Source: Paraburkholderia phenazinium
Lineage (GTDB): Bacteria; Pseudomonadota; Gammaproteobacteria; Burkholderiales; Burkholderiaceae
Assembly: GCF_900142845.1 (NCBI RefSeq)
Contig: NZ_FSRU01000001.1
Span: 1,736,001 to 1,800,000 of the forward strand
Reading direction: 5' to 3'
DNA length: 64,000 nt
The position numbers were made by a program, and so were the translations under genes. This document shows, in pieces, positions 1 through 64,000 of this stretch. Each line of letters opens with the position of its first letter. Position 1 is the first letter of the stretch. Below the pieces are notes generated by a model that saw only the letters and a program-made list of their open reading frames with translations, was not told the DNA's origin and did no database searches.

Positions 1-995
1 TCTTGATGGGCCTGTCGGGTTCCGGCAAGTCGACGCTGATCCGCTTGATCAACCGCCTCGTCGAGCCGACGGCCGGCAAGGTGCTGGTGGATGGCCGCGA
101 CATTGCCGCCGTGCGCCGCTCCGAGTTGACCTCGCTGCGCCGTACCGACATGAGCATGGTGTTCCAGTCGTTTGCGCTGATGCCGCAACGCACGGTGCTC
201 TCGAATGCGGCGTTCGGCCTCGAAGTGGCCGGCGTGGGCCGCAAGGAACGCGAAAAGCGCGCGCTCGGTGTGCTCGAACAGGTTGGCCTCGCAACCTTCG
301 CGCAGAAGCTGCCCGCCGAATTGTCCGGCGGCATGCAGCAACGAGTGGGTCTGGCGCGTGCGCTGGCCGTCAATCCGTCGCTGATGATCATGGACGAAGC
401 GTTCTCCGCGCTCGATCCGCTCAAGCGCAAGGAAATGCAGAACGTGCTGCTGGAACTGCAAAAGAACCAGCGCCGCACGATCATGTTCGTCTCGCACGAT
501 CTCGAAGAGGCGCTGCGCATCGGCAACCGCATTGCGATTATGGAAGGCGGCCGTGTGGTGCAGATCGGCACGCCGCAGGAAATCATCAGCAACCCGGCGG
601 ACGACTACGTTCGCGCGTTTTTCGAAGGCGTGGATACGAGCCGCTATCTGACCGCCGGCGATCTGATGCAGACCAACGATATCCCGCTGGTGCGCAATCT
701 GGATGTATCGAGCGTCGCGGCTTCGTTGAACGGCAGCGCCGAATACGCCTTCGTGCTCGATGCCGAACGCCGCATTCGCGGTTTCGTCACGCGCGATGCG
801 ATCGGCAACGCCGCGCCGCATCTGCGCAAGGTCGAATGCATTTCGCGCGGTGCGTCATTGGAGCATGTGGTCTCGCGCGTCTGTGCCAACGCCACCGCGC
901 TGCCGGTTGTCGACGACGAAGACCGCTATTGCGGCTCCGTCAATCAAGCCGCCGTCCTGAAGATTCTTACGCGCAATCGAGGTTCTCATGTCTGA
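1..995 (+). CDS. choV: Choline/glycine betaine ABC transporter ATP-binding protein ChoV-like (5' partial)
   Basis: ATPase subunit that powers uptake of choline or a related quaternary amine. The gene enters the window already running: the first visible residues are the Walker A loop (GLSGSGKST), so roughly the first 50-60 residues lie upstream. In order there follow the Q-loop (VFQSFALMPQ), ABC signature (LSGGMQQR), Walker B (LMIMDEAFSALDP) and H-loop (VSHD). The last ~110 residues form a degenerate CBS-type pair, as in ProV/OpuAA/ChoV ATPases, where such domains can sense osmotic state. Its stop overlaps the choW start by 8 bp, so the two are translationally coupled. The family is clear; choline rather than betaine or carnitine as substrate is inferred from the ChoX-like binding protein two genes on. 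Confidence 0.9.
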   Translation, partial: LMGLSGSGKSTLIRLINRLVEPTAGKVLVDGRDIAAVRRSELTSLRRTDMSMVFQSFALMPQRTVLSNAAFGLEVAGVGRKEREKRALGVLEQVGLATFAQKLPAELSGGMQQRVGLARALAVNPSLMIMDEAFSALDPLKRKEMQNVLLELQKNQRRTIMFVSHDLEEALRIGNRIAIMEGGRVVQIGTPQEIISNPADDYVRAFFEGVDTSRYLTAGDLMQTNDIPLVRNLDVSSVAASLNGSAEYAFVLDAERRIRGFVTRDAIGNAAPHLRKVECISRGASLEHVVSRVCANATALPVVDDEDRYCGSVNQAAVLKILTRNRGSHV

Positions 996-1890
996 GATCA
1001 TCCCGCTCGGCCGCTGGGTCGACGATTCCGTTCACTATCTGCTCGACCACGACGCGAATACGTTCGACGCGATCGGCAAGGCCATCGAGAGCTTCGCCGC
1101 GCTGATCGAGCATAGCCTGCAGGCGATTCCGATGTGGGCGCTGATGGCGTTCTTTATCGGCATCGGCCTGTGGCGGGTGGGCTGGCGCTTCGCGTTCTTT
1201 ACCACGCTCGCGCTATTGCTGATCTATGCGACGGGCTTCTGGGACGAAACCGTCATTACGCTCGGACTGACGCTGTCGTCGACCCTGATCAGCTTGCTGT
1301 TCGGTATTCCGCTCGGCATCTGGACGGCCAAGAACAAGCATGTGGCGATGGTGGTGCGGCCGATTCTCGACCTGATGCAGACCATGCCGGCCTTCGTCTA
1401 CCTGATTCCGGCTGCGATGCTGTTCGGCCTTGGCCGCGTGCCGGGGATTCTCTCGACGGTGATCTTCGCCATGCCGCCCGCCGTGCGCCTGACGAGTCTC
1501 GGCATCCGCCATGTGAACCGCGAGATCGTCGAAGCGGGTCAGGCCTTCGGTTGCACGCCGTGGCAACTGCTCTACAAGGTGCAATTTCCTAACGCGCTGC
1601 CTTCGATCATGCAGGGCGTCAATCAGACCATCATGATGGCCTTGTCGATGGTGATTATCGCTTCGATGGTCGGCGCAGGCGGTCTCGGCAACGACGTACT
1701 GGCGAGTATCCAGCGGCTCGACATTGGACTCGGCTTCGAAAGCGGCCTGTCGGTCGTGCTGCTGGCGATCATTCTGGACCGTATCACCGAGAGCTTCGGC
1801 CGCTCGCCGGGCGCGGCGAATGTGCCGCGTTTTGCAGGCTTGCGCCAGGTGATGCGGGTACGGCGCGACCAGCCGGCCGTGCAAAGCTGA
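988..1890 (+). CDS. choW: Choline/betaine ABC transporter permease ChoW-like
   Basis: Inner-membrane permease of 300 residues of the ProW/OpuAB type. The N-terminal ~50 residues are a hydrophilic/amphipathic lead, followed by about six membrane segments. The binding-protein-dependent transport (EAA) loop is visible as EAGQAFGCTPWQLLYKVQFP at about residues 187-206, the site that contacts the ATPase. Later comes the conserved MVIIASMVGAGGLG segment. It overlaps choV by 8 bp and forms one transcription unit with it. The length and the start MSEIIPLGRWVDD fit the choline-type permeases of rhizobia and Burkholderia. Substrate is assigned from the neighbouring choX-like gene. Confidence 0.9.
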   Translation: MSEIIPLGRWVDDSVHYLLDHDANTFDAIGKAIESFAALIEHSLQAIPMWALMAFFIGIGLWRVGWRFAFFTTLALLLIYATGFWDETVITLGLTLSSTLISLLFGIPLGIWTAKNKHVAMVVRPILDLMQTMPAFVYLIPAAMLFGLGRVPGILSTVIFAMPPAVRLTSLGIRHVNREIVEAGQAFGCTPWQLLYKVQFPNALPSIMQGVNQTIMMALSMVIIASMVGAGGLGNDVLASIQRLDIGLGFESGLSVVLLAIILDRITESFGRSPGAANVPRFAGLRQVMRVRRDQPAVQS

Positions 1891-1963
1891 TTTCGGCAAG
1901 CGGCAGTTCAAGGCCGGGCTAAGCCAAACCCAGCCCGGCCAGGTAAAACCAAACTCAACTCAG

Positions 1964-1994
1964 GCATCGCGAAGGCCTTCGGGCCTTCGCGATG
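1964..1994 (+). terminator. Perfect 13-bp hairpin after choW
   Basis: CATCGCGAAGGCC at 1964-1976 pairs perfectly with GGCCTTCGCGATG at 1982-1994, leaving a 5-nt loop (TTCGG). There is no U-tract, so it may be an attenuator, an mRNA-stability stem or a rho-assisted terminator rather than a classical intrinsic terminator. The right arm contains an in-frame ATG (1992) of the next gene, which would be occluded; the true start is therefore more likely downstream. Confidence 0.6.
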
Positions 1995-2027
1995 GACAAA
2001 CTCACCCTGTGCATCATGGAGCGCGAC

Positions 2028-3020
2028 GTGACGTCTGCTACGACTGAATCGGCCCGCCTCAACGCGCCGTTGTCGAGTCTTGCGCATTTCGGTTTTTTGA
2101 CGCTGCCCAGTTTTTCGATGATCGCCTTTACCAGTGCGATCGAAGTCTTGCGGATGGCTAACTATGTCGGCCGTGCGCAGCATTACCGCTGGTCGGTGCT
2201 GACCCCGGACGGCGTCCCCGCGCGGGCCAGCAACGGCATCACCGTGAAGCCGACCCGCACGCTCGAAGAGGCCGGCATGCCCGATGTGCTGATCGTCTGC
2301 GGCGGCACGCAGATCCGCAGCGCCGTCGATTCGGACGTCAAGGCGTTGCTGGGCGATGTGGCGGAGCAGGGTGTGCCGCTGGGTGGCATTTGCACGGGGG
2401 CGTATGCGCTGATGTCGGCGGGTTTGCTCGACGACTATCGTTGCACCGTGCATTGGGAGGATCTGTCCACGCTGCACAAGGAGTTTCCGCGCGTGCATTT
2501 CGCCGATGAGCTGTTTGTCATCGACCGCGACCGTCTGACCTGCACCGGCGGCACCGCGCCGCTCGATCTGATGCTGAATCTGGTGGAAAGCCGCCTCGGA
2601 CAAAGCCTCGCTGCTCAGGTATCCGAACAATTTATTCTCGAACGTATTCGGAGCTCGAGCGACCCGCAGCCGATTCCGGTCGACGCCCGGGTGGGTTTTT
2701 CCCGTGCCGAACTGATCGAAGTGGTGCGGTTGATGGAAGCGAATATCGAAGAGCCGCTCTCGCTCGAGGAACTGGCGCGTCTCGTGCAGCTTTCGCAGCG
2801 CCATCTGCAGCGCATGTTCAAGGTCTATCTGAGCGTATCGCCGACGCATTATTACCTGACGTTGCGTCTGCGCCGCGCCCGCGATCTGTTGCGCACGACC
2901 GATGCCTCGATCGCACGCGTCACGACCGTGTGCGGTTTTCACTCACCCTGTCATTTCAGCAAGGCATACCGGGCGCAATTCGGCCATGCGCCGAGCGTCG
3001 AGCGTCGCCAACCCAATTAA
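2028..3020 (+). CDS. GlxA-family AraC-type transcriptional regulator (DJ-1/PfpI-like domain plus HTH)
   Basis: About 330 residues with two domains: an N-terminal DJ-1/PfpI-like amidase fold (about residues 20-190, with the nucleophile-elbow-like stretch GGICTGAYAL) and a C-terminal AraC/XylS double HTH (about 225-325, with SLEELARLVQLSQRHLQRMF). This is the architecture of GbdR, CdhR and ArgR-type regulators that control betaine and carnitine use. I chose the GTG at 2028 because GGAG lies 6 nt before it; ATG at 2016 and ATG at 1992 are in frame, but 1992 sits in the hairpin arm and neither has a ribosome site. It sits between choW and choX in the same direction, so it probably senses quaternary amines and activates transporter and degradation genes; that role is inferred. 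Confidence 0.85.
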   Translation: MTSATTESARLNAPLSSLAHFGFLTLPSFSMIAFTSAIEVLRMANYVGRAQHYRWSVLTPDGVPARASNGITVKPTRTLEEAGMPDVLIVCGGTQIRSAVDSDVKALLGDVAEQGVPLGGICTGAYALMSAGLLDDYRCTVHWEDLSTLHKEFPRVHFADELFVIDRDRLTCTGGTAPLDLMLNLVESRLGQSLAAQVSEQFILERIRSSSDPQPIPVDARVGFSRAELIEVVRLMEANIEEPLSLEELARLVQLSQRHLQRMFKVYLSVSPTHYYLTLRLRRARDLLRTTDASIARVTTVCGFHSPCHFSKAYRAQFGHAPSVERRQPN

Positions 3021-3063
3021 ATCAACAGCAAGCAAGTCAACAACAAGCGTGGAGAGAAAGAAG

Positions 3064-4005
3064 ATGAATAGAAAGCTGATGGCCGCAGCCTGCGTACTGG
3101 GGCTGGCAAGTGCAATGGCCCATGCGGCCGATCCGGCCGTATGCCGCGACGTGCGTTTCGCCGACGTGGGCTGGACCGATATCGCGGCGACCACCGGTCT
3201 TGCCTCGACGGTATTCGAAGGTCTGGGGTATCACCCGACCAAAACCATCGCCTCGGTGCCGATTACGTTTGCCGGGATCAAGAGCAAGCAGATCGATGTG
3301 TTCCTCGGCTATTGGGCGCCCACCATGGACCCGATCATCACGCCGTTCGTCAAGGCGGGCACGATCAAGGTACTGGCGACGCCGAACCTGACCGGCGCGA
3401 AATACACGCTGGCAGTGCCGGACTATGTGTATAACGGCGGCCTGAAGAACTTCAACGATATCCAGAAGTACGCCGACAAGCTCAACGGCAAGGTCTACGG
3501 GATCGAACCGGGTAACGACGGCAATGCGCTGATCAAGAAGATGATCGACGGCAATCAGTTCGGCCTCGGCAAATTCAAGCTGGTCGAATCGAGCGAAGCG
3601 GGCATGCTGGTCGAAGTGAACCGGGCGATTCGCGAGAAGCAATGGATCGTGTTCCTCGGCTGGGAACCGCATCCGATGAATGTGCAGATGAAGATCGATT
3701 ATCTGGCCGGCGGCGACGATGTGTTCGGGCCGAACTACGGCGAAGCGAAGGTGTTCACGGCGACGCCGCCGGACTACGCCGCGCGCTGTCCGAATGCGGC
3801 GAAGCTGGTGTCGAATCTGCAGTTCACCACGGCCATCGAAAACCATGTGATGGTGCCGATCATGAACAAGACCGACGCGAATCAGGCCGCGCTGAGCTGG
3901 CTCAAGGCGAATCCGCAGGTGCTGGATCAGTGGCTGGCGGGCGTGACGACAATCGACGGAAAGCCGGGCTTGCCGGCCGTGAAGTCGTATATCGCCGCGC
4001 ACTGA
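3064..4005 (+). CDS. choX: Choline ABC transporter periplasmic binding protein ChoX-like
   Basis: Periplasmic substrate-binding protein of 313 residues in the OpuAC/ProX family. A signal peptide is plain: MNRKLMAAACVLGLASAMA followed by HAAD, with cleavage after Ala. The mature start, VCRDVRFADVGWTDI, and the conserved FLGYWAPTMDP and FLGWEPHPMN stretches supply the tryptophan/tyrosine cage typical of quaternary-ammonium binding. The start at 3064 follows GGAGAG by about 7 nt; a longer in-frame reading upstream runs through the end of the regulator gene and is rejected. The match of motifs and length to ChoX of Sinorhizobium-type transporters favours choline as ligand. A strong intrinsic terminator follows at 4029-4077. 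Confidence 0.9.
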   Translation: MNRKLMAAACVLGLASAMAHAADPAVCRDVRFADVGWTDIAATTGLASTVFEGLGYHPTKTIASVPITFAGIKSKQIDVFLGYWAPTMDPIITPFVKAGTIKVLATPNLTGAKYTLAVPDYVYNGGLKNFNDIQKYADKLNGKVYGIEPGNDGNALIKKMIDGNQFGLGKFKLVESSEAGMLVEVNRAIREKQWIVFLGWEPHPMNVQMKIDYLAGGDDVFGPNYGEAKVFTATPPDYAARCPNAAKLVSNLQFTTAIENHVMVPIMNKTDANQAALSWLKANPQVLDQWLAGVTTIDGKPGLPAVKSYIAAH

Positions 4006-4028
4006 GCTGCAACGAAGTCTCCATGTAG

Positions 4029-4077
4029 CGGGGCGTGAGTTGGGCCGGCGGGTTCGGCACACGCCCCGTGCTTTTTT
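4029..4077 (+). terminator. Intrinsic terminator after choX
   Basis: GGGGCGTG (4030-4037) pairs with CACGCCCC (4060-4067), extended by a C-G pair, and is followed within 5 nt by six Ts (4072-4077). A classical rho-independent terminator that closes the cho operon, 24 nt after the choX stop. Confidence 0.85.
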
Positions 4078-4129
4078 GCTGCGTAGTTATCTGCGATCCG
4101 TCCTCTATCATGCGGCGCGATTGCCCTGA

Positions 4130-5278
4130 TCACGCGCGGATCTCGAATCCGTTCGCATACTCCTGGGGATCGCTGCCGTCCCACACGCGGCCGTCTATCA
4201 GAACCTGCGAGGCGGTCTCAGCCGGAATCGCAATGCCGATACTGTGCGCCGCTTCACGATACAACTGCGTTTGATTGATGGCTGCCGCGATCTCCCGATA
4301 GTCGTCGCGGCGCGCGATCATTCCCCAACGCTCGTATTGCGTCAGAAACCAGACACCGTCGGCCGCGCGCGGATAGTTGACCGTGCCGTCTTCGAAGAAG
4401 CGCACGGGCAACCTGTTGGACTCCGGCGACACGCTGTCGCGCGTGAGCCGTCGCGCGATCAACGCTTCATCGATGCCGATAAATTCCGGCCGCACCAGCC
4501 AGCGTGCAATTTCGTTGCGATGTCCAGGACCATCCAGCCAGCGGCAGGCTTCAAGCAGTGTTTGGACCAGTGCCCGCGCCGTATTGGGGTGCCGGCTCAC
4601 AAAATCGCGCCGGCAGGCGAGCACTTTCTCCGGATGATCGGGCCATATTTCGCTGCTGTAGGCAATCGTGCGGCCGACGCCGCGCGCTTCGGCGGCGGCG
4701 TTCCACGGTTCGCCTACGCAGAGTCCGTCCAGCCGGTCTTCTGCAAGCGCGGGCACCATCTGCGGTGGCGGTATCACCACGCTTTCGATGTCGCGCAACG
4801 GATGCACGCCTTGCGAAGCGAGCCAGTAGTACAGCCACATGGCATGCGTGCCGGTCGGGAAGGTCTGCGCGAAGACCGGCTTGCGGCCGAGTGTGGCGAG
4901 GGCTTGCGGCAGCGTGCGCTGTTCGGCCAGAGCGTCGGCAAGACGGTTCGATAGCGTGATGGCCTGGCCGTTGCGGTTGAGCACCATCAGGACGGCCATA
5001 TCCGTTTGCGGACCGCCGAGGCCTAGCTGTACGCCATAGGGCAGGCCGTATAGCGCATGAGCGGCATCCAGTTCGCCGGCTAGCAGTTTGTCGCGCAGCG
5101 CGGCCCATGAAGGTTGACGCGAGAGCTCGAGTGTCAGGCCGTGGGCATGCCCGAACTCGAGCAGCTTCGCGGCCACGAGCGGCGCCGCGTCGGCAAGCGA
5201 CACAAAACCGAGCCGCAGATGCGTCTTCTCGAGCCGCGTGGGCGCGGAGGGTGGGGTAAGGGGAGCAGGTTGGTTCAT
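4130..5278 (-). CDS. nasS: NasS-like cytoplasmic nitrate/nitrite sensor (NrtA/CmpA family)
   Basis: A 382-residue relative of the periplasmic nitrate-binding protein NrtA, but with no signal peptide or lipobox (it starts MNQPAPLTPPSAPTRLEKTHLRLGF), which is the mark of the cytoplasmic sensor NasS. Family stretches include LRLGFVSLADAAPLVAAKLL, GLPYGVQLGLGG, FPTGTHAMWLYYWLASQGV and LCVGEPWNAAA. In Azotobacter, Paracoccus and Bradyrhizobium, NasS holds the antiterminator NasT inactive until nitrate or nitrite binds. It lies 10 bp after the NasT-like gene on the same strand, as expected for a nasTS operon. No nitrate reductase or transporter genes are in the window, so its target operon must lie elsewhere. 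Confidence 0.85.
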   Translation of the reverse strand: MNQPAPLTPPSAPTRLEKTHLRLGFVSLADAAPLVAAKLLEFGHAHGLTLELSRQPSWAALRDKLLAGELDAAHALYGLPYGVQLGLGGPQTDMAVLMVLNRNGQAITLSNRLADALAEQRTLPQALATLGRKPVFAQTFPTGTHAMWLYYWLASQGVHPLRDIESVVIPPPQMVPALAEDRLDGLCVGEPWNAAAEARGVGRTIAYSSEIWPDHPEKVLACRRDFVSRHPNTARALVQTLLEACRWLDGPGHRNEIARWLVRPEFIGIDEALIARRLTRDSVSPESNRLPVRFFEDGTVNYPRAADGVWFLTQYERWGMIARRDDYREIAAAINQTQLYREAAHSIGIAIPAETASQVLIDGRVWDGSDPQEYANGFEIRA

Positions 5279-5288
5279 GAGCCACGCT

Positions 5289-5864
5289 TCATTTGGGCAG
5301 GTCCGCAGCCTCGACGATCTGGCGCGCGATCTCGGCGAGCTTGACGCCCTGGTTCATTGCACGCTTGCGCAGGCTCGCATAAGCGGCGTGTTCGGCCAAT
5401 TTTTGCTGATCCATCAGGAGACGTTTGGCGCGGTCGATCAGCTTGCGCTCGGCCAGTTCGTTTTCGACTTCGGCGAGCCGCTCGCGCAACTGGCTTTCCT
5501 GTGCGAAACGGGCGAGCGCCACTTCGAGAATTGGCGCGAGCTTCTCGGTGGCCAGGCCTTCGACGAGATAGGCCGTGACACCGGCGCTCACGGCATCGCG
5601 AATCAGTTGCTGGTTGGCATCGTTGCTGAACATCAGCACGGGGCGCGGCGCGGTCGCCTTCATGACCGCCAGTTGTTCGAGCGTGTCGCGCGATGGCGAT
5701 TCCGTGTCGATGATGATCACGTCCGGCCGCTCGCTTTCGACCCGCCGATGCAACGCCTGCGAGGTCGTCGTGCCGGCCAGCATGTCGTAGCCGAGCCGCG
5801 CGAGGGCATCGCGCAGATCGCCAATCGGCTTGTCGGTATCGGTTACGAGTAATACACGCAGCAT
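5289..5864 (-). CDS. nasT: NasT-like ANTAR-domain response regulator / antiterminator
   Basis: A 191-residue protein with an N-terminal receiver-like domain (about 1-120) and a C-terminal ANTAR RNA-binding domain (about 130-187, ERKLIDRAKRLLMDQQ then AYASLRKRAMNQGVKLAEIA). The receiver keeps TDTDKP and IIIDTES acidic positions, but the usual lysine of strand beta-5 is replaced (GVTAYLVEG), matching NasT/AmiR proteins that work without phosphorylation. ANTAR domains bind paired hexaloop hairpins in leader RNA and prevent termination. It is first in a two-gene unit with the nasS homologue. Together they are predicted to switch on nitrate/nitrite assimilation when the ligand is present. Confidence 0.87.
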   Translation of the reverse strand: MLRVLLVTDTDKPIGDLRDALARLGYDMLAGTTTSQALHRRVESERPDVIIIDTESPSRDTLEQLAVMKATAPRPVLMFSNDANQQLIRDAVSAGVTAYLVEGLATEKLAPILEVALARFAQESQLRERLAEVENELAERKLIDRAKRLLMDQQKLAEHAAYASLRKRAMNQGVKLAEIARQIVEAADLPK

Positions 5865-6437
5865 GGTTCGAATCGGGTCAGCGACATCAAGGATTCAGCT
5901 TGGGTTTTAGCAGTTTTGCGCGGTTCCGGCTGGCGATGGCTGCAGCCTGGCGCGGCGCGGCTGCGCTTGTTGGACGACAGCCGTGCGGGACGCCGTGGAG
6001 GGGAGTGGCTATGAGGCCTGGTGCTGCGGTTCATGAAGGTTCCGTCGTCGAATCGCCATCCGGTCTGATGGGGACCGGATGCGATGAACGTCGAACGTCA
6101 TTGCCCGACTTCAAATACGAAGCGGCGTCTTTCTGGCTGGTAAAGAAGGGGCCGGGGAAGACGCTGTTGTGCCTGGTGGAGCCGGTGACGGTGGCCTTGC
6201 GCCGTACGCCGTGCGGTTTCCACTCATGTCCTACCGCGCCTTTGCGGAGGACCGTGAGGTTTAAGCAAGCGGTATGCCATCTGTGGGGATGGGCGGGGAG
6301 GATTGCCTGAGCGGAGTGGAGGAGCGGGGGGCGTGCACGATGACGGTGCGAGGTACGCGATGCGCACTGAACTGGCGCGTGTTCGGCATGCGTCGTATCG
6401 CGGAGCTGGTCGCGATACGACGCACGGCGTGCGGGTG
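5865..6437. other. 573-bp intergenic region without a supportable gene
   Basis: Separates nasT from the fic gene. A 136-codon frame on the plus strand (5900-6310) has no ribosome site, no recognisable family and an unlikely composition. The only structure seen is a perfect 9-bp hairpin: CATCCGGTC (6057-6065) and GACCGGATG (6073-6081) with a 7-nt loop. This stretch presumably holds the nasTS promoter near its left edge, but no clear -35/-10 pair is visible. Confidence 0.5.
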
Positions 6438-7667
6438 TCAGGCGGTATTCGACTCCGCTTCCGGCCAGAGTCGTGGGAAAAGATAGCGGAACAGCCTGAT
6501 CGGCAGCGCGAGTTCGACCGGCCCTTTGGGCGTTCTCGAGCGGACAATGCCCAGCTTGAACAGATCCGCGAGGGCACGATCGGCCGTTCGCGTGGGCAGG
6601 CCCATCATCCCTTTGAATCTCGCCCGGTCCATTGACTTCACGGTTCCGAGATAAGCAAGCGGTTGTGCCGCTTCGGTTCTCAGGTATCGGTAGTCGTCTT
6701 TGGTTGCTTCGGCCGCGAGCATCTGCGCCAGCCGGGCTTCGAATGCCTGCATCTGCAACATGCCGTCCATAAACCTGATTTGATCGAGGCAGATATTCAT
6801 GGCAAAGGAGATGAATTTCACCAGACCGCTTTCGCTCAATACACCTCTGCCATCGTAGTCGCCTTTGCGGCGTGCGTCGGCCGCCGCCAGATGTTCATAG
6901 TAAGCCGTGTGTTCGCGCGCAAGGCCTCGCATTGGCGACCAGAGTCCTTGCGTCAAACCCAGCGCCGATAGTCCGATATGCGTATGCAACCGTGCAGTAC
7001 GGCCATTGCCGTCCAAAAACGGGTGAATCCACGCCAGCCTATGGTGTGCCGCCATCAAGGCGATCACGGCGGTTTCTCCCGCCCGGGCATAACGGTATGC
7101 CCGATGCCATTCTTCGACAAAGTTCGCCACGGTGGCCGGATCGGGAGGGATATGCGTGCCGACCTTGACGCCCCTGTCTCGCCACACTCCCGGCGTAATT
7201 TTCTCCTCATTGCCGTCGTCGTCCATCTGCACGAGGTCGTCCGGCGACAGCTGATCATGCAGATGGCGATGAATGGCTTGAGGGACCTTGCCCTCGAAGA
7301 GCGTAGTGGAGTCCCAGGCCGGGAATGTTTCCTCTCCCCACCTTTCCGTAGCGATATGAGCCACCGCGATGCGTTGCTTGCGTGCTTCCGCGGGCTTGCT
7401 GGAAAAATCCTTCTGGAGTGCCTGCTCGATCAGTAGAGGCTCAGTGTGCTGGCCTTCTATTTTGTTGGTGTAGTACGAATTCATGGGACGCAGCGCTTCA
7501 CGCAATAAATCGCGCAGATGCGGCATTCCATGAGCGGCCAGATCTTTGGCTTGCCCGATTACCTCGGCGGCCACCGGGCGCAAGCTATTGAGTTTCGGGT
7601 CCGAGGGAAGCAGTGGATGCATCTGATGGACCGCGTGGTACGGATATTTTGATTCAATGCTATCCAT
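6438..7667 (-). CDS. Fic family protein (class II, probable AMPylase) with C-terminal winged-helix region
   Basis: Fic proteins usually transfer AMP from ATP to hydroxyl groups of target proteins. With the start at 7667 the protein is 409 residues. The catalytic motif HPFLDGNGR is intact at about residues 215-223. An inhibitory-helix motif of the (S/T)xxxE(G/N) type (TNKIEG, about 67-72) lies before the Fic core, which is the class II arrangement in which the enzyme is self-inhibited and needs no separate antitoxin. The C-terminal ~80 residues (SMDRARFKGMMGLPTRTADRAL) look like a winged helix. The ATG at 7667 lies 36 nt downstream of the predicted transcription start; the longer in-frame TTG start at 7721 would lie upstream of that start and is rejected. 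Target unknown. Confidence 0.88.
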   Translation of the reverse strand: MDSIESKYPYHAVHQMHPLLPSDPKLNSLRPVAAEVIGQAKDLAAHGMPHLRDLLREALRPMNSYYTNKIEGQHTEPLLIEQALQKDFSSKPAEARKQRIAVAHIATERWGEETFPAWDSTTLFEGKVPQAIHRHLHDQLSPDDLVQMDDDGNEEKITPGVWRDRGVKVGTHIPPDPATVANFVEEWHRAYRYARAGETAVIALMAAHHRLAWIHPFLDGNGRTARLHTHIGLSALGLTQGLWSPMRGLAREHTAYYEHLAAADARRKGDYDGRGVLSESGLVKFISFAMNICLDQIRFMDGMLQMQAFEARLAQMLAAEATKDDYRYLRTEAAQPLAYLGTVKSMDRARFKGMMGLPTRTADRALADLFKLGIVRSRTPKGPVELALPIRLFRYLFPRLWPEAESNTA

Positions 7668-7678
7668 GGCAACTTTCT

Positions 7679-7702
7679 TGGCGGATCTCGTGGTAGATCT
7701 TA
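7679..7702 (-). repeat. Two 12-bp direct repeat units in the fic 5' untranslated region
   Basis: TGGCGGATCT (7679) and TGGTAGATCT (7691) start exactly 12 bp apart, between the predicted transcription start and the fic start codon. They match three further units upstream of the promoter. Probably regulator-binding sites; see the associated finding. Confidence 0.55.
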
Positions 7703-7709
7703 CAAAAAA

Positions 7710-7739
7710 ATTATAGCACAAAAAATCCTTTTATTACAA
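7710..7739 (-). promoter_or_regulatory. Sigma-70-type promoter of fic
   Basis: On the minus strand a perfect TATAAT (7715-7710) lies 18 nt after TTGTAA (7739-7734, 4 of 6 consensus bases). The local sequence is markedly AT-rich compared with its surroundings. Transcription would start near 7703, about 36 nt before the chosen ATG. Confidence 0.7.
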
Positions 7740-7755
7740 ATACATACACGGTTTG

Positions 7756-7791
7756 TGGTTGATGTCGTGGTCGATCTTCTGGTAGATATTC
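7756..7791 (-). repeat. Three tandem 12-bp repeat units upstream of the fic promoter
   Basis: TGGTTGATGT (7756), TGGTCGATCT (7768) and TGGTAGATAT (7780) recur with an exact 12-bp period, just upstream of the -35 element. With the two units at 7679 and 7691 they bracket the promoter. The spacing of just over one helical turn suggests cooperative protein binding. Confidence 0.6.
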
Positions 7792-7910
7792 AGGCGGTCT
7801 TTGCCACGCGCCGGTGGCGACGTATTCATCCCCTACGCCCTTATCCACTCGGGGGTAACCCCTATTCCCACTCCGTGACCACGAGGACTACGATCCGCCT
7901 CATCGAATTA

Positions 7911-7943
7911 TAGAACGTCATTCTGTCAGATAGAACGACATTC
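7911..7943 (+). promoter_or_regulatory. Direct-repeat candidate operator upstream of the CoA-transferase gene
   Basis: TAGAACGTCATTC (7911-7923) and TAGAACGACATTC (7931-7943) differ at one base and are 20 bp apart, about two helical turns, ending 22 nt before the first gene of the cluster. A partial match in opposite orientation lies before the iclR-type gene (12413-12425). Most likely the binding site of the cluster's own IclR regulator; inference. Confidence 0.5.
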
Positions 7944-7965
7944 AAAGGACTCAAAAAGGCTCGTC

Positions 7966-9177
7966 ATGATTTCCCTTCCGCTTTCCGGCATCCGCGTGCT
8001 GGATCTGTCCAATGTGCTGTCCGGTCCGTTTTGCACCTACCAGCTTGCGCTGCTCGGCGCCGCTGTCCTCAAGATCGAGAACCCCACCGGCGGCGACCTG
8101 GCCCGGCGTCTGGGCGCGGACCCGCAAGCCTCGGCGCGCAATATGGGGGCGTCGTTCGTGGCCGTGAACGCGGGCAAGGAGTCGATGACGCTCAACCTCA
8201 AGCACGAGGCCGGCAAGGACATCCTGCGCAAGCTCGTGGCCGACGCGGACGTGCTGGTCGAAAACTTCCGCCCGGGCGTCATGGACCGGCTGGGTCTGGG
8301 CGCGAAATCGTTGCTCGAACTGAATCCGCGTCTTGTCTACTGCGCCATTTCCGGGTTCGGCAACGACGGTCCGCTGGCCCACCGTCCGGCTTACGACCAG
8401 ATCATCCAGGGCATGTCGGGCGCGATGAGCGTCACGGGCGACGCCGAAAGCGCACCGCTGCGCGTCGGCTATCCGGTCTCGGATACGGTGGGCGGCATGA
8501 ACGCCGCGCTGGCGATCTGCGCCGCGGTGCTGGCCGCGCAACGCACCGGCGAGGGCAGGATCATCGATGTCTCGATGCTTGAGGCGACGCTCTCCAGCAT
8601 GGGCTGGGTCGTGTCCAACTATTTGAACGCCGGCGTGACCCCCGCACCAATGGGCAATGAAAACTTCACAGCGGCCCCGTCCGGAACCTTCGTCTGCGGC
8701 GACGGCATGCTGAATATCGCCGCCAACGAGACCAAGCAGTTTGTTGCGTTATGCGAACTGATCGGCCGCCCCGATCTGCCGCACGATGCGCGCTTTAGCG
8801 AGCGCAATACACGCAAGCGTTATCGCGCGGAGTTGAAGCAGGAGATCGAAGCCGCGCTCGCCCTCGACACCGCCGGCAACTGGGAGCAGCGCATGACCGC
8901 GGCGGGCGTGCCGGCTGGGCTCGTTCTGAGCGTGCCGGAGGCGATCGGCCAGCCGCAACTGGCCGGCCGCGGTTTCGTACATGAACTGCAGGACGGCGAC
9001 ACCGTGCAGCGGGTGACCCGCGCGGGCTTTCGCTTTGCCGATGGTCATGGCGAGTTGTCGAGCGGCGCACCCGTCTCGCGCGCGCCGCATCTGTCCGAAC
9101 ATACGGATGCGCATTTGCAGCGTCTCGGTTTTGATGCCGGCGCGATTGCGCGCTTAAGAGAAGACGGCGCTATCTAA
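7966..9177 (+). CDS. CaiB/BaiF-type CoA-transferase (class III)
   Basis: A 403-residue class III (formyl-CoA/carnitine/succinyl-CoA type) CoA-transferase that moves CoA between carboxylic acids. The N-terminal LSGIRVLDLSNVLSGPFC and KIENPTGGD, ADVLVENFRPG and GFGNDGP stretches are diagnostic. The catalytic aspartate is expected at D144 in PAYDQIIQGMSG. The length matches two-domain interlocked members of the family. It heads a same-strand run with an MFS carrier, a citryl-CoA-lyase-like enzyme, an SMP-30 lactonase and an IclR regulator, so it probably activates the carboxylic acid imported by the carrier. Substrate cannot be read from the sequence. Confidence 0.9.
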   Translation: MISLPLSGIRVLDLSNVLSGPFCTYQLALLGAAVLKIENPTGGDLARRLGADPQASARNMGASFVAVNAGKESMTLNLKHEAGKDILRKLVADADVLVENFRPGVMDRLGLGAKSLLELNPRLVYCAISGFGNDGPLAHRPAYDQIIQGMSGAMSVTGDAESAPLRVGYPVSDTVGGMNAALAICAAVLAAQRTGEGRIIDVSMLEATLSSMGWVVSNYLNAGVTPAPMGNENFTAAPSGTFVCGDGMLNIAANETKQFVALCELIGRPDLPHDARFSERNTRKRYRAELKQEIEAALALDTAGNWEQRMTAAGVPAGLVLSVPEAIGQPQLAGRGFVHELQDGDTVQRVTRAGFRFADGHGELSSGAPVSRAPHLSEHTDAHLQRLGFDAGAIARLREDGAI

Positions 9178-9212
9178 CGTCGCACCGCGAAGAGATCTGA
9201 TTGGAGGAGACC

Positions 9213-10661
9213 ATGAGACAAGCATCGAATGCCGTGGCGCGCGCCGGATTGGCGAACGCGGTAGAGCACAACGCCGATCAGGAGTCCCAGGCGCGCGGCA
9301 TTGTCGCGCGGCTGGACCGCCTGCCCGCCACGCGGCATATCTGGAAGATCGTGTTTCTGCTGTCGCTGGGCGGCTGTTTCGAGTTCTACGACCTGTTTAT
9401 GACCGGCTATATCGCGCCGGGGCTGATCGTGAGCGGTCTGTTCGTCAAGACGTCCACCTCGATCTTTGCCATGAACAGTATCGCGGCCTTTGTCGCCGCG
9501 ACGTTTCTTGGCCTCTTTATCGGCACCATGGGACTCGGCTTTCTCGCCGACCGTTACGGCCGCCGCCGCATCTTCGTGGTGGCCTTGCTGGCCTATACGC
9601 TCGCGAGCATTCTGATGGCGTTTCAGCAAAGCGCGCTTGGCGTGAATGTGTTCCGCCTGCTCGCGGGGATCGGACTCGGCGTCGAGATGGTGACCATCAA
9701 CACCTATGTGGCCGAACTGATGCCGAAGGATCTGCGTGGCCGAGCGTTTGCCATCACGCAGATCGTGCCGTATTGCGCGGTGCCGGTGGTGGCGCTGATG
9801 TCATGGTGGCTGGTGCCGCAGCAGCCCTTCGGTCTCGACGGCTGGCGCTGGGTGGTACTCGCAAGCGCGGCCGGTGCGGCGATTGTATGGGTGATCCGGC
9901 TCGGTATCCCCGAAAGCCCGCGCTGGCTCGTGACGCGTGGGCGCCTCGATGAAGCGGCGCGGGTCACGCAGGACATCGAGCGCGTCGTCGAACGTCAATA
10001 CGGACAGCCGTTGCCGTCGCCCGTGCCGCATACGCACAGCGCGCCCACGGTCGAACGGCGGTTTCGCGACATCCTGAAGGCGCCGTATCTGAAGCGCACG
10101 ATCATGATGTCGGTCTATAACGCGGTTTCTGTAATCGGCTTTTACGGCTTCAGCAACTGGATTCCTTCGCTGCTCACCAGCAAGGGCATCAATCTGGTTC
10201 ACAGTCTGCAATACTCGTTTCTGATGTCGATTGCGCTGCCGCTCGGGCCGGCGTTGTTTTTCTACTTCGCCGACAAGATCGAACGCAAGTGGAGCCTGGT
10301 GGGCGCGTCGGGTGCGATTGCCGTATTCGGGCTGGCCTTTGCGCAGCAAACCGGATCGTTCGGCCTGATCGTGTTCGGCTTCTGCATGAACCTCGCGCTG
10401 ACCATCATGACGTACTCGTTTCAGACCTATCAGTCGGAGTTGTACCCCACCGAGATCCGCGCACGGGCAATTGGCTTCGTCTACTCATGGAGCCGTCTGA
10501 GCGCGATTTTCTCGGGCTTTCTGGTTGCGTTCTTTCTGCGCGATTTCGGCGCGAACGGCGTGTTCGTCATGATCAGCAGTTGCATGGTGTTTGTGATGCT
10601 GCTGATCGGCATCATGGGACCGGCCACCAAAGGTCTCGCACTCGAAGATATCAACCGTTGA
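9213..10661 (+). CDS. MFS carboxylate/aromatic-acid-type transporter
   Basis: A 482-residue major facilitator with about 12 membrane segments. The loop-2 signature (GFLADRYGRRRIF) and the loop after segment 6 (PESPRWLVTRGRLDEAARV) place it in the sugar/metabolite:H+ symporter branch. A ~45-residue hydrophilic N-terminus precedes the first segment (KIVFLLSLGGCFEFYDLFMTGY). The ATG at 9213 directly follows GGAGGAG. It lies 35 nt after the CoA-transferase gene and ends 1 nt before the start of the lyase-like gene, so it is almost certainly the uptake system for that pathway. Confidence 0.88.
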   Translation: MRQASNAVARAGLANAVEHNADQESQARGIVARLDRLPATRHIWKIVFLLSLGGCFEFYDLFMTGYIAPGLIVSGLFVKTSTSIFAMNSIAAFVAATFLGLFIGTMGLGFLADRYGRRRIFVVALLAYTLASILMAFQQSALGVNVFRLLAGIGLGVEMVTINTYVAELMPKDLRGRAFAITQIVPYCAVPVVALMSWWLVPQQPFGLDGWRWVVLASAAGAAIVWVIRLGIPESPRWLVTRGRLDEAARVTQDIERVVERQYGQPLPSPVPHTHSAPTVERRFRDILKAPYLKRTIMMSVYNAVSVIGFYGFSNWIPSLLTSKGINLVHSLQYSFLMSIALPLGPALFFYFADKIERKWSLVGASGAIAVFGLAFAQQTGSFGLIVFGFCMNLALTIMTYSFQTYQSELYPTEIRARAIGFVYSWSRLSAIFSGFLVAFFLRDFGANGVFVMISSCMVFVMLLIGIMGPATKGLALEDINR

Positions 10662-10662
10662 A

Positions 10663-11511
10663 ATGACCGCCATGAACAGTACACCTATCGATCCCGCCGC
10701 CCTCGCCGCCGATTACTGGAGCACGTCGATCATCGACATTCACCCGGGCTCGATCCAGGTGCGCGGCTATCCGATTCAGGAGCTGATCGGCGCGATCAGC
10801 TTTCCGCAGATGATCTGGCTGATGCTGCGCGGCGAATTGCCGGGCGCGGGCGAAGCGCGTCTGCTCGAGGCGGCGCTGGTGGCGTCGGTGGATCACGGTC
10901 CGCATGCGCCTTCGATTGCGATTTCGCGCATGGCCGTGAGTTGCGGCTTGCCGCTGAACGGCGCGATGGCTTCGGCGTTGAATACGCTCGACGATGTCCA
11001 CGGCGGCGCCGGGCAGCAGACCGTCGAGCTGTTTCACATCGTCGAACGGGCGCAGGCGGACGGGGCATCGCTGGAAGCAGCGGTCGAGTCGTCCATTGAC
11101 GCCTTTATCGTCGCGCATGGCAAATATCTGCCGGGCTTCGGACATCGGTTCCATCCCGTGGATCCGCGTGCGGGCCGCCTGCTGGCGATGGTCGACGAAG
11201 CCGCCGCCGAAGGCGTGGTCTCCGGCCGATACGCCGCGATTGCACGCGCCATCGAAGCCCTGCTCAAAGGGCGCAAATCGAAGCCGATTCCGATGAACAT
11301 CGACGGCGCCACCGCCGTGATCTACGCCGAACTCGGCTTCGCGCCGGAACTGGCGCGCGGCGTCTTCTGCCTGTCACGCGCGGTCGGCATTCTGTCGCAT
11401 GCGTGGGAGCAGCGCGGGCGCGGCGAGCGCAACAAGGGGCCCATGCCCCGGCAGATGCCGTATCGCTATACGGGGCATGCCACGCGGCATGTCGAGGAGG
11501 AAGGGCAATGA
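10663..11511 (+). CDS. Citryl-CoA lyase-like / citrate synthase superfamily enzyme
   Basis: A 282-residue short member of the citrate synthase superfamily, the size of citryl-CoA lyases rather than full citrate synthases (about 430). The catalytic residues are preserved: His113 in DDVHGGAG, His161 in GFGHRFHP and Asp214 in MNIDGA. It lacks the large N-terminal region of TCA-cycle enzymes. Such proteins cleave or form citryl-CoA-like tertiary alcohols. It starts 1 nt after the MFS stop (a second ATG at 10672 is possible) and shares ATGA with the SMP-30 gene, so the genes are tightly coupled. The pathway logic is CoA activation, then retro-Claisen-type cleavage; the true substrate is unknown. 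Confidence 0.82.
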   Translation: MTAMNSTPIDPAALAADYWSTSIIDIHPGSIQVRGYPIQELIGAISFPQMIWLMLRGELPGAGEARLLEAALVASVDHGPHAPSIAISRMAVSCGLPLNGAMASALNTLDDVHGGAGQQTVELFHIVERAQADGASLEAAVESSIDAFIVAHGKYLPGFGHRFHPVDPRAGRLLAMVDEAAAEGVVSGRYAAIARAIEALLKGRKSKPIPMNIDGATAVIYAELGFAPELARGVFCLSRAVGILSHAWEQRGRGERNKGPMPRQMPYRYTGHATRHVEEEGQ

Positions 11512-12413
11512 ACTGGAATCCAACTCCACCCGTCGTCGGGACCGCGGTTCATACAGCCATGCCGCAGACGCTGCGCCGACACGAGGTGACGGAGTGGTCG
11601 CGTGCCAACAAGGGCGGGGCAGTGGTGGATTCGTTTATCGAAGGGCCGTGTTTCGACCGCGAGAGCAATCTGTATATCGTCGATATTCCGCACGGACGGA
11701 TCATGCGGATTTCGCCGGCGCTCGAATGGAGCGTGGTGGCCGAATACGACGGCGAGCCGAACGGACTGGCATGGCATCCCGACGGCCGCGTGCTGATTGC
11801 GGACTACAAGAACGGCATTCTCGCGCTCGATCCCGCCAGTGGGGCCATTACGCCGGTGATCGCACGGCGCAACAGCGAACGCTTCAAAGGGCCGAACGAT
11901 CTGATCGTCGCGAGCAACGGCGATCTCTACTTTACCGATCAAGGCCAGACGGGCTTGCACGATCCCACTGGGCGCGTCTACCGGCTGCGTCCCGATGGCC
12001 GCCTCGACTGCCTGATCTCGAATGGCCCAAGCCCGAACGGACTGGTGCTGAGTCCCGACGAAAAGGTCCTGTTTGTCGCCATGACGCGCGATAACTCGGT
12101 GTGGCGCCTGCCGCTGCTGGCGGACGGCAGCACCAGCAAGGTGGGCCGCTTTGCGCAGTTCTATGGCGTGAGCGGGCCGGACGGCCTGACGATGGACCGC
12201 GACGGCAATCTGTTTGTGGCGCATGCGTCGCTCGGCGCGGTGTTCGTGCTCAATCCGCATGGCGAGGGCATCGCCAGGATCGAATCGTGCGCGGGCCGCA
12301 CGATCACCAACGTGACGTTTGGCGGCGCGCACCACAGCACCTTGTTCATCACGGATTCGAGCAGCGGGTCGGTCTTGACGACGCAGTGGAATACGCCGGG
12401 CCTGGGCGGGTAA
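11508..12413 (+). CDS. SMP-30/gluconolactonase family hydrolase
   Basis: A 301-residue six-bladed beta-propeller lactonase. Metal-binding residues typical of the family are visible: Glu45 (FIEGPCF), Asn130 (KGPNDL), Asn177 (SPNGLV) and Asp225 (GPDGLTMD). These coordinate a divalent cation and hydrolyse lactones. Start at 11508 overlaps the preceding stop (ATGA) and follows a strong GAGGAGGAAGG site. No signal peptide, so cytoplasmic. In this cluster it may open a lactone substrate to a hydroxy acid before or after CoA transfer; that assignment is inference. Confidence 0.88.
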   Translation: MNWNPTPPVVGTAVHTAMPQTLRRHEVTEWSRANKGGAVVDSFIEGPCFDRESNLYIVDIPHGRIMRISPALEWSVVAEYDGEPNGLAWHPDGRVLIADYKNGILALDPASGAITPVIARRNSERFKGPNDLIVASNGDLYFTDQGQTGLHDPTGRVYRLRPDGRLDCLISNGPSPNGLVLSPDEKVLFVAMTRDNSVWRLPLLADGSTSKVGRFAQFYGVSGPDGLTMDRDGNLFVAHASLGAVFVLNPHGEGIARIESCAGRTITNVTFGGAHHSTLFITDSSSGSVLTTQWNTPGLGG

Positions 12414-12425
12414 AATGATGTTCTG
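12413..12425 (-). promoter_or_regulatory. Candidate operator half-site before the IclR-type gene
   Basis: AAATGATGTTCTG reads, on the opposite strand, as a partial copy (9 of 13 bases) of the direct repeats at 7911 and 7931. It lies 20 nt before the iclR-type start. Suggests autoregulation by the same protein; weak evidence alone. Confidence 0.3.
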
Positions 12426-12445
12426 TCAGGCATAACACAGCACTA

Positions 12446-13267
12446 ATGGCCTCTTCCCGTTCTTCCAGCGCCTCCAGTCCCGCCTCTGCTGACGATGCGC
12501 AAGCCGTCTCGGGGCCGTCGAGCGCCCCCGATGGCGTCGCCGCGCTCGATCGCGCCTTCGCCATCCTGTTCGCCTTTCGCCCGGACGACAAAGGGGTGTC
12601 GCTCGCCGAACTGGCCGCCCGTACCGGGCTCTACAAAAGCACGATCCTGCGGTTGATCGCGTCGCTCGCGCATCACCGCATGCTGCTGCGCTCGGACGAC
12701 GGTCTTTACTTCGTCGGCCCGGCCACGCTGCAACTCGGCGCGCTATACCAGCGCAGCCTGCAACTCGGGGATGTCGTCCTGCCGTTGATGCGCCGTCTGC
12801 GCGACGCCAGCGGCGAAAGCGTGTCGTTCTACGTGCGGCAGAAGGACCTGCGGGTCTGTTTGCATCGGGTCGATTCGACGCATGCGATCCGCGATCACGT
12901 CCGCGAAGGCGACGTCCTGCCAATGGACAAAGGCTCGGGTGGACGCGTGCTGAGCGCGTTCGGCGACGGGCGGGGAGAGTTGTGCGAACGAATCCGCCAC
13001 GACGGCTATTACATGTCGGTGGGGGAGCGGGATGCGGAAACGGCGGGCATTTCGGCGCCGGTGTTTTCGGCGGCACAACCGCTTGCCGGCACGTTCACGC
13101 TGGCTGGGCCGCGTTCGCGTGTCGACGAAGCATTGATGCTGCGGATGCGTCAGCTGATGCTGGAGACCGCAATCGAGGCCAGCGAACAGCTCGGCGGCGA
13201 TGCGACCCCGCTGCGCGCCGCTCTGGCATTGCTCAAGCCGGAGAAGGCGCGCGAAAAGCTCCGCTAG
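12446..13267 (+). CDS. IclR family transcriptional regulator
   Basis: A 273-residue regulator. After a Ser/Ala-rich tail (~30 residues) comes the IclR winged HTH (about 32-95: ALDRAFAILFAF, SLAELAARTGLYKSTILRLIASL) and then the IclR effector-binding domain (about 105-260, with SFYVRQKDLRVCLHRVDS and DKGSGGRVLSAF). It is the last gene of the CoA-transferase cluster, 32 nt after the lactonase gene and in the same direction, so it probably controls the cluster in response to a pathway acid. A terminator follows at 13295-13320. Confidence 0.9.
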   Translation: MASSRSSSASSPASADDAQAVSGPSSAPDGVAALDRAFAILFAFRPDDKGVSLAELAARTGLYKSTILRLIASLAHHRMLLRSDDGLYFVGPATLQLGALYQRSLQLGDVVLPLMRRLRDASGESVSFYVRQKDLRVCLHRVDSTHAIRDHVREGDVLPMDKGSGGRVLSAFGDGRGELCERIRHDGYYMSVGERDAETAGISAPVFSAAQPLAGTFTLAGPRSRVDEALMLRMRQLMLETAIEASEQLGGDATPLRAALALLKPEKAREKLR

Positions 13268-13294
13268 CGGTAGGGCCGTAAGCGGGCCGTCAAC

Positions 13295-13320
13295 GCGACG
13301 GCAAACGTGCCGCCGCTTTT
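13295..13320 (+). terminator. Probable terminator after the IclR-type gene
   Basis: GCGACGGCA (13295-13303) and TGCCGCCGC (13308-13316) form a 9-bp stem with one mismatch and an AACG loop, followed by four Ts. It lies between convergent genes and would stop the catabolic operon from reading into infA on the other strand. Confidence 0.6.
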
Positions 13321-13591
13321 AACGACGACGGAACTGCGTATTGCGGGCGCCGCCGCCACCGGAGGCGCGTTCGTCCTTGTGACGGAAGTTGATCCGTCCT
13401 TTGGTCAGATCGTAGACCGACAGCTCGAGCGTCACGCGGTCGCCCGCGAGAATACGAATGTGATTCTTGCGCATGCGTCCGGACGCATAAGCGCCAACCA
13501 CGACGCCGTTGTCGAGCGTCACGCGGTAACGGCTATCCGGAAGTACTTCGTCGACAATACCGTCAAGTTCAAGCAGTTCTTCTTTCGCCAT
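13319..13591 (-). CDS. infA: Translation initiation factor IF-1 paralogue
   Basis: A 90-residue S1/OB-fold protein recognisable as IF-1 ([28 protein letters not shown], then [21 protein letters not shown]). IF-1 sits in the ribosomal A site during initiation. It is longer than the canonical 72 residues: a ~18-residue Gly/Arg-rich tail ([17 protein letters not shown]) is appended. The start at 13591 has AGGAG 7 nt upstream. The usual infA lies in the ribosomal-protein cluster, which is absent here, so this is likely the second copy that many Burkholderiaceae carry; whether it is stress-specific is unknown. Confidence 0.9.
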
Positions 13592-13735
13592 GCATAACTC
13601 CTGGTCGATGGGGTAAGGGCGCTTTGCTTAACGGCAAAGCTTGTGATGCGGTAGCGCGGGCAGCCGGGCGGCGCACCCGCGAAGAATGGCGCGGCGCAGC
13701 GCTCAGGGCGCGCGCGGCGAAGGTGGAGCTGCCGA

Positions 13736-14017
13736 TCAAAGATCGGCGACCGACTGGCCGTCTACGCGGCCGTCGATCAACTGTTCGGCGTGCGCCATGC
13801 ACGCGATGCGGGCCTTGCCCGTGCCTTCGAACGGCCACAGATACGGCAGGCGGAACACCCGGCCGTCGGCTGCCGGATTGGCGCCGACGCGGCAGATGCG
13901 CACCGAGGCGTCGTAGCCTGCGTCCGGATTGCGGCTGGTCGTGCCGTCAGCGGGGCGGCGCGGGTACACGAGCGGATGGATTTCGTAGCCCTTGTAGGTC
14001 TTGACAACTGAATTCAT
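13736..14017 (-). CDS. Conserved hypothetical protein, 93 residues
   Basis: A cytoplasmic protein starting MNSVVKTYKGYEIHPLVYPR with no signal peptide or membrane segment. AAGGA lies 5 nt before the ATG at 14017, and codon use is like the neighbours, so the gene is real. I do not recognise a functional family. Polar N-terminus and a FEGTGKARIACMAHAEQLIDG C-terminal part suggest a small single-domain protein. It lies 144 bp upstream of infA on the same strand and could be co-transcribed. Confidence 0.7.
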   Translation of the reverse strand: MNSVVKTYKGYEIHPLVYPRRPADGTTSRNPDAGYDASVRICRVGANPAADGRVFRLPYLWPFEGTGKARIACMAHAEQLIDGRVDGQSVADL

Positions 14018-14539
14018 TAAGTCCTTGTCCTGTAATACGTGGCTGGCGTGTCACGCGTGTTACGCGCGGCACAACAGGCCCGGCAGCGCTGCGCCTTGGG
14101 GCGCGCCGCCATGGAAAATGAGTGGCACAGGCCCGATGGCAGGGGGCTTGAGCGCAGCCGCGCAAAATCGCGGATTCGATGGAGAAGAAACGCGCTAATG
14201 TCGCGCAGACATCAGGCGCATGAAAAACTGCACAACTCGCGACGGCGAATGCGTGCTGCGCATTGCCGGAGTGACGGGATCGCCGACGGGCGGCGGTCGA
14301 ACTGTCGGGGGTGGTGCGGAGATGCTAAATGCTGCTGCTGATACTGCAGATGCGGCGGAATACAGCTATTTCAATATGATGCACTAAATGGGCCAGGTTG
14401 GATAGCAAAAACTGCCGGGCGGACGCCGGCGGGCGGAAAAACGTTGCCGAAAAGGGCGCCGCCGCCCGTGCCGGGCACAGCGAACGCCTTGTGGGACGGG
14501 CCCCAGCGAGGGCTGGCGGGCCCGGGTGGAGGTTTCGGG
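14018..14539. other. 522-bp intergenic region
   Basis: No gene is supported on either strand. The right part holds the promoter-proximal sequence of the 93-residue gene; the left-pointing 72-residue gene ends at 14540. Just beyond that stop a stem-loop spans 14498-14523 (GGGCC/GGCCC with inner CCAGC/GCTGG), GC-rich and without a T-run, possibly a terminator for that gene. Confidence 0.4.
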
Positions 14540-14758
14540 TTAGCGGGTCGTTTCCGCGACGCGTTTCTTCAGTTCGCGCGAGGCGGCAAGCGGAATGCGC
14601 GCGTCGTCCCAGACCGCGAGCCATTCGACTTCCTTCGAGGTAAAAATCTGGCCGTGATTGCGCAGCGTGTATTGCAGTGAATCGATGATGTGATTGCGGA
14701 TGATTTCGGGCGTGCCTTCATCGTCAAGCACGGCGCGAAACGCTTCTAGCGTGGCCAT
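14540..14758 (-). CDS. Conserved hypothetical protein, 72 residues
   Basis: A small, probably all-helical cytoplasmic protein starting MATLEAFRAVLDDEGTPEII. The start at 14758 is set by GGAG 6 nt upstream; an extended in-frame reading to 14857 has an implausible composition. It contains a HGQIFTSKEVEWLAVWDDAR segment with several aromatic residues. No family recognised. The gene is divergent from the DUF1653 gene to the right and shares a ~200-bp upstream region with it. Confidence 0.65.
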   Translation of the reverse strand: MATLEAFRAVLDDEGTPEIIRNHIIDSLQYTLRNHGQIFTSKEVEWLAVWDDARIPLAASRELKKRVAETTR

Positions 14759-14954
14759 CTGTTGCTCCGTGGAATAGGTTCTTCTTTTATCGCACGAAAA
14801 AATTCTGCCCGCCAGGCGAACAAAAATGCACGCGTGTCCGCTAGTCCACAGGTGCATGCAAGACCGCCTCTCTCGCGGATGCGGCGCGGCTCGCGTACGA
14901 TGCGCGTTTTCCCGCGCTGTATTTCCCTCAACCGTGATCCAAAGGAGCGCGACC

Positions 14955-15146
14955 GTGCGCTATCAGCATTACAAAGGCGGCATCTACGAACTGATCTGCG
15001 AGGCGACGCTCGAGTCGGATCCGAGCGTCACGATGATTGTCTATCGGGCCGCGAATGGTACGATCTGGACACGTCCGGCTTCGGTATTTTTCGAGCTGGT
15101 CGAACTTGAAGGCGGCAAGGTACCGCGCTTCGCTCCAATCAACTGA
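14955..15146 (+). CDS. DUF1653 domain protein
   Basis: A 63-residue protein reading VRYQHYKGGIYELICEATLE at the N-terminus, the hallmark of DUF1653 (small cytoplasmic beta-rich proteins of unknown function). A GTG start at 14955 is chosen because a perfect AAAGGAG sits 7 nt upstream (14941-14947); a longer in-frame ATG at 14826 has no such site and adds 43 residues of unlikely composition. It lies 50 bp before the YqaE/Pmp3-type gene in the same direction. Confidence 0.8.
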   Translation: MRYQHYKGGIYELICEATLESDPSVTMIVYRAANGTIWTRPASVFFELVELEGGKVPRFAPIN

Positions 15147-15196
15147 TCCCGGCGCCACGCGTGGGCGGGTCAGCCGGATCTCATGAGGACATCTGC

Positions 15197-15391
15197 ATGC
15201 GCCTGTTGCTTGCCATCATCCTGCCGTGGCTCCAGTTCTTTACGATCGGCCGTCCGTTCGCGGGGATCATCTGCCTGATTTTGCAGATCACGCTGATTGG
15301 CTGGATTCCGGCGGCAATCTGGTCGGTGTACGCGCTGAGCCAGTACAAGACCGATCAGAAAATCGAACGCGCGCTCGGGGCGCGCCGGTAA
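15197..15391 (+). CDS. YqaE/Pmp3-family small membrane protein
   Basis: A 64-residue protein with two membrane segments (LLLAIILPWLQFFTIGRPFA and ICLILQITLIGWIPAAIWSV) and a basic C-terminus. This is the Pmp3/YqaE (UPF0057) family, linked in yeast and plants to membrane potential and salt stress; bacterial function is not settled. The ATG at 15197 follows GAGG by 8 nt; an upstream in-frame ATG at 15161 lacks a site. Confidence 0.82.
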   Translation: MRLLLAIILPWLQFFTIGRPFAGIICLILQITLIGWIPAAIWSVYALSQYKTDQKIERALGARR

Positions 15392-15442
15392 ATCCCTGGC
15401 GGATTTTCCCTGGCGGACCTGAACGCAACCGCTCTTACGTTT

Positions 15443-15547
15443 TTACTCGCCGCCGGTGATCTGACCGGTGATGGGATGCACGCGGCGCGCGAATCCGATC
15501 AGCGCGAGTATGCCGAGCGGTGACAGGATAAAAAATGCGAGCAGCAT
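15443..15547 (-). CDS. Possible 34-residue membrane miniprotein
   Basis: A short minus-strand frame reads MLLAFFILSPLGILALIGFA and then a basic/polar tail ending in GQITGGE before TAA. One membrane segment followed by positive charges is typical of real miniproteins, and codon choice in the tail resembles coding sequence. No ribosome site is obvious before the ATG at 15547, and the frame is open further upstream to about 15600 without another canonical start. Treat as a candidate only. Confidence 0.35.
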   Translation of the reverse strand: MLLAFFILSPLGILALIGFARRVHPITGQITGGE

Positions 15548-15803
15548 GATGGCATTCGCGATGATGGAGTGCTGTGAGTGTAGTCCGTTGTCCGGATTAG
15601 AAAATCACCCCAAAAGACAACACAGTGTTCAGCTTGTGTGAATGAACTAGTCTGGTTTCTATCGCCCATTCAGTTCGGGCCGGCCTGGCGCGTCTTCCAG
15701 AAGGGCTGTTTGAAATTTTCCGTAAAGGATGACTTTTTTTTCAGCGACGGAAAATGGAAGCGCAAACGTTAAAGTTGGACCGAAACAGACTGGACGCGAT
15801 TCC

Positions 15804-16394
15804 ATGGACGCAAACGACGGATTGACGACTGCCGACCTGCCACCGGTTGTCTGGATGACGGGCTTGCCTGGCGCCGGCAAGAGTACCATCGCGCAGGCGC
15901 TGCACGCCGCCATGCAGAGCGAGGGCGCGAAAGTGGTGGTGCTCGACGGCGACACCCTGCGCGAGGGGCTGTGTTCGGATCTGGGGTTTTCGGATGCGGA
16001 CCGCATCGAAAACGTGCGCCGGATCGCTCATGTCGCCAGACTGTTCCAGCAGACCGGACATGTGGTGGTGGTCGCCACGATCTCGCCGCTTGCGATCCAG
16101 CGCGAGATGGCCCGCGCGATTGTAGGCGACGGCTTTCTGGAAACCTTTATTTCGGCGTCGGCGGATCTGTGTTCGCAGCGCGATCCGAAGGGCATGTATG
16201 CGCAGGCGCGGATCGGCAAGATCGCGCAGTTTACCGGCGTGTCGTCGCCCTACGAGGTGCCGGTCAACCCGGATCTGGTCATCGAGACTTCGCGTTGCCG
16301 GGTCGAGAGCGCCGTCGCCACCATCATCCTGCGGCTGGGAAAAAGCGTTCGAACGGGCGGCGTCAAGAGCACCGGCAGGCGGGTGACATCGTGA
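15804..16394 (+). CDS. cysC: Adenylylsulfate (APS) kinase
   Basis: A 196-residue kinase that phosphorylates APS to PAPS. The P-loop GLPGAGKST is at residues 20-28, followed by the APS-kinase stretches VVLDGDTLREGLCSDLGFS and RIENVRRIAHVARLF and a C-terminal SSPYEVPVNPDLVIET. The ATG at 15804 begins directly before the domain; an extension to 15729 is unlikely. Unlike assimilatory copies it has no cysND partner nearby; the left neighbours are unrelated and a ferredoxin gene lies convergent to the right. It may supply PAPS for sulfation of a polysaccharide or lipid rather than for cysteine synthesis; this is inference. Confidence 0.88.
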   Translation: MDANDGLTTADLPPVVWMTGLPGAGKSTIAQALHAAMQSEGAKVVVLDGDTLREGLCSDLGFSDADRIENVRRIAHVARLFQQTGHVVVVATISPLAIQREMARAIVGDGFLETFISASADLCSQRDPKGMYAQARIGKIAQFTGVSSPYEVPVNPDLVIETSRCRVESAVATIILRLGKSVRTGGVKSTGRRVTS

Positions 16395-16517
16395 CCCGGA
16401 TCAAGGTCTGAGGCGAATGCTCAGGAAAGGACTCTTGCAGCGGGGGCGGTTAATCTGAAGAGCAGAAGCCGCTAAATTAGCGTTGCGTGCTGGAAGTCCG
16501 CTGCGCGTGAGAGAGTT

Positions 16518-16553
16518 GCCCCGGTTGCCTGAACAGGCGACTGGGGGTTTTTT
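16518..16553 (+). terminator. Strong intrinsic terminator downstream of cysC
   Basis: CCCC...GGGG arms (16519-16522 with 16543-16546) close a long stem with GCCTG/CAGGC at the top, followed by a run of Ts from 16548 to 16553. It is 124 nt beyond the cysC stop, so it either ends a long 3' untranslated region or terminates a small RNA lying in 16400-16550. A near-perfect palindrome (CGCTAA A TTAGCG) at about 16470-16482 lies inside that interval. Confidence 0.8.
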
Positions 16554-16615
16554 GTGTGCGGTGCCTGGGCGAGCGTCTCAGGCGACGGCCGCGTGCTGTT
16601 TGATCACGGCGAGCT

Positions 16616-16927
16616 TTAAGCAGGTGGACCAATCTCCGCCGCATCGGGCACCTCGATCACCAGATCCGACGCGGCCACCGCCACGCAGGGCAGGATAAAC
16701 CCCTCCGCTTTCTCCTCCCGCGACACGCCTGGCCACTCGATGGTGTAGGACACCGTCCCGCTGACCAACCGGCACAGACATGTGCGGCACGTCCCGTTGC
16801 GGCACGAACGCGGCAGACGCAGATTGGCGAAGCCGGCGGCTTCGAGCACGGTCAGCGAGTCGGGGGCTTCGAACGTGCGTCCGAGCGGCTCGACGCGCAC
16901 CGAAAAGGGGGGCTTGGTGTCGGACAT
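16616..16927 (-). CDS. 2Fe-2S ferredoxin
   Basis: A 103-residue plant-type ferredoxin, an electron carrier in the cytoplasm. Cluster ligands are Cys42, Cys47 and Cys50 (C-x4-C-x2-C in RSCRNGTCRTC) and Cys81 (ILPCVAVA), the standard spacing. The order beta-grasp core then cluster loop is complete, so it is not truncated. It lies 71 bp downstream of the ferritin-VIT1 fusion on the same strand, suggesting a possible iron-linked transcription unit. The redox partner is not in the window. Confidence 0.87.
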   Translation of the reverse strand: MSDTKPPFSVRVEPLGRTFEAPDSLTVLEAAGFANLRLPRSCRNGTCRTCLCRLVSGTVSYTIEWPGVSREEKAEGFILPCVAVAASDLVIEVPDAAEIGPPA

Positions 16928-16998
16928 GGCTTCAAACGGGAGTCAGCCCGCCACGATACCGCAGACTCGTCGTGCCGGCGCGCGCCGCAGCGGCGGCG

Positions 16999-18138
16999 TC
17001 ATGAAATCGACACCCCGAGCAGCCTCCCGACGCCGAACGTAAACGCCGCCGCAATCAGGCCGATCACGATCTGCCGGAATGCCGAGAAGAGCGCCCCGCG
17101 GCCATTGAATAGCGAGGTGAACACACCCACCGCCGCCAGCCCGGCGCCGCTCAAGGCGACACATTGCAGGATCGCCTGCAGGCCATGGGCCCACAGGAAC
17201 GGCAGCACCGGAAAAATCGCGCCCAGAGAAAACAGACAGAACGAAACCCCCGCCGCCGACCACGGATTGCCGCCGAGTTCGGCCGGATCGATCCCTAGTT
17301 CCTCGCGCGTCAGCGTATCCAGCGCCTTGTCCTTGTCGCGCATGATCTGGCTGGCGATGCGGCGCGCTTCGCCCGCTTCGATCCCCTTCGCCTGATAGAT
17401 CAGCGCCAGTTCGTGGCGTTCGGCGTCGGGCGTATGTTCGATCTCGTCGGCTTCCTTGGCGATCTGCGTGCGGGCCAGTTCGCGCGCGTTCGTCACCGAG
17501 AGCCATTCGCCGAGCGCCATCGAGCACGCCCCCGCAATCAGGCCGGCAAACCCGGTCAGGAGGATTGCCTTGTTGCCGGTGCCCGCGCCGGCGACGCCCA
17601 TGATCAGGCAGAAGTTCGACACGAGGCCGTCGTTCGCGCCGAGTACCGCCGCGCGCAAGTCGTTGCCGGACCGCACGCCCTTGTGCCACGACTCCGCGTT
17701 GGCGATCTGCGCGCCTTTCGATTCGGCGTTGGAGGCGCCGTTTCGGGCCGCGTCGACGACCGCCTGCACCACGTCCGCGTGATGCTGCTCTTCGGCGGAA
17801 AGACGCGCGGCGTCCGGCTGGTTCGCGTACTTGTTGCGGTCGGCGGTTTCGATGGCGGCGATCGCCGGCAGTACGAACGATGGGCCGAAGGTATGCACGA
17901 GTGCGCGCATCAGATGCGTTTTCACGCTACGCCGCGGCAGCCGTGCTTCGATACCGTTGGCGTGCAGCTTGTCGAGCCATACCTGAGCGTGTTCGCGCTC
18001 CGAATCGGCGAGCTGCTGAAACACGTCGCGGCGCGCCGTATCTTTCTCGACATGCGCGAGCGTTTCGTACAGCGCGGCGCTGTCGAGTTCGTCGGCGAGG
18101 TTGGTGCGGTAGCGTTTGAGTTCGTGTTGGGAGGCCAT
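16999..18138 (-). CDS. Membrane-bound ferritin MbfA-like (ferritin-like domain fused to VIT1/CCC1 domain)
   Basis: A 379-residue fusion. The N-terminal ~140 residues form a rubrerythrin/ferritin-like four-helix domain with metal-ligand patterns (ADELDSAALYETLAHVEKD, SEREHAQVW, EEQHHADVV). From ~155 a VIT1/CCC1 membrane domain follows with its signature (RAAVLGANDGLVSNFCLIMG, CSMALGEWLSV) and about five membrane segments. In Agrobacterium and Bradyrhizobium, MbfA of this architecture exports iron and protects against iron and peroxide stress. Ferroxidase-exporter function is inferred by homology of architecture. A ferredoxin gene follows on the same strand. Confidence 0.87.
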   Translation of the reverse strand: MASQHELKRYRTNLADELDSAALYETLAHVEKDTARRDVFQQLADSEREHAQVWLDKLHANGIEARLPRRSVKTHLMRALVHTFGPSFVLPAIAAIETADRNKYANQPDAARLSAEEQHHADVVQAVVDAARNGASNAESKGAQIANAESWHKGVRSGNDLRAAVLGANDGLVSNFCLIMGVAGAGTGNKAILLTGFAGLIAGACSMALGEWLSVTNARELARTQIAKEADEIEHTPDAERHELALIYQAKGIEAGEARRIASQIMRDKDKALDTLTREELGIDPAELGGNPWSAAGVSFCLFSLGAIFPVLPFLWAHGLQAILQCVALSGAGLAAVGVFTSLFNGRGALFSAFRQIVIGLIAAAFTFGVGRLLGVSIS

Positions 18139-18292
18139 GGATGACAGATGCGCGCGGGGTCAGCGTCGAAGCTTAACCCGGCGCGGCGTATCGGATGGCG
18201 AAGTCCCCAAGACGCAGTTTGACTGCGAATGCCAATGCTTCTAATTGCGCTAACAGGGCCAACGATGCTATCGATCGCCGCCGGCGCTCGCG

Positions 18293-20350
18293 TCAATGCG
18301 TCTGGCCGCGACGCAGATACCGGTACACGGTATTGCGCGCAAGGCCGAGTTCGCGCGCGGCGGCCGAGACGTTGCCGCCATGGCGCGAGAGCGTCTGCGC
18401 GATCAGCGTGGTTTGCCAGTCTTCCATGCGTGCCGGCGAAGCTTGTGTGTGCGGAGCGGTTTCGTGGTCATGCTGGCCGGCCACGCTGTTTCCTTGCGCC
18501 GACGAGTGTGCCGGTGAGGCGAGCGTGTCTCCGGGGTTTGCTTGCTGAGAGCGGTTCGCCTGCTGAGTGCCGGTCGCGCCGTCCATGGCGTCGCAGTCGT
18601 GCAGGAAATCGTCGGGCAGATGCTCGACTTCGATCTGCTGCGCGCCCTCGGCCATGATGCCGGCTGTGCGCAGGACGTTCGCGAGTTGCCGCAGATTGCC
18701 CGGCCAGCGGCAACGCCTGAAACGCTCGAGTACGGTCGCGGAGACGCGCACAGGCACCCGTTCTCCCTCGCGCTGCGATTCGAGGATGTAGGAGACCAGT
18801 TCCGGCAGATCCGTTCGCTCGCCTAGCTCAGGCAAGGTCACGACGAGTCCGTTGATACGGTAGTACAGGTCTTCGCGGAATGTGCCGGCTTCGATCATGG
18901 CGCGCAGATCGCGGTGGGTCGCGCAGACGATCCGCAGATCGACCGCAATCGCCCGCGTGCTGCCGAGCGGCGTCACCGTGCGCTCCTGCAGCACCCGCAT
19001 CAGCCGCACCTGCTGGGCCAGCGGCATATCGCCGATTTCGTCGAGAAACAGCGTGCCGCCGTCGGCCTGCACGATCTTGCCGACGCTGCCGCGCTTCTTC
19101 GCGCCGGTAAACGCGCCGTCCTCATAGCCGAACAGCTCGGCTTCGATCAGCGTGTCGGGCAGCGATGCGCAGTTGAGCGCGACAAACGGCGCCGTGCGGC
19201 GCGGCGAATCGTGATGGATCGCGCGTGCGAGCCACTCCTTGCCGGTGCCGGTCTTGCCCAGCACGAGGATGGGAATGTCGCGGCCGCGAACTTTTTCGAC
19301 CCGGCGCAGGATGGCGGCCATCTGTGCGTCGCCGGTGTCGAGCGCGGCGAGCGTCATCACCGGTACCGGCACGGCTGCGCGTGCAGCGGGACGTATTGCG
19401 ACGGCGATGCCTGCGTCTGCGCCGAGGCCGGCGGCCGGCAACAACTGGCGAGGCGCGGCAAATTCGCCGCGGGCGATCACGCGTACTCCGCTTGGCAGCG
19501 TCAGCGTCATGCATTCGCCCGGCGCGCAGAGCGCCTGCTGCAGCAAGGCGGGAAACGCCATGCCGAACAGTTCGTCGAACGATTGCCGTTGCAGCTCCGC
19601 AAGCGGCCGCCCCAACTGGAACAGCGCGCTGCGGTTCGCCGACAGAAACGTCCCGTCAGGCGCAAACGCCGCCAGCCCTTCAACCAGGGTGCCGATGAAC
19701 TCGGCGCGCGCATGGAAATGAATGCGCACGGCGTCGGCAAACTGGTTGGAGAACAGATGATTCTCGATCATCTGCGCGGACATCCGCACCAACGCCAGCG
19801 TGTGCTTATGGAAACCGCGCGTGTCGCCGCTTACGTCGAGTGCGCCGATGACACGGCCGTAGGGATCGGCGATGGGCGCACACGAGCAGGTGAGGATGCG
19901 ATTCGCGTGCAGGAAGTGTTCGTCGGCGTGCACGACTGTCGGTTGACGCTCGACCAGCGCCGTGCCGATTGCGTTGGTGCCGCGATCCGCCTCGGCCCAC
20001 GACACGCCCGGACATAACGCGACGCGGTTGGCCTTTTCGATAAAGTCGCTGTCGCCGAGGCTATGCAGGATCACGCCGTGATCGTCGGTGAGCAACACCA
20101 TGCTTTGCGTATCGACGATCTGCGCGTGCAGCGTCTCCATGACCGGCAGCGCGTGCGTATAGAGCGAATGATTGCGCCCGACCAGATCGCGCAGCGCCGG
20201 TTCGCGCAACGGGTGGAAATCGGGCGTCTCTGAGGCGCGCAGTCCCACTTGAAGCGAGCGCGCGTGCGCCTGCGCAATCACGTCGGGCTGGCCCGTCAAG
20301 GGGCGGGCAGCCATAGGCGCCGTAGGGGGCGTGCCAGGGCGATGGGTCAC
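18293..20350 (-). CDS. AcoR-like sigma-54-dependent activator
   Basis: A 685-residue enhancer-binding protein: GAF-type sensor (about 75-190), a PAS-like segment (about 215-290), AAA+ domain with Walker A GKTGTGKE at 365-372 and the sigma-54 contact loop GAFTGA at 412-417, and a C-terminal Fis-type HTH (NVSAAARELGLARNTVYRYL). This is the AcoR arrangement, which controls acetoin or alcohol/ketone catabolism. The start is GTG at 20350 with GGAG 7 nt upstream. None of the usual aco or alcohol dehydrogenase targets is adjacent: the divergent neighbour is a DUF1488 gene. A Ser/Gln/Asn-rich linker (~580-640) separates AAA+ and HTH. Confidence 0.87.
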   Translation of the reverse strand: MTHRPGTPPTAPMAARPLTGQPDVIAQAHARSLQVGLRASETPDFHPLREPALRDLVGRNHSLYTHALPVMETLHAQIVDTQSMVLLTDDHGVILHSLGDSDFIEKANRVALCPGVSWAEADRGTNAIGTALVERQPTVVHADEHFLHANRILTCSCAPIADPYGRVIGALDVSGDTRGFHKHTLALVRMSAQMIENHLFSNQFADAVRIHFHARAEFIGTLVEGLAAFAPDGTFLSANRSALFQLGRPLAELQRQSFDELFGMAFPALLQQALCAPGECMTLTLPSGVRVIARGEFAAPRQLLPAAGLGADAGIAVAIRPAARAAVPVPVMTLAALDTGDAQMAAILRRVEKVRGRDIPILVLGKTGTGKEWLARAIHHDSPRRTAPFVALNCASLPDTLIEAELFGYEDGAFTGAKKRGSVGKIVQADGGTLFLDEIGDMPLAQQVRLMRVLQERTVTPLGSTRAIAVDLRIVCATHRDLRAMIEAGTFREDLYYRINGLVVTLPELGERTDLPELVSYILESQREGERVPVRVSATVLERFRRCRWPGNLRQLANVLRTAGIMAEGAQQIEVEHLPDDFLHDCDAMDGATGTQQANRSQQANPGDTLASPAHSSAQGNSVAGQHDHETAPHTQASPARMEDWQTTLIAQTLSRHGGNVSAAARELGLARNTVYRYLRRGQTH

Positions 20351-20662
20351 TGCTCGTCTCCGGTTGGATTTCGACGCAGGGGGTACGTTGCCCGCCTGTT
20401 GCCATCCCGCAGCGCAGCATGCCGCGCGGCCGAAGATTTCATCTTACAGGATTGAGGCGCGCGGCTGCGCCAGATCACCTTATCCAGAAGAAAACTTGCG
20501 GCGCGCCGGAACTCGTCTAAAGTGAATGAAATCAACCGTGACTGGCGTGCGTGCACACCTATTTGCGGTTGCTTGTAGCCCGCGCCTCGACCACGGAGGG
20601 AGGCAACGAAAAAGGCGTGCGCGGCCCCCGAGCGATCCACCCGTCAAACCAAGGCGAATCCC
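20351..20662. other. 312-bp divergent intergenic region
   Basis: Lies between the AcoR-like gene (left) and the DUF1488 gene (right). No gene, no clear sigma-54 (GG-GC) element and no strong palindrome seen. It must contain promoters for both neighbours. Confidence 0.4.
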
Positions 20663-20953
20663 ATGCAGATCATTTTCCCGAACGAAACCCCTGAATATTC
20701 GGGGCGCGAACTTACCCTGGCGTTCCCGGCAATGGTCGACGGTGAAAGGGTGGAGTGCATGATCACCGCCGAGGCGCTCGAAGACCACTATGGCGCCGCC
20801 TCACCGCGTCTCGAAGACATGGTGGGCGCTTTCGCCGAGCATCGTACCCGCATCGAAGCGGCGACGCGCCGCCTGCTGTCGGAAACCCGCGCGCAATGTC
20901 TCGTTCTGCGCAGCGGCTATGTGCGCTTCTACGAAGCGAACTGGCGCAACTAA
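20663..20953 (+). CDS. DUF1488 family protein
   Basis: A 96-residue cytoplasmic protein with the DUF1488 pattern: MQIIFPNETPEYSGRELTLA, then VECMITAEALEDHYG and a helical C-terminus ending FYEANWRN. Function unknown. AAGG lies about 8 nt before the ATG at 20663. It is monocistronic, ending 54 bp from the convergent cytochrome b561 gene. Confidence 0.8.
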   Translation: MQIIFPNETPEYSGRELTLAFPAMVDGERVECMITAEALEDHYGAASPRLEDMVGAFAEHRTRIEAATRRLLSETRAQCLVLRSGYVRFYEANWRN

Positions 20954-21006
20954 AGCGCCGTTCGCAGTCGTTAAGGGCAACTAAAGGTGGCGCGGCGCTC
21001 GCCGCG

Positions 21007-21537
21007 TCAGATCATGCGCCGCAGTGTGCGATCCTTCAGCAGCACGTGATGGCCGATTGCGGCCAGCGCGTGCAGGCCGATCACCCAATAAAACGCATTG
21101 CCGATCCACACATGCGCAGTCTTGAGCAGCGGCCGTGCGGCCGGGTCGGCGCCGACCAGCGTCAGATTCAGGTTCAGCCCCGCGAGCGTTACCGGATGGC
21201 CACCGGTATTCACCATCAGAATCCCGAGCAGCGGCTGCGCAAAGATAAACAGGTAGAGCGCGAGATGCGCCAGCCGCGCGAGAAACGCCAGCAGCCGGTT
21301 GGCATCGATCTCGGGCGGCGCCGGTGTCCATAGACGCCAGCCAAGGCGCGCGACAGCCAGCGTCAGCACCAGCGTGCCGGCCCAGAAGTGCACGCTGGTC
21401 CAGACGGCGCGGCTCTCGGTGCCTTTCGGGCCGCGCACTTCAATGGCCAGATACGCGAGCGCCACCAGCAGAAAAATCGCCCAATGAAAGAAAATGGCCG
21501 GTTGCGAATAGCGATCCGGGCCGCGTTGCAAGGACAT
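21007..21537 (-). CDS. Cytochrome b561 (CybB-type di-haem membrane protein)
   Basis: A 176-residue, four-helix membrane protein. Histidines expected to bind two b-type haems are seen in FFHWAIFLL, TSVHFWAGTL, KTAHVWIGNAF and GLHALAAIGHHVLLKD. These proteins move electrons from quinol to acceptors such as oxygen or superoxide. The ATG at 21537 follows AGGAG by 6 nt; an in-frame upstream start at 21591 is less likely. Followed at its 3' side by the convergent DUF1488 gene. Confidence 0.88.
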   Translation of the reverse strand: MSLQRGPDRYSQPAIFFHWAIFLLVALAYLAIEVRGPKGTESRAVWTSVHFWAGTLVLTLAVARLGWRLWTPAPPEIDANRLLAFLARLAHLALYLFIFAQPLLGILMVNTGGHPVTLAGLNLNLTLVGADPAARPLLKTAHVWIGNAFYWVIGLHALAAIGHHVLLKDRTLRRMI

Positions 21538-21701
21538 GTGGACTCCTGTGGTCGGGTGGGGCTGTTGTTGTAATGGTCGGATGATAATCAACGGCGCCGG
21601 AAACGAGAACTGGCCGAACGGCTAATGTTGATCCAGACCGCAAACGGCGATAATTCAATCCTCAGCGCGGGCCGGTCTTGCCGGCGCTGAGGCGAGGCGG
21701 C

Positions 21702-23003
21702 TTACTCCGCGCCGAGATAGAAGTAGCGGAACAGGAAAATCGCCGCGATGATCCACACCACCAGCTTGACCTGGCGCGCGCGGCCGGTCAGCAGCTTCAG
21801 TCCGGCGTACGAAATAAAGCCGAACGCCACGCCGTTGGCGATGGAATAGGTGAACGGCATGAGCAGCGCCGTGAGGGCGGCAGGGACGACTTCGGTGGCG
21901 TCGTCCCACGGCAGGTCGACCATTTCGCGCAGCATCAGGCACGACACGTAGAGCAGGGCCGGCGCGGTCGCGTAGCCGGGCACTACGCCCGCGAGCGGAG
22001 CGAAGAACAGGGCGGCCAGAAACAGCACGGCCACGGTGATGGCGGTGACGCCGGTGCGGCCGCCTGCCTGCACGCCCGAGGCGCTTTCGATGTACGCGGT
22101 GGTCGACGAGGTGCCCAGCAGGGAACCCGCGAGGATGGCGGTGCTGTCGGCCAGCAGCGCCTTGTTCAGACGGTGCATCTTGCCTTCCACCAGCAGGCCG
22201 GCGCGGTTGGCGACGCCCATCAGGGTGCCGGTCGCGTCGAACAGCTCGACGAGGAAGAACACCAGGATGACGTTGAGCACGCCGGTCGAGAGGGCGGCGC
22301 GAATGTCGAGGTGAAACAGCGTCGCGTCGATGGACGGTGGCGCCGAGACGATGCCGTGAAACTGGTTGCCGCCGAAGAAAAAGCTCAGCACCGTCACGCC
22401 CACAATGCCGATCAGGATCGCGCCGCGCACCCGCAGAAAGTCGAGCGTGACGATGGCGAAGAAGCCGATCACCGCGAGAATCACGTGCGGATCGTGCAGA
22501 TTGCCGAGGGTCACGAGCGTTGCCGGATTGCCGACCACCACGCCGGCCGTCTTCAGCGAAATGATTGCCAGAAAGAGACCGATGCCGGCCGTAATGGCGA
22601 TGCGGATGGAATGCGGAATGCCGTTGACGATCACCTCGCGCACCCGGAACAGCGTGACGATCATGAACAGGCAGCCGGAGATGAACACGGCGCCCAGCGC
22701 GGCCTGCCACGTGAAGCCCATGCCCTTGACCACTGTGTAGGCGAAGTAGGCGTTCAGGCCCATGCCCGGCGCGCAGGCAATCGGATAGTTGGCGTACAGG
22801 CCCATGATCATCGAGCCTAGCGCCGCCACAAGACAGGTCGCCACGAACACGGCGTCTTTGGGGATGCCCGCGTCGCCGAGAATGGCCGGATTGACGAAGA
22901 TGATGTAAGCCATCGTCAGGAAGGTGGTCAGTCCCGCGAGCAGTTCGGTACGCAGGTTGGTGCCAGCTTCGTCGAAGCCGAAGTATCGTTTTACGAAGTC
23001 CAT
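21702..23003 (-). CDS. NCS2-family purine permease (AzgA/GhxP type)
   Basis: A 433-residue carrier with 12-14 membrane segments. Diagnostic stretches are GLTTFLTMAYIIFVNPAIL at the N-terminus, CAPGMGLNAYFAY, the FLVELFDATGTLMGVA segment and GTSSTTAYIESASGV, which belong to the adenine/guanine/hypoxanthine branch rather than the xanthine/urate branch. It imports purine bases with protons. Its 5' region (23004-23472) holds no gene and no recognisable purine riboswitch. Confidence 0.9.
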   Translation of the reverse strand: MDFVKRYFGFDEAGTNLRTELLAGLTTFLTMAYIIFVNPAILGDAGIPKDAVFVATCLVAALGSMIMGLYANYPIACAPGMGLNAYFAYTVVKGMGFTWQAALGAVFISGCLFMIVTLFRVREVIVNGIPHSIRIAITAGIGLFLAIISLKTAGVVVGNPATLVTLGNLHDPHVILAVIGFFAIVTLDFLRVRGAILIGIVGVTVLSFFFGGNQFHGIVSAPPSIDATLFHLDIRAALSTGVLNVILVFFLVELFDATGTLMGVANRAGLLVEGKMHRLNKALLADSTAILAGSLLGTSSTTAYIESASGVQAGGRTGVTAITVAVLFLAALFFAPLAGVVPGYATAPALLYVSCLMLREMVDLPWDDATEVVPAALTALLMPFTYSIANGVAFGFISYAGLKLLTGRARQVKLVVWIIAAIFLFRYFYLGAE

Positions 23004-23472
23004 GAGGCGAGTCTCGGGTCGGGGTGACGTGGTGTGTTGTGGTGGTCGAAAGGCGCGGCCGCTTCACAGGGAGGCAGGCGCTCGCAAAGCGCTACGGGCG
23101 GATTGTAGTCACGATTGGCGGTGAAGTACCGTACCGGGACGGTAGGCGTGGAGCCGATGCAACAGTTGCGCGCGGTAAACAGGCTTATTCCCGGGGGGCG
23201 TTTAGCCGTAGCCGCGCGGATTCCGCGCGTCGGCGTCTACCCGTATCGGTATGGTGTCGGCGTGCGGTATCGAAGGGGCGAGATGATACCTTGCCGGCGC
23301 GCGAGGCGGCGCGGCAAGTCCGTTGCCGATAGCGCAGTCAATGGCTGCCGGCGTTATGGCGGTCGCGTTGCCGGGCGGCGCATGAGGCGCATGAGGCGCA
23401 TGAGGCACGAAAGCCGCCTGAAGCGAGAGGGGGACGAAAGCCGCGCCGGACGCACCACCCACCGCCACCCGC
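23004..23472. other. 469-bp intergenic region upstream of the purine permease
   Basis: No gene supported on either strand. It contains the promoter of the purine permease near its left edge and a short 9-bp tandem repeat at 23377-23403 near its right end. Confidence 0.4.
23377..23403 (+). repeat. 9-bp tandem repeat, three units
   Basis: GGCGCATGA is repeated three times without interruption, followed by a degenerate fourth copy (GGCACGA). Intergenic microsatellite-like repeat; could vary in copy number between strains. Confidence 0.7.
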
Positions 23473-23736
23473 CTACTGCGCGCAGCCGCCCATACTTCCC
23501 GTCGCCGCACGCTGTTGCGCGACGATACGGCCCGCGCGTTGAGCGTTGTCCGGATAGTTGATCCAGTCAAGCGGTTCGTAGCCCGCTGCGCGCCATTGGA
23601 CGAGATCCGCCTTGACTTCGGCGCGGGTTTTGGCCGCGTACGGATTGCACGACCCTTGAGCGGTCTGGGCAAACGCCGTTGCCGCGCAGCACGCGGCGAG
23701 CAGCGTCCCCAGGGTAATACGGGAAAGGGTTTTCAT
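23473..23736 (-). CDS. DUF4148 secreted protein
   Basis: An 87-residue exported protein. A signal peptide is clear (MKTLSRITLGTLLAACCAAT, cleavage near AFA-QT). The mature part carries the DUF4148 signature TRAEVKADLVQWRAAGYEPL, a family abundant in Burkholderia with unknown periplasmic role. Two cysteines in the mature part (SCNPYAAK and GGCAQ) could form a disulfide. The ATG at 23736 follows AGGAG by 7 nt. It starts 31 bp after the slipin gene on the same strand and may be read through from the nfeD-slipin operon. Confidence 0.82.
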   Translation of the reverse strand: MKTLSRITLGTLLAACCAATAFAQTAQGSCNPYAAKTRAEVKADLVQWRAAGYEPLDWINYPDNAQRAGRIVAQQRAATGSMGGCAQ

Positions 23737-23767
23737 AACAGGCTCCTGTGGAGCAATCAGGACCAAC

Positions 23768-24541
23768 CTACGATGCTGACGGCTTGCCGAACCGGTCCAG
23801 CACCGCACTGAGCAAATCGATCGGCAACGGAAATACGATGGTCGAGTTCTTGTCCGCGGCAATCGTCGTGAGGGTCTGCAGGTAGCGCAACTGCATCGCC
23901 TGCGGTTGCTGCGCCAGCGTCTGCGCCGCTTCCAGCAGATGCTGCGAGGCCTGCAATTCGCCTTCCGCGTGAATCACCTTGGCGCGCCGCTCGCGTTCGG
24001 CTTCCGCCTGGCGGGCAATCGCGCGGATCATCGTTTCGTTGATATCCACGTGCTTGATTTCGACGATCGCCACCTTGATGCCCCACGCATCGGTTTGCGC
24101 GTCGAGCACCTTCTGGATATCGGCGTTGAGCTGTTCGCGCTCGGCCAGCAGTTCGTCGAGTTCGTGTTTGCCGAGCACCGCGCGCAGGGTGGTCTGCGAC
24201 AACTGACTGGTGGCCTCGAAGTATTTCGCCACCTGAATTACCGCCCGCTCCGGATCGACGACGCGGAAATACACCACCGCGTTGACCTTGACCGAGACGT
24301 TGTCGCGCGTAATCACGTCCTGCGGCGGCACGTCGAATACGACGGTGCGCAGATCCATCCGCACCACCTGCTGGACGATCGGAATGATCAGCACGAGGCC
24401 CGGCCCCTTGACCTTCCAGAAGCGTCCGAGCATGAAGACGACACCGCGCTCGTACTCGCGAAAGATGCGGATCGACGAAGCAATCAGAATGGCGATCAGT
24501 ACGATCAGAATGCTGCTGAAGCCGAATGTGAATCCAATCAT
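23768..24541 (-). CDS. Slipin / stomatin-like SPFH (band 7) protein
   Basis: A 257-residue membrane-anchored SPFH protein. One N-terminal membrane segment ([19 protein letters not shown]) is followed by the band-7 domain ([27 protein letters not shown]) and a coiled-coil C-terminus ([31 protein letters not shown]). Slipins scaffold membrane microdomains and partner with NfeD-type proteases. AAGGGGA lies 6 nt before the ATG. It is 14 bp downstream of the nfeD gene, the classical slipin-nfeD pair. Confidence 0.9.
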
Positions 24542-24555
24542 GAGCGTTCCCCTTG

Positions 24556-26151
24556 TTATGGTTTTTCCGCCGGCACCACCGTGAGCGTGAGCCCACGTCG
24601 AGCCGTGACGCGTACCGCGTGGCCGGGCGCGAGCGGCGCCGCGCTGCGCACCTGCCAGCGCTCGCCATGGACCTGGGCCCAGCCTTCGCCGGTGCCTGTG
24701 ATGCCGTGCGGCACGAGGCCCTCGCCAAGCACGACGCCAAGACTGCCGATCAGCGCTTCCGAACCGGTCACGACCGGCCGGCGCCGGGCGCGCAGCGCGA
24801 CGCTAGACACGGTGAAGACGAACAGCGCGCTGAATGCGGTGACGGCGGCGATTACCGGCAATGGGATGCCGTAACCCGGCACATCCGTATCGATCAGCAT
24901 CAGCGCGCCGACCACGAACGCAACGATGCCGCCGAAGCCCAGCGCACCGAAGGTCGGCAGAAACGCCTCGGCAATCAGGAAGGCAATGCCCAGAAAGATC
25001 AGGCTGAGCCCCACATAGCTGATGGGCAGCATCTGCATCGCAAACAGGCCGACCAGCAGGCTGATGGCCCCGACCACGCCGGGCAGCACGAAGCCGGGAT
25101 TGGCGAACTCGAAGAACAGGCCATACATGCCGATCATCAGGAGAATCAGCGCCACGTTCGGGTCGGTGATCACCGCGAGGAAATGGCTGCGCCAGTCGGG
25201 TTCGAGCGTGACGATGGGCGCATTGGCTGTGTTCAGCCGCTGGTCGCCTGCCACGGTATTGACCGTGCGGCCGTCGAGTTTGCGCAGCAGGTCGGGCACG
25301 TCGCGCGCGGTCAGGTCGATGACATGCTGCGTGAGCGCTTCGTTGGCCGACAGGCTCACGGCTTCCCGCACCGCGCGTTCGGCCCAGTCGGCGTTGCGGC
25401 CGCGCAGTTGCGCGAGGCCGCGGATATAGGCGGCCGCGTCGTGGACCTGCTTGCGCAGTTCGGTCGATTGGCTGTCGAGAGGCACCGCGGTTGCAGGGGC
25501 GTTGGCATCGCCGGCAGCCGCGTTCGAGGTTGCCGCTGCGCGGGATGGGCCTGTTGCCACGGACGCGCTTGCAGCAGCAGAGGCTCCGGCGCTGTCCGCC
25601 GCCCCTTGTCCGCCCGGACGCAAATCCGGCAAGCCCGGTGCGCCCTGTCCCGGTGGCTCGCCACCGCCGCCCAAGCCGAGCTGTACCGGCGTCGCCGCAC
25701 CGAGATTGGTGCCGGGCGCCATCGCCGCGATGTGGCTGGCATAGACGATATAGGTGCCGGCGCTCGCCGCCCGCGCGCCGCTCGGACCGACGAAAGCGGC
25801 CACCGGCACGGGCGAGCCCAGAATCGCCTTGATGATCTGCCGCATCGACGTGTCGAGCCCGCCGGGCGTATCGAGTTGCAGCACCGCCAGTTGCGCCCGG
25901 TCCTGCGCCGCGCGTTGCAGGCTGCGCCCGATGAAGTCGGCGCTCGCAGGGCCGATCGCGCCATTGACGGGAATCACGACGACCCCGCCCGGCGCCGCGG
26001 CGGCTTCGATGCCGATGGGGAGGGCGCCGGCGAACGCCAGCACGAATCCCAGCGCGGTGAGGCCGCGCAGGAACCGGACCGCTACACCGCCAGGGATACG
26101 CCGGCGGCGCGGGCCGGATTGCCGAAACGGGAGAAACCGGTACGTTCTCAT
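24556..26151 (-). CDS. Long-form NfeD: membrane ClpP-class serine protease with OB-fold tail
   Basis: A 531-residue NfeD1-type protein. A signal/membrane segment ([20 protein letters not shown]) precedes a ClpP-like protease domain (about 55-330) with the catalytic-serine stretch [17 protein letters not shown]. This domain is split by a ~70-residue Gly/Ala/Pro-rich insert (about 190-260). Then come about four membrane segments and a C-terminal NfeD soluble OB-fold (about 450-530). In archaea the homologue cleaves the C-terminus of stomatin. Start codon is uncertain: no good ribosome site precedes 26151. Encoded directly before the slipin gene. Confidence 0.87.
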
Positions 26152-26246
26152 CGCGAACGGCCGAGGGCGCCGCCACGAACATCAAACGGACTCAGGCGGC
26201 GCGGGCCGAAAAAAGGGCAGGCCTGCTGCTTACAGCTTAGAGCGTG

Positions 26247-26357
26247 TTAGGAGCTTTGCCTAATAGGTCCTGCATGAACGAGCCTGGCGGAAACGACGAA
26301 GTGCAGGTCTGCGAAGGTTTCGGACAGGCGTTCGCAGTCGCGTGCCACCCGCTTCGA
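26247..26357 (-). pseudogene. Relic of an IS5-type transposase C-terminus
   Basis: The minus-strand frame ends with KRVARDCERLSETFADLHFV, which resembles the conserved end of IS5-group transposases (typically RRLxKDYERLPETxxALxxVAxxRLM). Nothing of the DDE catalytic core is present in the window, so only the 3' tail of the element survives. Part of the surrounding sequence (from about 26239, GAGCGTGTTAGGAGC) could be its terminal repeat, but a partner repeat was not found. Recognition is by motif resemblance only. Confidence 0.5.
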
Positions 26358-26518
26358 TACATCCGGGTCAACTGTCTGATCTGTCAGGTTGATGAATGTA
26401 AATTGAAAGTTTATTGTAATGTATTCGTATGGATTTGTCGTTAATCGTATTGAACACCATATTAAATACGCATGAAAGGAGACACCTTCCATTGAACCGA
26501 TCGAATTGAGGTGGAAAG
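26358..26518 (+). promoter_or_regulatory. AT-rich upstream region of the CitE-like gene
   Basis: From about 26390 to 26510 the base composition drops well below that of neighbouring DNA. It holds an inverted repeat with arms CGTATT (26446-26451) and AATACG (26465-26470) and GAGG about 7 nt before the start at 26519. No consensus promoter is certain. The composition and the adjacent transposase relic suggest foreign or rearranged DNA. Confidence 0.4.
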
Positions 26519-27433
26519 ATGAAAAAGTGCTCTCCTTTTTCGCTGGGCGCGACGCTTTACATGCCCGCAACCAGAACGGATCTGTTAGACGTCGTCCTGA
26601 AGAAAAAGGTGACTGACCTGCGCTCCCTGGTCGTCTGTCTTGAGGATTCGGTAGCGGAGTCAGACGTTGAAATCGCTCTGCGCGGCCTTGGAGAATTGCT
26701 GGCCGGCATTGACATACAGGGTGGGCGTCCCGAGGGGGGACCGCTGTTGTTCGTTCGACCGCGCAATGCGGAGATGTCGGCGATGCTTAACGATTGGCTG
26801 TTGATCCGTCACGTCGACGGTTTCGTCATTCCGAAGCTTCGCCTCGAGAATACGGTGGACTGGGTGTCGTCCGTTGCCAACCCGGATCTGCTGGTGATGC
26901 CGACGCTGGAGACCGCGGAGGCGTTCAATCCCAGCACCGCCGCTGAACTTGGGCAGGCGCTCAAGGCGGGTTTCGACGAGCGCATTCTTGCGTTGCGCAT
27001 CGGCGCGAACGATCTGCTCGGCTGCCTGGGCTTGCGGCGACATCGGATGTTCACGCTGTACGACACGCCGATGGGCTACGTGATCCCCATGCTTGCCGGC
27101 ATCATGGGCGCGCAGGGTTTCGCGCTGACCGCCCCTGTCTTCGAGCAGATCGCCATGCCCGAGCTGCTCGAGAAAGAGTTGAGGCTGGACATCTCGCATG
27201 GACTCGTCGGCAAGACGGCGATTCATCCGGCGCAGATCAAACCGATCAACGATGCGTTCCGGGTCAGCTCGAACGATCTGGACTGTGCCCGGCTGATCGT
27301 GGAGCAAGGCGCGCCCGCCGTGTTCAAGTTCAACGACGCGATGTGCGAGCCGGCAACGCACTATCGCTGGGCCTCCAACATCATCGACCGGGCGAAGTGG
27401 TACGGCGTAAGGGCGCACGCCGTGGCGGCGTGA
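26519..27433 (+). CDS. CitE/HpcH-like TIM-barrel C-C bond lyase, stand-alone
   Basis: A 304-residue protein of the citrate-lyase-beta/HpcH aldolase superfamily. Visible family features are LGATLYMPATRTDLLDVVL, LRSLVVCLEDSVAESDV (acidic Mg2+-ligand stretch), LLFVRPRN (substrate arginine), LVMPTLETAEAF (metal-ligand glutamate) and LRIGANDLLGCLGLRR. The sequence resembles the C-C bond lyases found in Ter-type (tellurite-associated) biosynthetic modules more than CitE of citrate lyase, but none of the other Ter genes is here. It sits behind an AT-rich patch with a transposase relic and is followed by an MFS gene. Substrate unknown. Confidence 0.75.
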   Translation: MKKCSPFSLGATLYMPATRTDLLDVVLKKKVTDLRSLVVCLEDSVAESDVEIALRGLGELLAGIDIQGGRPEGGPLLFVRPRNAEMSAMLNDWLLIRHVDGFVIPKLRLENTVDWVSSVANPDLLVMPTLETAEAFNPSTAAELGQALKAGFDERILALRIGANDLLGCLGLRRHRMFTLYDTPMGYVIPMLAGIMGAQGFALTAPVFEQIAMPELLEKELRLDISHGLVGKTAIHPAQIKPINDAFRVSSNDLDCARLIVEQGAPAVFKFNDAMCEPATHYRWASNIIDRAKWYGVRAHAVAA

Positions 27434-27551
27434 AGCGCTGACAACCTCAGGATGCGCGCCGGCCATCGGGTCGGACCGCGCTCGCCGGGCGGCCGCGCGA
27501 CACATGTGCGGCCGTCCCTTGCCGCTTTCTTTTCGAGCCCGGCTTTCCACG

Positions 27552-28973
27552 ATGATGCGAACTTCCTCCCAATCGGGGCTACTGTGGGTCGTAGCCGCCG
27601 GCTTCTTCATGCAGGCGCTGGACACCACGATCGTCAACACCGCACTGCCGTCGATCGCGCAGGCGTTCGGCGAAGACGCGCTGGCAATGCGCTCGGTCGT
27701 GATTGCCTACACGCTGACGATGGCGATGCTCACGCCGCTCTCGGGTTGGCTGTCGGACCGGTACAGCACGCGCTCGGTGTACTTTGCCGCGATCCTCGTG
27801 TTCGCGCTCGGCTCGCTCGCCTGTGCGGCATCGCAGACCTCGTCCCAACTCGTGGTCGCGCGCATCGTGCAGGGCATCGGCGGCTCGATGCTGCTGCCGG
27901 TCGGCCGGCTCGCGGTGCTGCGCAGCGTACCGGGGGAGGCGTACGTTACCGCGCTGGCGTTCATCTCCATCGCGAGCCAGGTCGGCCCGCTCGTCGGGCC
28001 GACGCTTGGCGGCTGGTTCGCGCAGACGTGGTCGTGGCGCTGGATATTTCTGGTCAACGTGCCGATTTGCGCGGTTGGGTTGCTTGCATCGCTGCGCTAT
28101 TTGCCGTCGGACCGGCTGGGCGAGCGGCACCCATTCGACTACCGGGGCTGTGCATTGCTGTCGCTCGCCATGCTCGCGAGTTCGCTGGCGATCGATGTGA
28201 CGGCAGGGACGAATCATCTGACATGGACGCTCATCGCGGGGCTCGGCGCGGCTGCCGCTGTGTCAGCTTACGTCGTGCACGCGCGACGGCATGCGAGGCC
28301 GCTGTTCCGCCTGGATCTGTTTGCCGAACGGAACTTCCGCACCGGGCTGATCGGCAACCTGGTCTGCCGGATCGGCACGAGCGCGGTGCCTTTTCTGTTG
28401 CCCTTGCAGATGCAACTCGGGTTCGGCTATTCACCGTTGCATGCAGGTCTCGTCATGTTGCCGGCGGCGTTCGCGGGTGTGCTGGCGAAGCGCTGGATTG
28501 CACCATTGATCCGCCGTTTCGGCTATGTGTCGTTCCTGAAGATCAACACGCTGGTTGTCGGCGCGACCATCTTCGGATTCGCGGCCATCTCGCCGGATAC
28601 GCCATTGCTCGTCGACCTTGCACTACTGGCGGCATTCGGCGCCGCCAATTCGATGCAGTTCGCGGCAATGAACAGCGTCACGTTAAAAGATCTGTCCAGC
28701 CACGATGCCAGCAGCGGCAATAGCCTGTTTTCGATGGTGCAGATGCTGGCTATCGGTCTGGGCATTTCGGTCGGCGGTGGATTCGCGAGCCTGTTCGAGC
28801 AGCGGTTCGGCGCCGCGGCGCTCGGGATTCAGTTGAGCTTTTTGATTGTGGGAGCGGTCACGATTGCATCTGCTTTCGTGTTCGGCAAGCTGGCGGCGAC
28901 GCGCGTTATCGGGCCGGTGCCTGCGAGAGTGGGCCGGCCGCTGTCGAGCGATGAAAAGTTATCTGAAAAGTGA
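27552..28973 (+). CDS. DHA2-type MFS drug/metabolite exporter
   Basis: A 473-residue carrier with about 14 predicted membrane segments. The first segment ends in FFMQALDTTIVNTALPSIA, the motif of the DHA2 (EmrB/QacA/MdtD) drug:H+ antiporters, and the loop motif GWLSDRYSTRSVYF follows. Start: tandem ATGs at 27552 and 27555; a longer in-frame ATG at 27504 is possible but adds residues of unlikely composition. It lies 118 bp after the lyase gene in the same direction and could export a product of that enzyme, though no operon signal is seen. Confidence 0.85.
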   Translation: MMRTSSQSGLLWVVAAGFFMQALDTTIVNTALPSIAQAFGEDALAMRSVVIAYTLTMAMLTPLSGWLSDRYSTRSVYFAAILVFALGSLACAASQTSSQLVVARIVQGIGGSMLLPVGRLAVLRSVPGEAYVTALAFISIASQVGPLVGPTLGGWFAQTWSWRWIFLVNVPICAVGLLASLRYLPSDRLGERHPFDYRGCALLSLAMLASSLAIDVTAGTNHLTWTLIAGLGAAAAVSAYVVHARRHARPLFRLDLFAERNFRTGLIGNLVCRIGTSAVPFLLPLQMQLGFGYSPLHAGLVMLPAAFAGVLAKRWIAPLIRRFGYVSFLKINTLVVGATIFGFAAISPDTPLLVDLALLAAFGAANSMQFAAMNSVTLKDLSSHDASSGNSLFSMVQMLAIGLGISVGGGFASLFEQRFGAAALGIQLSFLIVGAVTIASAFVFGKLAATRVIGPVPARVGRPLSSDEKLSEK

Positions 28974-28985
28974 TTGGCCTTGCTC

Positions 28986-30011
28986 CTATTCCGCGACTCC
29001 TCGCGCGAGCCGGTAATCGGTTGGCCGCATGCCGGTCCATTTGCGAAAGGCGCGATGGAACGCGCTCGGTTCGGCGAATCCCACCCGGGTGGCGATCTCG
29101 GCGATGCTGCGCCGGCTGTCCTGCAGTTCCGCAATGGCGATGTCGCGCCGCAGATCGTCCTTGATGGACTGGTAGGTATAACCCTCCTGCTTGAGATGCC
29201 GCCGCATGGTCGCCTCGGCGACGTGCAGGCGCAGCGCCATCTGATCGGCGGCGGGCCAGCCGGCCATCGGCAGTGTGCGCAGCAGCTTGCGCACCCGTGC
29301 GGCGAGCGAGCCGGGATTGCGGTACTTGACGATAAAGTTGCCGGGCGCGTCGCGCAGAAACGGCTTGATCGTCTGGGTCGTCTGGATCACCGGTAACTCG
29401 AGAAATTCCGGCGGCAGGTCGACGTACGAGGCTTCCTGGCCGAAGCGCATGTCGTCGCAGAACATCAGCCGGTATTCCTGCGCGGCGGCCGGCTCGGCGC
29501 AGCGAAAGCGCGCGGCCAGCAAGGGAATGCGCCGGCCCACGAGCCAGCACACCAGCCCGTACACCAGGATGAAGTAGGTCGCGTAGGCGAACATGGTCGG
29601 CTGCGGCGTGCCTTCGCGATGGCTGAAGGTGATCCGCACGCGGTTCGGCTCCGGGCTGAGGTGTGCGCTCAGATCGTCGAGTACGAGGCGCATGAAGCCG
29701 AGCGCGCGTGACAGGGCCTGGGTGCCGTTGCGTGCCGTCAAGGCGCACTGGGTCATGGCGATAAAGCTGCCGGAGCGCATCGGATGCGAGTCCTGGCCGA
29801 AAAACTCGTCGTCGAGCGCCCGCGCGATGCCGGCCCAGAGCGCGCCGTATTGCGCCGACGACACCCGGCTTTTCGGCGCGGCCAGTATTTGCGGCGCAAT
29901 GCCTGCCGCTTCGACGAGCGGACGCACATCGAGGCCGCGGGCGCGGGCGAGCGCCAGCGTCTCTTCGACGAGGCTCAGCGAGATCGTCCCTTTGTCGTGT
30001 TTCGGCGTCAT
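28986..30011 (-). CDS. AraC family regulator (OruR/ArgR-like, Arabinose_bd-type sensor)
   Basis: A 341-residue regulator: an N-terminal ~200-residue sensor domain of the type found in OruR and MmsR-like proteins (SLVEETLALARARGLDVRPL at the start) and a C-terminal AraC HTH (AEATMRRHLKQEGYTYQSI, SIAEIATRVGFAEPSAFHRAF). It is divergent from the acyl-CoA dehydrogenase gene, which starts about 290 bp away, so it most likely activates the four-gene degradation operon. The left neighbour is convergent. Confidence 0.88.
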   Translation of the reverse strand: MTPKHDKGTISLSLVEETLALARARGLDVRPLVEAAGIAPQILAAPKSRVSSAQYGALWAGIARALDDEFFGQDSHPMRSGSFIAMTQCALTARNGTQALSRALGFMRLVLDDLSAHLSPEPNRVRITFSHREGTPQPTMFAYATYFILVYGLVCWLVGRRIPLLAARFRCAEPAAAQEYRLMFCDDMRFGQEASYVDLPPEFLELPVIQTTQTIKPFLRDAPGNFIVKYRNPGSLAARVRKLLRTLPMAGWPAADQMALRLHVAEATMRRHLKQEGYTYQSIKDDLRRDIAIAELQDSRRSIAEIATRVGFAEPSAFHRAFRKWTGMRPTDYRLARGVAE

Positions 30012-30303
30012 TGAATCGAATCGGGTTGCATGGTTTGGACCGGGTAACCTGCTTCAAACACGGGGCCGGCGAATACGAGGCGGGCAAATGCGCGGCAGAC
30101 ACGCGGCAAACGCTGGGCTGGCAAACGCGCTCAGCGATCCGCGTGCCGGCTGATGCCGGCCGCATGAATCCGCGCCCGCCGGGCTTGCACGATTATGCCG
30201 GTATGGCAAATTCGCTCACGCAGAATGATCGGGCAGAGCATCGAACCTGTCCAGCAGCTTGCCTACACTGGTCTTTACATTGACGCAGAGGCGAGGCCCC
30301 ATC

Positions 30304-31437
30304 ATGGACGACTTTTACACCGACGATCAACGGATGATCCGCGACGCGGCGCGCGACTTTTCGGTCGAACGCCTCGCGCCGCACGCGGCGCAGTGGGACC
30401 GCGACGCGCAACTGCCGGACGAGGTCGTCAAACAGATGGGCGAGCTCGGCTTCCTCGGCATGATCGTGCCGTCCGATTGGGGCGGCTCGTACACCGACTA
30501 CATCGCCTATGCGCTGGCGCTCGAAGAAATCGCCGCCGGTTGCGCTTCGTGCGCAACCTTGATGAGCGTGCACAACTCGGTCGGCTGCGGTCCGATCCTG
30601 AACTTCGGCACCCAGGCGCAGAAAGACGCGTACCTGGAAGATCTCGCCACGGGACGCCGGATCGGCGCATTCTGCCTGACCGAACCGCAGGCCGGCTCGG
30701 AGGCCAACAATCTGCGCACGCGCGCGGAGCTGCGCGACGGCAAGTGGATTCTCAACGGCAACAAGCAGTTCGTGACCAACGGCGCGCGGGCGAACATTGC
30801 CATCGTGTTCGCCGTCACCGATCCCGAACTGGGCAAGCGGGGCATCTCCGCGTTTATCGTCCCCACGGATACGCCCGGCTTCAACGTCGGGCCGCCGGAA
30901 CACAAGATGGGTATTCGCGCCTCGGATACCTGTCCGATCGCGTTCGACGACTGCGCCGTGCCCGAAGCGAATCTGCTCGGCCAGCGCGGCGAGGGGTTGC
31001 GCATTGCCTTGTCGAACCTCGAAGGCGGACGGATCGGCATTGCGGCGCAAGCGCTGGGGATCGCGCGGGCGGCTTTCGATGCGGCGCGTCTCTATGCCAG
31101 CGAGCGCGTCCAGTTCGGCAAGACCTTGAGGGAGCATCAGAGCGTCGCCAATATGCTGGCGGATATGACCACGCGCCTGAACGCGGCGCGCCTGCTGGTG
31201 CATCACGCGGCGCGGTTGCGCAGCGCGGGCAAGCCGTGTCTGTCCGAAGCGTCGCAGGCCAAGCTTTATGCCTCGGAGATGGCCGAGGAAGTCTGTTCGA
31301 AGGCGATCCAGATTCACGGCGGGTATGGGTATCTGGAGGACTACGCGGTCGAGCGCCACTATCGCGATGCGCGCATTACGCAGATCTACGAGGGGACCAG
31401 CGAAGTACAAAGAATGGTGATTGCGCGGAGCGTTTGA
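30304..31437 (+). CDS. Acyl-CoA dehydrogenase (short/branched-chain type)
   Basis: A 377-residue flavoprotein oxidising an acyl-CoA to the 2-enoyl-CoA, passing electrons to ETF. Domains: helical N-terminus ([20 protein letters not shown]), beta domain with the FAD stretch [14 protein letters not shown], and the C-terminal helical domain with [21 protein letters not shown] and the active-site glutamate in [12 protein letters not shown]. The start at 30304 precedes the domain directly. Its partner genes (ligase, enoyl-CoA hydratase, 3-hydroxyisobutyryl-CoA hydrolase) suggest isobutyryl-CoA as substrate; that is inferred from context. Confidence 0.9.
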
Positions 31438-31477
31438 GCGCAGAATAAACCGCCAATTGAGCGCAAGAAAAGAGACT

Positions 31478-31503
31478 GGAGTAAGCGCTGAAGCGCTTAC
31501 TCC
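31478..31503 (+). repeat. Perfect 12-bp inverted repeat, hairpin unit 1
   Basis: GGAGTAAGCGCT (31478-31489) and AGCGCTTACTCC (31492-31503) pair perfectly with only GA between them. It is almost repeated 53 bp downstream. Both lie in the 139-bp gap between the dehydrogenase and ligase genes. Confidence 0.8.
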
Positions 31504-31530
31504 GATCGATTGCGATAAGACTGCATGGGA

Positions 31531-31560
31531 CCAGAGTAAGCGCTGAAGCGCTAACTCTGG
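31531..31560 (+). repeat. 14-bp inverted repeat, hairpin unit 2
   Basis: CCAGAGTAAGCGCT (31531-31544) and AGCGCTAACTCTGG (31547-31560) pair with a single A-A mismatch and the same GA centre as unit 1. The core GAGTAAGCGCTGAAGCGCT is shared with unit 1. It ends 16 nt before the ligase start, so the hairpin would sit just upstream of that gene's ribosome site. Confidence 0.8.
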
Positions 31561-31576
31561 TCGACAGGAGACAACG

Positions 31577-33295
31577 ATGACCGAGCGGACCACTTCAACG
31601 CAAAGCTTTCTCGCGGCGCGCGACCTGCTACTGCGCCATCGTACCGACTACGAAACCGCCTATCGCGAGTTCGCCTGGCCCGCGCTCGACGAATTCAACT
31701 GGGCGCTCGACTATTTCGACGTCATCGCGCAAGGCAACGACCACCCCGCACTGTGGATCGTCGACGAGCCGGCCGGCGCGGGCACGAAGTACTCGTTCGC
31801 CCAGATGTCCGAGCGCTCGGCGCGCATGGCGAACTTCCTGCGCGGTGTCGGCGTGGGGCGTGGCGACCGTCTGCTGTCGATGCTGCCGAATCGCGTCGAA
31901 CTCTGGGACGTGATGCTGGCGGCGATGAAACTCGGTGCGATCGTGTTGCCCGCCACTACCCAGCTTTCCTCTGACGATGTGCGCGACCGCGTGCAGATCG
32001 GCGAAGCGACATTCGTGGTGGTGGACGGCGCCGAACTGGCGAAATTCGAAGGCCTCGAGATTCCGTTGACGCGCCTGTCGGTGGGCACGCCGCGCGACGG
32101 CTGGATCGATCTTGCCGCGGCTTACGAGGCCGAGCCGCAGTTCAGGCCCGACGGCCCCACGCGCGCCACCGATCCGCTCCTGCTGTACTTCACCTCGGGC
32201 ACGACCTCGAAGCCCAAGCTCGTCGAGCATACGCATCAGAGCTATCCGGTCGGCCATCTGTCGACGATGTACTGGATCGGCCTGCAACCCGGCGACATCC
32301 ACTGGAACATCAGTTCACCGGGCTGGGCCAAGCACGCGTGGAGCTGCTTCTACGCGCCGTGGAACGCGCAGGCCTGCGTGTTCGTGTTCAACTACGCGCG
32401 CTTCGTGCCGAAGGAAACGCTCGACGTGCTGGTGCGCTGCCGGGTCACCACGCTGTGCGCGCCGCCCACGGTCTGGCGCATGCTGGTGCAGGAGCCGCTC
32501 GCGGAATATCCGGTCAAGCTGCGCGAGATCGTCGGCGCGGGCGAGCCGCTGAATCCGGAGGTCATCGAGCGCGTCCGGCACGCCTGGGACGTGACGATCC
32601 GCGATGGGTTCGGCCAGACGGAGACCACCTGCCAGGTCGGCAATTCGCCGGGTCAACCGGTGGTGGCGGGTTCAATGGGACGACCCCTGCCGGGCTACCG
32701 GATCGAACTGGTCGACGCGGACGATCATCTCGTCAGCGAAGGCGAAATCGCCTTGCCGCTGGCGCAGCGTCCGCTCGGCCTGATGACGGGCTACGCGAAC
32801 AATCTCAACGCCACCGTGCAGGCAATGCGCAACGGCTACTACCACACGTCCGACGTCGCCCTGCGCCGCGACGATGGCTACTACGTGTATGTGGGCCGCG
32901 CCGACGACGTGTTCAAATCGTCCGACTACCGGCTAAGTCCATTCGAACTCGAAAGCGTGCTGATCGAACACGAAGCCATTGCCGAAGCCGCCGTGGTGCC
33001 GAGCGCCGACGCTTTGCGCCTGTCCGTGCCCAAAGCGTTTGTGACGGTGCGTCACGGCTACGAAGCCGGTCCCGAACTCGCGCGCAGCGTGTTCCAGTTT
33101 TCGCGCGAAAAACTCGCCCCGTACAAGCGGATCCGGCGGCTGCAGTTCAGCGAACTGCCCAAGACCATCTCCGGCAAGATCCGCCGCGTCGAGTTGCGGC
33201 GCCGCGAACTGGAGCGCGAGACCGAACCCGCGCGCCTGCCTGGCGAGTACTGGGAAGAGGACTTCCCGGATCTGTCGGGCGCGAACAGTAAATAG
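31577..33295 (+). CDS. AMP-forming acyl-CoA ligase (acyl-CoA synthetase)
   Basis: A 572-residue ligase that activates a carboxylic acid with ATP and CoA. Motifs: P-loop-like YFTSGTTSKPK (A3), GFGQTETT (A5 region), HTSDVALRRDDGYYVYVGRADDVFKSSDYR (A7-A8, hinge Asp) and the catalytic lysine in PKTISGKIRRVELR (A10). The presence of SGTTSKPK and the overall length fit the medium/short-chain acyl ligases. AGGAGA lies 7 nt before the ATG. It follows two hairpins and precedes an enoyl-CoA hydratase gene by 18 bp. A branched short-chain acid such as isobutyrate is the contextual guess. Confidence 0.9.
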   Translation: MTERTTSTQSFLAARDLLLRHRTDYETAYREFAWPALDEFNWALDYFDVIAQGNDHPALWIVDEPAGAGTKYSFAQMSERSARMANFLRGVGVGRGDRLLSMLPNRVELWDVMLAAMKLGAIVLPATTQLSSDDVRDRVQIGEATFVVVDGAELAKFEGLEIPLTRLSVGTPRDGWIDLAAAYEAEPQFRPDGPTRATDPLLLYFTSGTTSKPKLVEHTHQSYPVGHLSTMYWIGLQPGDIHWNISSPGWAKHAWSCFYAPWNAQACVFVFNYARFVPKETLDVLVRCRVTTLCAPPTVWRMLVQEPLAEYPVKLREIVGAGEPLNPEVIERVRHAWDVTIRDGFGQTETTCQVGNSPGQPVVAGSMGRPLPGYRIELVDADDHLVSEGEIALPLAQRPLGLMTGYANNLNATVQAMRNGYYHTSDVALRRDDGYYVYVGRADDVFKSSDYRLSPFELESVLIEHEAIAEAAVVPSADALRLSVPKAFVTVRHGYEAGPELARSVFQFSREKLAPYKRIRRLQFSELPKTISGKIRRVELRRRELERETEPARLPGEYWEEDFPDLSGANSK

Positions 33296-33313
33296 ACCGA
33301 ACGGAGAAGCACG

Positions 33314-34117
33314 ATGATCGAACTCGACTACGCCAACGACGGCGCCATTGCACTGCTCACCCTCAAGCGGCCGCCCGCGAATGCCTTTACACCGGACGGC
33401 TTGCTGCAACTGCAGCACACCGTCGAGCGCCTGAACGGCGAGGCGCGCGTGCGGGCAATCGTCATCACCGGCGACGGCCCGAAATTCTTCAGCGCCGGCG
33501 CCGATCTGAACACCTTCGCCGACGGCAATCGCGACGTGGCGCGCACGGCGGCCACGCGCTTCGGCGCGGCCTTCGAGACGCTGCAAAACGCGCGTGCCGT
33601 GGTGATTGCCGCCATCAACGGCTATGCGATGGGCGGCGGACTCGAATGCGCGCTGTCGTGCGATATCCGCATTGCCGAGCAACATGCGCAGCTTGCCTTG
33701 CCGGAGACGGCGGTGGGCCTGCTGCCCTGCGGCTGCGGCACGCAGACGCTGCCCTGGCTCGTCGGCGAGGGCTGGGCGAAGCGGATGATTCTGACCGGCG
33801 AGCGCGTCGATGCCGCGACGGCCTTGCGCATCGGTCTCGTCGAGGAGGTGGTGGAAAAGGGCGCTGCGCGCGAGGCCGCATTGACGATGGCGACCCGCGT
33901 CACCACGCTGAGCCCGCAAGCAGTCTCGTTCAGCAAGAGCCTGATTCATCAGGCGCGTCATGGCGTGCCGCGCTCGGCGGCGCTGGCGGTAGAACGCGAG
34001 CGCTTCGTGGATCTGTTCGACGGGCCGGATCAGCGCGAAGGCGTCAACGCATTCCTCGAAAAACGTGCGCCGCAATGGCAGGTGACGCAGGGAACGCGCG
34101 CAGGGGACCCGTCATGA
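33314..34117 (+). CDS. Enoyl-CoA hydratase/isomerase
   Basis: A 267-residue crotonase-fold enzyme that adds water to a 2-enoyl-CoA. Oxyanion-hole stretches are FFSAGADLNTFADG and INGYAMGGGLECALSCDIRIA; the residue after these, PETAVGLLPCGCGTQTL, contains the position of one catalytic glutamate. GGAGAA sits 7 nt before the ATG. It overlaps the next gene by 4 bp (ATGA), so translation is coupled. In a valine/isobutyrate route it would convert methacrylyl-CoA to 3-hydroxyisobutyryl-CoA. Confidence 0.88.
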   Translation: MIELDYANDGAIALLTLKRPPANAFTPDGLLQLQHTVERLNGEARVRAIVITGDGPKFFSAGADLNTFADGNRDVARTAATRFGAAFETLQNARAVVIAAINGYAMGGGLECALSCDIRIAEQHAQLALPETAVGLLPCGCGTQTLPWLVGEGWAKRMILTGERVDAATALRIGLVEEVVEKGAAREAALTMATRVTTLSPQAVSFSKSLIHQARHGVPRSAALAVERERFVDLFDGPDQREGVNAFLEKRAPQWQVTQGTRAGDPS

Positions 34118-35292
34118 ATGCCGTGGTGAACCCACGTAGCGCTACCGCCGTGATGGCCGATGGCTCGGCGGAACAGGCGGCCGAACCGGCCATCCTGTTT
34201 CGCGTGCTCAACCGCGTCGCGATCATCACGCTGAACCGGCCGACCGCGCTGAACGCGCTATCGCACCCCATGGTGCGCGAACTCGCGGCGCTGCTCGAGC
34301 GTTGCCGGACGGACGACGCCATCCTCGCCGTGGTGCTGCGCGGCGCGGGCGAAAAGGGCTTCTGCGCGGGCGGCGACGTGCGCGAACTGTACCGTATGAA
34401 AATGCGCGGCGAGACCGGCTGGCAAGCGTTCTTTATCGACGAATACCGGCTCGATTACGCGCTGCATACTTTTCCGAAGCCGATCGTGGCGCTGCTCGAC
34501 GGCATCACGATGGGCGGCGGCATGGGGCTGGGTCAGGCGGCGAGGCTGCGCGTCGTCACCGAGCGCACGAAGATTGCGATGCCCGAGACGCGCATCGGTT
34601 TCCTGCCCGATGTCGGCGCCACGCATTTCCTCGCCGTGATGCCGGTGGAAGTCGAGTTGTATGTCGGGTTGACCGGTGTGACGCTGTCCGGCGCGGATGC
34701 CGTGCGTCTGCAACTGGCCGATCTGTGCGTCCCCGCCGAATGGCTCGCCAGCTTCGAGGAGCGGCTGCAACGCATGTCCACAGACGGCGAGCTACTGCCC
34801 GCGCTGCGCGCAGTGTTCGAACCGCCGTGCAACATCGTGCCGCATGCCGTGCTCGGACCGTTCACGCAACTGATCCTGCGGCATTTCGATCGGCGCTCGA
34901 GTGTCGAGCGGACCGTGGCTACGCTACGTCACGATCTGGAGCGCGAGCCGCCGCGCGAAGTGCGCCAATGGCTGCAGGCCACCTTCGATGCGCTAATGAG
35001 CCATTCGCCGACCATGCTCCACGTGACCCGCGAGGCGTTGCTGCGCGGCCGCCAGATGACGCTGGCCGAATGCTTCCGGATGGAGTTGGGCATCGTTAGC
35101 CGCGTGATCGAAGAGGGGGATTTCTGCGAGGGGGTGCGGGCGCATCTGGTCGACAAGGACCGTCAGCCGCGCTGGGCGCCCATGACGTTGGCGGAAGTGC
35201 GCAGCGAGCGCGTGCGGCATTTCCTGGCGTCGCCGTGGCGCAGTGAGGCCCATCCGCTGGCTGCGCTTGGCGGGACAGGATTGGTTGATTAG
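34114..35292 (+). CDS. 3-Hydroxyisobutyryl-CoA hydrolase-like protein
   Basis: A 392-residue crotonase-superfamily member with the longer C-terminal part that marks HIBCH-type hydrolases: ALNALSHPMVRELAALLERC, FCAGGDVRELYRMKMRGETG, DGITMGGGMGLGQAARLRVV, AMPETRIGFLPDVGATHFL and DFCEGVRAHLVDKDRQPRWA near the end. The enzyme releases 3-hydroxyisobutyrate from its CoA ester. It starts inside the preceding stop (ATGA). The following dehydrogenases (MmsB, MmsA) of the valine route are not adjacent, so the acid would be handled by genes elsewhere. Confidence 0.88.
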   Translation: MNAVVNPRSATAVMADGSAEQAAEPAILFRVLNRVAIITLNRPTALNALSHPMVRELAALLERCRTDDAILAVVLRGAGEKGFCAGGDVRELYRMKMRGETGWQAFFIDEYRLDYALHTFPKPIVALLDGITMGGGMGLGQAARLRVVTERTKIAMPETRIGFLPDVGATHFLAVMPVEVELYVGLTGVTLSGADAVRLQLADLCVPAEWLASFEERLQRMSTDGELLPALRAVFEPPCNIVPHAVLGPFTQLILRHFDRRSSVERTVATLRHDLEREPPREVRQWLQATFDALMSHSPTMLHVTREALLRGRQMTLAECFRMELGIVSRVIEEGDFCEGVRAHLVDKDRQPRWAPMTLAEVRSERVRHFLASPWRSEAHPLAALGGTGLVD

Positions 35293-35300
35293 GAATGCTG

Positions 35301-35336
35301 GACAGGTGCCCTCGCTTTGCGTCGAGGGCACCTGTC
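35301..35336 (+). terminator. Perfect 14-bp hairpin after the HIBCH gene
   Basis: GACAGGTGCCCTCG (35301-35314) pairs perfectly with CGAGGGCACCTGTC (35323-35336) across an 8-nt loop. It starts 9 nt after the stop codon. No T-run follows, so termination may be rho-assisted or the stem may protect the 3' end. A 16-bp perfect palindrome (TGCATAGC GCTATGCA) lies at 35359-35374. Confidence 0.6.
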
Positions 35337-35408
35337 TGCGCGGTTTTGGCTTTGGCTTTGCATAGCGCTATGCAGCGCAGCGCAACGCTACGCTACGGCA
35401 AGGCCTGC

Positions 35409-36671
35409 TCAAACCTCGCCAAGCGGCTCCGGACCGAGTTCCGCGGCGCCGGCCGCCGGCGCCTTATCCGCGGCAGCCTTCACGCGACCGACCCACAACA
35501 CCGCGACCAACGTCACCGCCACCGCGACCCAGCCGACCGTGCCGTAACCGGCGATCTGCCCGCTCGGCGTATTGGTCAGCATCAGGCCGCCAAACCATGC
35601 GCCACAGCCGGTCCCGAGCGCCTGCAACGCGCTGTTGGCGCTGAGAAACGCGCCGCGCCGCTGCGGTTCGGGAACCGTGGTCAGCAAGGCCTGCATCGGC
35701 ACCATCCGCCCGGACATCGCCACCATGAAGAACGGGAAGAACAGCACGACCGCCACGAACGGCAGATCGGGCAGGTGGGTCACGAACAGGACGGGCAGCG
35801 TCGACAGCAGGGCGGCGATGCGAAACACCCGGTGCTTGCCGTAGCGGTCAGCCAAACGACCGATTGCGCGCGACGTGAAGAACGTCGCGAAGCCGCCGCC
35901 CATATAGATCCACGACAGATGCGCGGGCGGCACGCCATGGTTGAGCACCAGCATAGGCGCGATAAACGGAATCACCAGCATATGCGAGACCATGATCATG
36001 AAGGTGAGCGCAAACGCATTCAGGTGACGCGGATTGCCGAGCAGGCGCATGAGGTCGGGCAACACCTGACGCAACGGCGGCGGCCGGCGGCTCAAATGCT
36101 CGGCGAGCGACGGCACGATCAGCGAGCCGCCGAACCAGATCAGCACGGAGAGCACGACCAGCAGCACGAACGGCGCTGCCCAGTTGAAGTGCGCCCCGAG
36201 CATCACGCCGGCCGGCACGCCGGCAATCGCGGCCAGCGAGAACGCGGTCATGATGGTGCCGGTGGCCGCACCGCGCCGCTGCACCGGGATCACGTCGCCG
36301 ACGATCGCCATGATCACCGAGCCCAGTACGCCGCCGGTGATGCCGGCAAACGCGCGTGCCACGAGCAGTAGCGGAAAGCTGCCGGCGAGCGCGCAGCCCA
36401 GGTTCGACACCGCGAACAGCGCATAGATGGTCAGCAGAAGCTTGCGCCGGTCGAAGCGGTCGATATAGGTGGCGGCGAACAGGCCCGAGAGTCCCGAACA
36501 CCACGAATAGGCCGACACCGCTGTCGCGAAGGCGGCCGGCGTGATGCCGAAGTTGTGCATGATCTGCGGGCCCAACGGCATCATGATCATGAAGTCCATG
36601 ATGATGGTGAACTGCGTCAGCGCGAGCAGCCACAGAAGGCGGCGTTCGTGCCTGGTGCTGATGGAATACAT
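35409..36671 (-). CDS. MFS transporter (DHA1/arabinose-efflux-like)
   Basis: A 420-residue carrier with 12 predicted membrane segments. The N-terminal LLWLLALTQFTIIMDFMIMM and the first loop FAATYIDRFDRRKLLLTIYA are typical of proton-driven efflux MFS proteins. The ATG at 36671 starts directly before the first segment; an in-frame ATG at 36722 would add 17 residues. Located 59 bp downstream of the siderophore-interacting protein gene on the same strand, so it may export or import a metal-related compound; substrate not readable. Confidence 0.83.
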   Translation of the reverse strand: MYSISTRHERRLLWLLALTQFTIIMDFMIMMPLGPQIMHNFGITPAAFATAVSAYSWCSGLSGLFAATYIDRFDRRKLLLTIYALFAVSNLGCALAGSFPLLLVARAFAGITGGVLGSVIMAIVGDVIPVQRRGAATGTIMTAFSLAAIAGVPAGVMLGAHFNWAAPFVLLVVLSVLIWFGGSLIVPSLAEHLSRRPPPLRQVLPDLMRLLGNPRHLNAFALTFMIMVSHMLVIPFIAPMLVLNHGVPPAHLSWIYMGGGFATFFTSRAIGRLADRYGKHRVFRIAALLSTLPVLFVTHLPDLPFVAVVLFFPFFMVAMSGRMVPMQALLTTVPEPQRRGAFLSANSALQALGTGCGAWFGGLMLTNTPSGQIAGYGTVGWVAVAVTLVAVLWVGRVKAAADKAPAAGAAELGPEPLGEV

Positions 36672-36730
36672 CGGCAGGGTCCTTGACAAGATAAAGCCAG
36701 CCGGATGGCTGGCGGTCGGCACTGCGTGGT

Positions 36731-37546
36731 TTAGTCGTCGAGGTTTTCGTGGACCGCTTCGGCGCCCTGTTTCCAGTAGCTCGCCGCGCGGATGCGCGAT
36801 TTGTCGACACCGCGTTCAGTGCATAGGTGATAGCGCACCGCGCGCATGGTCGCGGATTCGCCCGCGGCCCAGACATAGCCCTCGCCGTCCGGCAGATAGG
36901 TCTCGCGTACCGCTTGCAGCAGCGCGTCGCCGCGATACGGCGATTCGCTGCGATAGCGCCACACGGTATGCAGCTCGGCTTCGGTGTCGAACTCGAGGCG
37001 CGCCGACGGGTCGGCGACTTCGAGTACGGCTGCCACGCGCGTGCCGGCAGGCAGTTCCTGCAGACGGCGAGCGATGGCCGGCAGCGCGGTTTCGTCGCCG
37101 ATCAGCAGATGCCAGTCGAAGCCCGTCGGAATCACCAGCGAGCCGCGCGGGCCGCCGATACCCAGATACTGCCCGACCTTGGCCTGGGCGGCCCAGGTCG
37201 CGGCCGGGCCTGCCTCGTGCATGGCGAATTCGATATCCAGCTCGAGCGCCGCGCGGTCGTAGCGGCGCGGCGTGAAATCGCGCGCCACCGGCCGCGGCTG
37301 ACCTTCCGGGAACACCGGGCCGTTCGGGCCTGCGCTCGGTAGCGCCGGCTTGTCGGCGCCCGGCGCCGGGAAGAAAACCTTGACGTGATCGTCGAACGAC
37401 GCCGATTCGAAGTCGTGCAGATCGTCGCCGGTCAGGGTGACCCGAATCAGGTGAGGCGTCAGCGGTTCGACCCGCTTGACTTGCAGCAGACGGAATTTCA
37501 GGGAGTGACGGACGCGGGTAACCGCGAGATCGGACCTGGTCAGCAT
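36731..37546 (-). CDS. Siderophore-interacting protein / ferric-siderophore reductase (YqjH/ViuB family)
   Basis: A 271-residue NAD(P)H:ferric-siderophore reductase: N-terminal FAD-binding beta barrel (RVEPLTPHLIRVTLTGDDLHDF, VARDFTPRRYD, LDIEFAMHE), then a C-terminal NAD(P) domain (WHLLIGDETALPAIARRLQE, YVWAAGESATMRAVRYHL). It releases iron from siderophores in the cytoplasm. GGAGAG lies 8 nt before the ATG at 37546; longer in-frame readings have an Arg-rich composition and are rejected. It is 53 bp downstream of a PadR regulator with a His/Gly-rich N-terminus, the same pairing as yqjI-yqjH (nfeR-nfeF) of E. coli. Confidence 0.88.
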   Translation of the reverse strand: MLTRSDLAVTRVRHSLKFRLLQVKRVEPLTPHLIRVTLTGDDLHDFESASFDDHVKVFFPAPGADKPALPSAGPNGPVFPEGQPRPVARDFTPRRYDRAALELDIEFAMHEAGPAATWAAQAKVGQYLGIGGPRGSLVIPTGFDWHLLIGDETALPAIARRLQELPAGTRVAAVLEVADPSARLEFDTEAELHTVWRYRSESPYRGDALLQAVRETYLPDGEGYVWAAGESATMRAVRYHLCTERGVDKSRIRAASYWKQGAEAVHENLDD

Positions 37547-37599
37547 AAGTGTTCTCTCCAGTGTTGTCGGGTAGCGCTCGGGATGGCGGCCACGCGGGC

Positions 37600-38352
37600 T
37601 CAGAGCGCGTCCGCGCCTGCGTCGGCGCCGCTCGCGGCGCCCGGGTTGCCTTCGATTTCGGCCGTGGCGCGCGCGAGGATCGCGGCGATGCGGCGCTGTT
37701 CGTCGGCCGGTACGTTGTCGCGGCGAATCAACGCATGCTTGAGCGCGCGACGGGCTTCGATCAGCTCCGGCAGCCAACCGCCTTCGTTCGGATCGAGCGC
37801 CTCTTCGCCAGCGAAGGCGCGGCGTACCGAATCCATCTTGCGGGCAATGTGGTTCAGCTTGGCGAACATCAGTTCGACACGCTCGCGGTTGTCCGCGAGG
37901 TATTGGCGGCCGGGTTCGGCGAGCTCGTAGCGCTTGCGGTTGCCTTCCAGTTGCACGGTCACATGACCGATTTCTTCGAGGTAGGTCAGCGCCGGGTAGA
38001 CCATGCCGGGGCTTGGGCTATAGAAGCCGTTCGAGCGCGTTTCAAGCGCCTTGATCAGCTCGTAGCCGTGGCTCGGCTGGGCGTCCAGCAGGGCCAGCAA
38101 CAGCAGTTGGAGGTCGTCCGAGCTGAATTTGCGGCCGCGCGGGAAACCGTCGCCGTCGCCGCCGCCGAAGCCGCCAGGACCGCCGTAGCCGCCTCCAAAA
38201 CCACCGCCGAAGCGGCCGCTGCGGTCACTGCCACGGTCGCCGCCACGATGATGGCGGCCGATGGCGTGCCACAGCGCGTGCAGCGAGAAAGCGTGGGTGG
38301 AATGCAGGCCGTCGGTGTCGTGGTGACGGCGCGAATGATGGGAGTGACGCAT
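37600..38352 (-). CDS. PadR family metal-responsive regulator, YqjI/NfeR-like
   Basis: A 250-residue protein. The first ~78 residues are rich in His, Gly, Asp and Arg (MRHSHHSRRHHDTDGLHSTH, later many GGFGG runs), a likely metal-binding tail. Residues ~80-165 are a PadR winged HTH (DLQLLLLALLDAQPSHGYELI, SPSPGMVYPALTYLEEIG), followed by a dimerisation helix region. In E. coli YqjI has the same plan; it binds nickel/iron through the N-terminal tail and represses the adjacent ferric reductase gene yqjH. The same gene order here supports the same job. A palindromic candidate operator lies 35 bp upstream. Confidence 0.87.
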   Translation of the reverse strand: MRHSHHSRRHHDTDGLHSTHAFSLHALWHAIGRHHRGGDRGSDRSGRFGGGFGGGYGGPGGFGGGDGDGFPRGRKFSSDDLQLLLLALLDAQPSHGYELIKALETRSNGFYSPSPGMVYPALTYLEEIGHVTVQLEGNRKRYELAEPGRQYLADNRERVELMFAKLNHIARKMDSVRRAFAGEEALDPNEGGWLPELIEARRALKHALIRRDNVPADEQRRIAAILARATAEIEGNPGAASGADAGADAL

Positions 38353-38386
38353 CTGTGTGCTCCGTTGTGTCTTAAGATGTGTCGTA

Positions 38387-38398
38387 AGATATATATCT
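38387..38398 (-). promoter_or_regulatory. AT-rich palindrome, candidate PadR operator
   Basis: AGATATATATCT is a perfect 12-bp palindrome in an AT-rich stretch 35 bp upstream of the PadR-type start. PadR repressors usually bind AT-rich palindromes overlapping their promoter. Autoregulation is inferred. Confidence 0.5.
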
Positions 38399-38609
38399 AA
38401 AGATAGCTTGTCAAAGAGAAAATGTGGGGCCGGATGGATGTGGGGTGGGGAACGCGAGTTCTCGGCTTGTCATTGGATCACCGTGGGTGGGAGGCTTTAA
38501 ATGACACAAGATCATTAAAGTTATGACACTGATGCTCTCGCGAAATGGCTGTGACGCGACCAGAATGCCTCTCAACGCGGCATCGGGCCGTTTTCACCGG
38601 AGAGATGAA

Positions 38610-39482
38610 ATGTTTGCAATTACTGGCGTGACGGGAAAGGTCGGGGGCGCCGCGGCGCGTGCATTGCTGGATGCGGGCCACGCAGTGCGGGCTGTGTTGC
38701 GCGACAAGGCGAAAGCGGCCGCCTGGGTCGAGCAGGGCGCGGAGGTGGCGATTGCCGACATGGAAGACACGGCGGCGCTGCAAGCCGCGTTCGCGGGCAC
38801 CGAGGGAGTCTTCGTGATGGTGCCGCCCAACTTTGCGCCGCAGGCGGGTTATCCGGAGGCGCGCGCCGCGGCGGCGTCGTTGGCGCGTGCGCTTGCTGAG
38901 GCTGCGCCGCAGCGGGTGGTGGCGTTGTCGTCGATCGGCGGTCAGCGTGAGTCAGGGTTGGGTCTGATTACGCAAGTGCATATTCTCGAGGAGGCGCTTG
39001 CTGCGTCGCCCATCCCAAGCGCGATTTTGCGTCCGACATGGTTCATGGAAAACTCGCTGTGGGATGTCGCTCCGGCACGCGAGACCGGGACGATGGCGAG
39101 TTTCCTGCAGCCGCTCGATCGGGCGTATTCGATGGTCGCAACGGCGGATATTGGCCGCGTGATCGCCGATACGCTTGTGCAGCAGTGGCAGGGCCGGCGC
39201 GTGATCGAAATTGAAGGGCCGCGGCGTTATACGCAGCATGAAATTGCGGCGTTGCTGGGTGCAGCCGTGGGACGTGAGGTTCAGGCGCAGGCCGTGCCGC
39301 GTGAGCAGTGGGAGGCGCTGTTTCAGTCGCAAGGGACGGCGAGGCCGATGCCGCGGATCGAGATGATCGATGGGTTCAATAGCGGATGGATCGAGTTTGA
39401 AGAGGCAGGCGTCAATGAACGGGTGATTGGCACGACACCTTATGAAGTCGTGTTTGGGGAGCTGGTTAAGCAGGTGGGGTGA
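38610..39482 (+). CDS. NmrA-like NAD(P)-binding protein
   Basis: A 290-residue atypical short-chain-dehydrogenase fold. It begins MFAITGVTGKVGGAAARALL, the glycine-rich NAD(P) loop of the NmrA/HSCARG group, and has no catalytic Tyr-xxx-Lys pair. Later stretches (VVALSSIGGQRESGLGLI, ILRPTWFMENSLWD) match QorB/NmrA-type quinone-reductase or redox-sensor proteins. GGAGAG lies about 6 nt before the ATG at 38610. It stands alone on the plus strand, divergent from the PadR gene. Confidence 0.83.
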   Translation: MFAITGVTGKVGGAAARALLDAGHAVRAVLRDKAKAAAWVEQGAEVAIADMEDTAALQAAFAGTEGVFVMVPPNFAPQAGYPEARAAAASLARALAEAAPQRVVALSSIGGQRESGLGLITQVHILEEALAASPIPSAILRPTWFMENSLWDVAPARETGTMASFLQPLDRAYSMVATADIGRVIADTLVQQWQGRRVIEIEGPRRYTQHEIAALLGAAVGREVQAQAVPREQWEALFQSQGTARPMPRIEMIDGFNSGWIEFEEAGVNERVIGTTPYEVVFGELVKQVG

Positions 39483-39631
39483 GTGTCTCGGGTTTGCCGC
39501 GGATGAGCGGGGCGCGTGGATATGACGCGCCCCGCTCAAATCATTCGTGGCGGCCCGGACGCGCACGTCGGCGTCAACCGCACGTTTCACTGTAACCAGA
39601 AGATCGATTCCAGGAGTGAAGCGTCCGTTGC

Positions 39632-40819
39632 TCAGGAGACCGCGCCGGAACCGTATTTGCCCACCAGCAGCGCGCCGCTGGCGAACCGCTCCAGTGCATA
39701 GGGTGCGAGTGAAACGTCGGTGGGCTGACCGAGCGCGTGCTGGGCGAGAATCTTGCCGATGCCCGGCGAGAGTTTGAAGCCGTGCCCGGAGAAGCCGAAG
39801 CCGACCACGAGTCCCTCGATATCGGCGACCTTGCCCAACACCGGATTCCAGTCGGGCGTCACGTCATAGACGCCGGTCCACGACGAAGCGAGCCCCGCCG
39901 CTTCATAAGCGGGGAAGCGTTCGGCGACCTGAGCGCCGACTTCGGCGACATAGTCGAGCGAGATCTCCCCCTGTTCCGTTTCCGGCGAGCTCAGCGTTTC
40001 GCCGACCACGCCCTCCGACACGAGCATCTGGCTGCCGCCATAGCTGCGGTAATAGAGCATGCCGGCCGAGCCCAGGTCCTTGAACGCCGGCATCCTGAAC
40101 GAGTAGGCGGCGCCCTCGCATTCGAGGGCGAGTACCGTGTGGCGCTCCGGCTTGACCGGCAACGGCACGCCGATCCAGCCGGCAAGTTCCGGCGTCCAGA
40201 TGTTCTGCGTGCTGATCAGGGTGCCGCAACCAAAGCGGCCGGCGCTCGTCTCGATACCGGTGATCCGGCGTCCTTCGCGGATGAGGCCCGTCACCGTCAC
40301 GCCTTCCATGATCTTGACGCCGCGCCGGCGCGCGGAACGGGCGAAGCCGGTGGCGACCAGATAGGCGTCGGCAAAGCCTGCTTCCGGTTCATAGCCGATC
40401 AGCGCGGCGTCGTCGAAGCTGGCGATCGGCAGGCGCTCGTGCGCTTGCGCCCTGTCGAGTAACTGCACTTCGATGCCCATGTCGCGCTGCGCGGCGAGCG
40501 AGGCGCGCAGCGGCTCAAGCTTGTCGCCCTCGGGCGAGCAGATCAGATAGCCGCATTTGACGAGGCCGCAGGACGCTTCGTCGTCGCCGACGTATTCGGC
40601 GAAGTTGTTGAACGCCCACCATGACGAGCGCGCAAGTTCCACATTCTGGCGGACCGAATAATGCGTGCGCAGCAGGCCCGACGACTGGGAGGTGGTGCCC
40701 GCGCCGATCGTGCCCTGCTCGATCACCAGCACGCTCTGCGCGCCGTGTGCGGCGAGATGATGGGCGACCGACGCGCCGATGACGCCAGCGCCGATCACGA
40801 TGAAATCGTAGTGGCTCAT
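39632..40819 (-). CDS. FAD-dependent amine/amino-acid oxidoreductase (DAO superfamily, sarcosine-oxidase-beta-like)
   Basis: A 395-residue flavoprotein. The dinucleotide fold is at the N-terminus (DFIVIGAGVIGASVAHHLAA, acidic residue in VLVIEQG). The LRTHYSVRQNVELARSSW stretch and the C-terminal VYDVTPDWNPVLGKV and GFGFSGHGFKLSPGIGKIL place it near SoxB, glycine oxidase and dimethylglycine oxidase-type enzymes, which oxidise N-methyl amino acids or other secondary amines. It is divergent from a LysR gene. With the glutamine-synthetase/glutamate-synthase-like operon 3 kb away it could supply the amine-oxidising step, but the sequence alone does not show the substrate. Confidence 0.85.
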   Translation of the reverse strand: MSHYDFIVIGAGVIGASVAHHLAAHGAQSVLVIEQGTIGAGTTSQSSGLLRTHYSVRQNVELARSSWWAFNNFAEYVGDDEASCGLVKCGYLICSPEGDKLEPLRASLAAQRDMGIEVQLLDRAQAHERLPIASFDDAALIGYEPEAGFADAYLVATGFARSARRRGVKIMEGVTVTGLIREGRRITGIETSAGRFGCGTLISTQNIWTPELAGWIGVPLPVKPERHTVLALECEGAAYSFRMPAFKDLGSAGMLYYRSYGGSQMLVSEGVVGETLSSPETEQGEISLDYVAEVGAQVAERFPAYEAAGLASSWTGVYDVTPDWNPVLGKVADIEGLVVGFGFSGHGFKLSPGIGKILAQHALGQPTDVSLAPYALERFASGALLVGKYGSGAVS

Positions 40820-41010
40820 GTGGAGTGGACCTCTGTGCGGGCAATGAGGCGAATTCTAGGAAAACGCCGGGTGCGCCAATTTTGTATCAGGCAAACTTAT
40901 GGCGACCTATTGCAATTTCTCATCCTGAACACCGGCCCTGCACACAACGGCACCATGCTTTCGTGCCGCGCAGGATGACCGGCCCGTCACCCACGCGAGC
41001 GGAACATGCC

Positions 41011-41976
41011 ATGAGACGAACCCCGCCTCCGATCGATCTGCGCGCGCTGCAGGCGTTCGTCGCCGTATGCGAGAGCGGCTCGATGACAGGCGCCGCGAAA
41101 CAGCTCGGCGTGAGCCAGAGCGCGGTCAGCCAGTCGATTGCCGCGTTGGAGCGCGACCAGGGCCTGACGCTGTTCGACCGCGAGAGCCGGCCGCCGCGGC
41201 CCAACGTGGCGGGGCGCGCGCTGCTCGAACTGGCCGATCCGTTGATCGAGCACGCGAAGATGGTCGCCGCCCGCATCGGCGATGCGTCGCATACGGGCAA
41301 GATGCCGGTGCGGCTCGGCTGCGTCGACTCGTTCGCGGCGACCGTCGGCCCCGAACTGATCCGCGCGGTGTCGAATTCGGAGCGGCAGATTTCGATGTGG
41401 TCCGGTCTGACGCCGGGCCTGAGCAAGCAACTGCACGACCGGGAACTGGATATCGCGATCTGCACGCAGACCACGCTAAGCGATGCGCGGATCGTCGAAG
41501 TGCCGCTGTTTTCCGAGGCGTTCGTCATGGTGGTGGCGCGTAGCCATCTGAGCGGACGACGCACGGTCGACTGGCGCACGCTCGCGCTGGAAATGCCGCT
41601 GATCCGCTACACGGCGCGCTCGGTGATCGGCCAGCAGATCGAGCGGTTCGCGCGGCATCTGGGTATCGACAGCGCGCGCCGTTACGAGTTCGACGCGACC
41701 GATCCGCTGCTGAGTCTGGTGGCCGCACGCGTGGGTTTCGCGATTTCGACGCCCTTATGTCTGTGGCAGGCACGTCACTACCTCGACGATATCGCGGTGA
41801 TGCCATTGCCGCCGAGCCGCCTCGGGCGGCGCGATTTCTTTCTGCTGCACCGGCAGGGCGAATGGGATCAGTTCGCCGGCGACATCGCCATGCTGACGCG
41901 CGGCGTGCTGGACAACGCCATTCAGCCGTCACTGGCGCGCGCGTTGCCCGATCTGCCCGAGGATGCGTTGCGCTGA
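41011..41976 (+). CDS. LysR family regulator
   Basis: A 321-residue regulator: winged HTH at about 8-70 (IDLRALQAFVAVCESGSMTG, QLGVSQSAVSQSIAALERD) and a periplasmic-binding-like effector domain. The ATG at 41011 follows GGAAC by 8 nt; longer in-frame starts at 40825 and 40975 add a region with no family similarity. It is divergent from the FAD oxidoreductase gene with a 191-bp gap, the usual LysR arrangement, so that enzyme is the probable target. Confidence 0.88.
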   Translation: MRRTPPPIDLRALQAFVAVCESGSMTGAAKQLGVSQSAVSQSIAALERDQGLTLFDRESRPPRPNVAGRALLELADPLIEHAKMVAARIGDASHTGKMPVRLGCVDSFAATVGPELIRAVSNSERQISMWSGLTPGLSKQLHDRELDIAICTQTTLSDARIVEVPLFSEAFVMVVARSHLSGRRTVDWRTLALEMPLIRYTARSVIGQQIERFARHLGIDSARRYEFDATDPLLSLVAARVGFAISTPLCLWQARHYLDDIAVMPLPPSRLGRRDFFLLHRQGEWDQFAGDIAMLTRGVLDNAIQPSLARALPDLPEDALR

Positions 41977-42235
41977 GGCTGAGGGAAATCTCTCGCTTTG
42001 TATAAGTATTGCTTTTGACGCTGCGTAACCACGCACCTCGTTCTTGTGCAAAGTCGCACCAGTCGCAACAAGGATGTGCACCGCAGTCGAGCCAGCGCGC
42101 GCTTCAGCCTGGTTGCCGACACGGCGTCATTGCGCCCAGGGCGTTTATCCAAGGGAATTTTTGATTCACCGAGATAAAAATGGCATAAACGTTGCATTGC
42201 TTTGTGCACCGGCGGTGACCGGACACAGCGCGAGA

Positions 42236-42838
42236 TCAGTCGGCGCCCGATTGCGGGTACATAAAGATCGACAGGAATTGAATGGGCGTCTTGATCAGAC
42301 GTTCAGGACCGTGGGGGACTTCACCCTGGAAGGTGAGGGTGTCACCGGGATGCAGGATGTAGGTTTGCTGTCCGTGGCGATATTCGATGACGCCCTTGAG
42401 CATGTGGATGAATTCGGTGCCCGGATGCTGGAACACGGGAAAGCGCTCGGCTTCGTCCTCCATCGTGATCAGGAAGGGTTCGAAGAGTTTGCGCGGCCCC
42501 TGGTCGTAAGCGAGCAGGTGATAGGTGTGGCCGCGTTTGGTGCCTTTGCGGACCACCTCCATGCCGGCGCCTTTTTTGACGAGCTGTGCACCGCCTTGCG
42601 GCACGTCGAAATTGCGGAACAGCGTGGAGAGCGAAACACCGAGCGCCTGGGCGATGCGGTTGAGCACATCGAGGCCGGCGGAGGTCTGCGCGTTCTCGAT
42701 CTTCGAGAGCATGCCGCGGCTGATGCCGGCCTGCGCGGAGACCTGGGCGATGGTCAGGCCGTGGCGCTGGCGTAGCTCGCGAATGGTGATACCCAGGTAG
42801 CGTTCGAGCGGCGTGTTGTTGTCTTCACCGGTTTGCAT
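42236..42838 (-). CDS. XRE-cupin transcriptional regulator
   Basis: A 200-residue regulator with an N-terminal XRE HTH (about 18-75: ITIRELRQRHGLTIAQVSAQ, GISRGMLSKIENAQ) and a C-terminal cupin barrel (about 110-195: RFPVFQHPGTEFIHMLKGVI, LHPGDTLTFQGEVPHGPERL) that should bind a small ligand. PuuR, which governs gamma-glutamyl-putrescine use in E. coli, has the same plan. GAGG lies 6 nt before the ATG at 42838. It is divergent from the type III glutamine synthetase operon, its likely target. Confidence 0.9.
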   Translation of the reverse strand: MQTGEDNNTPLERYLGITIRELRQRHGLTIAQVSAQAGISRGMLSKIENAQTSAGLDVLNRIAQALGVSLSTLFRNFDVPQGGAQLVKKGAGMEVVRKGTKRGHTYHLLAYDQGPRKLFEPFLITMEDEAERFPVFQHPGTEFIHMLKGVIEYRHGQQTYILHPGDTLTFQGEVPHGPERLIKTPIQFLSIFMYPQSGAD

Positions 42839-42915
42839 GTAGGCCTCGGGAAAAAGGAAAGCGTAGCAGATCGTCGTACCTGGCTTGCGCGTGGAGAGTT
42901 TCACTGAGGGAATCT

Positions 42916-42936
42916 TAGTTTATCGCCAATAAAGTA
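42916..42936 (+). promoter_or_regulatory. Palindromic candidate operator between the XRE-cupin gene and glnT
   Basis: Arms TAGTTTAT (42916-42923) and ATAAAGTA (42929-42936) flank CGCCA; seven of the eight arm positions pair. It is the only AT-rich palindrome in the 225-bp divergent region, 78 bp from the regulator start, and is the best candidate site for the XRE-cupin protein. Confidence 0.5.
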
Positions 42937-43063
42937 CCCGTCCGATTGAAGACGGGGTTGCAGCGCAAGGCAACCGGCGTTCGAAAGCGCGCTGCATAGC
43001 CTCGCCACATGCATTGCGTGTGGCTTGTCCAACCCACCAACACTGTTGTTGCAAGGAGTGGCG

Positions 43064-44452
43064 ATGAACCTGAACGATGCGACCACGCTGCCGGTCAACG
43101 AACTCGGATGCGTGCCCCGGTTCGGCTCGGCGGAAGAGGCGCAGGCTTATCTGACGCAGCAGGGCGTGAAGTACGTGCTGGCGCAGTTTGTCGATATTCA
43201 CGGGGTGGCCAAGGCGAAGTCGGTGCCGGTCAGTCATCTGAAGAGCGTGTTGACAGCGGGTGCCGGTTTCGCGGGGTTTGCGATCTGGGGCGTCGGCATC
43301 GAGCCGAACGGTCCCGACTACATGGCCGTCGGCGATCTGGCAACGCTCACGCCGGTGCCGTGGCAGCCGGGTCTGGCACGGATCGTCTGCGACGGTCACG
43401 TGGCCGGCGAGGCGTGGCAATACGATTCGCGCGTGACGCTGAAGAAGGCGGTTGCGAGGATGACCGAGCGCAACTGGACCCTCTTCACCGGTCTGGAGCC
43501 GGAATTTTCGCTGCTGCGCCGTTCGGCGTCCGGCACGCTGGAGCCGTGCGATCCGAGCGATACGCTCGCCAAGCCGTGCTACGACTACAAGGGTCTCTCG
43601 CGTACGCGTGTCTTCCTGGAAAAGCTCACCGAATCGATGCGCGCGGTAGGCATCGACGTCTATCAGATCGATCACGAAGACGCCAACGGGCAGTTCGAAA
43701 TCAACTACACGTACACCGATTGCCTGACCTCCTGCGACCACTACGTGTTCTTCAAGATGGCGGCCTCGGAGATCGCCAACGAGCTCGGCATGATCTGCTC
43801 GTTCATGCCGAAGCCGTTTGCGAACCGCCCAGGCAATGGCATGCATATGCATATGTCGATCGGCGACGGCGAGCGCAACCTGTTCGCCGATCCGGCGGAC
43901 ACACTCGGCATGGGACTTTCTGCGCTCGGCTATCAGTTCACGGCCGGCCTGCTCGCGCATGCGCCGGCGCTGACCGCGCTGTGCAATCCGACCGTGAATT
44001 CGTATAAGCGTCTCGTGGTGGGACGCTCGTTGACGGGCGCCACGTGGGCGCCGGCTTACGTCAGCTACGGCGACAACAACCGCTCGACGATGGTGCGCAT
44101 GCCTGGCGAGCGCATCGAACTGCGGCTGCCCGACGGCTCATGCAATCCCTATCTTGCGACCGCGGCGGTGATTGCGGCGGGACTCGACGGCATCGACCGC
44201 GGCCTGTCGCCGGGCGAGCCGGCTAACGAAAACCTCTACGAGTGGTCGTCCGCGCGGCTCGCGGAACACGGCATCGGCGTGCTGCCGCAAAACCTCGAAC
44301 AGGCGCTCGACGCACTGGAGTCCGACCGCGTGATCTGCGATGCGCTCGGCCCGGTTGCCGACGAATTCCTCAAGCTTAAGCGGATGGAGTGGCTCGAATA
44401 CATGCGCCACGTGTCGGACTGGGAACTGAAGACCTACCTCGAATTTTTCTAA
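43064..44452 (+). CDS. glnT: Type III glutamine synthetase (GlnT), possible gamma-glutamyl-amide synthetase
   Basis: A 462-residue glutamine-synthetase-fold ligase. Active-site stretches are present: [11 protein letters not shown] and [15 protein letters not shown] (metal-binding glutamates), [17 protein letters not shown] (catalytic histidine region), [20 protein letters not shown] and [17 protein letters not shown]. The GSI adenylylation site is not evident. Homologues in rhizobia are called GlnT, and in methylotrophs the same family includes GmaS, which joins glutamate to methylamine. AAGGAG lies 5 nt before the ATG at 43064. First gene of a tight operon with glutamate-synthase-like subunits, which favours an amine-glutamylating role over general ammonia assimilation. 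Confidence 0.88.
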
Positions 44453-44463
44453 GGAGAACTGCA

Positions 44464-45372
44464 ATGTGCGGAATTGTCGGCTTGCTGGTGAAGACGCCTG
44501 CACTGCGCGAGCGGCTGGGCGTTCTGATGGTGCCGATGCTGATCGGCATGACCGAGCGCGGACCGGACTCGGCGGGCCTCGCGGTGTTCGGCAAGCCGGT
44601 CGATGCGAGCCAGCGCAAGCTGAGCCTCTACGCGGGCTTCACCGAAGAAGGCGCGGATTTCGCATGGCAGCCGCTGGTGGAAGCGCTGAACGCGGCGATG
44701 GACGTCACCGCGCGCGTCGACTCCAAAGGCAATCATGCCGTGATGACGGTGCAAGGCGACGTCGAGCGGGTGAAGACATGGCTGCGCGAAAAATATCCGA
44801 AGCTGTATCTGCTCTCGAGCGGCCGCTCGATCGATCTGTACAAGGATATCGGCTCACCGTCGCAAGTCGCGGGGCGCTATGACTTTGCGAACCTGAAGGG
44901 CTCGCATCTGGTCGGCCACACACGTATGGCGACCGAGTCGGCCGTGACGCCCGACCGCGCCCATCCGTTCACCGCCGGCGACGACTTCTGTCTGGTCCAC
45001 AACGGTTCGCTGTCGAACGCGCATGGCGTGCGCCGCAAGCTCGAACCGCAAGGCATTCACTTCGATACCGACAACGACACCGAAGCCGCCTGCCGCTTTC
45101 TCGAATGGCGGCTGCGCGAAGGCGACACGCTGCCGGTCGCACTGCAGAAAGGCTTCGAAGAACTCGACGGCTTCTACACGTTCCTGATGGGCACCTCGAC
45201 CGAACTCGCGCTGATTCGCGATCCGTTCGCTTGCAAGCCGGCGGTGGTCGCGGAAAACGACGACTACGTCGCGATCGCTTCCGAGTTCCGTTCGCTCGCG
45301 CATCTGCCCGATATCAAGAACGCCAGGGTCTTCGAACCGGCACCCGAGGAGATGTACGTATGGAAAGCCTGA
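44464..45372 (+). CDS. Class II glutamine amidotransferase subunit (MgsA/GlxB type)
   Basis: A 302-residue N-terminal-nucleophile glutaminase domain, like the first domain of glutamate synthase. After Met removal Cys2 is the nucleophile (MCGIVGLLVKT). Supporting residues are in GMTERGPDSAGLAVFG, HTRMATESAVTPDRAHPF and DDFCLVHNGSLSNAHGVRR. It should strip ammonia (or an amine, if the donor is a gamma-glutamyl amide) for the FMN subunit. AAGGAG overlaps the glnT stop; the 3' end overlaps the next gene by 13 nt. Equivalent to MgsA of N-methylglutamate synthase or GlxB of Sinorhizobium. Confidence 0.87.
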   Translation: MCGIVGLLVKTPALRERLGVLMVPMLIGMTERGPDSAGLAVFGKPVDASQRKLSLYAGFTEEGADFAWQPLVEALNAAMDVTARVDSKGNHAVMTVQGDVERVKTWLREKYPKLYLLSSGRSIDLYKDIGSPSQVAGRYDFANLKGSHLVGHTRMATESAVTPDRAHPFTAGDDFCLVHNGSLSNAHGVRRKLEPQGIHFDTDNDTEAACRFLEWRLREGDTLPVALQKGFEELDGFYTFLMGTSTELALIRDPFACKPAVVAENDDYVAIASEFRSLAHLPDIKNARVFEPAPEEMYVWKA

Positions 45373-46049
45373 CTTTCGATCTGGAGCGCACGACGGTCCG
45401 CGAGTTGAACCAGTTCCTGCACAAGCCCGCGAGCGAACTGGAAGGCCAGGCGGTGACGGTCGTCGCACCGAACGGCGCGCACAACCTCGCTGTGGGTGTG
45501 GATGCGGCGGTGCGGGTCACCATCGCCGGTCACGCCGGCTATTACGCGGGCGGCATGAACCAGCACGCGACGATCGAGATCGACGGCAGCGCGGGCACCG
45601 GCGTCGCCGAAAACATGATGAGCGGCAAGGTGCATGTGAAGGGTTTCGCGTCGAACGGCGCAGGCGCTTCGGCGCATGGTGGGCTGCTGGTGATCGACGG
45701 CGATGCGGGCCTGCGTTGCGGCATTTCGCTGAAGGGCGGCGACATCGTGGTGGGGGGATCGGTGGGCAGCTTTTCTGCGTTTATGGCGCAGGCCGGACGC
45801 ATGGTGATCTGCGGCGATGCGGGCGATGCGCTCGGCGACTCGCTTTACGAAGCGGTGCTGTACGTGCGCGGCGAAGTGAAATCGCTCGGTGCGGACGCGC
45901 AATACGAGCCGATGACGCAGGCCGATCTCGACGCCGTACGCGCACTGCTCGCCGCCGCCGGCATGGACCACGACCCGGCGTCGTTCAAACGGATCGGTTC
46001 CGCTCGCACGCTCTATCACTGGAACGCCGACGCGAACCAGGAATATTGA
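45360..46049 (+). CDS. Glutamate-synthase GXGXG-domain subunit (MgsB/GlxC type)
   Basis: A 229-residue stand-alone right-handed beta-helix, equal to the C-terminal domain of the large glutamate synthase subunit. Repeated glycine turns are visible (GHAGYYAGGMNQHATIEIDG, GSAGTGVAENMMSGKVHVKG, GGDIVVGGSVGSF). The start ATG at 45360 lies inside the end of the amidotransferase gene (13-nt overlap), giving strong translational coupling. It is a structural subunit that packs between the amidotransferase and FMN parts. Corresponds to MgsB/GlxC. Confidence 0.87.
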   Translation: MESLTFDLERTTVRELNQFLHKPASELEGQAVTVVAPNGAHNLAVGVDAAVRVTIAGHAGYYAGGMNQHATIEIDGSAGTGVAENMMSGKVHVKGFASNGAGASAHGGLLVIDGDAGLRCGISLKGGDIVVGGSVGSFSAFMAQAGRMVICGDAGDALGDSLYEAVLYVRGEVKSLGADAQYEPMTQADLDAVRALLAAAGMDHDPASFKRIGSARTLYHWNADANQEY

Positions 46050-46074
46050 ACACACGCTCTCGAAGAAGGTCGCC

Positions 46075-47436
46075 ATGGAAGCCAAACCCGTTCACTTCGC
46101 CCGCTTGCAGCAGGAAGAGTCGCAAGGCTACGACCGCAAGACGATCGACTATATCCACGCCGCCGCGCAACGCGGTCTCTATGAAATTCGCGGTCTGGGC
46201 GCGAAACGACGCGTGCCGCATTTCGACGATCTGCTGTTTCTCGGCGCCTCCCTGTCGCGCTATCCGCTCGAGGGGTATCGCGAGAAATGCGCGACGGGGA
46301 CCGTGCTCGGCACACGCTTCGCCAAAAAGCCGCTGGTGCTCGACATTCCGATCACGGTGGCCGGCATGAGCTTCGGCGCGCTGTCCGCGAACGTGAAAGA
46401 AGCGCTCGGCCAGGCCGCAACGGCGATGGGCACCTCGACCACCACCGGCGATGGCGGCATGACGCAGGAGGAACGCCGCTCGTCGAAGATGCTGGTTTAT
46501 CAGTGCCTGCCGTCGCGTTATGGCTTCAATCCCGACGACGTGCGCCGTGCCGACGCGATAGAAATCGTGATCGGTCAGGGTGCGAAACCGGGCGGCGGCG
46601 GCATGCTGCTCGGGCAGAAGGTGAATCCGCGCGTCGCGTCGATGCGCACGTTGCCGGCCGGCGTCGATCAGCGTTCGGCGAGCCGTCATCCGGATTGGAC
46701 CGGCCCGGACGATCTGACGATCAAGATTCAGGAGTTGCGCGAAATCACCGATTGGGAGAAGCCGATCTACGTGAAGGTCGGCGCCACCCGTACGTTCAAC
46801 GACGTCAAGCTCGCGGTGCATGCGGGCGCGGACGTGGTCGTGATCGACGGGATGCAGGGCGGCACGGCGGCGACGCAAACCTGCTTCATCGAGAACGTCG
46901 GCATTCCGACGCTGGCGGCGGTTCGCCAGGCGGTGGACGCGCTTGAAGACCTGAACATGAAAGGCCAGGTACAACTGATCGTCTCGGGCGGGATCCGTAC
47001 CGGCGCCGATGTGGCGAAGGCCCTGGCGCTTGGCGCAGACGCGGTGGCGATCGGGCAGGGCATGCTGATGGCGCTCGGTTGCAACAGCGATACGTATTTT
47101 CAGAACGGCGCGCTGCATTCGGCGGCGGCGGAGTACGCGGCGCTCAACACGTCGCCGGGGTACTGCCATCACTGCCACACCGGCAAGTGTCCGGTGGGCG
47201 TCACCACCCAGGACGCGGTGCTCGAACAGCGTGTCCAGCCCGATGAAGGGTCGCGCCGCGTGCGCAACTACCTGAAGACGCTGAACATGGAACTGACGAC
47301 GATTGCGCGTGCGTGCGGCAAGCAGAACGTGCATCACCTGGAGCCCGAGGATCTCGTCGCGCTGACCGTGGAAGCCGCGGCAATGGCGCGCATTCCGCTC
47401 GCGGGTACCTCGTGGATCCCCGGATGGAACACATGA
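46075..47436 (+). CDS. FMN-binding glutamate-synthase-like subunit (MgsC/GlxD type)
   Basis: A 453-residue TIM-barrel subunit equal to the FMN domain of glutamate synthase. Key stretches: TGDGGMTQEERRSS, VIGQGAKPGGGGMLLGQKV, VGATRTFNDVKLAVHAGADV, DGMQGGTAATQTCF, LIVSGGIRTGADVAKALALG (flavin phosphate site) and the cysteines of an iron-sulfur cluster in GYCHHCHTGKCPVGVTTQ. AAGG lies 6 nt before the ATG. It joins ammonia or an amine to 2-oxoglutarate; in MgsABC the product is N-methylglutamate. Which amine is used here is unknown. Confidence 0.88.
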   Translation: MEAKPVHFARLQQEESQGYDRKTIDYIHAAAQRGLYEIRGLGAKRRVPHFDDLLFLGASLSRYPLEGYREKCATGTVLGTRFAKKPLVLDIPITVAGMSFGALSANVKEALGQAATAMGTSTTTGDGGMTQEERRSSKMLVYQCLPSRYGFNPDDVRRADAIEIVIGQGAKPGGGGMLLGQKVNPRVASMRTLPAGVDQRSASRHPDWTGPDDLTIKIQELREITDWEKPIYVKVGATRTFNDVKLAVHAGADVVVIDGMQGGTAATQTCFIENVGIPTLAAVRQAVDALEDLNMKGQVQLIVSGGIRTGADVAKALALGADAVAIGQGMLMALGCNSDTYFQNGALHSAAAEYAALNTSPGYCHHCHTGKCPVGVTTQDAVLEQRVQPDEGSRRVRNYLKTLNMELTTIARACGKQNVHHLEPEDLVALTVEAAAMARIPLAGTSWIPGWNT

Positions 47437-47516
47437 ATTGAGTTGTTTCCAGATTTTTGACTATGGAAAAGTTGAGCGCACGCAACGTTGATTCACCCAT
47501 CTATCAGGAGCCCTAC

Positions 47517-48953
47517 ATGAGCACTCCGCAAAGCAGTACGCAAGCAGCGCCGGTATCGTCCGGCGGACTACGTGCCGGCACTTTGGGTTTCCCCGAGGTC
47601 ATTGGCCAATCCATCGCGAACCTTTCTCCAACCTTCACGCCGTCGATCAATGTGACCGCCATCGCGGCGCTGGCCGGCGCGGGGACCTGGTTGATTTATG
47701 GTCTTTCGACGCTCGGGTTGCTGCTGGTGAGCATGAGCATCATTGCGCTCTCGAGCCGGATCGCGTCGGCCGGGTCGTTCTTTATCTATATCTCACGCGC
47801 ACTTGGACCGATGGCAGGTGGCATTGCCGGCTGGGGCCTGATTGCGGCTTACGTGGGTACGGCGATGGGGGTGGGGGCGGCAGGCGTGGTGTTCGTGCAG
47901 AATGCCTTTTCGGCCTGGAACATGGCGATTCCGTCGTGGGCTATTTACACGATCTTTATCGGCCTCGCCTGGTTCTTCTCGGCACGTGACGTGAAGCTGT
48001 CTTCGCGCCTGTCGCTGGCGATCGAAGGTGCTTCGGTGGTGATTGTGGGCGGTGTGCTGATTTATGTGCTCGCACTGCACCCGGACCATATCGTCGACCA
48101 TACGCAACTGGGGCTGCAGGGTGTAAGCGGTAAGGGCATGGCACAGGGCATGGTGCTCGGCATCTTCTCGTACGTGGGGTTCGAGAGCGCGGCCTCGCTC
48201 GGTCAGGAAACCAGGAATCCGCTGCGCGTGATTCCGCGTGCGGTGGTCTGGTGCGTGATCCTGTCGGGGCTGTTCTTCATGTTTGTGGCCTATTCGATGA
48301 CGATCGCCTACCACGACGACGTAGCCAAGCTCGGCGGCGATTCGGCCGTGCTCAGCACGCTGCTCACGAGTGTCGGCGCCTCGCCGCTCGGTCCGGTGTT
48401 TTATCTGATCGCCTCGGTCAGCGCGTTCTCGTGCGTCCTCGCGTGTATCAACTCGGCGAGCCGCCTGCTGTATTCGATGGGCCGCTATCAGTTCGTGCAC
48501 CGCTCGATGGGCATGGTGCACCGTACGCACCAGACACCGTATCTGGCCGTTGCGTTTTCCTCGATCGTGACCTTCGTGGTGTGCATTGCGATGCTCGGCA
48601 CGGGGCCGCTCAACACGTTCGGCTATACGAGCACGTTTGCGACTTTCGGCTTCCTGGTCGTGTACTTCCTGGTCGCAATCGCGGCACCGGTTTATCTGAA
48701 GAAGCAGGGCGAGCTCAAATCGATCAACGTGGTGTGGGGCGTGCTCGGCGCACTGGCGATGGTCGGCGCGGTGATCGGCAGCGTGTATCCGGTGCCCGAT
48801 TATCCGTATAACATCCTCCCTTATCTGTTCGTCGCGTATATGCTGGTTGGCGCAGTCTGGTTGATGATGCTCAAGAAGCGCTCGCCGCAGGTGCTCGAGA
48901 AGATCGAGCACGATCTGGAAACAAGCGACGTGATGACTCACGGCAAAAAGTAA
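47517..48953 (+). CDS. APC family amino-acid/amine permease
   Basis: A 478-residue permease with 12 predicted membrane segments. APC-type signatures are GTLGFPEVIGQSIANLSPTF at the N-terminus, LSSRIASAGSFFIYISRALG and MAQGMVLGIFSYVGFESAAS. The ATG at 47517 follows AGGAG by 7 nt; an in-frame TTG at 47457 has none. It lies 80 bp after the FMN subunit and its TAA is immediately followed by the ATG of the phosphatase/kinase gene. It probably imports the amine or amide handled by the glutamylation enzymes; ligand not readable. Confidence 0.87.
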   Translation: MSTPQSSTQAAPVSSGGLRAGTLGFPEVIGQSIANLSPTFTPSINVTAIAALAGAGTWLIYGLSTLGLLLVSMSIIALSSRIASAGSFFIYISRALGPMAGGIAGWGLIAAYVGTAMGVGAAGVVFVQNAFSAWNMAIPSWAIYTIFIGLAWFFSARDVKLSSRLSLAIEGASVVIVGGVLIYVLALHPDHIVDHTQLGLQGVSGKGMAQGMVLGIFSYVGFESAASLGQETRNPLRVIPRAVVWCVILSGLFFMFVAYSMTIAYHDDVAKLGGDSAVLSTLLTSVGASPLGPVFYLIASVSAFSCVLACINSASRLLYSMGRYQFVHRSMGMVHRTHQTPYLAVAFSSIVTFVVCIAMLGTGPLNTFGYTSTFATFGFLVVYFLVAIAAPVYLKKQGELKSINVVWGVLGALAMVGAVIGSVYPVPDYPYNILPYLFVAYMLVGAVWLMMLKKRSPQVLEKIEHDLETSDVMTHGKK

Positions 48954-50771
48954 ATGAATGAACCCTTCTCCCCGGATAGCTTGTCCGCACCGAACACGGG
49001 CCGGACGCCGGACGATCCGGAGGGAAGGGCAGTTAGCCGTCGCGGCATGGGCGGCCAGGAAATCGACCTGCAGTTGCGGGCGGAGCGCGGCGAGTGCGCC
49101 GCGCTCGAGGTCGGTTGTGTCTCTTGCCCTGCCCGCGGACGCGGGCAGGATCACATCAACGAAGACTACGTCGGCGTGATGCTTGGCGATCTGGCGGCGC
49201 GCGTGGCGCGCGGCAGTGTGATTGCTCTCGCCGATGGCGTGAGCGGCAGCAAGGGCGGGCGGGTGGCGGCCGAACTCTCGGTGCGGACCTTTATCGACGC
49301 TTACTACGGACTCCCCGACACCTTGCAGCCTGGCGTGGCCGCTGCGCGCGCGCTTGAGGCAATCCACGGCTGGCTGCATCAGATGGGGCGCGTCGATCCC
49401 GCGCTGACGCAGATGGCCGCATCCTTTGCGGCGTTGATCGTGCGCCGCGCGACCGCGTATCTGGTGGCGGCCGGCGATGTGCGGCTCTATCTGCTGCGCG
49501 ATGGTCAACTGATCCAGGTCGGCGACGACGATGTCGTGCCGGTCGCCTTCGGTTCTTATGTGGCGCATGCGGTCGGCATGCTGCCGGCGCTGGTGACGCG
49601 CATCGAAACCCTCGAGCTGCGCGAGGGCGACCGTCTGCTGATGTGTTCCGACGGGCTCTATCGCCGCGTGCCGATGCGCGAGTTGCAGACGGTGCTGGCG
49701 GCGCGCGGTAGCGCACTCGACACGGCACGCCGGCTTGGTGCGCTGGCGGTGACGCGAGGCTCGCATGACGACGTGACGAGCGCGGTGCTCGATGTGGGCG
49801 CTCTGCCTTCGCTCGATGTTGGGTACCTTGAGCGAGTGGTGGGTGTCTTGCCGATTCCGGCCGTGCCCGACGCCGGCGATGTGGTCGATGGATATCTGCT
49901 CACGAGCGTGTTGAACGATGGTGTCTATTCGCGGATTTTCGCCGGCTACGATCTGGCCGATCCGAACACGCAACTGGCGCTCAAGTTTCCCAAGCCGCGC
50001 GTTGGGGAGGACGAGAACGTGCGCCAGTCAATCGTGCGCGAGCGCTGGCTGGCAGGCAAGATCGACGACGAAGGCGTGCTCGCGCCGATGCCGGTCGATG
50101 CCGACCGGCAAACCCGGCTCTATGTAGTGATGCCGCTCGGCGCAGGCATCACGCTCGAAAAACTGCTGGCGGCGCCTCAGCCCATATCGCTGCCGCGTGC
50201 GCTTGGGATCGCCCAGCAACTGGGCCGTTCGATCGCCGCGCTAAACCGCCGCAATATCTTCCATCGCGATATCAAACCCGAGAACGTGCTCGTAATGCGG
50301 GGCGATAGCACGCGCCTGCTCGATCTCGGTTTCGGTTATATGCCGGGCATGCAGTTGCCGGGGCCCGACGTCGCACCGGGTTCGCCCGCTTATATGGCGC
50401 CTGAGTTGATGAAGGGCGCGCAGGGCGATGCGCGTTCCGAGGTGTTCGCGTTTGGCGTGACGCTGTACCGGCTGTTCAGCGGCGGCAAATTGCCTTACGG
50501 CTTTAATGGCCGCGTGCCGCTTTATCAGTATCGGCTCGACGCGCCGCAATGGCTCGACCTGGTGCTCGAAAAAGCGCTACAGCCCGATCCGGCGCGCAGG
50601 TATCAGGACGTGCTCGAAGTCTGCGCCGATCTCGAGCGCTTTTCGAGCGGTCGAGATGCGCTTGCGCCGATTCGGCGCAAGCCTTTGCTCGAGAGCGATC
50701 CGGTGCTGTTCTGGCAGGGGGTTGTGGTGGTGTTGCTGGCGCTGTTGTTGTGGTCGTTGATGCGGCGGTGA
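48954..50771 (+). CDS. Bifunctional PP2C-type phosphatase / Ser-Thr protein kinase
   Basis: A 605-residue two-domain signalling enzyme. The N-terminal PP2C domain (about 30-285) has metal-binding acids in QDHINEDYVGV, IALADGVSGSKGG, LLMCSDGLYRRV and SHDDVTSAVLD. The C-terminal kinase domain (about 305-560) has the ATP lysine in LALKFPKPR, the catalytic loop FHRDIKPENVLV, a DLG in place of DFG (LLDLGFGYM) and AYMAPELMKGAQG. A final membrane anchor follows (VLFWQGVVVVLLALLLW) with a short basic tail. It starts right at the permease stop with no gap. Homologous proteins are often found beside nitrate transporters in related bacteria; here it likely tunes the permease or the synthetase. Confidence 0.88.
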   Translation: MNEPFSPDSLSAPNTGRTPDDPEGRAVSRRGMGGQEIDLQLRAERGECAALEVGCVSCPARGRGQDHINEDYVGVMLGDLAARVARGSVIALADGVSGSKGGRVAAELSVRTFIDAYYGLPDTLQPGVAAARALEAIHGWLHQMGRVDPALTQMAASFAALIVRRATAYLVAAGDVRLYLLRDGQLIQVGDDDVVPVAFGSYVAHAVGMLPALVTRIETLELREGDRLLMCSDGLYRRVPMRELQTVLAARGSALDTARRLGALAVTRGSHDDVTSAVLDVGALPSLDVGYLERVVGVLPIPAVPDAGDVVDGYLLTSVLNDGVYSRIFAGYDLADPNTQLALKFPKPRVGEDENVRQSIVRERWLAGKIDDEGVLAPMPVDADRQTRLYVVMPLGAGITLEKLLAAPQPISLPRALGIAQQLGRSIAALNRRNIFHRDIKPENVLVMRGDSTRLLDLGFGYMPGMQLPGPDVAPGSPAYMAPELMKGAQGDARSEVFAFGVTLYRLFSGGKLPYGFNGRVPLYQYRLDAPQWLDLVLEKALQPDPARRYQDVLEVCADLERFSSGRDALAPIRRKPLLESDPVLFWQGVVVVLLALLLWSLMRR

Positions 50772-50899
50772 GGGGGGCGATTTCGGCTGGACATCTTCTA
50801 CGGGTAAGCCATTTACCCATTGCGAAAACATGTATCGGTAGGCAGATCGCCAGATTAAACCCGGCCAGCACGGTCCCGCAGACCATGACGCGCCGGCCG

Positions 50900-51664
50900 T
50901 CACTGCGTTTCGCTGTCGTCAGTGTCTGCATCGGTGGTGACCGCTTCCTGGTTCATGGCGGCGGCCGCCAATGTCGTTGCAAGCTTTGGGTGCGCTTCCT
51001 TCCGTTCACTGTAGCGATCGGTCAGGTAGTCCGAGCGGTCACGTACCAGCAGCGTGAACTTGTATAACTCTTCCATCACATCGACGACGCGATCGTAATA
51101 TGCCGAGGGTTTCATCCGGCCGTTTGCGTCGAACTCCTGCCAGGCCTTCGCCACCGACGACTGATTCGGGATGGTCACCATGCGCATCCACCGGCCGAGA
51201 ATGCGTAGCGCGTTCACAGCGTTGAACGATTGCGATCCGCCGCACACCTGCATCACCGCGAGCGTGCGACCTTGCGTCGGGCGAACGCCGCCGGTTTCAA
51301 GCGGTAGCCAGTCGATCTGGTTCTTGAATACTGCCGTCAGGGTTCCGTGACGTTCTGGGCTGCACCATACGTGCCCTTCCGACCACTCCGAGAGTTGGCG
51401 CAGTTCGACCACCTTGGGATGGTCGGCCGGCACGCTGTCCACCAGCGGCAAGCCGTGCGGATCGAAAACCCGCGTTTCCGCGCCGAAATGGCGCAGGATG
51501 CGTGCGGCTTCCAAGGTGAGAAGCCGGCTGTATGAGGTGGGGCGCAACGAGCCGAACAGCAAGAGGATTCGCGGAGCGTGTTGCGAAACCGTGCGCGGCT
51601 CGAGCTTCTGCAGATCCGGTACGTCGAGGTGCGGGGTGCTGACGTTGGGAATGTCCTGCGTCAT
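50900..51664 (-). CDS. arsH: ArsH NADPH-dependent FMN reductase / organoarsenical oxidase
   Basis: A 254-residue flavodoxin-like protein. Recognised by [40 protein letters not shown] and [20 protein letters not shown] with a long C-terminal helix ([20 protein letters not shown]). ArsH reduces FMN with NADPH and oxidises trivalent organoarsenicals. The ATG at 51664 follows AAGGAGG by about 9 nt and touches the arsC stop. Last gene of the arsenic operon. Confidence 0.92.
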
Positions 51665-52086
51665 TAGAGAAACCTCCTTCCTTCGCCATCGACGACCTGT
51701 TCCCCGTCCTCTTTCGTGAATGCCCCCTTCTGCCCAGCAGGAAGGATGTCGAGAACGGCCTCGGAGGGCCGGCACAGGCGCACGCCTAGCGGCGTGACGA
51801 CAAACGGACGGTTAATCAGGATTGGATGTTCCATCATGGCATCCAGCAACTGCTCATCGCTTAAGGACGTGTCGCTCAGACCCCGCTCGGCGTAGAGCGT
51901 ACCCTTTTCACGCAGCGCAGCGCGTACCGTCAAGCCGGCGCGAGCAATCAGGTCCTTCAGTATCTCCCGGTCAGGCGGGGTTCTCAGATACTCGATTATT
52001 TCCGGCTCTATTCCGGCATTGCGGATCATGGCCAGCGTGTTGCGCGACGTGCCGCAATCGGGATTGTGATAAATCGTGACGCTCAT
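51664..52086 (-). CDS. arsC: Arsenate reductase (glutaredoxin type)
   Basis: A 140-residue ArsC. The catalytic cysteine is Cys11 in [11 protein letters not shown], followed by the anion-binding arginines in [20 protein letters not shown]. It reduces arsenate to arsenite with glutathione/glutaredoxin. It lies 5 bp after acr3 and abuts arsH, confirming one operon. Confidence 0.93.
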
Positions 52087-52091
52087 AGCGG

Positions 52092-53168
52092 TTACCCCTT
52101 GATGCTGCGTTTCGTTTCGTACCAGTGCTGCGAGCGGTTGACCATGCCGACGACGAACAGCATCACCGGCACTTCGATCAGCACGCCGACCACCGTGGCC
52201 AGAGCCGCGCCCGAATGAAAGCCGAACAGACTGATTGCGGTGGCGACTGCCAGCTCAAAGAAATTGCTGGCACCGATCAGACTGGACGGCCCCGCAACAC
52301 AGTGCGCAACGCCGAGCCGCCGATTCAACAGGTACGCAAGGCCCGAGTTGAACAACACCTGTATCAGGATCGGTATCGCGAGCATGGCGATAACGAGCGG
52401 TTCCTTGACGATTGCCTGGCCCTGAAAGGCAAATAGCAGGACGAGTGTCGCGAGCAGTGCGCTGATTGAATACGGACCGAGACTTGCGACCGTCTGCTGG
52501 AAATAGGCTTTGCCCTTGGCCAGCAGATGCCGACGCAGCAACTGGGCAAGGATGACGGGAATGACGATGTACAGCCCAACCGAAATGATCAGCGTATCCC
52601 ACGGTACCGTGATGGCCGACAGCCCGAGCAGGAGCGCAACGAGCGGTGCAAATGCCACGATCATGATGGAATCGTTGAGTGCTACTTGCGAGAGCGTGAA
52701 ATACGGATCGCCTTTGCACAGCTGCGACCAGACGAACACCATCGCCGTGCAGGGCGCGGCGGCCAGTAGAATCAGGCCGGCGATATAGCTGTCGAGCTGA
52801 TCGGCCGGAAGCCACGGCGCAAACACATGACGGATGAAGATCCACCCGAGCAGTGCCATCGAAAAGGGTTTGACGAACCAGTTCACGAAAAGGGTTACGC
52901 CGATGCCTCGCCACTGGCTCTTTACCTGGGTCATCGCGCCAAAATCGATCTTGACGAGCATAGGGATGATCATCACCCAGATCAGCACGCCGACCGGGAG
53001 ATTGACCTGTGCAACTTCCATACGGCTGATCGCCTGGAAAAGCAGGGGTAGTGCTTGCCCGAGCAAGATGCCGCTCACGATGCAGAGGGCAACCCAGATC
53101 GTCAGATAACGTTCGAAAAACCCGATCGCCGGCCGTGCGGCGCCGATCGTTGCATCACTGCTGCTCAT
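52092..53168 (-). CDS. acr3: Arsenite efflux permease Acr3
   Basis: A 358-residue, ten-helix carrier of the Acr3 (BASS) family, not the ArsB type. The conserved cysteine needed for arsenite transport is in LAAAPCTAMVFVWSQLCKGD; other signatures are VLIWVMIIPMLVKIDFGA and LIGASNFFELAVATAISLFG. GAGG lies 7 nt before the ATG at 53168. It exports arsenite produced by ArsC. Confidence 0.92.
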   Translation of the reverse strand: MSSSDATIGAARPAIGFFERYLTIWVALCIVSGILLGQALPLLFQAISRMEVAQVNLPVGVLIWVMIIPMLVKIDFGAMTQVKSQWRGIGVTLFVNWFVKPFSMALLGWIFIRHVFAPWLPADQLDSYIAGLILLAAAPCTAMVFVWSQLCKGDPYFTLSQVALNDSIMIVAFAPLVALLLGLSAITVPWDTLIISVGLYIVIPVILAQLLRRHLLAKGKAYFQQTVASLGPYSISALLATLVLLFAFQGQAIVKEPLVIAMLAIPILIQVLFNSGLAYLLNRRLGVAHCVAGPSSLIGASNFFELAVATAISLFGFHSGAALATVVGVLIEVPVMLFVVGMVNRSQHWYETKRSIKG

Positions 53169-53224
53169 TTGATTCCTCTGCGGGCCTCGTACCGATTGTG
53201 TCGTAACCCAGCGCTTCGCGGCGC

Positions 53225-53341
53225 TCAATGGCAAACGGGTTCACTGTGCCGGATGCGCTCCGCGTTACCGAACATGGCGCGATAAAACCGGATGCTGTCG
53301 CCCAGGTTTTCGACCGCAATATGGATGTGCATGCGCTTCAT
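53225..53341 (-). pseudogene. Remnant of an arsI-type (VOC/glyoxalase) gene
   Basis: A 38-codon frame begins MKRMHIHIAVENLGDSIRFY, the N-terminal beta strand and helix of ArsI/CadI-type vicinal-oxygen-chelate proteins, but ends after a short unrelated tail (HSEPVCH). Full ArsI is about 150 residues, so most of the gene including the As-binding cysteine pair and metal ligands is lost. Its ATG overlaps the arsR stop (ATGA), the usual arsR-arsI coupling, which shows that the intact ancestor was the second gene of the operon. It is probably still translated as a stub. Confidence 0.7.
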
Positions 53342-53670
53342 GGTTTGTCTGCGCAGCAGTTTGGGAGATCGCTCGCGGCACACGTCGCGCCGGCGCAGCA
53401 GTTCTCCGTCAGGAAACCGATCAGGTCCGTCATGGCGTCGAAGTTCGCCGTGTAGATGATGAAACGCCCGTCCTGTCGCGGCGTTACCAGGTCTGCATGA
53501 GACAGATCCTTCAGGTGGAACGAGAGGCTGGAAGGCGAAACATCAAGCTTCTGTGCAATATCACCAGCAGCCATGCCGTCCGGACCGGCCACAACCAGCA
53601 GGCGAAAGATGGCAAGGCGCGATTCGTGGGCGAGCGCGCTCAGGGCGCGTACAACGAGGTTTGAGTCCAT
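53338..53670 (-). CDS. arsR: ArsR family arsenic-responsive repressor
   Basis: A 110-residue winged-helix repressor (MDSNLVVRALSALAHESRLA, then LDVSPSSLSFHLKDLSHADL as recognition helix). The usual ELCVCxL motif in the DNA-binding region is absent; instead cysteines cluster at the C-terminus (ENCCAGATCAASDLPNCC), matching ArsR variants that bind arsenite at C-terminal thiols. Start at 53670 or 53688, neither with a strong ribosome site. A palindromic operator lies just upstream (53699-53718). Confidence 0.9.
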   Translation of the reverse strand: MDSNLVVRALSALAHESRLAIFRLLVVAGPDGMAAGDIAQKLDVSPSSLSFHLKDLSHADLVTPRQDGRFIIYTANFDAMTDLIGFLTENCCAGATCAASDLPNCCADKP

Positions 53671-53698
53671 GCCGGAACAATAGACCATTCATTTCTAT

Positions 53699-53718
53699 AT
53701 TTCAAGTATTGTTGAAAT
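53699..53718 (-). promoter_or_regulatory. ArsR operator palindrome
   Basis: ATTTCAA (53699-53705) and TTGAAAT (53712-53718) form a perfect 7-bp inverted repeat with a 6-bp spacer, 29 bp upstream of the arsR start. ArsR proteins bind such AT-rich imperfect palindromes; the position over the expected promoter supports repression of the operon. Confidence 0.65.
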
Positions 53719-53837
53719 GACGGTGATGTTAAAGCAGATACGGGTGGAAAGCTGCGCCAAGCGGCCGACTCGCGCGTGGAGTCAAATGCGAATCCCCCAC
53801 GCGCAAGTCGAGCACGCTCTCACCCGAAAGTGCTGGA

Positions 53838-54155
53838 TCAGTGATGAGCGAAGATTGATTGAGCACCTGTGAGGTTCGTGGGTGTACCCGCCTGCGAGGA
53901 GCCGATCGATACTCCGCCGACTGACGTATCGCTCTGCGTCGTCGCGTCCTGCGCTGCGAGACGCGCGTCCGCTGCCTGAATCTCGGCCGGATAGTGCACA
54001 TCGTTGACGTTCGGGTGATACCCGGCCTGTTCGACACGCACCAGGTCCGCCTGCACTTCGGCACGTGTGATCGGGGTTGTAGTTTCCTGTGCAAAGGAAA
54101 GCACCGGGGCGGCCAGTGCGCCGGCAACCAGCGCTGCGTAGATTAGGGTCTTCAT
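53838..54155 (-). CDS. DUF4148 secreted protein
   Basis: A 105-residue exported protein with a clear signal peptide (MKTLIYAALVAGALAAPVLS, cleavage near SFA-QE) and the DUF4148 core (TRAEVQADLVRVEQAGYHPN, then HYPAEIQAADARLAAQ). The Gly/Ser/Thr-rich tail is probably disordered. The ATG at 54155 follows AGGAGG by 10 nt. Stand-alone gene; the arsenic operon to the left is unrelated. Function unknown. Confidence 0.82.
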   Translation of the reverse strand: MKTLIYAALVAGALAAPVLSFAQETTTPITRAEVQADLVRVEQAGYHPNVNDVHYPAEIQAADARLAAQDATTQSDTSVGGVSIGSSQAGTPTNLTGAQSIFAHH

Positions 54156-54597
54156 GGCGAACTGCCTCCTGAACTGAACTGTGGTCGGCGTCACTCACGA
54201 TGAATGAAGCCTCGGGACTCACCGCCAAACCTTGAGGAGATGAGTTACGTTCATTGTGTGCGGAGGGGCGTTTCGCGATACTGACACCTGGATTACGTTT
54301 ATGTCATGTTTGGAGAGTGATTGCTGTTCGCTGTGGGTCGTTGAGCATTACTCCAAAATGCAGATGAACAAGGGCAGAGTAATAGTTGCCGGTTCGCCGA
54401 CAGTGCGCACTTTCAGGAAAACCGGAATCTATGCTGGCTGGATTAATCCCGCAGCTTCTTGCCCCAACTCCTTGACCTTCGTGCAGAATACCGTCCCAGC
54501 CCATCAGTGTTCGCCAGCAATATCGATCGCGGCGGCTAGATGTGCAAAGCAACACTCGGGGCCGTGCGAACCACCCATTAAAACTTTTACTCCAAAT
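54156..54597. other. 442-bp region without a confident gene
   Basis: The plus-strand frame of the next gene is open back to 54256, but the extra 114 codons have an unlikely composition and no ribosome site. Base composition is lower in GC than the average of the window from about 54250 onward. No repeats or hairpins stand out. Confidence 0.4.
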
Positions 54598-55041
54598 ATG
54601 AGCAGCCTACCTCAGACTATTCAGCCAGAACTCATCGTGCGTGGCAGTCGCTTTGCAATGCCGCTTCTGGTCGTCGTTATGCTAATAATTGCAGTGTGCT
54701 ATTTCGTTTTCGCGCAATCGGACCCGTTTTTAAGCTTCGGCGATATTTTTATGCTTTTTGTAGCCCCTTTTGGCGCGCTAATAAGCATGAATTTCATGAC
54801 GCGTGCGATATTTTTTGACGATCGTTGTCAGGTGAGTCGCACGGTGATTCTTTATCAGAACATTGTTAGCGTAGAGCGAGGGCGGTTTCTCTTGACTATC
54901 CGCTACTACCGTCCGAATGACTCGCGCGCCAAACCGCGAAGCGCCAAACTGTCCTTCTATGAAATGCGGCGAGCCGAACAGGAAAAGTGTCTGGATATCT
55001 TGCGAACACGTCTACCAGCAAAGGCTGTGTCAAGTCTTTAA
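54598..55041 (+). CDS. Small membrane protein of unknown function
   Basis: A 147-residue protein with two predicted membrane segments (FAMPLLVVVMLIIAVCYFVF and IFMLFVAPFGALISMNFM) followed by a ~75-residue soluble domain (ILYQNIVSVERGRFLLTIRY) that looks like a small beta-rich, PH-like fold. No family recognised. The start at ATG 54598 is chosen as the last one before the conserved-looking part; no ribosome site is evident. GC is lower than in the neighbours, suggesting recent acquisition. Confidence 0.55.
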   Translation: MSSLPQTIQPELIVRGSRFAMPLLVVVMLIIAVCYFVFAQSDPFLSFGDIFMLFVAPFGALISMNFMTRAIFFDDRCQVSRTVILYQNIVSVERGRFLLTIRYYRPNDSRAKPRSAKLSFYEMRRAEQEKCLDILRTRLPAKAVSSL

Positions 55042-55110
55042 ATGCCGAAGCGTGCAGCGACTCCGCATCGATTCGCGAGAGTCGCGACATCTTCTTCGCG
55101 CGCGCTGTCG

Positions 55111-55725
55111 CTATCCCTTGAACGGTAGCGTGCTGGAGAACGCATCCATTTCCATCGCGCGCGCGGCCAGTCGGGCAAGCTTGGGAAAGGCCGCGGCATG
55201 AACGACATCGGGCATGAATGCCAATGATGCGGATTGCCAACTGATCACGACCATCACATCGGCTTGAGACAACGCATCGCCCACCAGCCAGCCAGTACCG
55301 GTCCTCGACTCTATCATCTGAAATCCCGCCAATGCCTGCTGGCGGTGCGATTCGACGATCCTGGCGATTTGATGCTCGGGCGGGCGGATCGACTCGTCGT
55401 ACATATCGCTGAGCTTTCCGTAGATGGCGGACGCGATGCCAATGAACTGCAACGCATCGCGTCGATTCTTGCCGGAGGGCGCGAGCAATGCGCGTTCCGG
55501 TCCGACCTCTTCATGCAGATAGTCGATGATGGCGGCGCTATCGAAGAGAACCGTGCCGTCGTCGAGCGCGAGCGCCGGCACCTTCACCATCGGGCTGAAC
55601 GGACGGATAAGTTCCTGCTCCTCATAGGCGTGATAGGGCAGATGCTCGAACGGCATGCCGAGCAGCTTTAGCGTGATGCCGACCCGACGGGTATAGCCGG
55701 AAAACCATGGACCGATAAGCTTCAT
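55111..55725 (-). CDS. Glutathione S-transferase family protein
   Basis: A 204-residue GST: N-terminal thioredoxin-like domain (MKLIGPWFSGYTRRVGITLK, with the cis-Pro stretch SPMVKVPALALDDGTVLFDS and the glutathione-binding SAAIIDYL) and a helical C-terminal domain. GAGGAG lies 6 nt before the ATG. It is 42 bp downstream of an SDR gene on the same strand, so both are probably one operon controlled by the divergent LysR. Substrate unknown; detoxification is likely. Confidence 0.88.
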   Translation of the reverse strand: MKLIGPWFSGYTRRVGITLKLLGMPFEHLPYHAYEEQELIRPFSPMVKVPALALDDGTVLFDSAAIIDYLHEEVGPERALLAPSGKNRRDALQFIGIASAIYGKLSDMYDESIRPPEHQIARIVESHRQQALAGFQMIESRTGTGWLVGDALSQADVMVVISWQSASLAFMPDVVHAAAFPKLARLAARAMEMDAFSSTLPFKG

Positions 55726-55767
55726 TGCTGACTCCTCGAAATTGACTGGGTTGGGATGCGCGATCGT

Positions 55768-56535
55768 TTAGAACGCTTCCTTGAACGGGCGCAGATCGAG
55801 CTCGTGCGTCCAGGCCGAACGGTGCTGGCGGTGAAGCAACCAGAATGCATCGGCGATGGCGTCGATATCGAGCAGGCCGTCGAGGCCTTTCTGTTCGACA
55901 TGCTCGGTGAAGCGCGTATGCACCCGTTCCCCGTCGATACCGCCGTCGATCACGACATGGGCCACGTGCAGGCCGAGCGGGCCGAATTCGCGGGCCATGC
56001 TTTGAGCGAGCATGCGCAAGCCGGCCTTGCTCGACGCGAAGTGGGCAAAGTTCGGCATGCCTCGAAGCGCGCCTGTCGCCCCGCTGAAAAGCAGCGACCC
56101 TCGGCCGAGAGGCGCAAAGCGCCGGGCGGCCTCGCGACCCACGAGGAACCCGCCAAAACAGTTGAGCCGCCAGAACGATTCGAAGACGTCCGCTTCCATC
56201 GTCCGCAGATCGAGAGGCTGGTTGTTGCCGGTGTTGTAGGCAATGAGATCGGCGCTGTCGCCGTGTTCGTCGGCCTGCATCGCGATATCGAACAAGCGGA
56301 TCACATCCGCTTCGCGGGTCGCGTCCATGACGACCGTGCTTGCCGAGCCGCCCGCCTCGACAATCCGCTCGCGTACCCGTTCGATCTTCGCTTCGGTGCG
56401 CCCCGCGATGACCACATGACGCCCCTCGGCCGCGAATCGGCGAGACAGGCCCGCGCCTAGTCCTTGCTCCGGTCCCACTCCGATGACGACGGCCTTCGGG
56501 CGATCCGCGACCGGGACCTCTTCATTGATAGACAT
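55768..56535 (-). CDS. SDR-family protein with altered active site
   Basis: A 255-residue short-chain dehydrogenase fold. The cofactor loop is GVGPEQGLGAGLSRRFA at about 19-35 with VIAGRT beyond it (NADP-type). Ser151 in LLFSGATGA is kept, but the catalytic tyrosine of YxxxK is replaced: the segment reads FASSK with Phe166 and Lys170. The NNAG motif is also changed (YNTGNNQ). It may therefore be catalytically weak or use a different mechanism. Upstream partner of the GST gene and divergent from a LysR gene. Confidence 0.84.
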   Translation of the reverse strand: MSINEEVPVADRPKAVVIGVGPEQGLGAGLSRRFAAEGRHVVIAGRTEAKIERVRERIVEAGGSASTVVMDATREADVIRLFDIAMQADEHGDSADLIAYNTGNNQPLDLRTMEADVFESFWRLNCFGGFLVGREAARRFAPLGRGSLLFSGATGALRGMPNFAHFASSKAGLRMLAQSMAREFGPLGLHVAHVVIDGGIDGERVHTRFTEHVEQKGLDGLLDIDAIADAFWLLHRQHRSAWTHELDLRPFKEAF

Positions 56536-56749
56536 GAATACTTTCCTTTCCTAAATAAACTTCGGCGCGGCAGCGCAAGCGGTACGAATGAGCCCGTGAC
56601 CGGTTCGAAGCGCCGTCGAAGTTCGTCAACGATTGCGATGAGTGAACGTTACCGGATACGCACAGCGGGATAAATCGTTGCTACGATTCCACATTGTTTC
56701 TTCAGTGAAACAATCGGGCAGACCGTATGGAACAGCGAGGAGTCAGACC

Positions 56750-57664
56750 GTGGACAAGTTTCAGGCCATGCAGGCGTTCATTCGAGTGGTCGAAAGCGGG
56801 ACCTTTACCAAGGCTGCGCAGGTGCTCGATTTACCGAAGACGGCCGTCAGCCGCCTGATCGCGTCGCTCGAAGTCGAACTGGGCACAAAGCTGCTGAACC
56901 GCACAACGCGCAAGGTCTCGACGACAGCGGACGGCGCCGCCTACTACGAACGCGCGCAGCAGTTGATGAGCGATCTCGCGGAACTTGAGGGCACGATGTC
57001 GCGCGCGAAGACCAACCCGCGAGGACGGTTGCGCGTCGATCTGCCCGTGCCGTTAGGTTTATCGGTGATACTTCCCGCGCTACCGGCGTTTGTCGAGCGT
57101 TATCCGGATATCGAGCTCGAGTTCGGGATCAGCGACCGTCCGGTCGACCTCATTGCGGAGAATGTCGACTGTGTGGTGCGCGCGGGGGAGATATTCGATC
57201 AATCGCTCGTCGCGCGACAGATCGGTGCCGTCAGACAAATCCTGTGTGCGACGCCGGCCTACCTGGACAAGCACGGGCGGCCTTCGCATCCTGCGGACCT
57301 TGAGCATGGTCACGTCGTCATCCGAACCATCGCCTCGCGCACCAATCGACCTTTCCCGATCGTGGTGACGAAAGAACGTGAACGCGTGGAAGTGCAGAAT
57401 CGGCGCGGACTGACCGCCAACGACATCATGGCATGTCTGACCATGGGCCTGGCCGGTCTCGGCGTCGTCCATGCGTTGACGTTTTCCGCCGCAACGCACG
57501 TTCAAAGCGGCGCACTCGAAACCGTCCTGAGCGACTGGGTATCGGATCCGGTTCCCGTTTTTGTTGCCTATCAGCCAAATCGACACCTGAGTGCGAAAAC
57601 CCGCGTCTTCATCGACTGGCTCGCCGAACTGTTCGCGAGCAACGAGTCGACTGCGAAGCGTTAG
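56750..57664 (+). CDS. LysR family regulator
   Basis: A 304-residue LysR: HTH at about 1-60 (FQAMQAFIRVVESGTFTKAA, LPKTAVSRLIASLEVEL) and effector domain beyond ~90 (GRLRVDLPVPLGLSVILPAL). The GTG at 56750 is chosen because GAGGAG lies 7 nt before it; an in-frame ATG at 56642 lies in the shared promoter region. Divergent from the SDR-GST operon, which is its likely target; the 214-bp gap is typical. Confidence 0.88.
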   Translation: MDKFQAMQAFIRVVESGTFTKAAQVLDLPKTAVSRLIASLEVELGTKLLNRTTRKVSTTADGAAYYERAQQLMSDLAELEGTMSRAKTNPRGRLRVDLPVPLGLSVILPALPAFVERYPDIELEFGISDRPVDLIAENVDCVVRAGEIFDQSLVARQIGAVRQILCATPAYLDKHGRPSHPADLEHGHVVIRTIASRTNRPFPIVVTKERERVEVQNRRGLTANDIMACLTMGLAGLGVVHALTFSAATHVQSGALETVLSDWVSDPVPVFVAYQPNRHLSAKTRVFIDWLAELFASNESTAKR

Positions 57665-57830
57665 CTCTAGTGCGATGCGATGGCCCATTAATGACTAACT
57701 GTCATTTTATAATTGCCATTCGTGTCATTCAGTTTCTCCTCGCGTTTCCCCACAATGCATCCCAACGGTACGTTTCGATGGACTTTTTCCGCCCATCGTT
57801 CATCAAGGGATTCATATCAAAGGGTTCGCT

Positions 57831-58853
57831 ATGGAATACAGCACACTCGGCAGGTCAGGCCTGCGCATTTCCCGCCTTTCTCTGGGCGCCATGACCTTTG
57901 GTTCCGGTACCGGCATCTGGGGTGAAATTGCCGGCCTCGACCGTGCCCAGGCCACCCGGCTTGTCGCGATGGCCGTCGAGCGCGGTATCAACCTGATCGA
58001 TACGGCTGACGCCTATTCGCAAGGGCAGTCGGAAGCGGTGGTCGGTCAGGCGTTGGCCGACCTTGGACTCGACGAGTCGCGCATGCTGGTCGCGACCAAG
58101 GTTCGACTGCGCACAGGAGCCGGCCCGAACGACGTCGGGCTCGGCCGCTCGCACATCATGCGGTCGGTGGAGACGAGTCTTCGGCGTATCGGCCGCGATC
58201 ATATCGACCTGTTCCAGTTGCACGACCGCGATGAACTCGTTCCGCTGGAAGAAACGCTGCGTGCTCTCGACGACCTCGTGAGGCAGGGCAAGGTGCGGCA
58301 CGTCGGGGTCTGCAATTTCAGCGCGGGCGATCTGGAGCGTGCGCAAGGGATTACCGCCCGCACGGACTGGACCCGCGTCGTCAGCAATCAGGTTCACTAT
58401 GCGCTGACGAGCCGCGACGTCGAGCATGAGATCGCGCCGGTGGCAAAAGCGAATGAGGTTGCGCTACTGGTGTGGAGTCCGCTCGCGGGCGGGTACCTGA
58501 GCGGCAAGTACACGCAGGGAAGCAGCGGTGAAACCGGGCGTCGAACCAGGCTGAATTTTCCACCGATCGATCCGGCAAAGGCGGATCCCGTCGTGCGCGT
58601 AGTGTGCGACATCGCCGCGGAACTGGACGCCTCGCCGGCTCAGGTGGCATTGGCCTGGATTCTGGCACGCCGCGAAGTCTGTTCGGTCATTGTCGGCGCG
58701 CGCACGCCCGATCAACTGGCTGCGAACCTCGACGCCCAGAAAATCGCGTTGAGCGCGACGCAGACCGAACGTTTGAATCAGGTCTCGCAGCCGCAGATGC
58801 CTTATCCGTACTGGATGCAGCAGTTCCATGACAAGGATCGAGTCGTGGTCTGA
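57831..58853 (+). CDS. Aldo/keto reductase
   Basis: A 340-residue NADPH-dependent TIM-barrel reductase. Catalytic Asp-Tyr-Lys-His are within LIDTADAYSQGQSEAVVGQA, MLVATKVRLR and DLFQLHDRDE. The N-terminal STLGRSGLRISRLSLGAMTF and the C-terminal NADPH site (VCSVIVGARTPDQLAANLDA) are typical of the YajO/Gcy1-like bacterial group. AAGGG lies about 7 nt before the ATG. It follows the LysR gene by 166 bp and could be part of the same regulon. Confidence 0.9.
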   Translation: MEYSTLGRSGLRISRLSLGAMTFGSGTGIWGEIAGLDRAQATRLVAMAVERGINLIDTADAYSQGQSEAVVGQALADLGLDESRMLVATKVRLRTGAGPNDVGLGRSHIMRSVETSLRRIGRDHIDLFQLHDRDELVPLEETLRALDDLVRQGKVRHVGVCNFSAGDLERAQGITARTDWTRVVSNQVHYALTSRDVEHEIAPVAKANEVALLVWSPLAGGYLSGKYTQGSSGETGRRTRLNFPPIDPAKADPVVRVVCDIAAELDASPAQVALAWILARREVCSVIVGARTPDQLAANLDAQKIALSATQTERLNQVSQPQMPYPYWMQQFHDKDRVVV

Positions 58854-58872
58854 TTTCGGGGTGTCTGCGCGA

Positions 58873-58896
58873 GGGCGATCAAAAAATCGATCGCCC
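58873..58896. terminator. Hairpin spanning the glutaminase stop codon
   Basis: GGGCGATC (58873-58880) and GATCGCCC (58889-58896) pair perfectly across an 8-nt loop that is AT-rich (AAAAAATC on the plus strand). The glutaminase stop (58881-58879) lies in the loop-stem junction. It separates two convergent genes and could act on both strands, but lacks a downstream T-run. Confidence 0.45.
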
Positions 58897-59793
58897 GGTC
58901 TGCGTCGTCAGCCACTCCAGCGCCATGACGCCCGCCAGCGAATTGCCATTGCTGTCCAGCCCCGGCGACCACACGCAGACCGCCATTTCACCCGGCAATA
59001 CCGCGACGATGCCGCCGCCCACGCCGCTCTTGGCGGGCAATCCCACGCGGTACACAAAATCCCCGGCCGCATCATAGGTGCCGCACGTTAGCATGAGAGC
59101 CGACAGCCGCTTGGCCGAACTGCTATCCAGAATGCGCTCGCCGGTGGACGGCACGACACCGCCATTGCTGAGAAACAGCGCCGCCTTCGCCAGCTCGACG
59201 CAGCTCATCGAGATCGCGCATTGCCGGCAATACGCCTCGACCACTGCGTGGACGGGCATCTCCATGTTGCCGAAGCTCGCAATGAAATGCGCCATGGCCT
59301 GGTTGCGGTCCGCATGTTGCAGCTCCGACTGCGCGACGCGCGAATCGTAGTCGATCGTCACGTCGCCGGTTAGCCGACGCATAAACTCGACCAGCGCGGT
59401 CTCGGCCCGCACGAAACGGCGGCACAGCACATCCGTGACGACCAGCGCCCCGGCGTTGATGAACGGATTGCGCGGCTTGCCTTGCTCCGCTTCGAGCTGC
59501 ACCAGCGAATTGAACGGCGTGCCCGACGGCTCGCGGCCGACGCGCTGCCACAGTTCATCGCCGAGCAGCCGGAAAGCCATGGTGCAGGCGAATAGCTTGG
59601 AGATACTCTGGATCGAGAAGCGGGTATCCGCCTGACCGGTGCGGAAGACCTTGCCGGCCGGCGTGACGATGGCCATGCCGAAGCTCCTGGCCGGGACGTT
59701 CGCCAGCTCGGGAATGTAGTCGGCAACGCGGCCGGTTCCCAGGTAGGGCTGCAGATCCTGGTGAATCTGTTCGAGGATGCCTTGGTAGTTCAT
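58879..59793 (-). CDS. glsA: Glutaminase
   Basis: A 304-residue serine-dependent beta-lactamase-fold glutaminase that hydrolyses glutamine to glutamate and ammonia. The catalytic Ser63-x-x-Lys66 pair is in FSIQSISKLF; other signatures are GRVADYIPELANV, PRNPFINAGALVVTDVL, YDSRVAQSELQHADRNQAMA and PAKSGVGGGIVAVLPGEMAV. The start at 59793 agrees with the family N-terminus. No ribosome site is clear. Stand-alone gene with a hairpin at its 3' end. Confidence 0.93.
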   Translation of the reverse strand: MNYQGILEQIHQDLQPYLGTGRVADYIPELANVPARSFGMAIVTPAGKVFRTGQADTRFSIQSISKLFACTMAFRLLGDELWQRVGREPSGTPFNSLVQLEAEQGKPRNPFINAGALVVTDVLCRRFVRAETALVEFMRRLTGDVTIDYDSRVAQSELQHADRNQAMAHFIASFGNMEMPVHAVVEAYCRQCAISMSCVELAKAALFLSNGGVVPSTGERILDSSSAKRLSALMLTCGTYDAAGDFVYRVGLPAKSGVGGGIVAVLPGEMAVCVWSPGLDSNGNSLAGVMALEWLTTQTGRSIF

Positions 59794-59897
59794 GAGCAGG
59801 GATGAGCGTGGATGCGCCGCGATTTTACTGGCTAGCCACGACACATGGCCAGCCGGGCGGGGCGCGCTTGTACCGCGCGCCCCCACCGTTCACACGC

Positions 59898-61472
59898 TCA
59901 ATGCGCCCCGGCCGCATCCGCTCCGCCGCCGCCCTTGGAGGGCCGCGTGATCCAGATCAGCGGAATGATCAGGATAAAGATGATCGCCGAGATGAAGAAG
60001 ATGTCGTTCAGCCCCATCATCGCGGCCTGCGTGTTGACCGTGAAGTCGAACAGCGCATTGGCGGACTGGTTGTTCATATGCAGCAACGACTGGGTCGAAT
60101 CGATCTGCTGGTTAAACAGCGGATTGTCGATCGAGGCGCGTTCGGTCAGCCGTGCGTGGTGCAGCACGGTGCGGTTATTCCACTCGTTGCCGGCAATCGA
60201 TGTGCCCACCGCGCCGCAAAACACCCGCGCGAAATTCGACAGGCCCGCGGCCGCCGGGATTTTATTCGGCGGCTGCCCGGACAGGATGATCGCCGTCAGC
60301 GGCACGAAGAACAGCGCCATCGGAATGCCCTGCAGCAGCGTGGGCAGCACCAGATGCCACGTGTCGATTTCAATCACGTATTTGGAGCGCATGTAAAACA
60401 CGATCGCAAAGCCGACAAAGGCCAGCGTGGCGATGACGCGCGCATCGGAGCGCGGCAGCACGCGGCCCATCACCGGCGCGAGCAGCACCGCGAAGATGCC
60501 GAGCGGCGCGGTCACGAGGCCGGCGTCGACGGAGCGGTAATTGAGGTATTCCTGCATCCATTGCGGTAGCAGCACAAGATTGCCGAAGAACACGCCGTAG
60601 GCCACCGAAATGGCAATCGTGCCGCCCAGGAAGTTACGCTGCGTGAACAGCCGCAGATCGACGATGGGGTTGTCCTCGGTCAGCTCCCAGACGAGGAAGA
60701 ACGCGAAGCTGATGATCGCCGTGATACCGAGGATGACGATCACCGGCGACGAGAACCAGTCGAGGTCCTTGCCCTTGTCGAGCATCACCTGCAGCGAGGC
60801 AACCCAGGTGATCAGCAGACCGAGCCCCACTACATCGATAGGCGGCTTGCGGGTGGCCGTTTCGCGGGTACGGTAGATCATCCACGTGACCCCGGCCGCG
60901 AAAATACCCACCGGGATATTGATGTAGAAGATCCACGACCAGCTATAGCTATCGGTGATCCAGCCGCCCAGCGCCGGTCCGGCAATCGGGCCGACGGTGG
61001 CGGTCATGGCCCATAGCGCGAGCGCCGTCGAGGACTTCTCCTTCGGATACGAGCCGAGCAGAATGGCTTGCGAGAGCGGGATCAGCGGGCCGGCCACCGC
61101 GCCTTGCAGCACCCGTGCAACCAGCAGGATGGGCAGCGTCGGCGCGATGCCGCACAGCCATGAGGACAGCACGAACATCAGGATGGCGCCGACGAACAGC
61201 TTGACCTGACCGATGCGCTGCGTGAGCCAGCCGGTCAGCGGAATCGAGACGGCGTTGGCGGCGGCGAACACGGTGATCACCCAGGTGCCTTCGTCCACCG
61301 ATACGCCGAGATTGCCCGAGATGGTCGGAATCGCGACGTTCGCGATCGACGTGTCCAGCACGTTCATGAAGGTGGCGAGCGCAACGGCGATCGTCGCGAG
61401 GACGAGTTGCCCGCCCTTGAGCGGCGGCGGTGGCGGCGGGGGCGATGCGGGCGCAGGGGTGGGCTGGCTCAA
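59898..61472 (-). CDS. EmrB/QacA-type DHA2 MFS multidrug exporter
   Basis: A 524-residue, 14-segment carrier. The DHA2 hallmark is in TFMNVLDTSIANVAIPTISG, followed by GWLTQRIGQVKLFV and the WRWIF-like SYSWSWIFYINIPVGIFAAG. A Pro-rich N-terminal tail (SQPTPAPASPPPPPPPLKGG) precedes the first segment. A TTG start at 61472 is chosen because GGAG lies 6 nt upstream; the only ATG lies far upstream at 61550 with an unlikely sequence between. EmrB normally works with EmrA and TolC-type partners, none of which is adjacent. Confidence 0.87.
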   Translation of the reverse strand: MSQPTPAPASPPPPPPPLKGGQLVLATIAVALATFMNVLDTSIANVAIPTISGNLGVSVDEGTWVITVFAAANAVSIPLTGWLTQRIGQVKLFVGAILMFVLSSWLCGIAPTLPILLVARVLQGAVAGPLIPLSQAILLGSYPKEKSSTALALWAMTATVGPIAGPALGGWITDSYSWSWIFYINIPVGIFAAGVTWMIYRTRETATRKPPIDVVGLGLLITWVASLQVMLDKGKDLDWFSSPVIVILGITAIISFAFFLVWELTEDNPIVDLRLFTQRNFLGGTIAISVAYGVFFGNLVLLPQWMQEYLNYRSVDAGLVTAPLGIFAVLLAPVMGRVLPRSDARVIATLAFVGFAIVFYMRSKYVIEIDTWHLVLPTLLQGIPMALFFVPLTAIILSGQPPNKIPAAAGLSNFARVFCGAVGTSIAGNEWNNRTVLHHARLTERASIDNPLFNQQIDSTQSLLHMNNQSANALFDFTVNTQAAMMGLNDIFFISAIIFILIIPLIWITRPSKGGGGADAAGAH

Positions 61473-61822
61473 TCGTTTCTCCGGAGCAAAAAATAATCGG
61501 GGATGATGCCGCGCCGGGGCGAATGCCCTGCGGCGTGTCTGGGCGTGCAAGTTGCAAGCGGCCCACAGGCCGTGCGCGCAAGGCAGCGGGAGCGAAGGCG
61601 CAAGACGGCGGTGGAACGGCTGCTAAAAGCATACCTGCATTCCCGCAGAAGGGTCATTGGCGCGGGCAGGCGCTAGCCGGGCAAAGGCGGCAAAAAGATA
61701 AGTGAAAGCGTATGCTCGCGGCTGTGAGCTGCGCGTCGAAGCATCGCGGTGCCTTCGCTGCGCGGGCAAAAAGCGAAACAGAAGCGGATACAGATCCGGA
61801 ATCGGAAGGGAGAGGAATCGCA
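61473..61822. other. 350-bp divergent intergenic region
   Basis: Lies between the EmrB-type gene (left) and the carboxylesterase (right). No gene or marked repeat seen. Contains A-rich patches near 61486 and 61690 that may belong to the two promoters. Confidence 0.35.
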
Positions 61823-62491
61823 ATGGCCTGGGAACAATTCGAACATGGCTGGCGCCGCGCGCCGCTTGGTGCGCCGCACGATGCGCCGGCTCGCGCGCTG
61901 GTGATCCTGCTGCATGGCGTCGGTAGCAATGCGCAAGACCTGCTGCCGCTCGCCGATGCCTGGAGCAACACGCTGCCCGAGGTCGCCTTTGCGTCGCTCG
62001 ACGGCAGCGAGCGTTTCGACGGTGGCTTCGGCGGCCGGCAATGGTTCAGCCTGCGCGACGTGAACGAGGCTAATCGCATCGGCCGCGTCGCCGACGCCTA
62101 TCCCGCGCTGCGCCGCATGCTGGACGCCGAGCTGGCGCATTGGCAGCTTCCTTTCGGTAAGCTTGCGCTGGTGGGCTTTTCGCAAGGCTCGATGATGGCG
62201 CTCCATCACGCCGCCACGAGCGACGACGCGCCGGCGGCGGTCGTGGCGTATTCGGGCCGGCTCGCGTCGCCCATCACCACCCGGGCCCGCACGCCCTTGA
62301 CGCTGGTGCATGGCGTCGAAGACCCGGTGATTCCGGTGCTCGAACTCGAGCGCGCGGCCAATGCGTTTAGCGACGCGGGCTTCGCAGTGGGTGCGTTTGC
62401 ATTGCCTGGTATTGGTCATACGATTTCAGGCGACGGCGTCGTGCTGGGACGCGATGCGCTGGTGCGCGCACTGGGCACGCCGCGCGCCTGA
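61823..62491 (+). CDS. Carboxylesterase / phospholipase-type alpha/beta hydrolase (YpfH family)
   Basis: A 222-residue serine hydrolase. The nucleophile is Ser120 in VGFSQGSMMAL, with Asp167 (HGVEDPVIP) and His199 (LPGIGHTIS) completing the triad; the oxyanion-hole region is ILLHGVGSNAQDL. The family hydrolyses short acyl esters or lysophospholipids. AGGA lies 7 nt before the ATG at 61823. Stand-alone and cytoplasmic. Confidence 0.9.
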   Translation: MAWEQFEHGWRRAPLGAPHDAPARALVILLHGVGSNAQDLLPLADAWSNTLPEVAFASLDGSERFDGGFGGRQWFSLRDVNEANRIGRVADAYPALRRMLDAELAHWQLPFGKLALVGFSQGSMMALHHAATSDDAPAAVVAYSGRLASPITTRARTPLTLVHGVEDPVIPVLELERAANAFSDAGFAVGAFALPGIGHTISGDGVVLGRDALVRALGTPRA

Positions 62492-62679
62492 AAAATGCGG
62501 AAATAAATCAAGTCGGCCTAAAGAATTTGATCTGCTTGCCGTTAATGGTTCATTAGCGTGAAAATCACGCGCGCCGCAATGATGTCTTGCCATGCCCCCA
62601 GGGGAGGCGGGATGTCAGCGGTACGGGGAATCACCGCAACGCCCCAAAAGGGCGATAACGACATACGCAGAGCCTATCT

Positions 62680-63732
62680 ATGGCCAGACCGAAGCCGCAC
62701 CATCCGTTGTTCAGGGGTCTGTTCCGTCACACGGTGGCGGTCGACCTTGGCACGGCCAATACGCTGATCTACACCGACGACGGCGGCATCGTGCTGAATC
62801 AGCCGTCCGTGGTGTGTTTTCAGAAGCATCAGCAGGCGGGGCAGAAGCGAGTGGCGGCGGTCGGCAGCGAGGCCAAGCAACTGCTCGGCCGGGCGCCCAA
62901 CAATCTTGAGACGGTACGACCCATGCGGCATGGCGTGATCGCCAATTTTTCCGCCGCGGAACACATGATCCGGCAGTTCGTCGATATGGCGCGGCCGCGG
63001 CCGTTTTTCGGCCGCCGGGCGGCGTTCACGATCTGCGTGCCGGCCGGGGCGACCCAGGTCGAACGCCGCGCCATCAAGGAAGCCGCAGTGGCCGCGGGCG
63101 CATGGAAGGTGAGCCTGATCGGCGAGTCGCTGGCATCGGCGGTGGGTGCGGGTTTGCCGGTTTCGTCGGCCACCGGCTCGATGGTGGTCGATATTGGCGG
63201 CGGCACGACGGAAGTCGGCGTGATCGCCTTGGGCGGCATGGCCTATAACGGCTCGATTCGGGTCGGCGGCGACCAGTTCGACTCGGCCATCGTCAACTAT
63301 GTCCGTAATGTGTACGGCGTGCTGCTCGGCGAGCAAACCGCCGAACACGTCAAAAAGACCATCGGTTCGGCGATGCGCGACGTGCCGCTGGAGCGCATGA
63401 ATGCGACTGGCCGCAGCGTCGACGACGGGCTGCCGCGCACGGTCGAGATCAACAATCACGATATCGCCGATGCGATCGACGGGCCGCTGCGGCACGTGAT
63501 CGGCGCGGTGAAGACGGCGCTCGAAAGCGCGCCGGCCGAACTGGTGACGGATATCGCCAACACGGGGATCGTGCTGACCGGCGGCGGCGCGCTGCTCGCC
63601 AACCTCGGCCGGCGTCTGACCGCTGAGCTCGGCCTCGCGGTGCGCATCGCGGACGAGCCGCTCACCTGCGCGGTGCGCGGTGCGGGCGCGGCAGCGGAAG
63701 CCGGCTTGCTGGACGATCTCGTGTACGAATAA
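62680..63732 (+). CDS. MreB-family actin-like protein
   Basis: A 350-residue actin-fold ATPase. Motifs: phosphate-1 VAVDLGTANTLIYTDDGGIV, connect and phosphate-2 SMVVDIGGGTTEVGVIALGG, and adenosine TGIVLTGGGALLANL. MreB polymers guide cell-wall synthesis in rod cells. The mreC, mreD, pbp2 and rodA genes that follow the main mreB are absent here, so this is a paralogue, with a ~15-residue basic N-terminal extension (MARPKPHHPLFRGLFR). No ribosome site is strong. Confidence 0.9.
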   Translation: MARPKPHHPLFRGLFRHTVAVDLGTANTLIYTDDGGIVLNQPSVVCFQKHQQAGQKRVAAVGSEAKQLLGRAPNNLETVRPMRHGVIANFSAAEHMIRQFVDMARPRPFFGRRAAFTICVPAGATQVERRAIKEAAVAAGAWKVSLIGESLASAVGAGLPVSSATGSMVVDIGGGTTEVGVIALGGMAYNGSIRVGGDQFDSAIVNYVRNVYGVLLGEQTAEHVKKTIGSAMRDVPLERMNATGRSVDDGLPRTVEINNHDIADAIDGPLRHVIGAVKTALESAPAELVTDIANTGIVLTGGGALLANLGRRLTAELGLAVRIADEPLTCAVRGAGAAAEAGLLDDLVYE

Positions 63733-63913
63733 CCCGCACGGCGCCGGCGGTATTTGCACGTCAGGCGTGCGGGCGTCATGACTGTGTGACAATACTGCCT
63801 TGTTTCGCCGACCCTGCGGCCTGAACGGTCCCGCAGGCGCAATCCGTTCCACTCCACTTTTGAAAAACCAGCACGCCCGACGGGCGCTCGCTGCGTTGTC
63901 CCCGAATCGACCC

Positions 63914-64000
63914 GTGACTCATCCTGATCCCGTTTCATCCCCATCGTTTATCGAATTATCGAGCGGCTTGCGCATGCCTTATGTTGTCGAAGGCGAGGGC
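63914..64000 (+). CDS. Alpha/beta hydrolase, 3' truncated by the window edge
   Basis: A frame beginning GTG at 63914 reads MTHPDPVSSPSFIELSSGLR and then MPYVVEGEG, the N-terminal beta-strand pair typical of alpha/beta-hydrolase-fold proteins (LxYxxxGxG). Only 29 codons are visible and the gene continues beyond 64000. No ribosome site is obvious, so the start is provisional. Confidence 0.5.
   Translation, partial: MTHPDPVSSPSFIELSSGLRMPYVVEGEG

Follow-up and report, generated by a model that had tools for sequence, protein, structure and literature searches.

The window analyzed here, a stretch of 64,000 nucleotides from Paraburkholderia phenazinium, had been predicted to hold an operon of glnT, three mgsABC-like genes, and an APC permease. 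All five genes were located on the plus strand, their coordinates agreeing with 43064 to 48953 exactly or to a few bases, with family scores far beyond chance (TIGR03105, PF01645), and the prediction of a GmaS/MgsABC-type operon for amine glutamylation was upheld. The original prediction overlooked a PP2C-kinase fusion at the end of the operon as well as the XRE-cupin, LysR, and DAO genes upstream, which accompany the operon in relatives. The features are as follows.

39632 to 40819, minus strand: DAO-family FAD enzyme, single chain, 395 aa (PF01266, E value of 1.2e-63)
about 41011 to 41976, plus strand: LysR-family regulator, divergent from DAO (PF00126, PF03466)
42236 to 42904, minus strand: XRE-cupin regulator, divergent from the operon (PF01381, PF07883)
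43064 to 44452, plus strand: GmaS-type gamma-glutamylmethylamide synthetase, type III (TIGR03105), the glnT of the original prediction
44464 to 45372, plus strand: MgsA/GlxB amidotransferase subunit (PF13522, PF13537)
about 45360 to 46049, plus strand: MgsB/GlxC GXGXG subunit (PF01493)
46075 to 47436, plus strand: MgsC/GlxD FMN/Fe-S glutamate-synthase subunit (PF01645, E value of 3.4e-93)
47457 to 48953, plus strand: APC-family permease (PF00324, PF13520)
48954 to 50771, plus strand: PP2C phosphatase-Ser/Thr kinase fusion, 605 aa, the last gene of the operon (PF13672, PF00069)

The synthetase scored 631.8 bits against TIGR03105 (cut-off, 469.6), and an alternative TTG start at 43025 is possible for its gene. 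The MgsA/GlxB protein begins with MCGIVG (N-terminal Met-Cys), and the start of mgsB/glxC, which was picked by eye inside its ORF, overlaps the preceding amidotransferase gene. According to the Pfam matches of the three proteins, all three MgsABC subunit types are present. The APC permease is presumed to be the amine importer. A nitrogen-type sigma-54 promoter for the operon was rejected, since a consensus scan allowing up to two mismatches gave 13 matches in the window versus 13.8 expected by chance, with no match between the XRE gene and gmaS; the same gap contained none in 50 loci of relatives.

The absence of linked mgdABCD, also part of the original prediction, held for the window, as no mgd genes were found in its ORF lists or in family scans of part of its ORFs, and a whole-genome search found no SoxD/MgdB-type genes in this stretch of the chromosome. 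The prediction had called for a genome-wide check as well, in which MgdC was not found at E values of ≤1e-200. Two SoxBDAG-like, SoxD-bearing loci were found elsewhere in the genome. Among solved structures, their beta subunits, SoxB1 and SoxB2, scored highest against sarcosine oxidases (618 and 468 bits), and they were 45 to 49% identical to MgdA. An unlinked MgdABCD was therefore rejected, given the lack of MgdC and the sarcosine-oxidase-like beta subunits at both SoxD loci.

Methylamine is the likely substrate of the synthetase, because the protein matches 10 of the 10 methylamine-binding and catalytic residues of RhGmaS listed in an excerpt of PMC7948447. In that excerpt, Asp177, Glu186, and Arg312 are described as methylamine specific, and Trp300 and Ala48 as replacing Glu and Asp of glutamine synthetase. 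The full residue set was likewise carried by 61 of 61 GmaS proteins from relatives, while Asp177 and Trp300 were lacking in two synthetase paralogues from the same genome (the comparison covering three of its four glutamine synthetases, the window's included). The closest PDB entry was 9qur, a glutamate-methylamine ligase, at 743.8 bits. The idea that the protein might instead be a housekeeping, ammonia-assimilating synthetase was not upheld, as the ammonia-site Asp is replaced by Ala and the catalytic Glu flap residue by Trp.

Relatives of the locus were collected with one GlxB query, and the closest 80 of 270 confirmed stretches were compared, DAO being assigned at an identity of at least 60%, HutD and APC being counted at 34%, and other genes at 40%. 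DAO was present in 44 of these loci and MgdABCD in 22; none had both and 14 had neither. When 12 of those 14 were searched genome-wide, 10 proved to encode a DAO elsewhere than in the fetched stretch, and DAO was found in 0 of 4 Mgd control genomes. The two loci left out were L045, which shares its strain name with L041, and L075, where an MgdD-like stretch sits on a short contig. L052 shares a genome with L038, whose DAO was counted there, and that genome has a second DAO as well. The L064 locus may simply be split, since the contig that bears DAO in its genome stops at the XRE gene. Two MAGs of the DAO clade (G356 and G358) had neither DAO nor linked Mgd. In a GmaS-Mgs tree, every DAO locus fell within one clade and every Mgd locus outside it, and the mutual exclusion may therefore reflect one deep clade split, a single event rather than many independent ones. 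A 300-genome sample of the order was also screened for GlxB/MgsA, MgdC, and DAO. The GlxB/MgsA gene was present in 34 genomes, accompanied by MgdC in 30, by DAO in 3, by both in 0, and by neither in 1. Three further genomes (G111, G155, and G188) had DAO without GlxB, and the substrate of DAO thus need not derive from MgsABC.

The neighborhoods of the two classes also differed. Among the closest 80 of 270 loci, the XRE-cupin gene was present in 43 of the 44 DAO loci and 16 of the 22 Mgd loci, and the LysR gene in 38/44 versus 0/22 at the count thresholds; the PP2C-kinase fusion was found in 16, APC in 17, and AmtB in 19 of the 44 DAO loci. The permease slot is occupied by APC in the window and by AmtB in other relatives, and in many relatives the LysR gene is followed by hutG. 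DAO commonly adjoins genes for ETF, ETF:quinone oxidoreductase (ETF-QO), HutD, and HutG, the N-formylglutamate deformylase. In the same set, EtfB was present in 37, EtfA in 36, HutD in 33, HutG in 29, and ETF-QO in 25 of the 44 DAO loci, and each was present in 0 of the 22 Mgd loci at the same thresholds; the Mgd loci had PurU (11/22) and FolD (10/22). In one Mgd locus, L084, ETF-like stretches of distant similarity (28% and 37%) fell below the threshold. The partners were retained with DAO despite differing gene orders in Burkholderia, Aquabacterium, Caballeronia pedi, G188, and G111.

HutG scored 347.7 against the N-formylglutamate deformylase model (cut-off, 278.75). HutD is reported to bind N-formylglutamate in a crystal. 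An FGase was found in 36/36 DAO-clade genomes versus 0/14 Mgd genomes, a contrast that is weakened because the Hut-free Mgd genomes are smaller and come from other families. In four Aquabacterium-type genomes the sole FGase is the one beside DAO, and no urocanase was found in these four, G188, or G290, all six having HutG beside DAO. A HutG tree separated the DAO-associated HutGs from 14 hut-operon HutGs at 99/100; of the 33 rows labeled as locus, L153 adjoins a LysR gene with no DAO in 19 kb (L177), and L150_0, labeled as other but on the locus side, belongs to another DAO unit (L178). The window locus itself has no linked ETF, HutD, or HutG. These genes were likewise absent from the loci of its nearest relatives (L006, L008, and L011) and from L030, whose contig ends there, and HutG was at the locus in 0/8 members of the window's closest clade. 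The P. phenazinium genome does have a HutG, found only inside a hut operon whose genes other than HutD and HutG were named by eye. Several DAO loci adjoin a luciferase-like monooxygenase, a flavin reductase, a hydrolase, an aldehyde dehydrogenase, and an ABC transporter, a set that may resemble the tgn genes of the trigonelline route ending in methylamine. TgnA and TgnB are named in an excerpt of PMC8269262.

In an alignment with 50 DAO rows, MSOX Arg52, Tyr254, Tyr317, and Lys348 were kept, Arg52 and Lys348 being the substrate-carboxylate residues. In 50/50 rows, Arg49 was replaced by Gly, Lys265 by Leu (the MSOX entry in the alignment having Met at 265), and Cys315, the covalent flavin cysteine, by Gly. 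DAO therefore lacks both Arg49 and Lys265, given as the oxygen-activation residues of MSOX in an excerpt of PMC5459902. It is 25.5% identical to MgdA and 22.9 to 26.6% identical to sarcosine oxidases, and its AlphaFold model, built on a shallow alignment, had a mean pLDDT of 65.5, too low to build on. DAO looks like an ETF-dependent dehydrogenase rather than an oxidase. The original prediction had suggested an unlinked oxidase, which is half correct: the candidate oxidoreductase does not resemble an oxidase, and its gene is linked to the operon, lying 2.2 kb upstream of it inside the window. Enzymes of this group are now annotated as "sarcosine oxidase subunit beta" or "FAD-binding oxidoreductase."

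We consider it reasonably probable, judging from sequence, that the locus encodes a variant of the N-methylglutamate pathway. In it, DAO would stand in for MgdABCD and deliver electrons to ETF, and the route would probably lead via N-formylglutamate and HutG to formate. The sequences show the gene content, the GmaS residues, the mutual exclusion of DAO and Mgd, and the linkage of DAO to ETF, HutD, and HutG; the individual enzymatic steps, above all the second oxidation, and the carbon exit are what we infer. GmaS would join methylamine and glutamate, and MgsABC would convert the amide to N-methylglutamate. The single-chain DAO would then take the place of MgdABCD in dehydrogenating N-methylglutamate, with electrons passing to ETF and on to ETF:quinone oxidoreductase. 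The C1 unit would most likely remain on the nitrogen, as N-methylene- or N-hydroxymethylglutamate, which a second oxidation would convert to N-formylglutamate, and HutG would release formate and glutamate. In the window genome, where the linked ETF, HutD, and HutG appear to have been lost, their tasks would fall to general ETFs and to the HutG of the hut operon. Methylamine would be a nitrogen source and perhaps a C1 source too.

The fuller form of this proposal is one that we hold tentatively, at slightly less than even chances: glutamate would act as the C1 carrier from methylamine to formate, one ETF-dependent flavoenzyme would oxidize N-methylglutamate twice, and a dedicated HutG paralogue would release formate, HutD acting as a sensor or helper. 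Such a route would dispense with folate and with free formaldehyde, because the C1 unit would stay on the nitrogen until HutG releases formate. The glutathione route for formaldehyde is a parallel to such a glutamate-borne route. In the open-licence literature, N-methylglutamate was not found together with N-formylglutamate, and methylamine was found with N-formylglutamate only in the context of iprodione; in a wider search, formylglutamate was absent from the 40 of 17,591 papers listed.

A less likely but serious alternative is that DAO replaces MgdABCD as an ordinary N-demethylase yielding formaldehyde and glutamate, with HutG and HutD clearing accidental N-formylglutamate or serving otherwise. 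Sarcosine oxidase-type flavoenzymes do release formaldehyde, and the window lineage retains DAO without a linked HutG. However, HutG and HutD stay with DAO across several rearrangements and in urocanase-free genomes, and they are absent from all 22 Mgd loci among the closest 80 of 270. It is improbable that the unit of DAO, HutD, HutG, and ETF acts on a substrate of its own (for example, N-methylglutamate, or an N-substituted glutamate related to it, derived from N-methylproline or betaine breakdown) and merely travels with gmaS-mgsABC while an unlinked SoxBDAG oxidizes the methylamine-derived N-methylglutamate. The GlxB-less DAO units of G111, G155, and G188, the first two beside a P5C dehydrogenase and a PutA-like gene, and the two SoxBDAG-like loci fit that idea, but DAO is linked to or present with nearly all Mgd-less GmaS-Mgs sets (44 loci plus 10/12 further genomes, among the closest 80 of 270), and SoxB1 and SoxB2 match sarcosine oxidases best. 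Least credible is the original prediction's suggestion of another primary amine (ethylamine, ethanolamine, or a polyamine): GMAS enzymes can accept ethylamine in vitro according to PMC7677707, and the APC permease may have another substrate, but the GmaS residue set is complete, the closest structure is a methylamine ligase, the PuuA (gamma-glutamylputrescine synthetase) model NF045547 gave 275.3 bits, far below its cut-off of 650, trimethylamine monooxygenase and TMAO demethylase genes adjoin 4 of the 44 DAO loci (closest 80 of 270), dimethylamine monooxygenase-like genes lie by DAO in G108, and HutG suggests a one-carbon unit.

The gmaS gene serves to mark methylamine users, and where gmaS-mgsABC occurs without mgdABCD, the pathway looks broken. 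Should DAO prove to be the dehydrogenase that is lacking, genome sequences would allow methylamine use to be predicted in Burkholderia, Paraburkholderia, Caballeronia, Trinickia, and Aquabacterium, the large group carrying the two annotations given above would gain a function, and there would be a reason for HutG and HutD outside hut operons. The N-formylglutamate route, if true, would show how cells can remove a methyl group from nitrogen with no involvement of folate or free formaldehyde.

By name, we take the rhizobial glnT/glxBCD to be the same gene set as the window operon. With the N-methylglutamate pathway (gmaS, mgsABC, and mgdABCD, as in Methyloversatilis universalis), the window shares homologous GmaS, MgsABC, and an XRE-cupin regulator, GmaS being 70 to 76% and GlxB 75 to 79% identical to those of Mgd-type relatives. 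It differs in having a single-chain DAO instead of MgdABCD, and DAO-type relatives have ETF/HutD/HutG where Mgd-type relatives have FolD/PurU. In M. universalis, methylamine use requires mgsC and mgdD, according to an excerpt of PMC5023235. DAO shares its fold family with SoxBDAG and monomeric sarcosine oxidase and keeps MSOX Arg52 and Lys348, but it has no D, A, or G subunits and lacks MSOX Arg49, Lys265, and Cys315. Finally, the DAO loci share the HutG and HutD families, including the polar invariant residues of HutG, with the histidine utilization (hut) branch that ends in N-formylglutamate (HutF, HutG, and HutD), but urocanase is missing from the six DAO genomes in which HutG adjoins DAO, and in the tree the DAO-associated HutGs make up a side to themselves.

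All five genes of the original prediction (a synthetase named glnT, a split glutamate synthase in three genes and an APC permease) were present and lay in the same direction. The operon continues beyond them with a PP2C-kinase fusion, and three upstream genes had been overlooked: an XRE-cupin regulator, a LysR regulator and, on the opposite strand, a single-chain DAO-family FAD enzyme (DAO).

39632-40819, - strand: DAO
48954-50771, + strand: PP2C-phosphatase/Ser-Thr-kinase fusion, last gene of the amine operon
50900-53688, - strand: arsenic-resistance cluster

In the arsenic cluster, ArsH was assigned by profile (TIGR02690, above cut-off) and the ArsC-, ArsB/ACR3- and ArsR-like genes by eye.

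The suggestion that glnT encodes a GmaS-type amine glutamylation enzyme was backed by profile, PDB match and residue comparison. The synthetase scored 631.8 bits against the type III model (cut-off, 469.6), and its best solved relatives were glutamate-methylamine ligase (743.8 bits) and, second, the marine GmaS 7cql (355 bits). PMC7948447 names ten positions that bind methylamine, act in catalysis or set the enzyme apart from glutamine synthetase; all ten were matched in the window synthetase and complete in 61/61 relatives, and as a control Asp177 and Trp300 were missing from two of the three other synthetases of the genome. On these sequence grounds the enzyme is a GmaS, and given its GmaS residues and GmaS-like matches, calling it a glutamate-ammonia ligase, as the type III model does, misleads. 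Gamma-glutamylputrescine synthetase was rejected (275 bits; model cut-off, 650).

The absence of mgdABCD, noted in the surroundings of the operon, held throughout the 8.5-Mb genome. An MgdC query gave no match there at E<=1e-200, and the two loci elsewhere with a SoxD-type gene were sarcosine-oxidase-like.

C1:2521949: SoxBDAG-like operon (L004)
C1:2138094: SoxBDAG-like operon (L003), PurU-, FolD- and DgcB-like stretches nearby

Against solved sarcosine oxidases their beta subunits reached 618 and 468 bits; their identity to Methyloversatilis MgdA was 47.3 and 45.6%. The surroundings of L003 recall betaine/sarcosine breakdown.

Loci were collected from a named genome collection with a single GlxB (MgsA) query, and the closest 80 of 270 matches were classed by gene content: DAO was present in 44 (at least 69% identical to the window DAO), MgdABCD-type genes in 22, both in 0 and neither in 14. 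Twelve of these 14 were followed genome-wide, and DAO was found beyond the fetched locus in 10; none was found in the other two, both MAGs, or in 4/4 Mgd control genomes. In 300 genomes evenly drawn from the order, independently of the GlxB ranking, GlxB was found in 34, DAO in 6 and MgdC in 32. The GlxB genomes carried MgdC (30) or DAO (3; the window's own genome, G108 and G290) but never both, and the only one with neither, G194, is 84% complete. GlxB was below threshold in two MgdC genomes and missing from three DAO genomes. In the GmaS-Mgs tree, 21 Mgd rows lay on one side of a branch (support, 100), and a single clade (support, 100) united the 44 DAO rows and 9 further rows. Since Mgd and DAO rows part at one branch, a single switch with faithful inheritance is suggested rather than many switches. 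The predicted operon is real, and the puzzle of its missing Mgd genes is largely explained by the overlooked DAO gene.

Partners in the 44 DAO loci among the best 80 of 270 were LysR (38), EtfB (37), EtfA (36), HutD (33), HutG (N-formylglutamate deformylase; 29), ETF-QO (25), AmtB (19), APC (17), PP2C-kinase (16) and PurU (4), with no FolD. At equal thresholds EtfA, EtfB, ETF-QO, HutD, HutG, LysR, APC and PP2C-kinase were all absent from the 22 Mgd loci, which held PurU (11), FolD (10) and AmtB (7). At least one of ETF, HutD and HutG occurred in 40/44 DAO loci (exceptions, L006, L008, L011 and L030), and one lay within 1.5 kb of 12/12 DAO copies from the genome-wide search, of which the L038 copy was already counted among the loci. 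The gene order differed between groups: Burkholderia and its relatives have ETF-QO, HutD, EtfA, EtfB, DAO / LysR, HutG; Aquabacterium-type genomes have HutG, LysR / DAO, HutD; and Caballeronia pedi has ETF-AB, DAO, ETF-QO, HutD, LysR, HutG. Among genomes without GlxB, G188 has DAO, HutD, EtfB, EtfA, plus LysR and HutG, and G111 and G155 have HutD, EtfB, EtfA, ETF-QO, HutG, DAO. On sample proteins, DAO-linked HutG scored 347.7 bits (family cut-off, 278.75), and the families of HutD, ETF alpha, ETF beta, ETF-QO and the ammonium transporter were confirmed. PP2C-kinase was the final operon gene in its 16 loci and in the locus maps always coincides with an APC permease replacing AmtB, contig ends possibly excepted.

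The DAO-HutD-HutG-ETF units of G111 and G155 (L105 and L106) thus stand in genomes without GlxB. L105 adjoins P5C dehydrogenase, ABC transporter and PutA-like genes, a setting that, speculatively, would fit N-methylglutamate derived from N-methylproline. G019, which already carries L031, has a second DAO unit (L178; 72% identical) with two FGase genes, LysR, ETF, HutD and ETF-QO. Some strains have two gmaS-mgsABC loci (L038/L052, L024/L026 and L041/L045), one with AmtB or APC, and DAO is sometimes at one only.

An FGase-family (HutG) gene was found in 36/36 DAO-clade versus 0/14 Mgd genomes (50 searched), a contrast weakened by the Mgd genomes being smaller and from other families. In four Aquabacterium-type genomes the only FGase was the copy by DAO. 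Urocanase was absent from these four, from G188 and G290 and also from three Mgd genomes, and was present in six Burkholderiaceae, G111 and G155. In a tree, the HutGs that accompany DAO separated from 14 that lie in hut operons (99/100); its 33 rows labelled as locus include L153, beside LysR with no DAO in 19 kb (L177), and L150_0, labelled as other but on the locus side, sits in the DAO unit L178. The DAO-linked HutG is not serving histidine. Its chemistry is probably unchanged, as all 52 rows compared share 22 polar residues.

Some DAO loci have a methylated-amine context. Trimethylamine monooxygenase and TMAO demethylase, both above curated cut-offs, follow the kinase gene in 4/44 (L005, L007, L009 and L010), where PurU also lies beside the operon. 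Dimethylamine monooxygenase-like genes are found a few kilobases from DAO in G108, where GlxB is 29 kb away. Downstream of glxD in L012, L013, L018, L070 and L064 are a luciferase-like monooxygenase, a flavin reductase, an alpha/beta hydrolase and an amino-acid-synthesis family protein, in some with aldehyde dehydrogenase and an ABC transporter. This set presumably resembles the trigonelline genes, a pathway whose end product is methylamine.

The window's nearest rows in the GmaS-GlxB-GlxD tree are Paraburkholderia. None of the eight rows closest to the window has a linked HutG, which this lineage has lost; the window, L006, L008 and L011 have lost the linked ETF and HutD too. The window's genome has FGase and HutD as single copies within a complete hut operon on a different contig, and none of its five ETF-alpha genes is close to the DAO-linked kind (46-51% identity). 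A route through N-formylglutamate would here need the hut-operon HutG, since the genome's sole FGase sits there.

DAO shares 22.9 to 26.6% identity with MSOX, SoxB and MgdA. In 50/50 rows it retains Arg52, Tyr254, Tyr317 and Lys348 of MSOX, whereas Arg49, Lys265 and Cys315 are replaced by Gly, Leu and Gly. Arg49 and Lys265 are important for oxygen activation according to PMC5459902. Because MgdA and SoxB likewise lack these residues, the losses exclude only an MSOX-type oxidase. By sequence, DAO looks like a dehydrogenase, and the neighboring ETF genes point to ETF as its electron acceptor.

We propose that GmaS and MgsABC, both established families, would form N-methylglutamate and that DAO with ETF would oxidize it to an imine or carbinolamine. 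From gene company alone, a second oxidation may yield a formyl group, which HutG would remove, giving formate and glutamate. The open-licence literature searched made no mention of such a route. PMC5023235 reports that M. universalis strains mutated in mgsC or mgdD could not use methylamine and predicts that the C1 unit of the Mgd branch goes to folate. The nearby FolD and PurU genes agree with that prediction. FolD is missing and PurU uncommon at the DAO loci, where HutG and HutD appear, which makes N-formylglutamate the natural candidate for the intermediate of this branch. On this reading the window encodes a new version of the N-methylglutamate pathway, and the formyl route, should it prove real, would give nitrogen demethylation a new mechanism.
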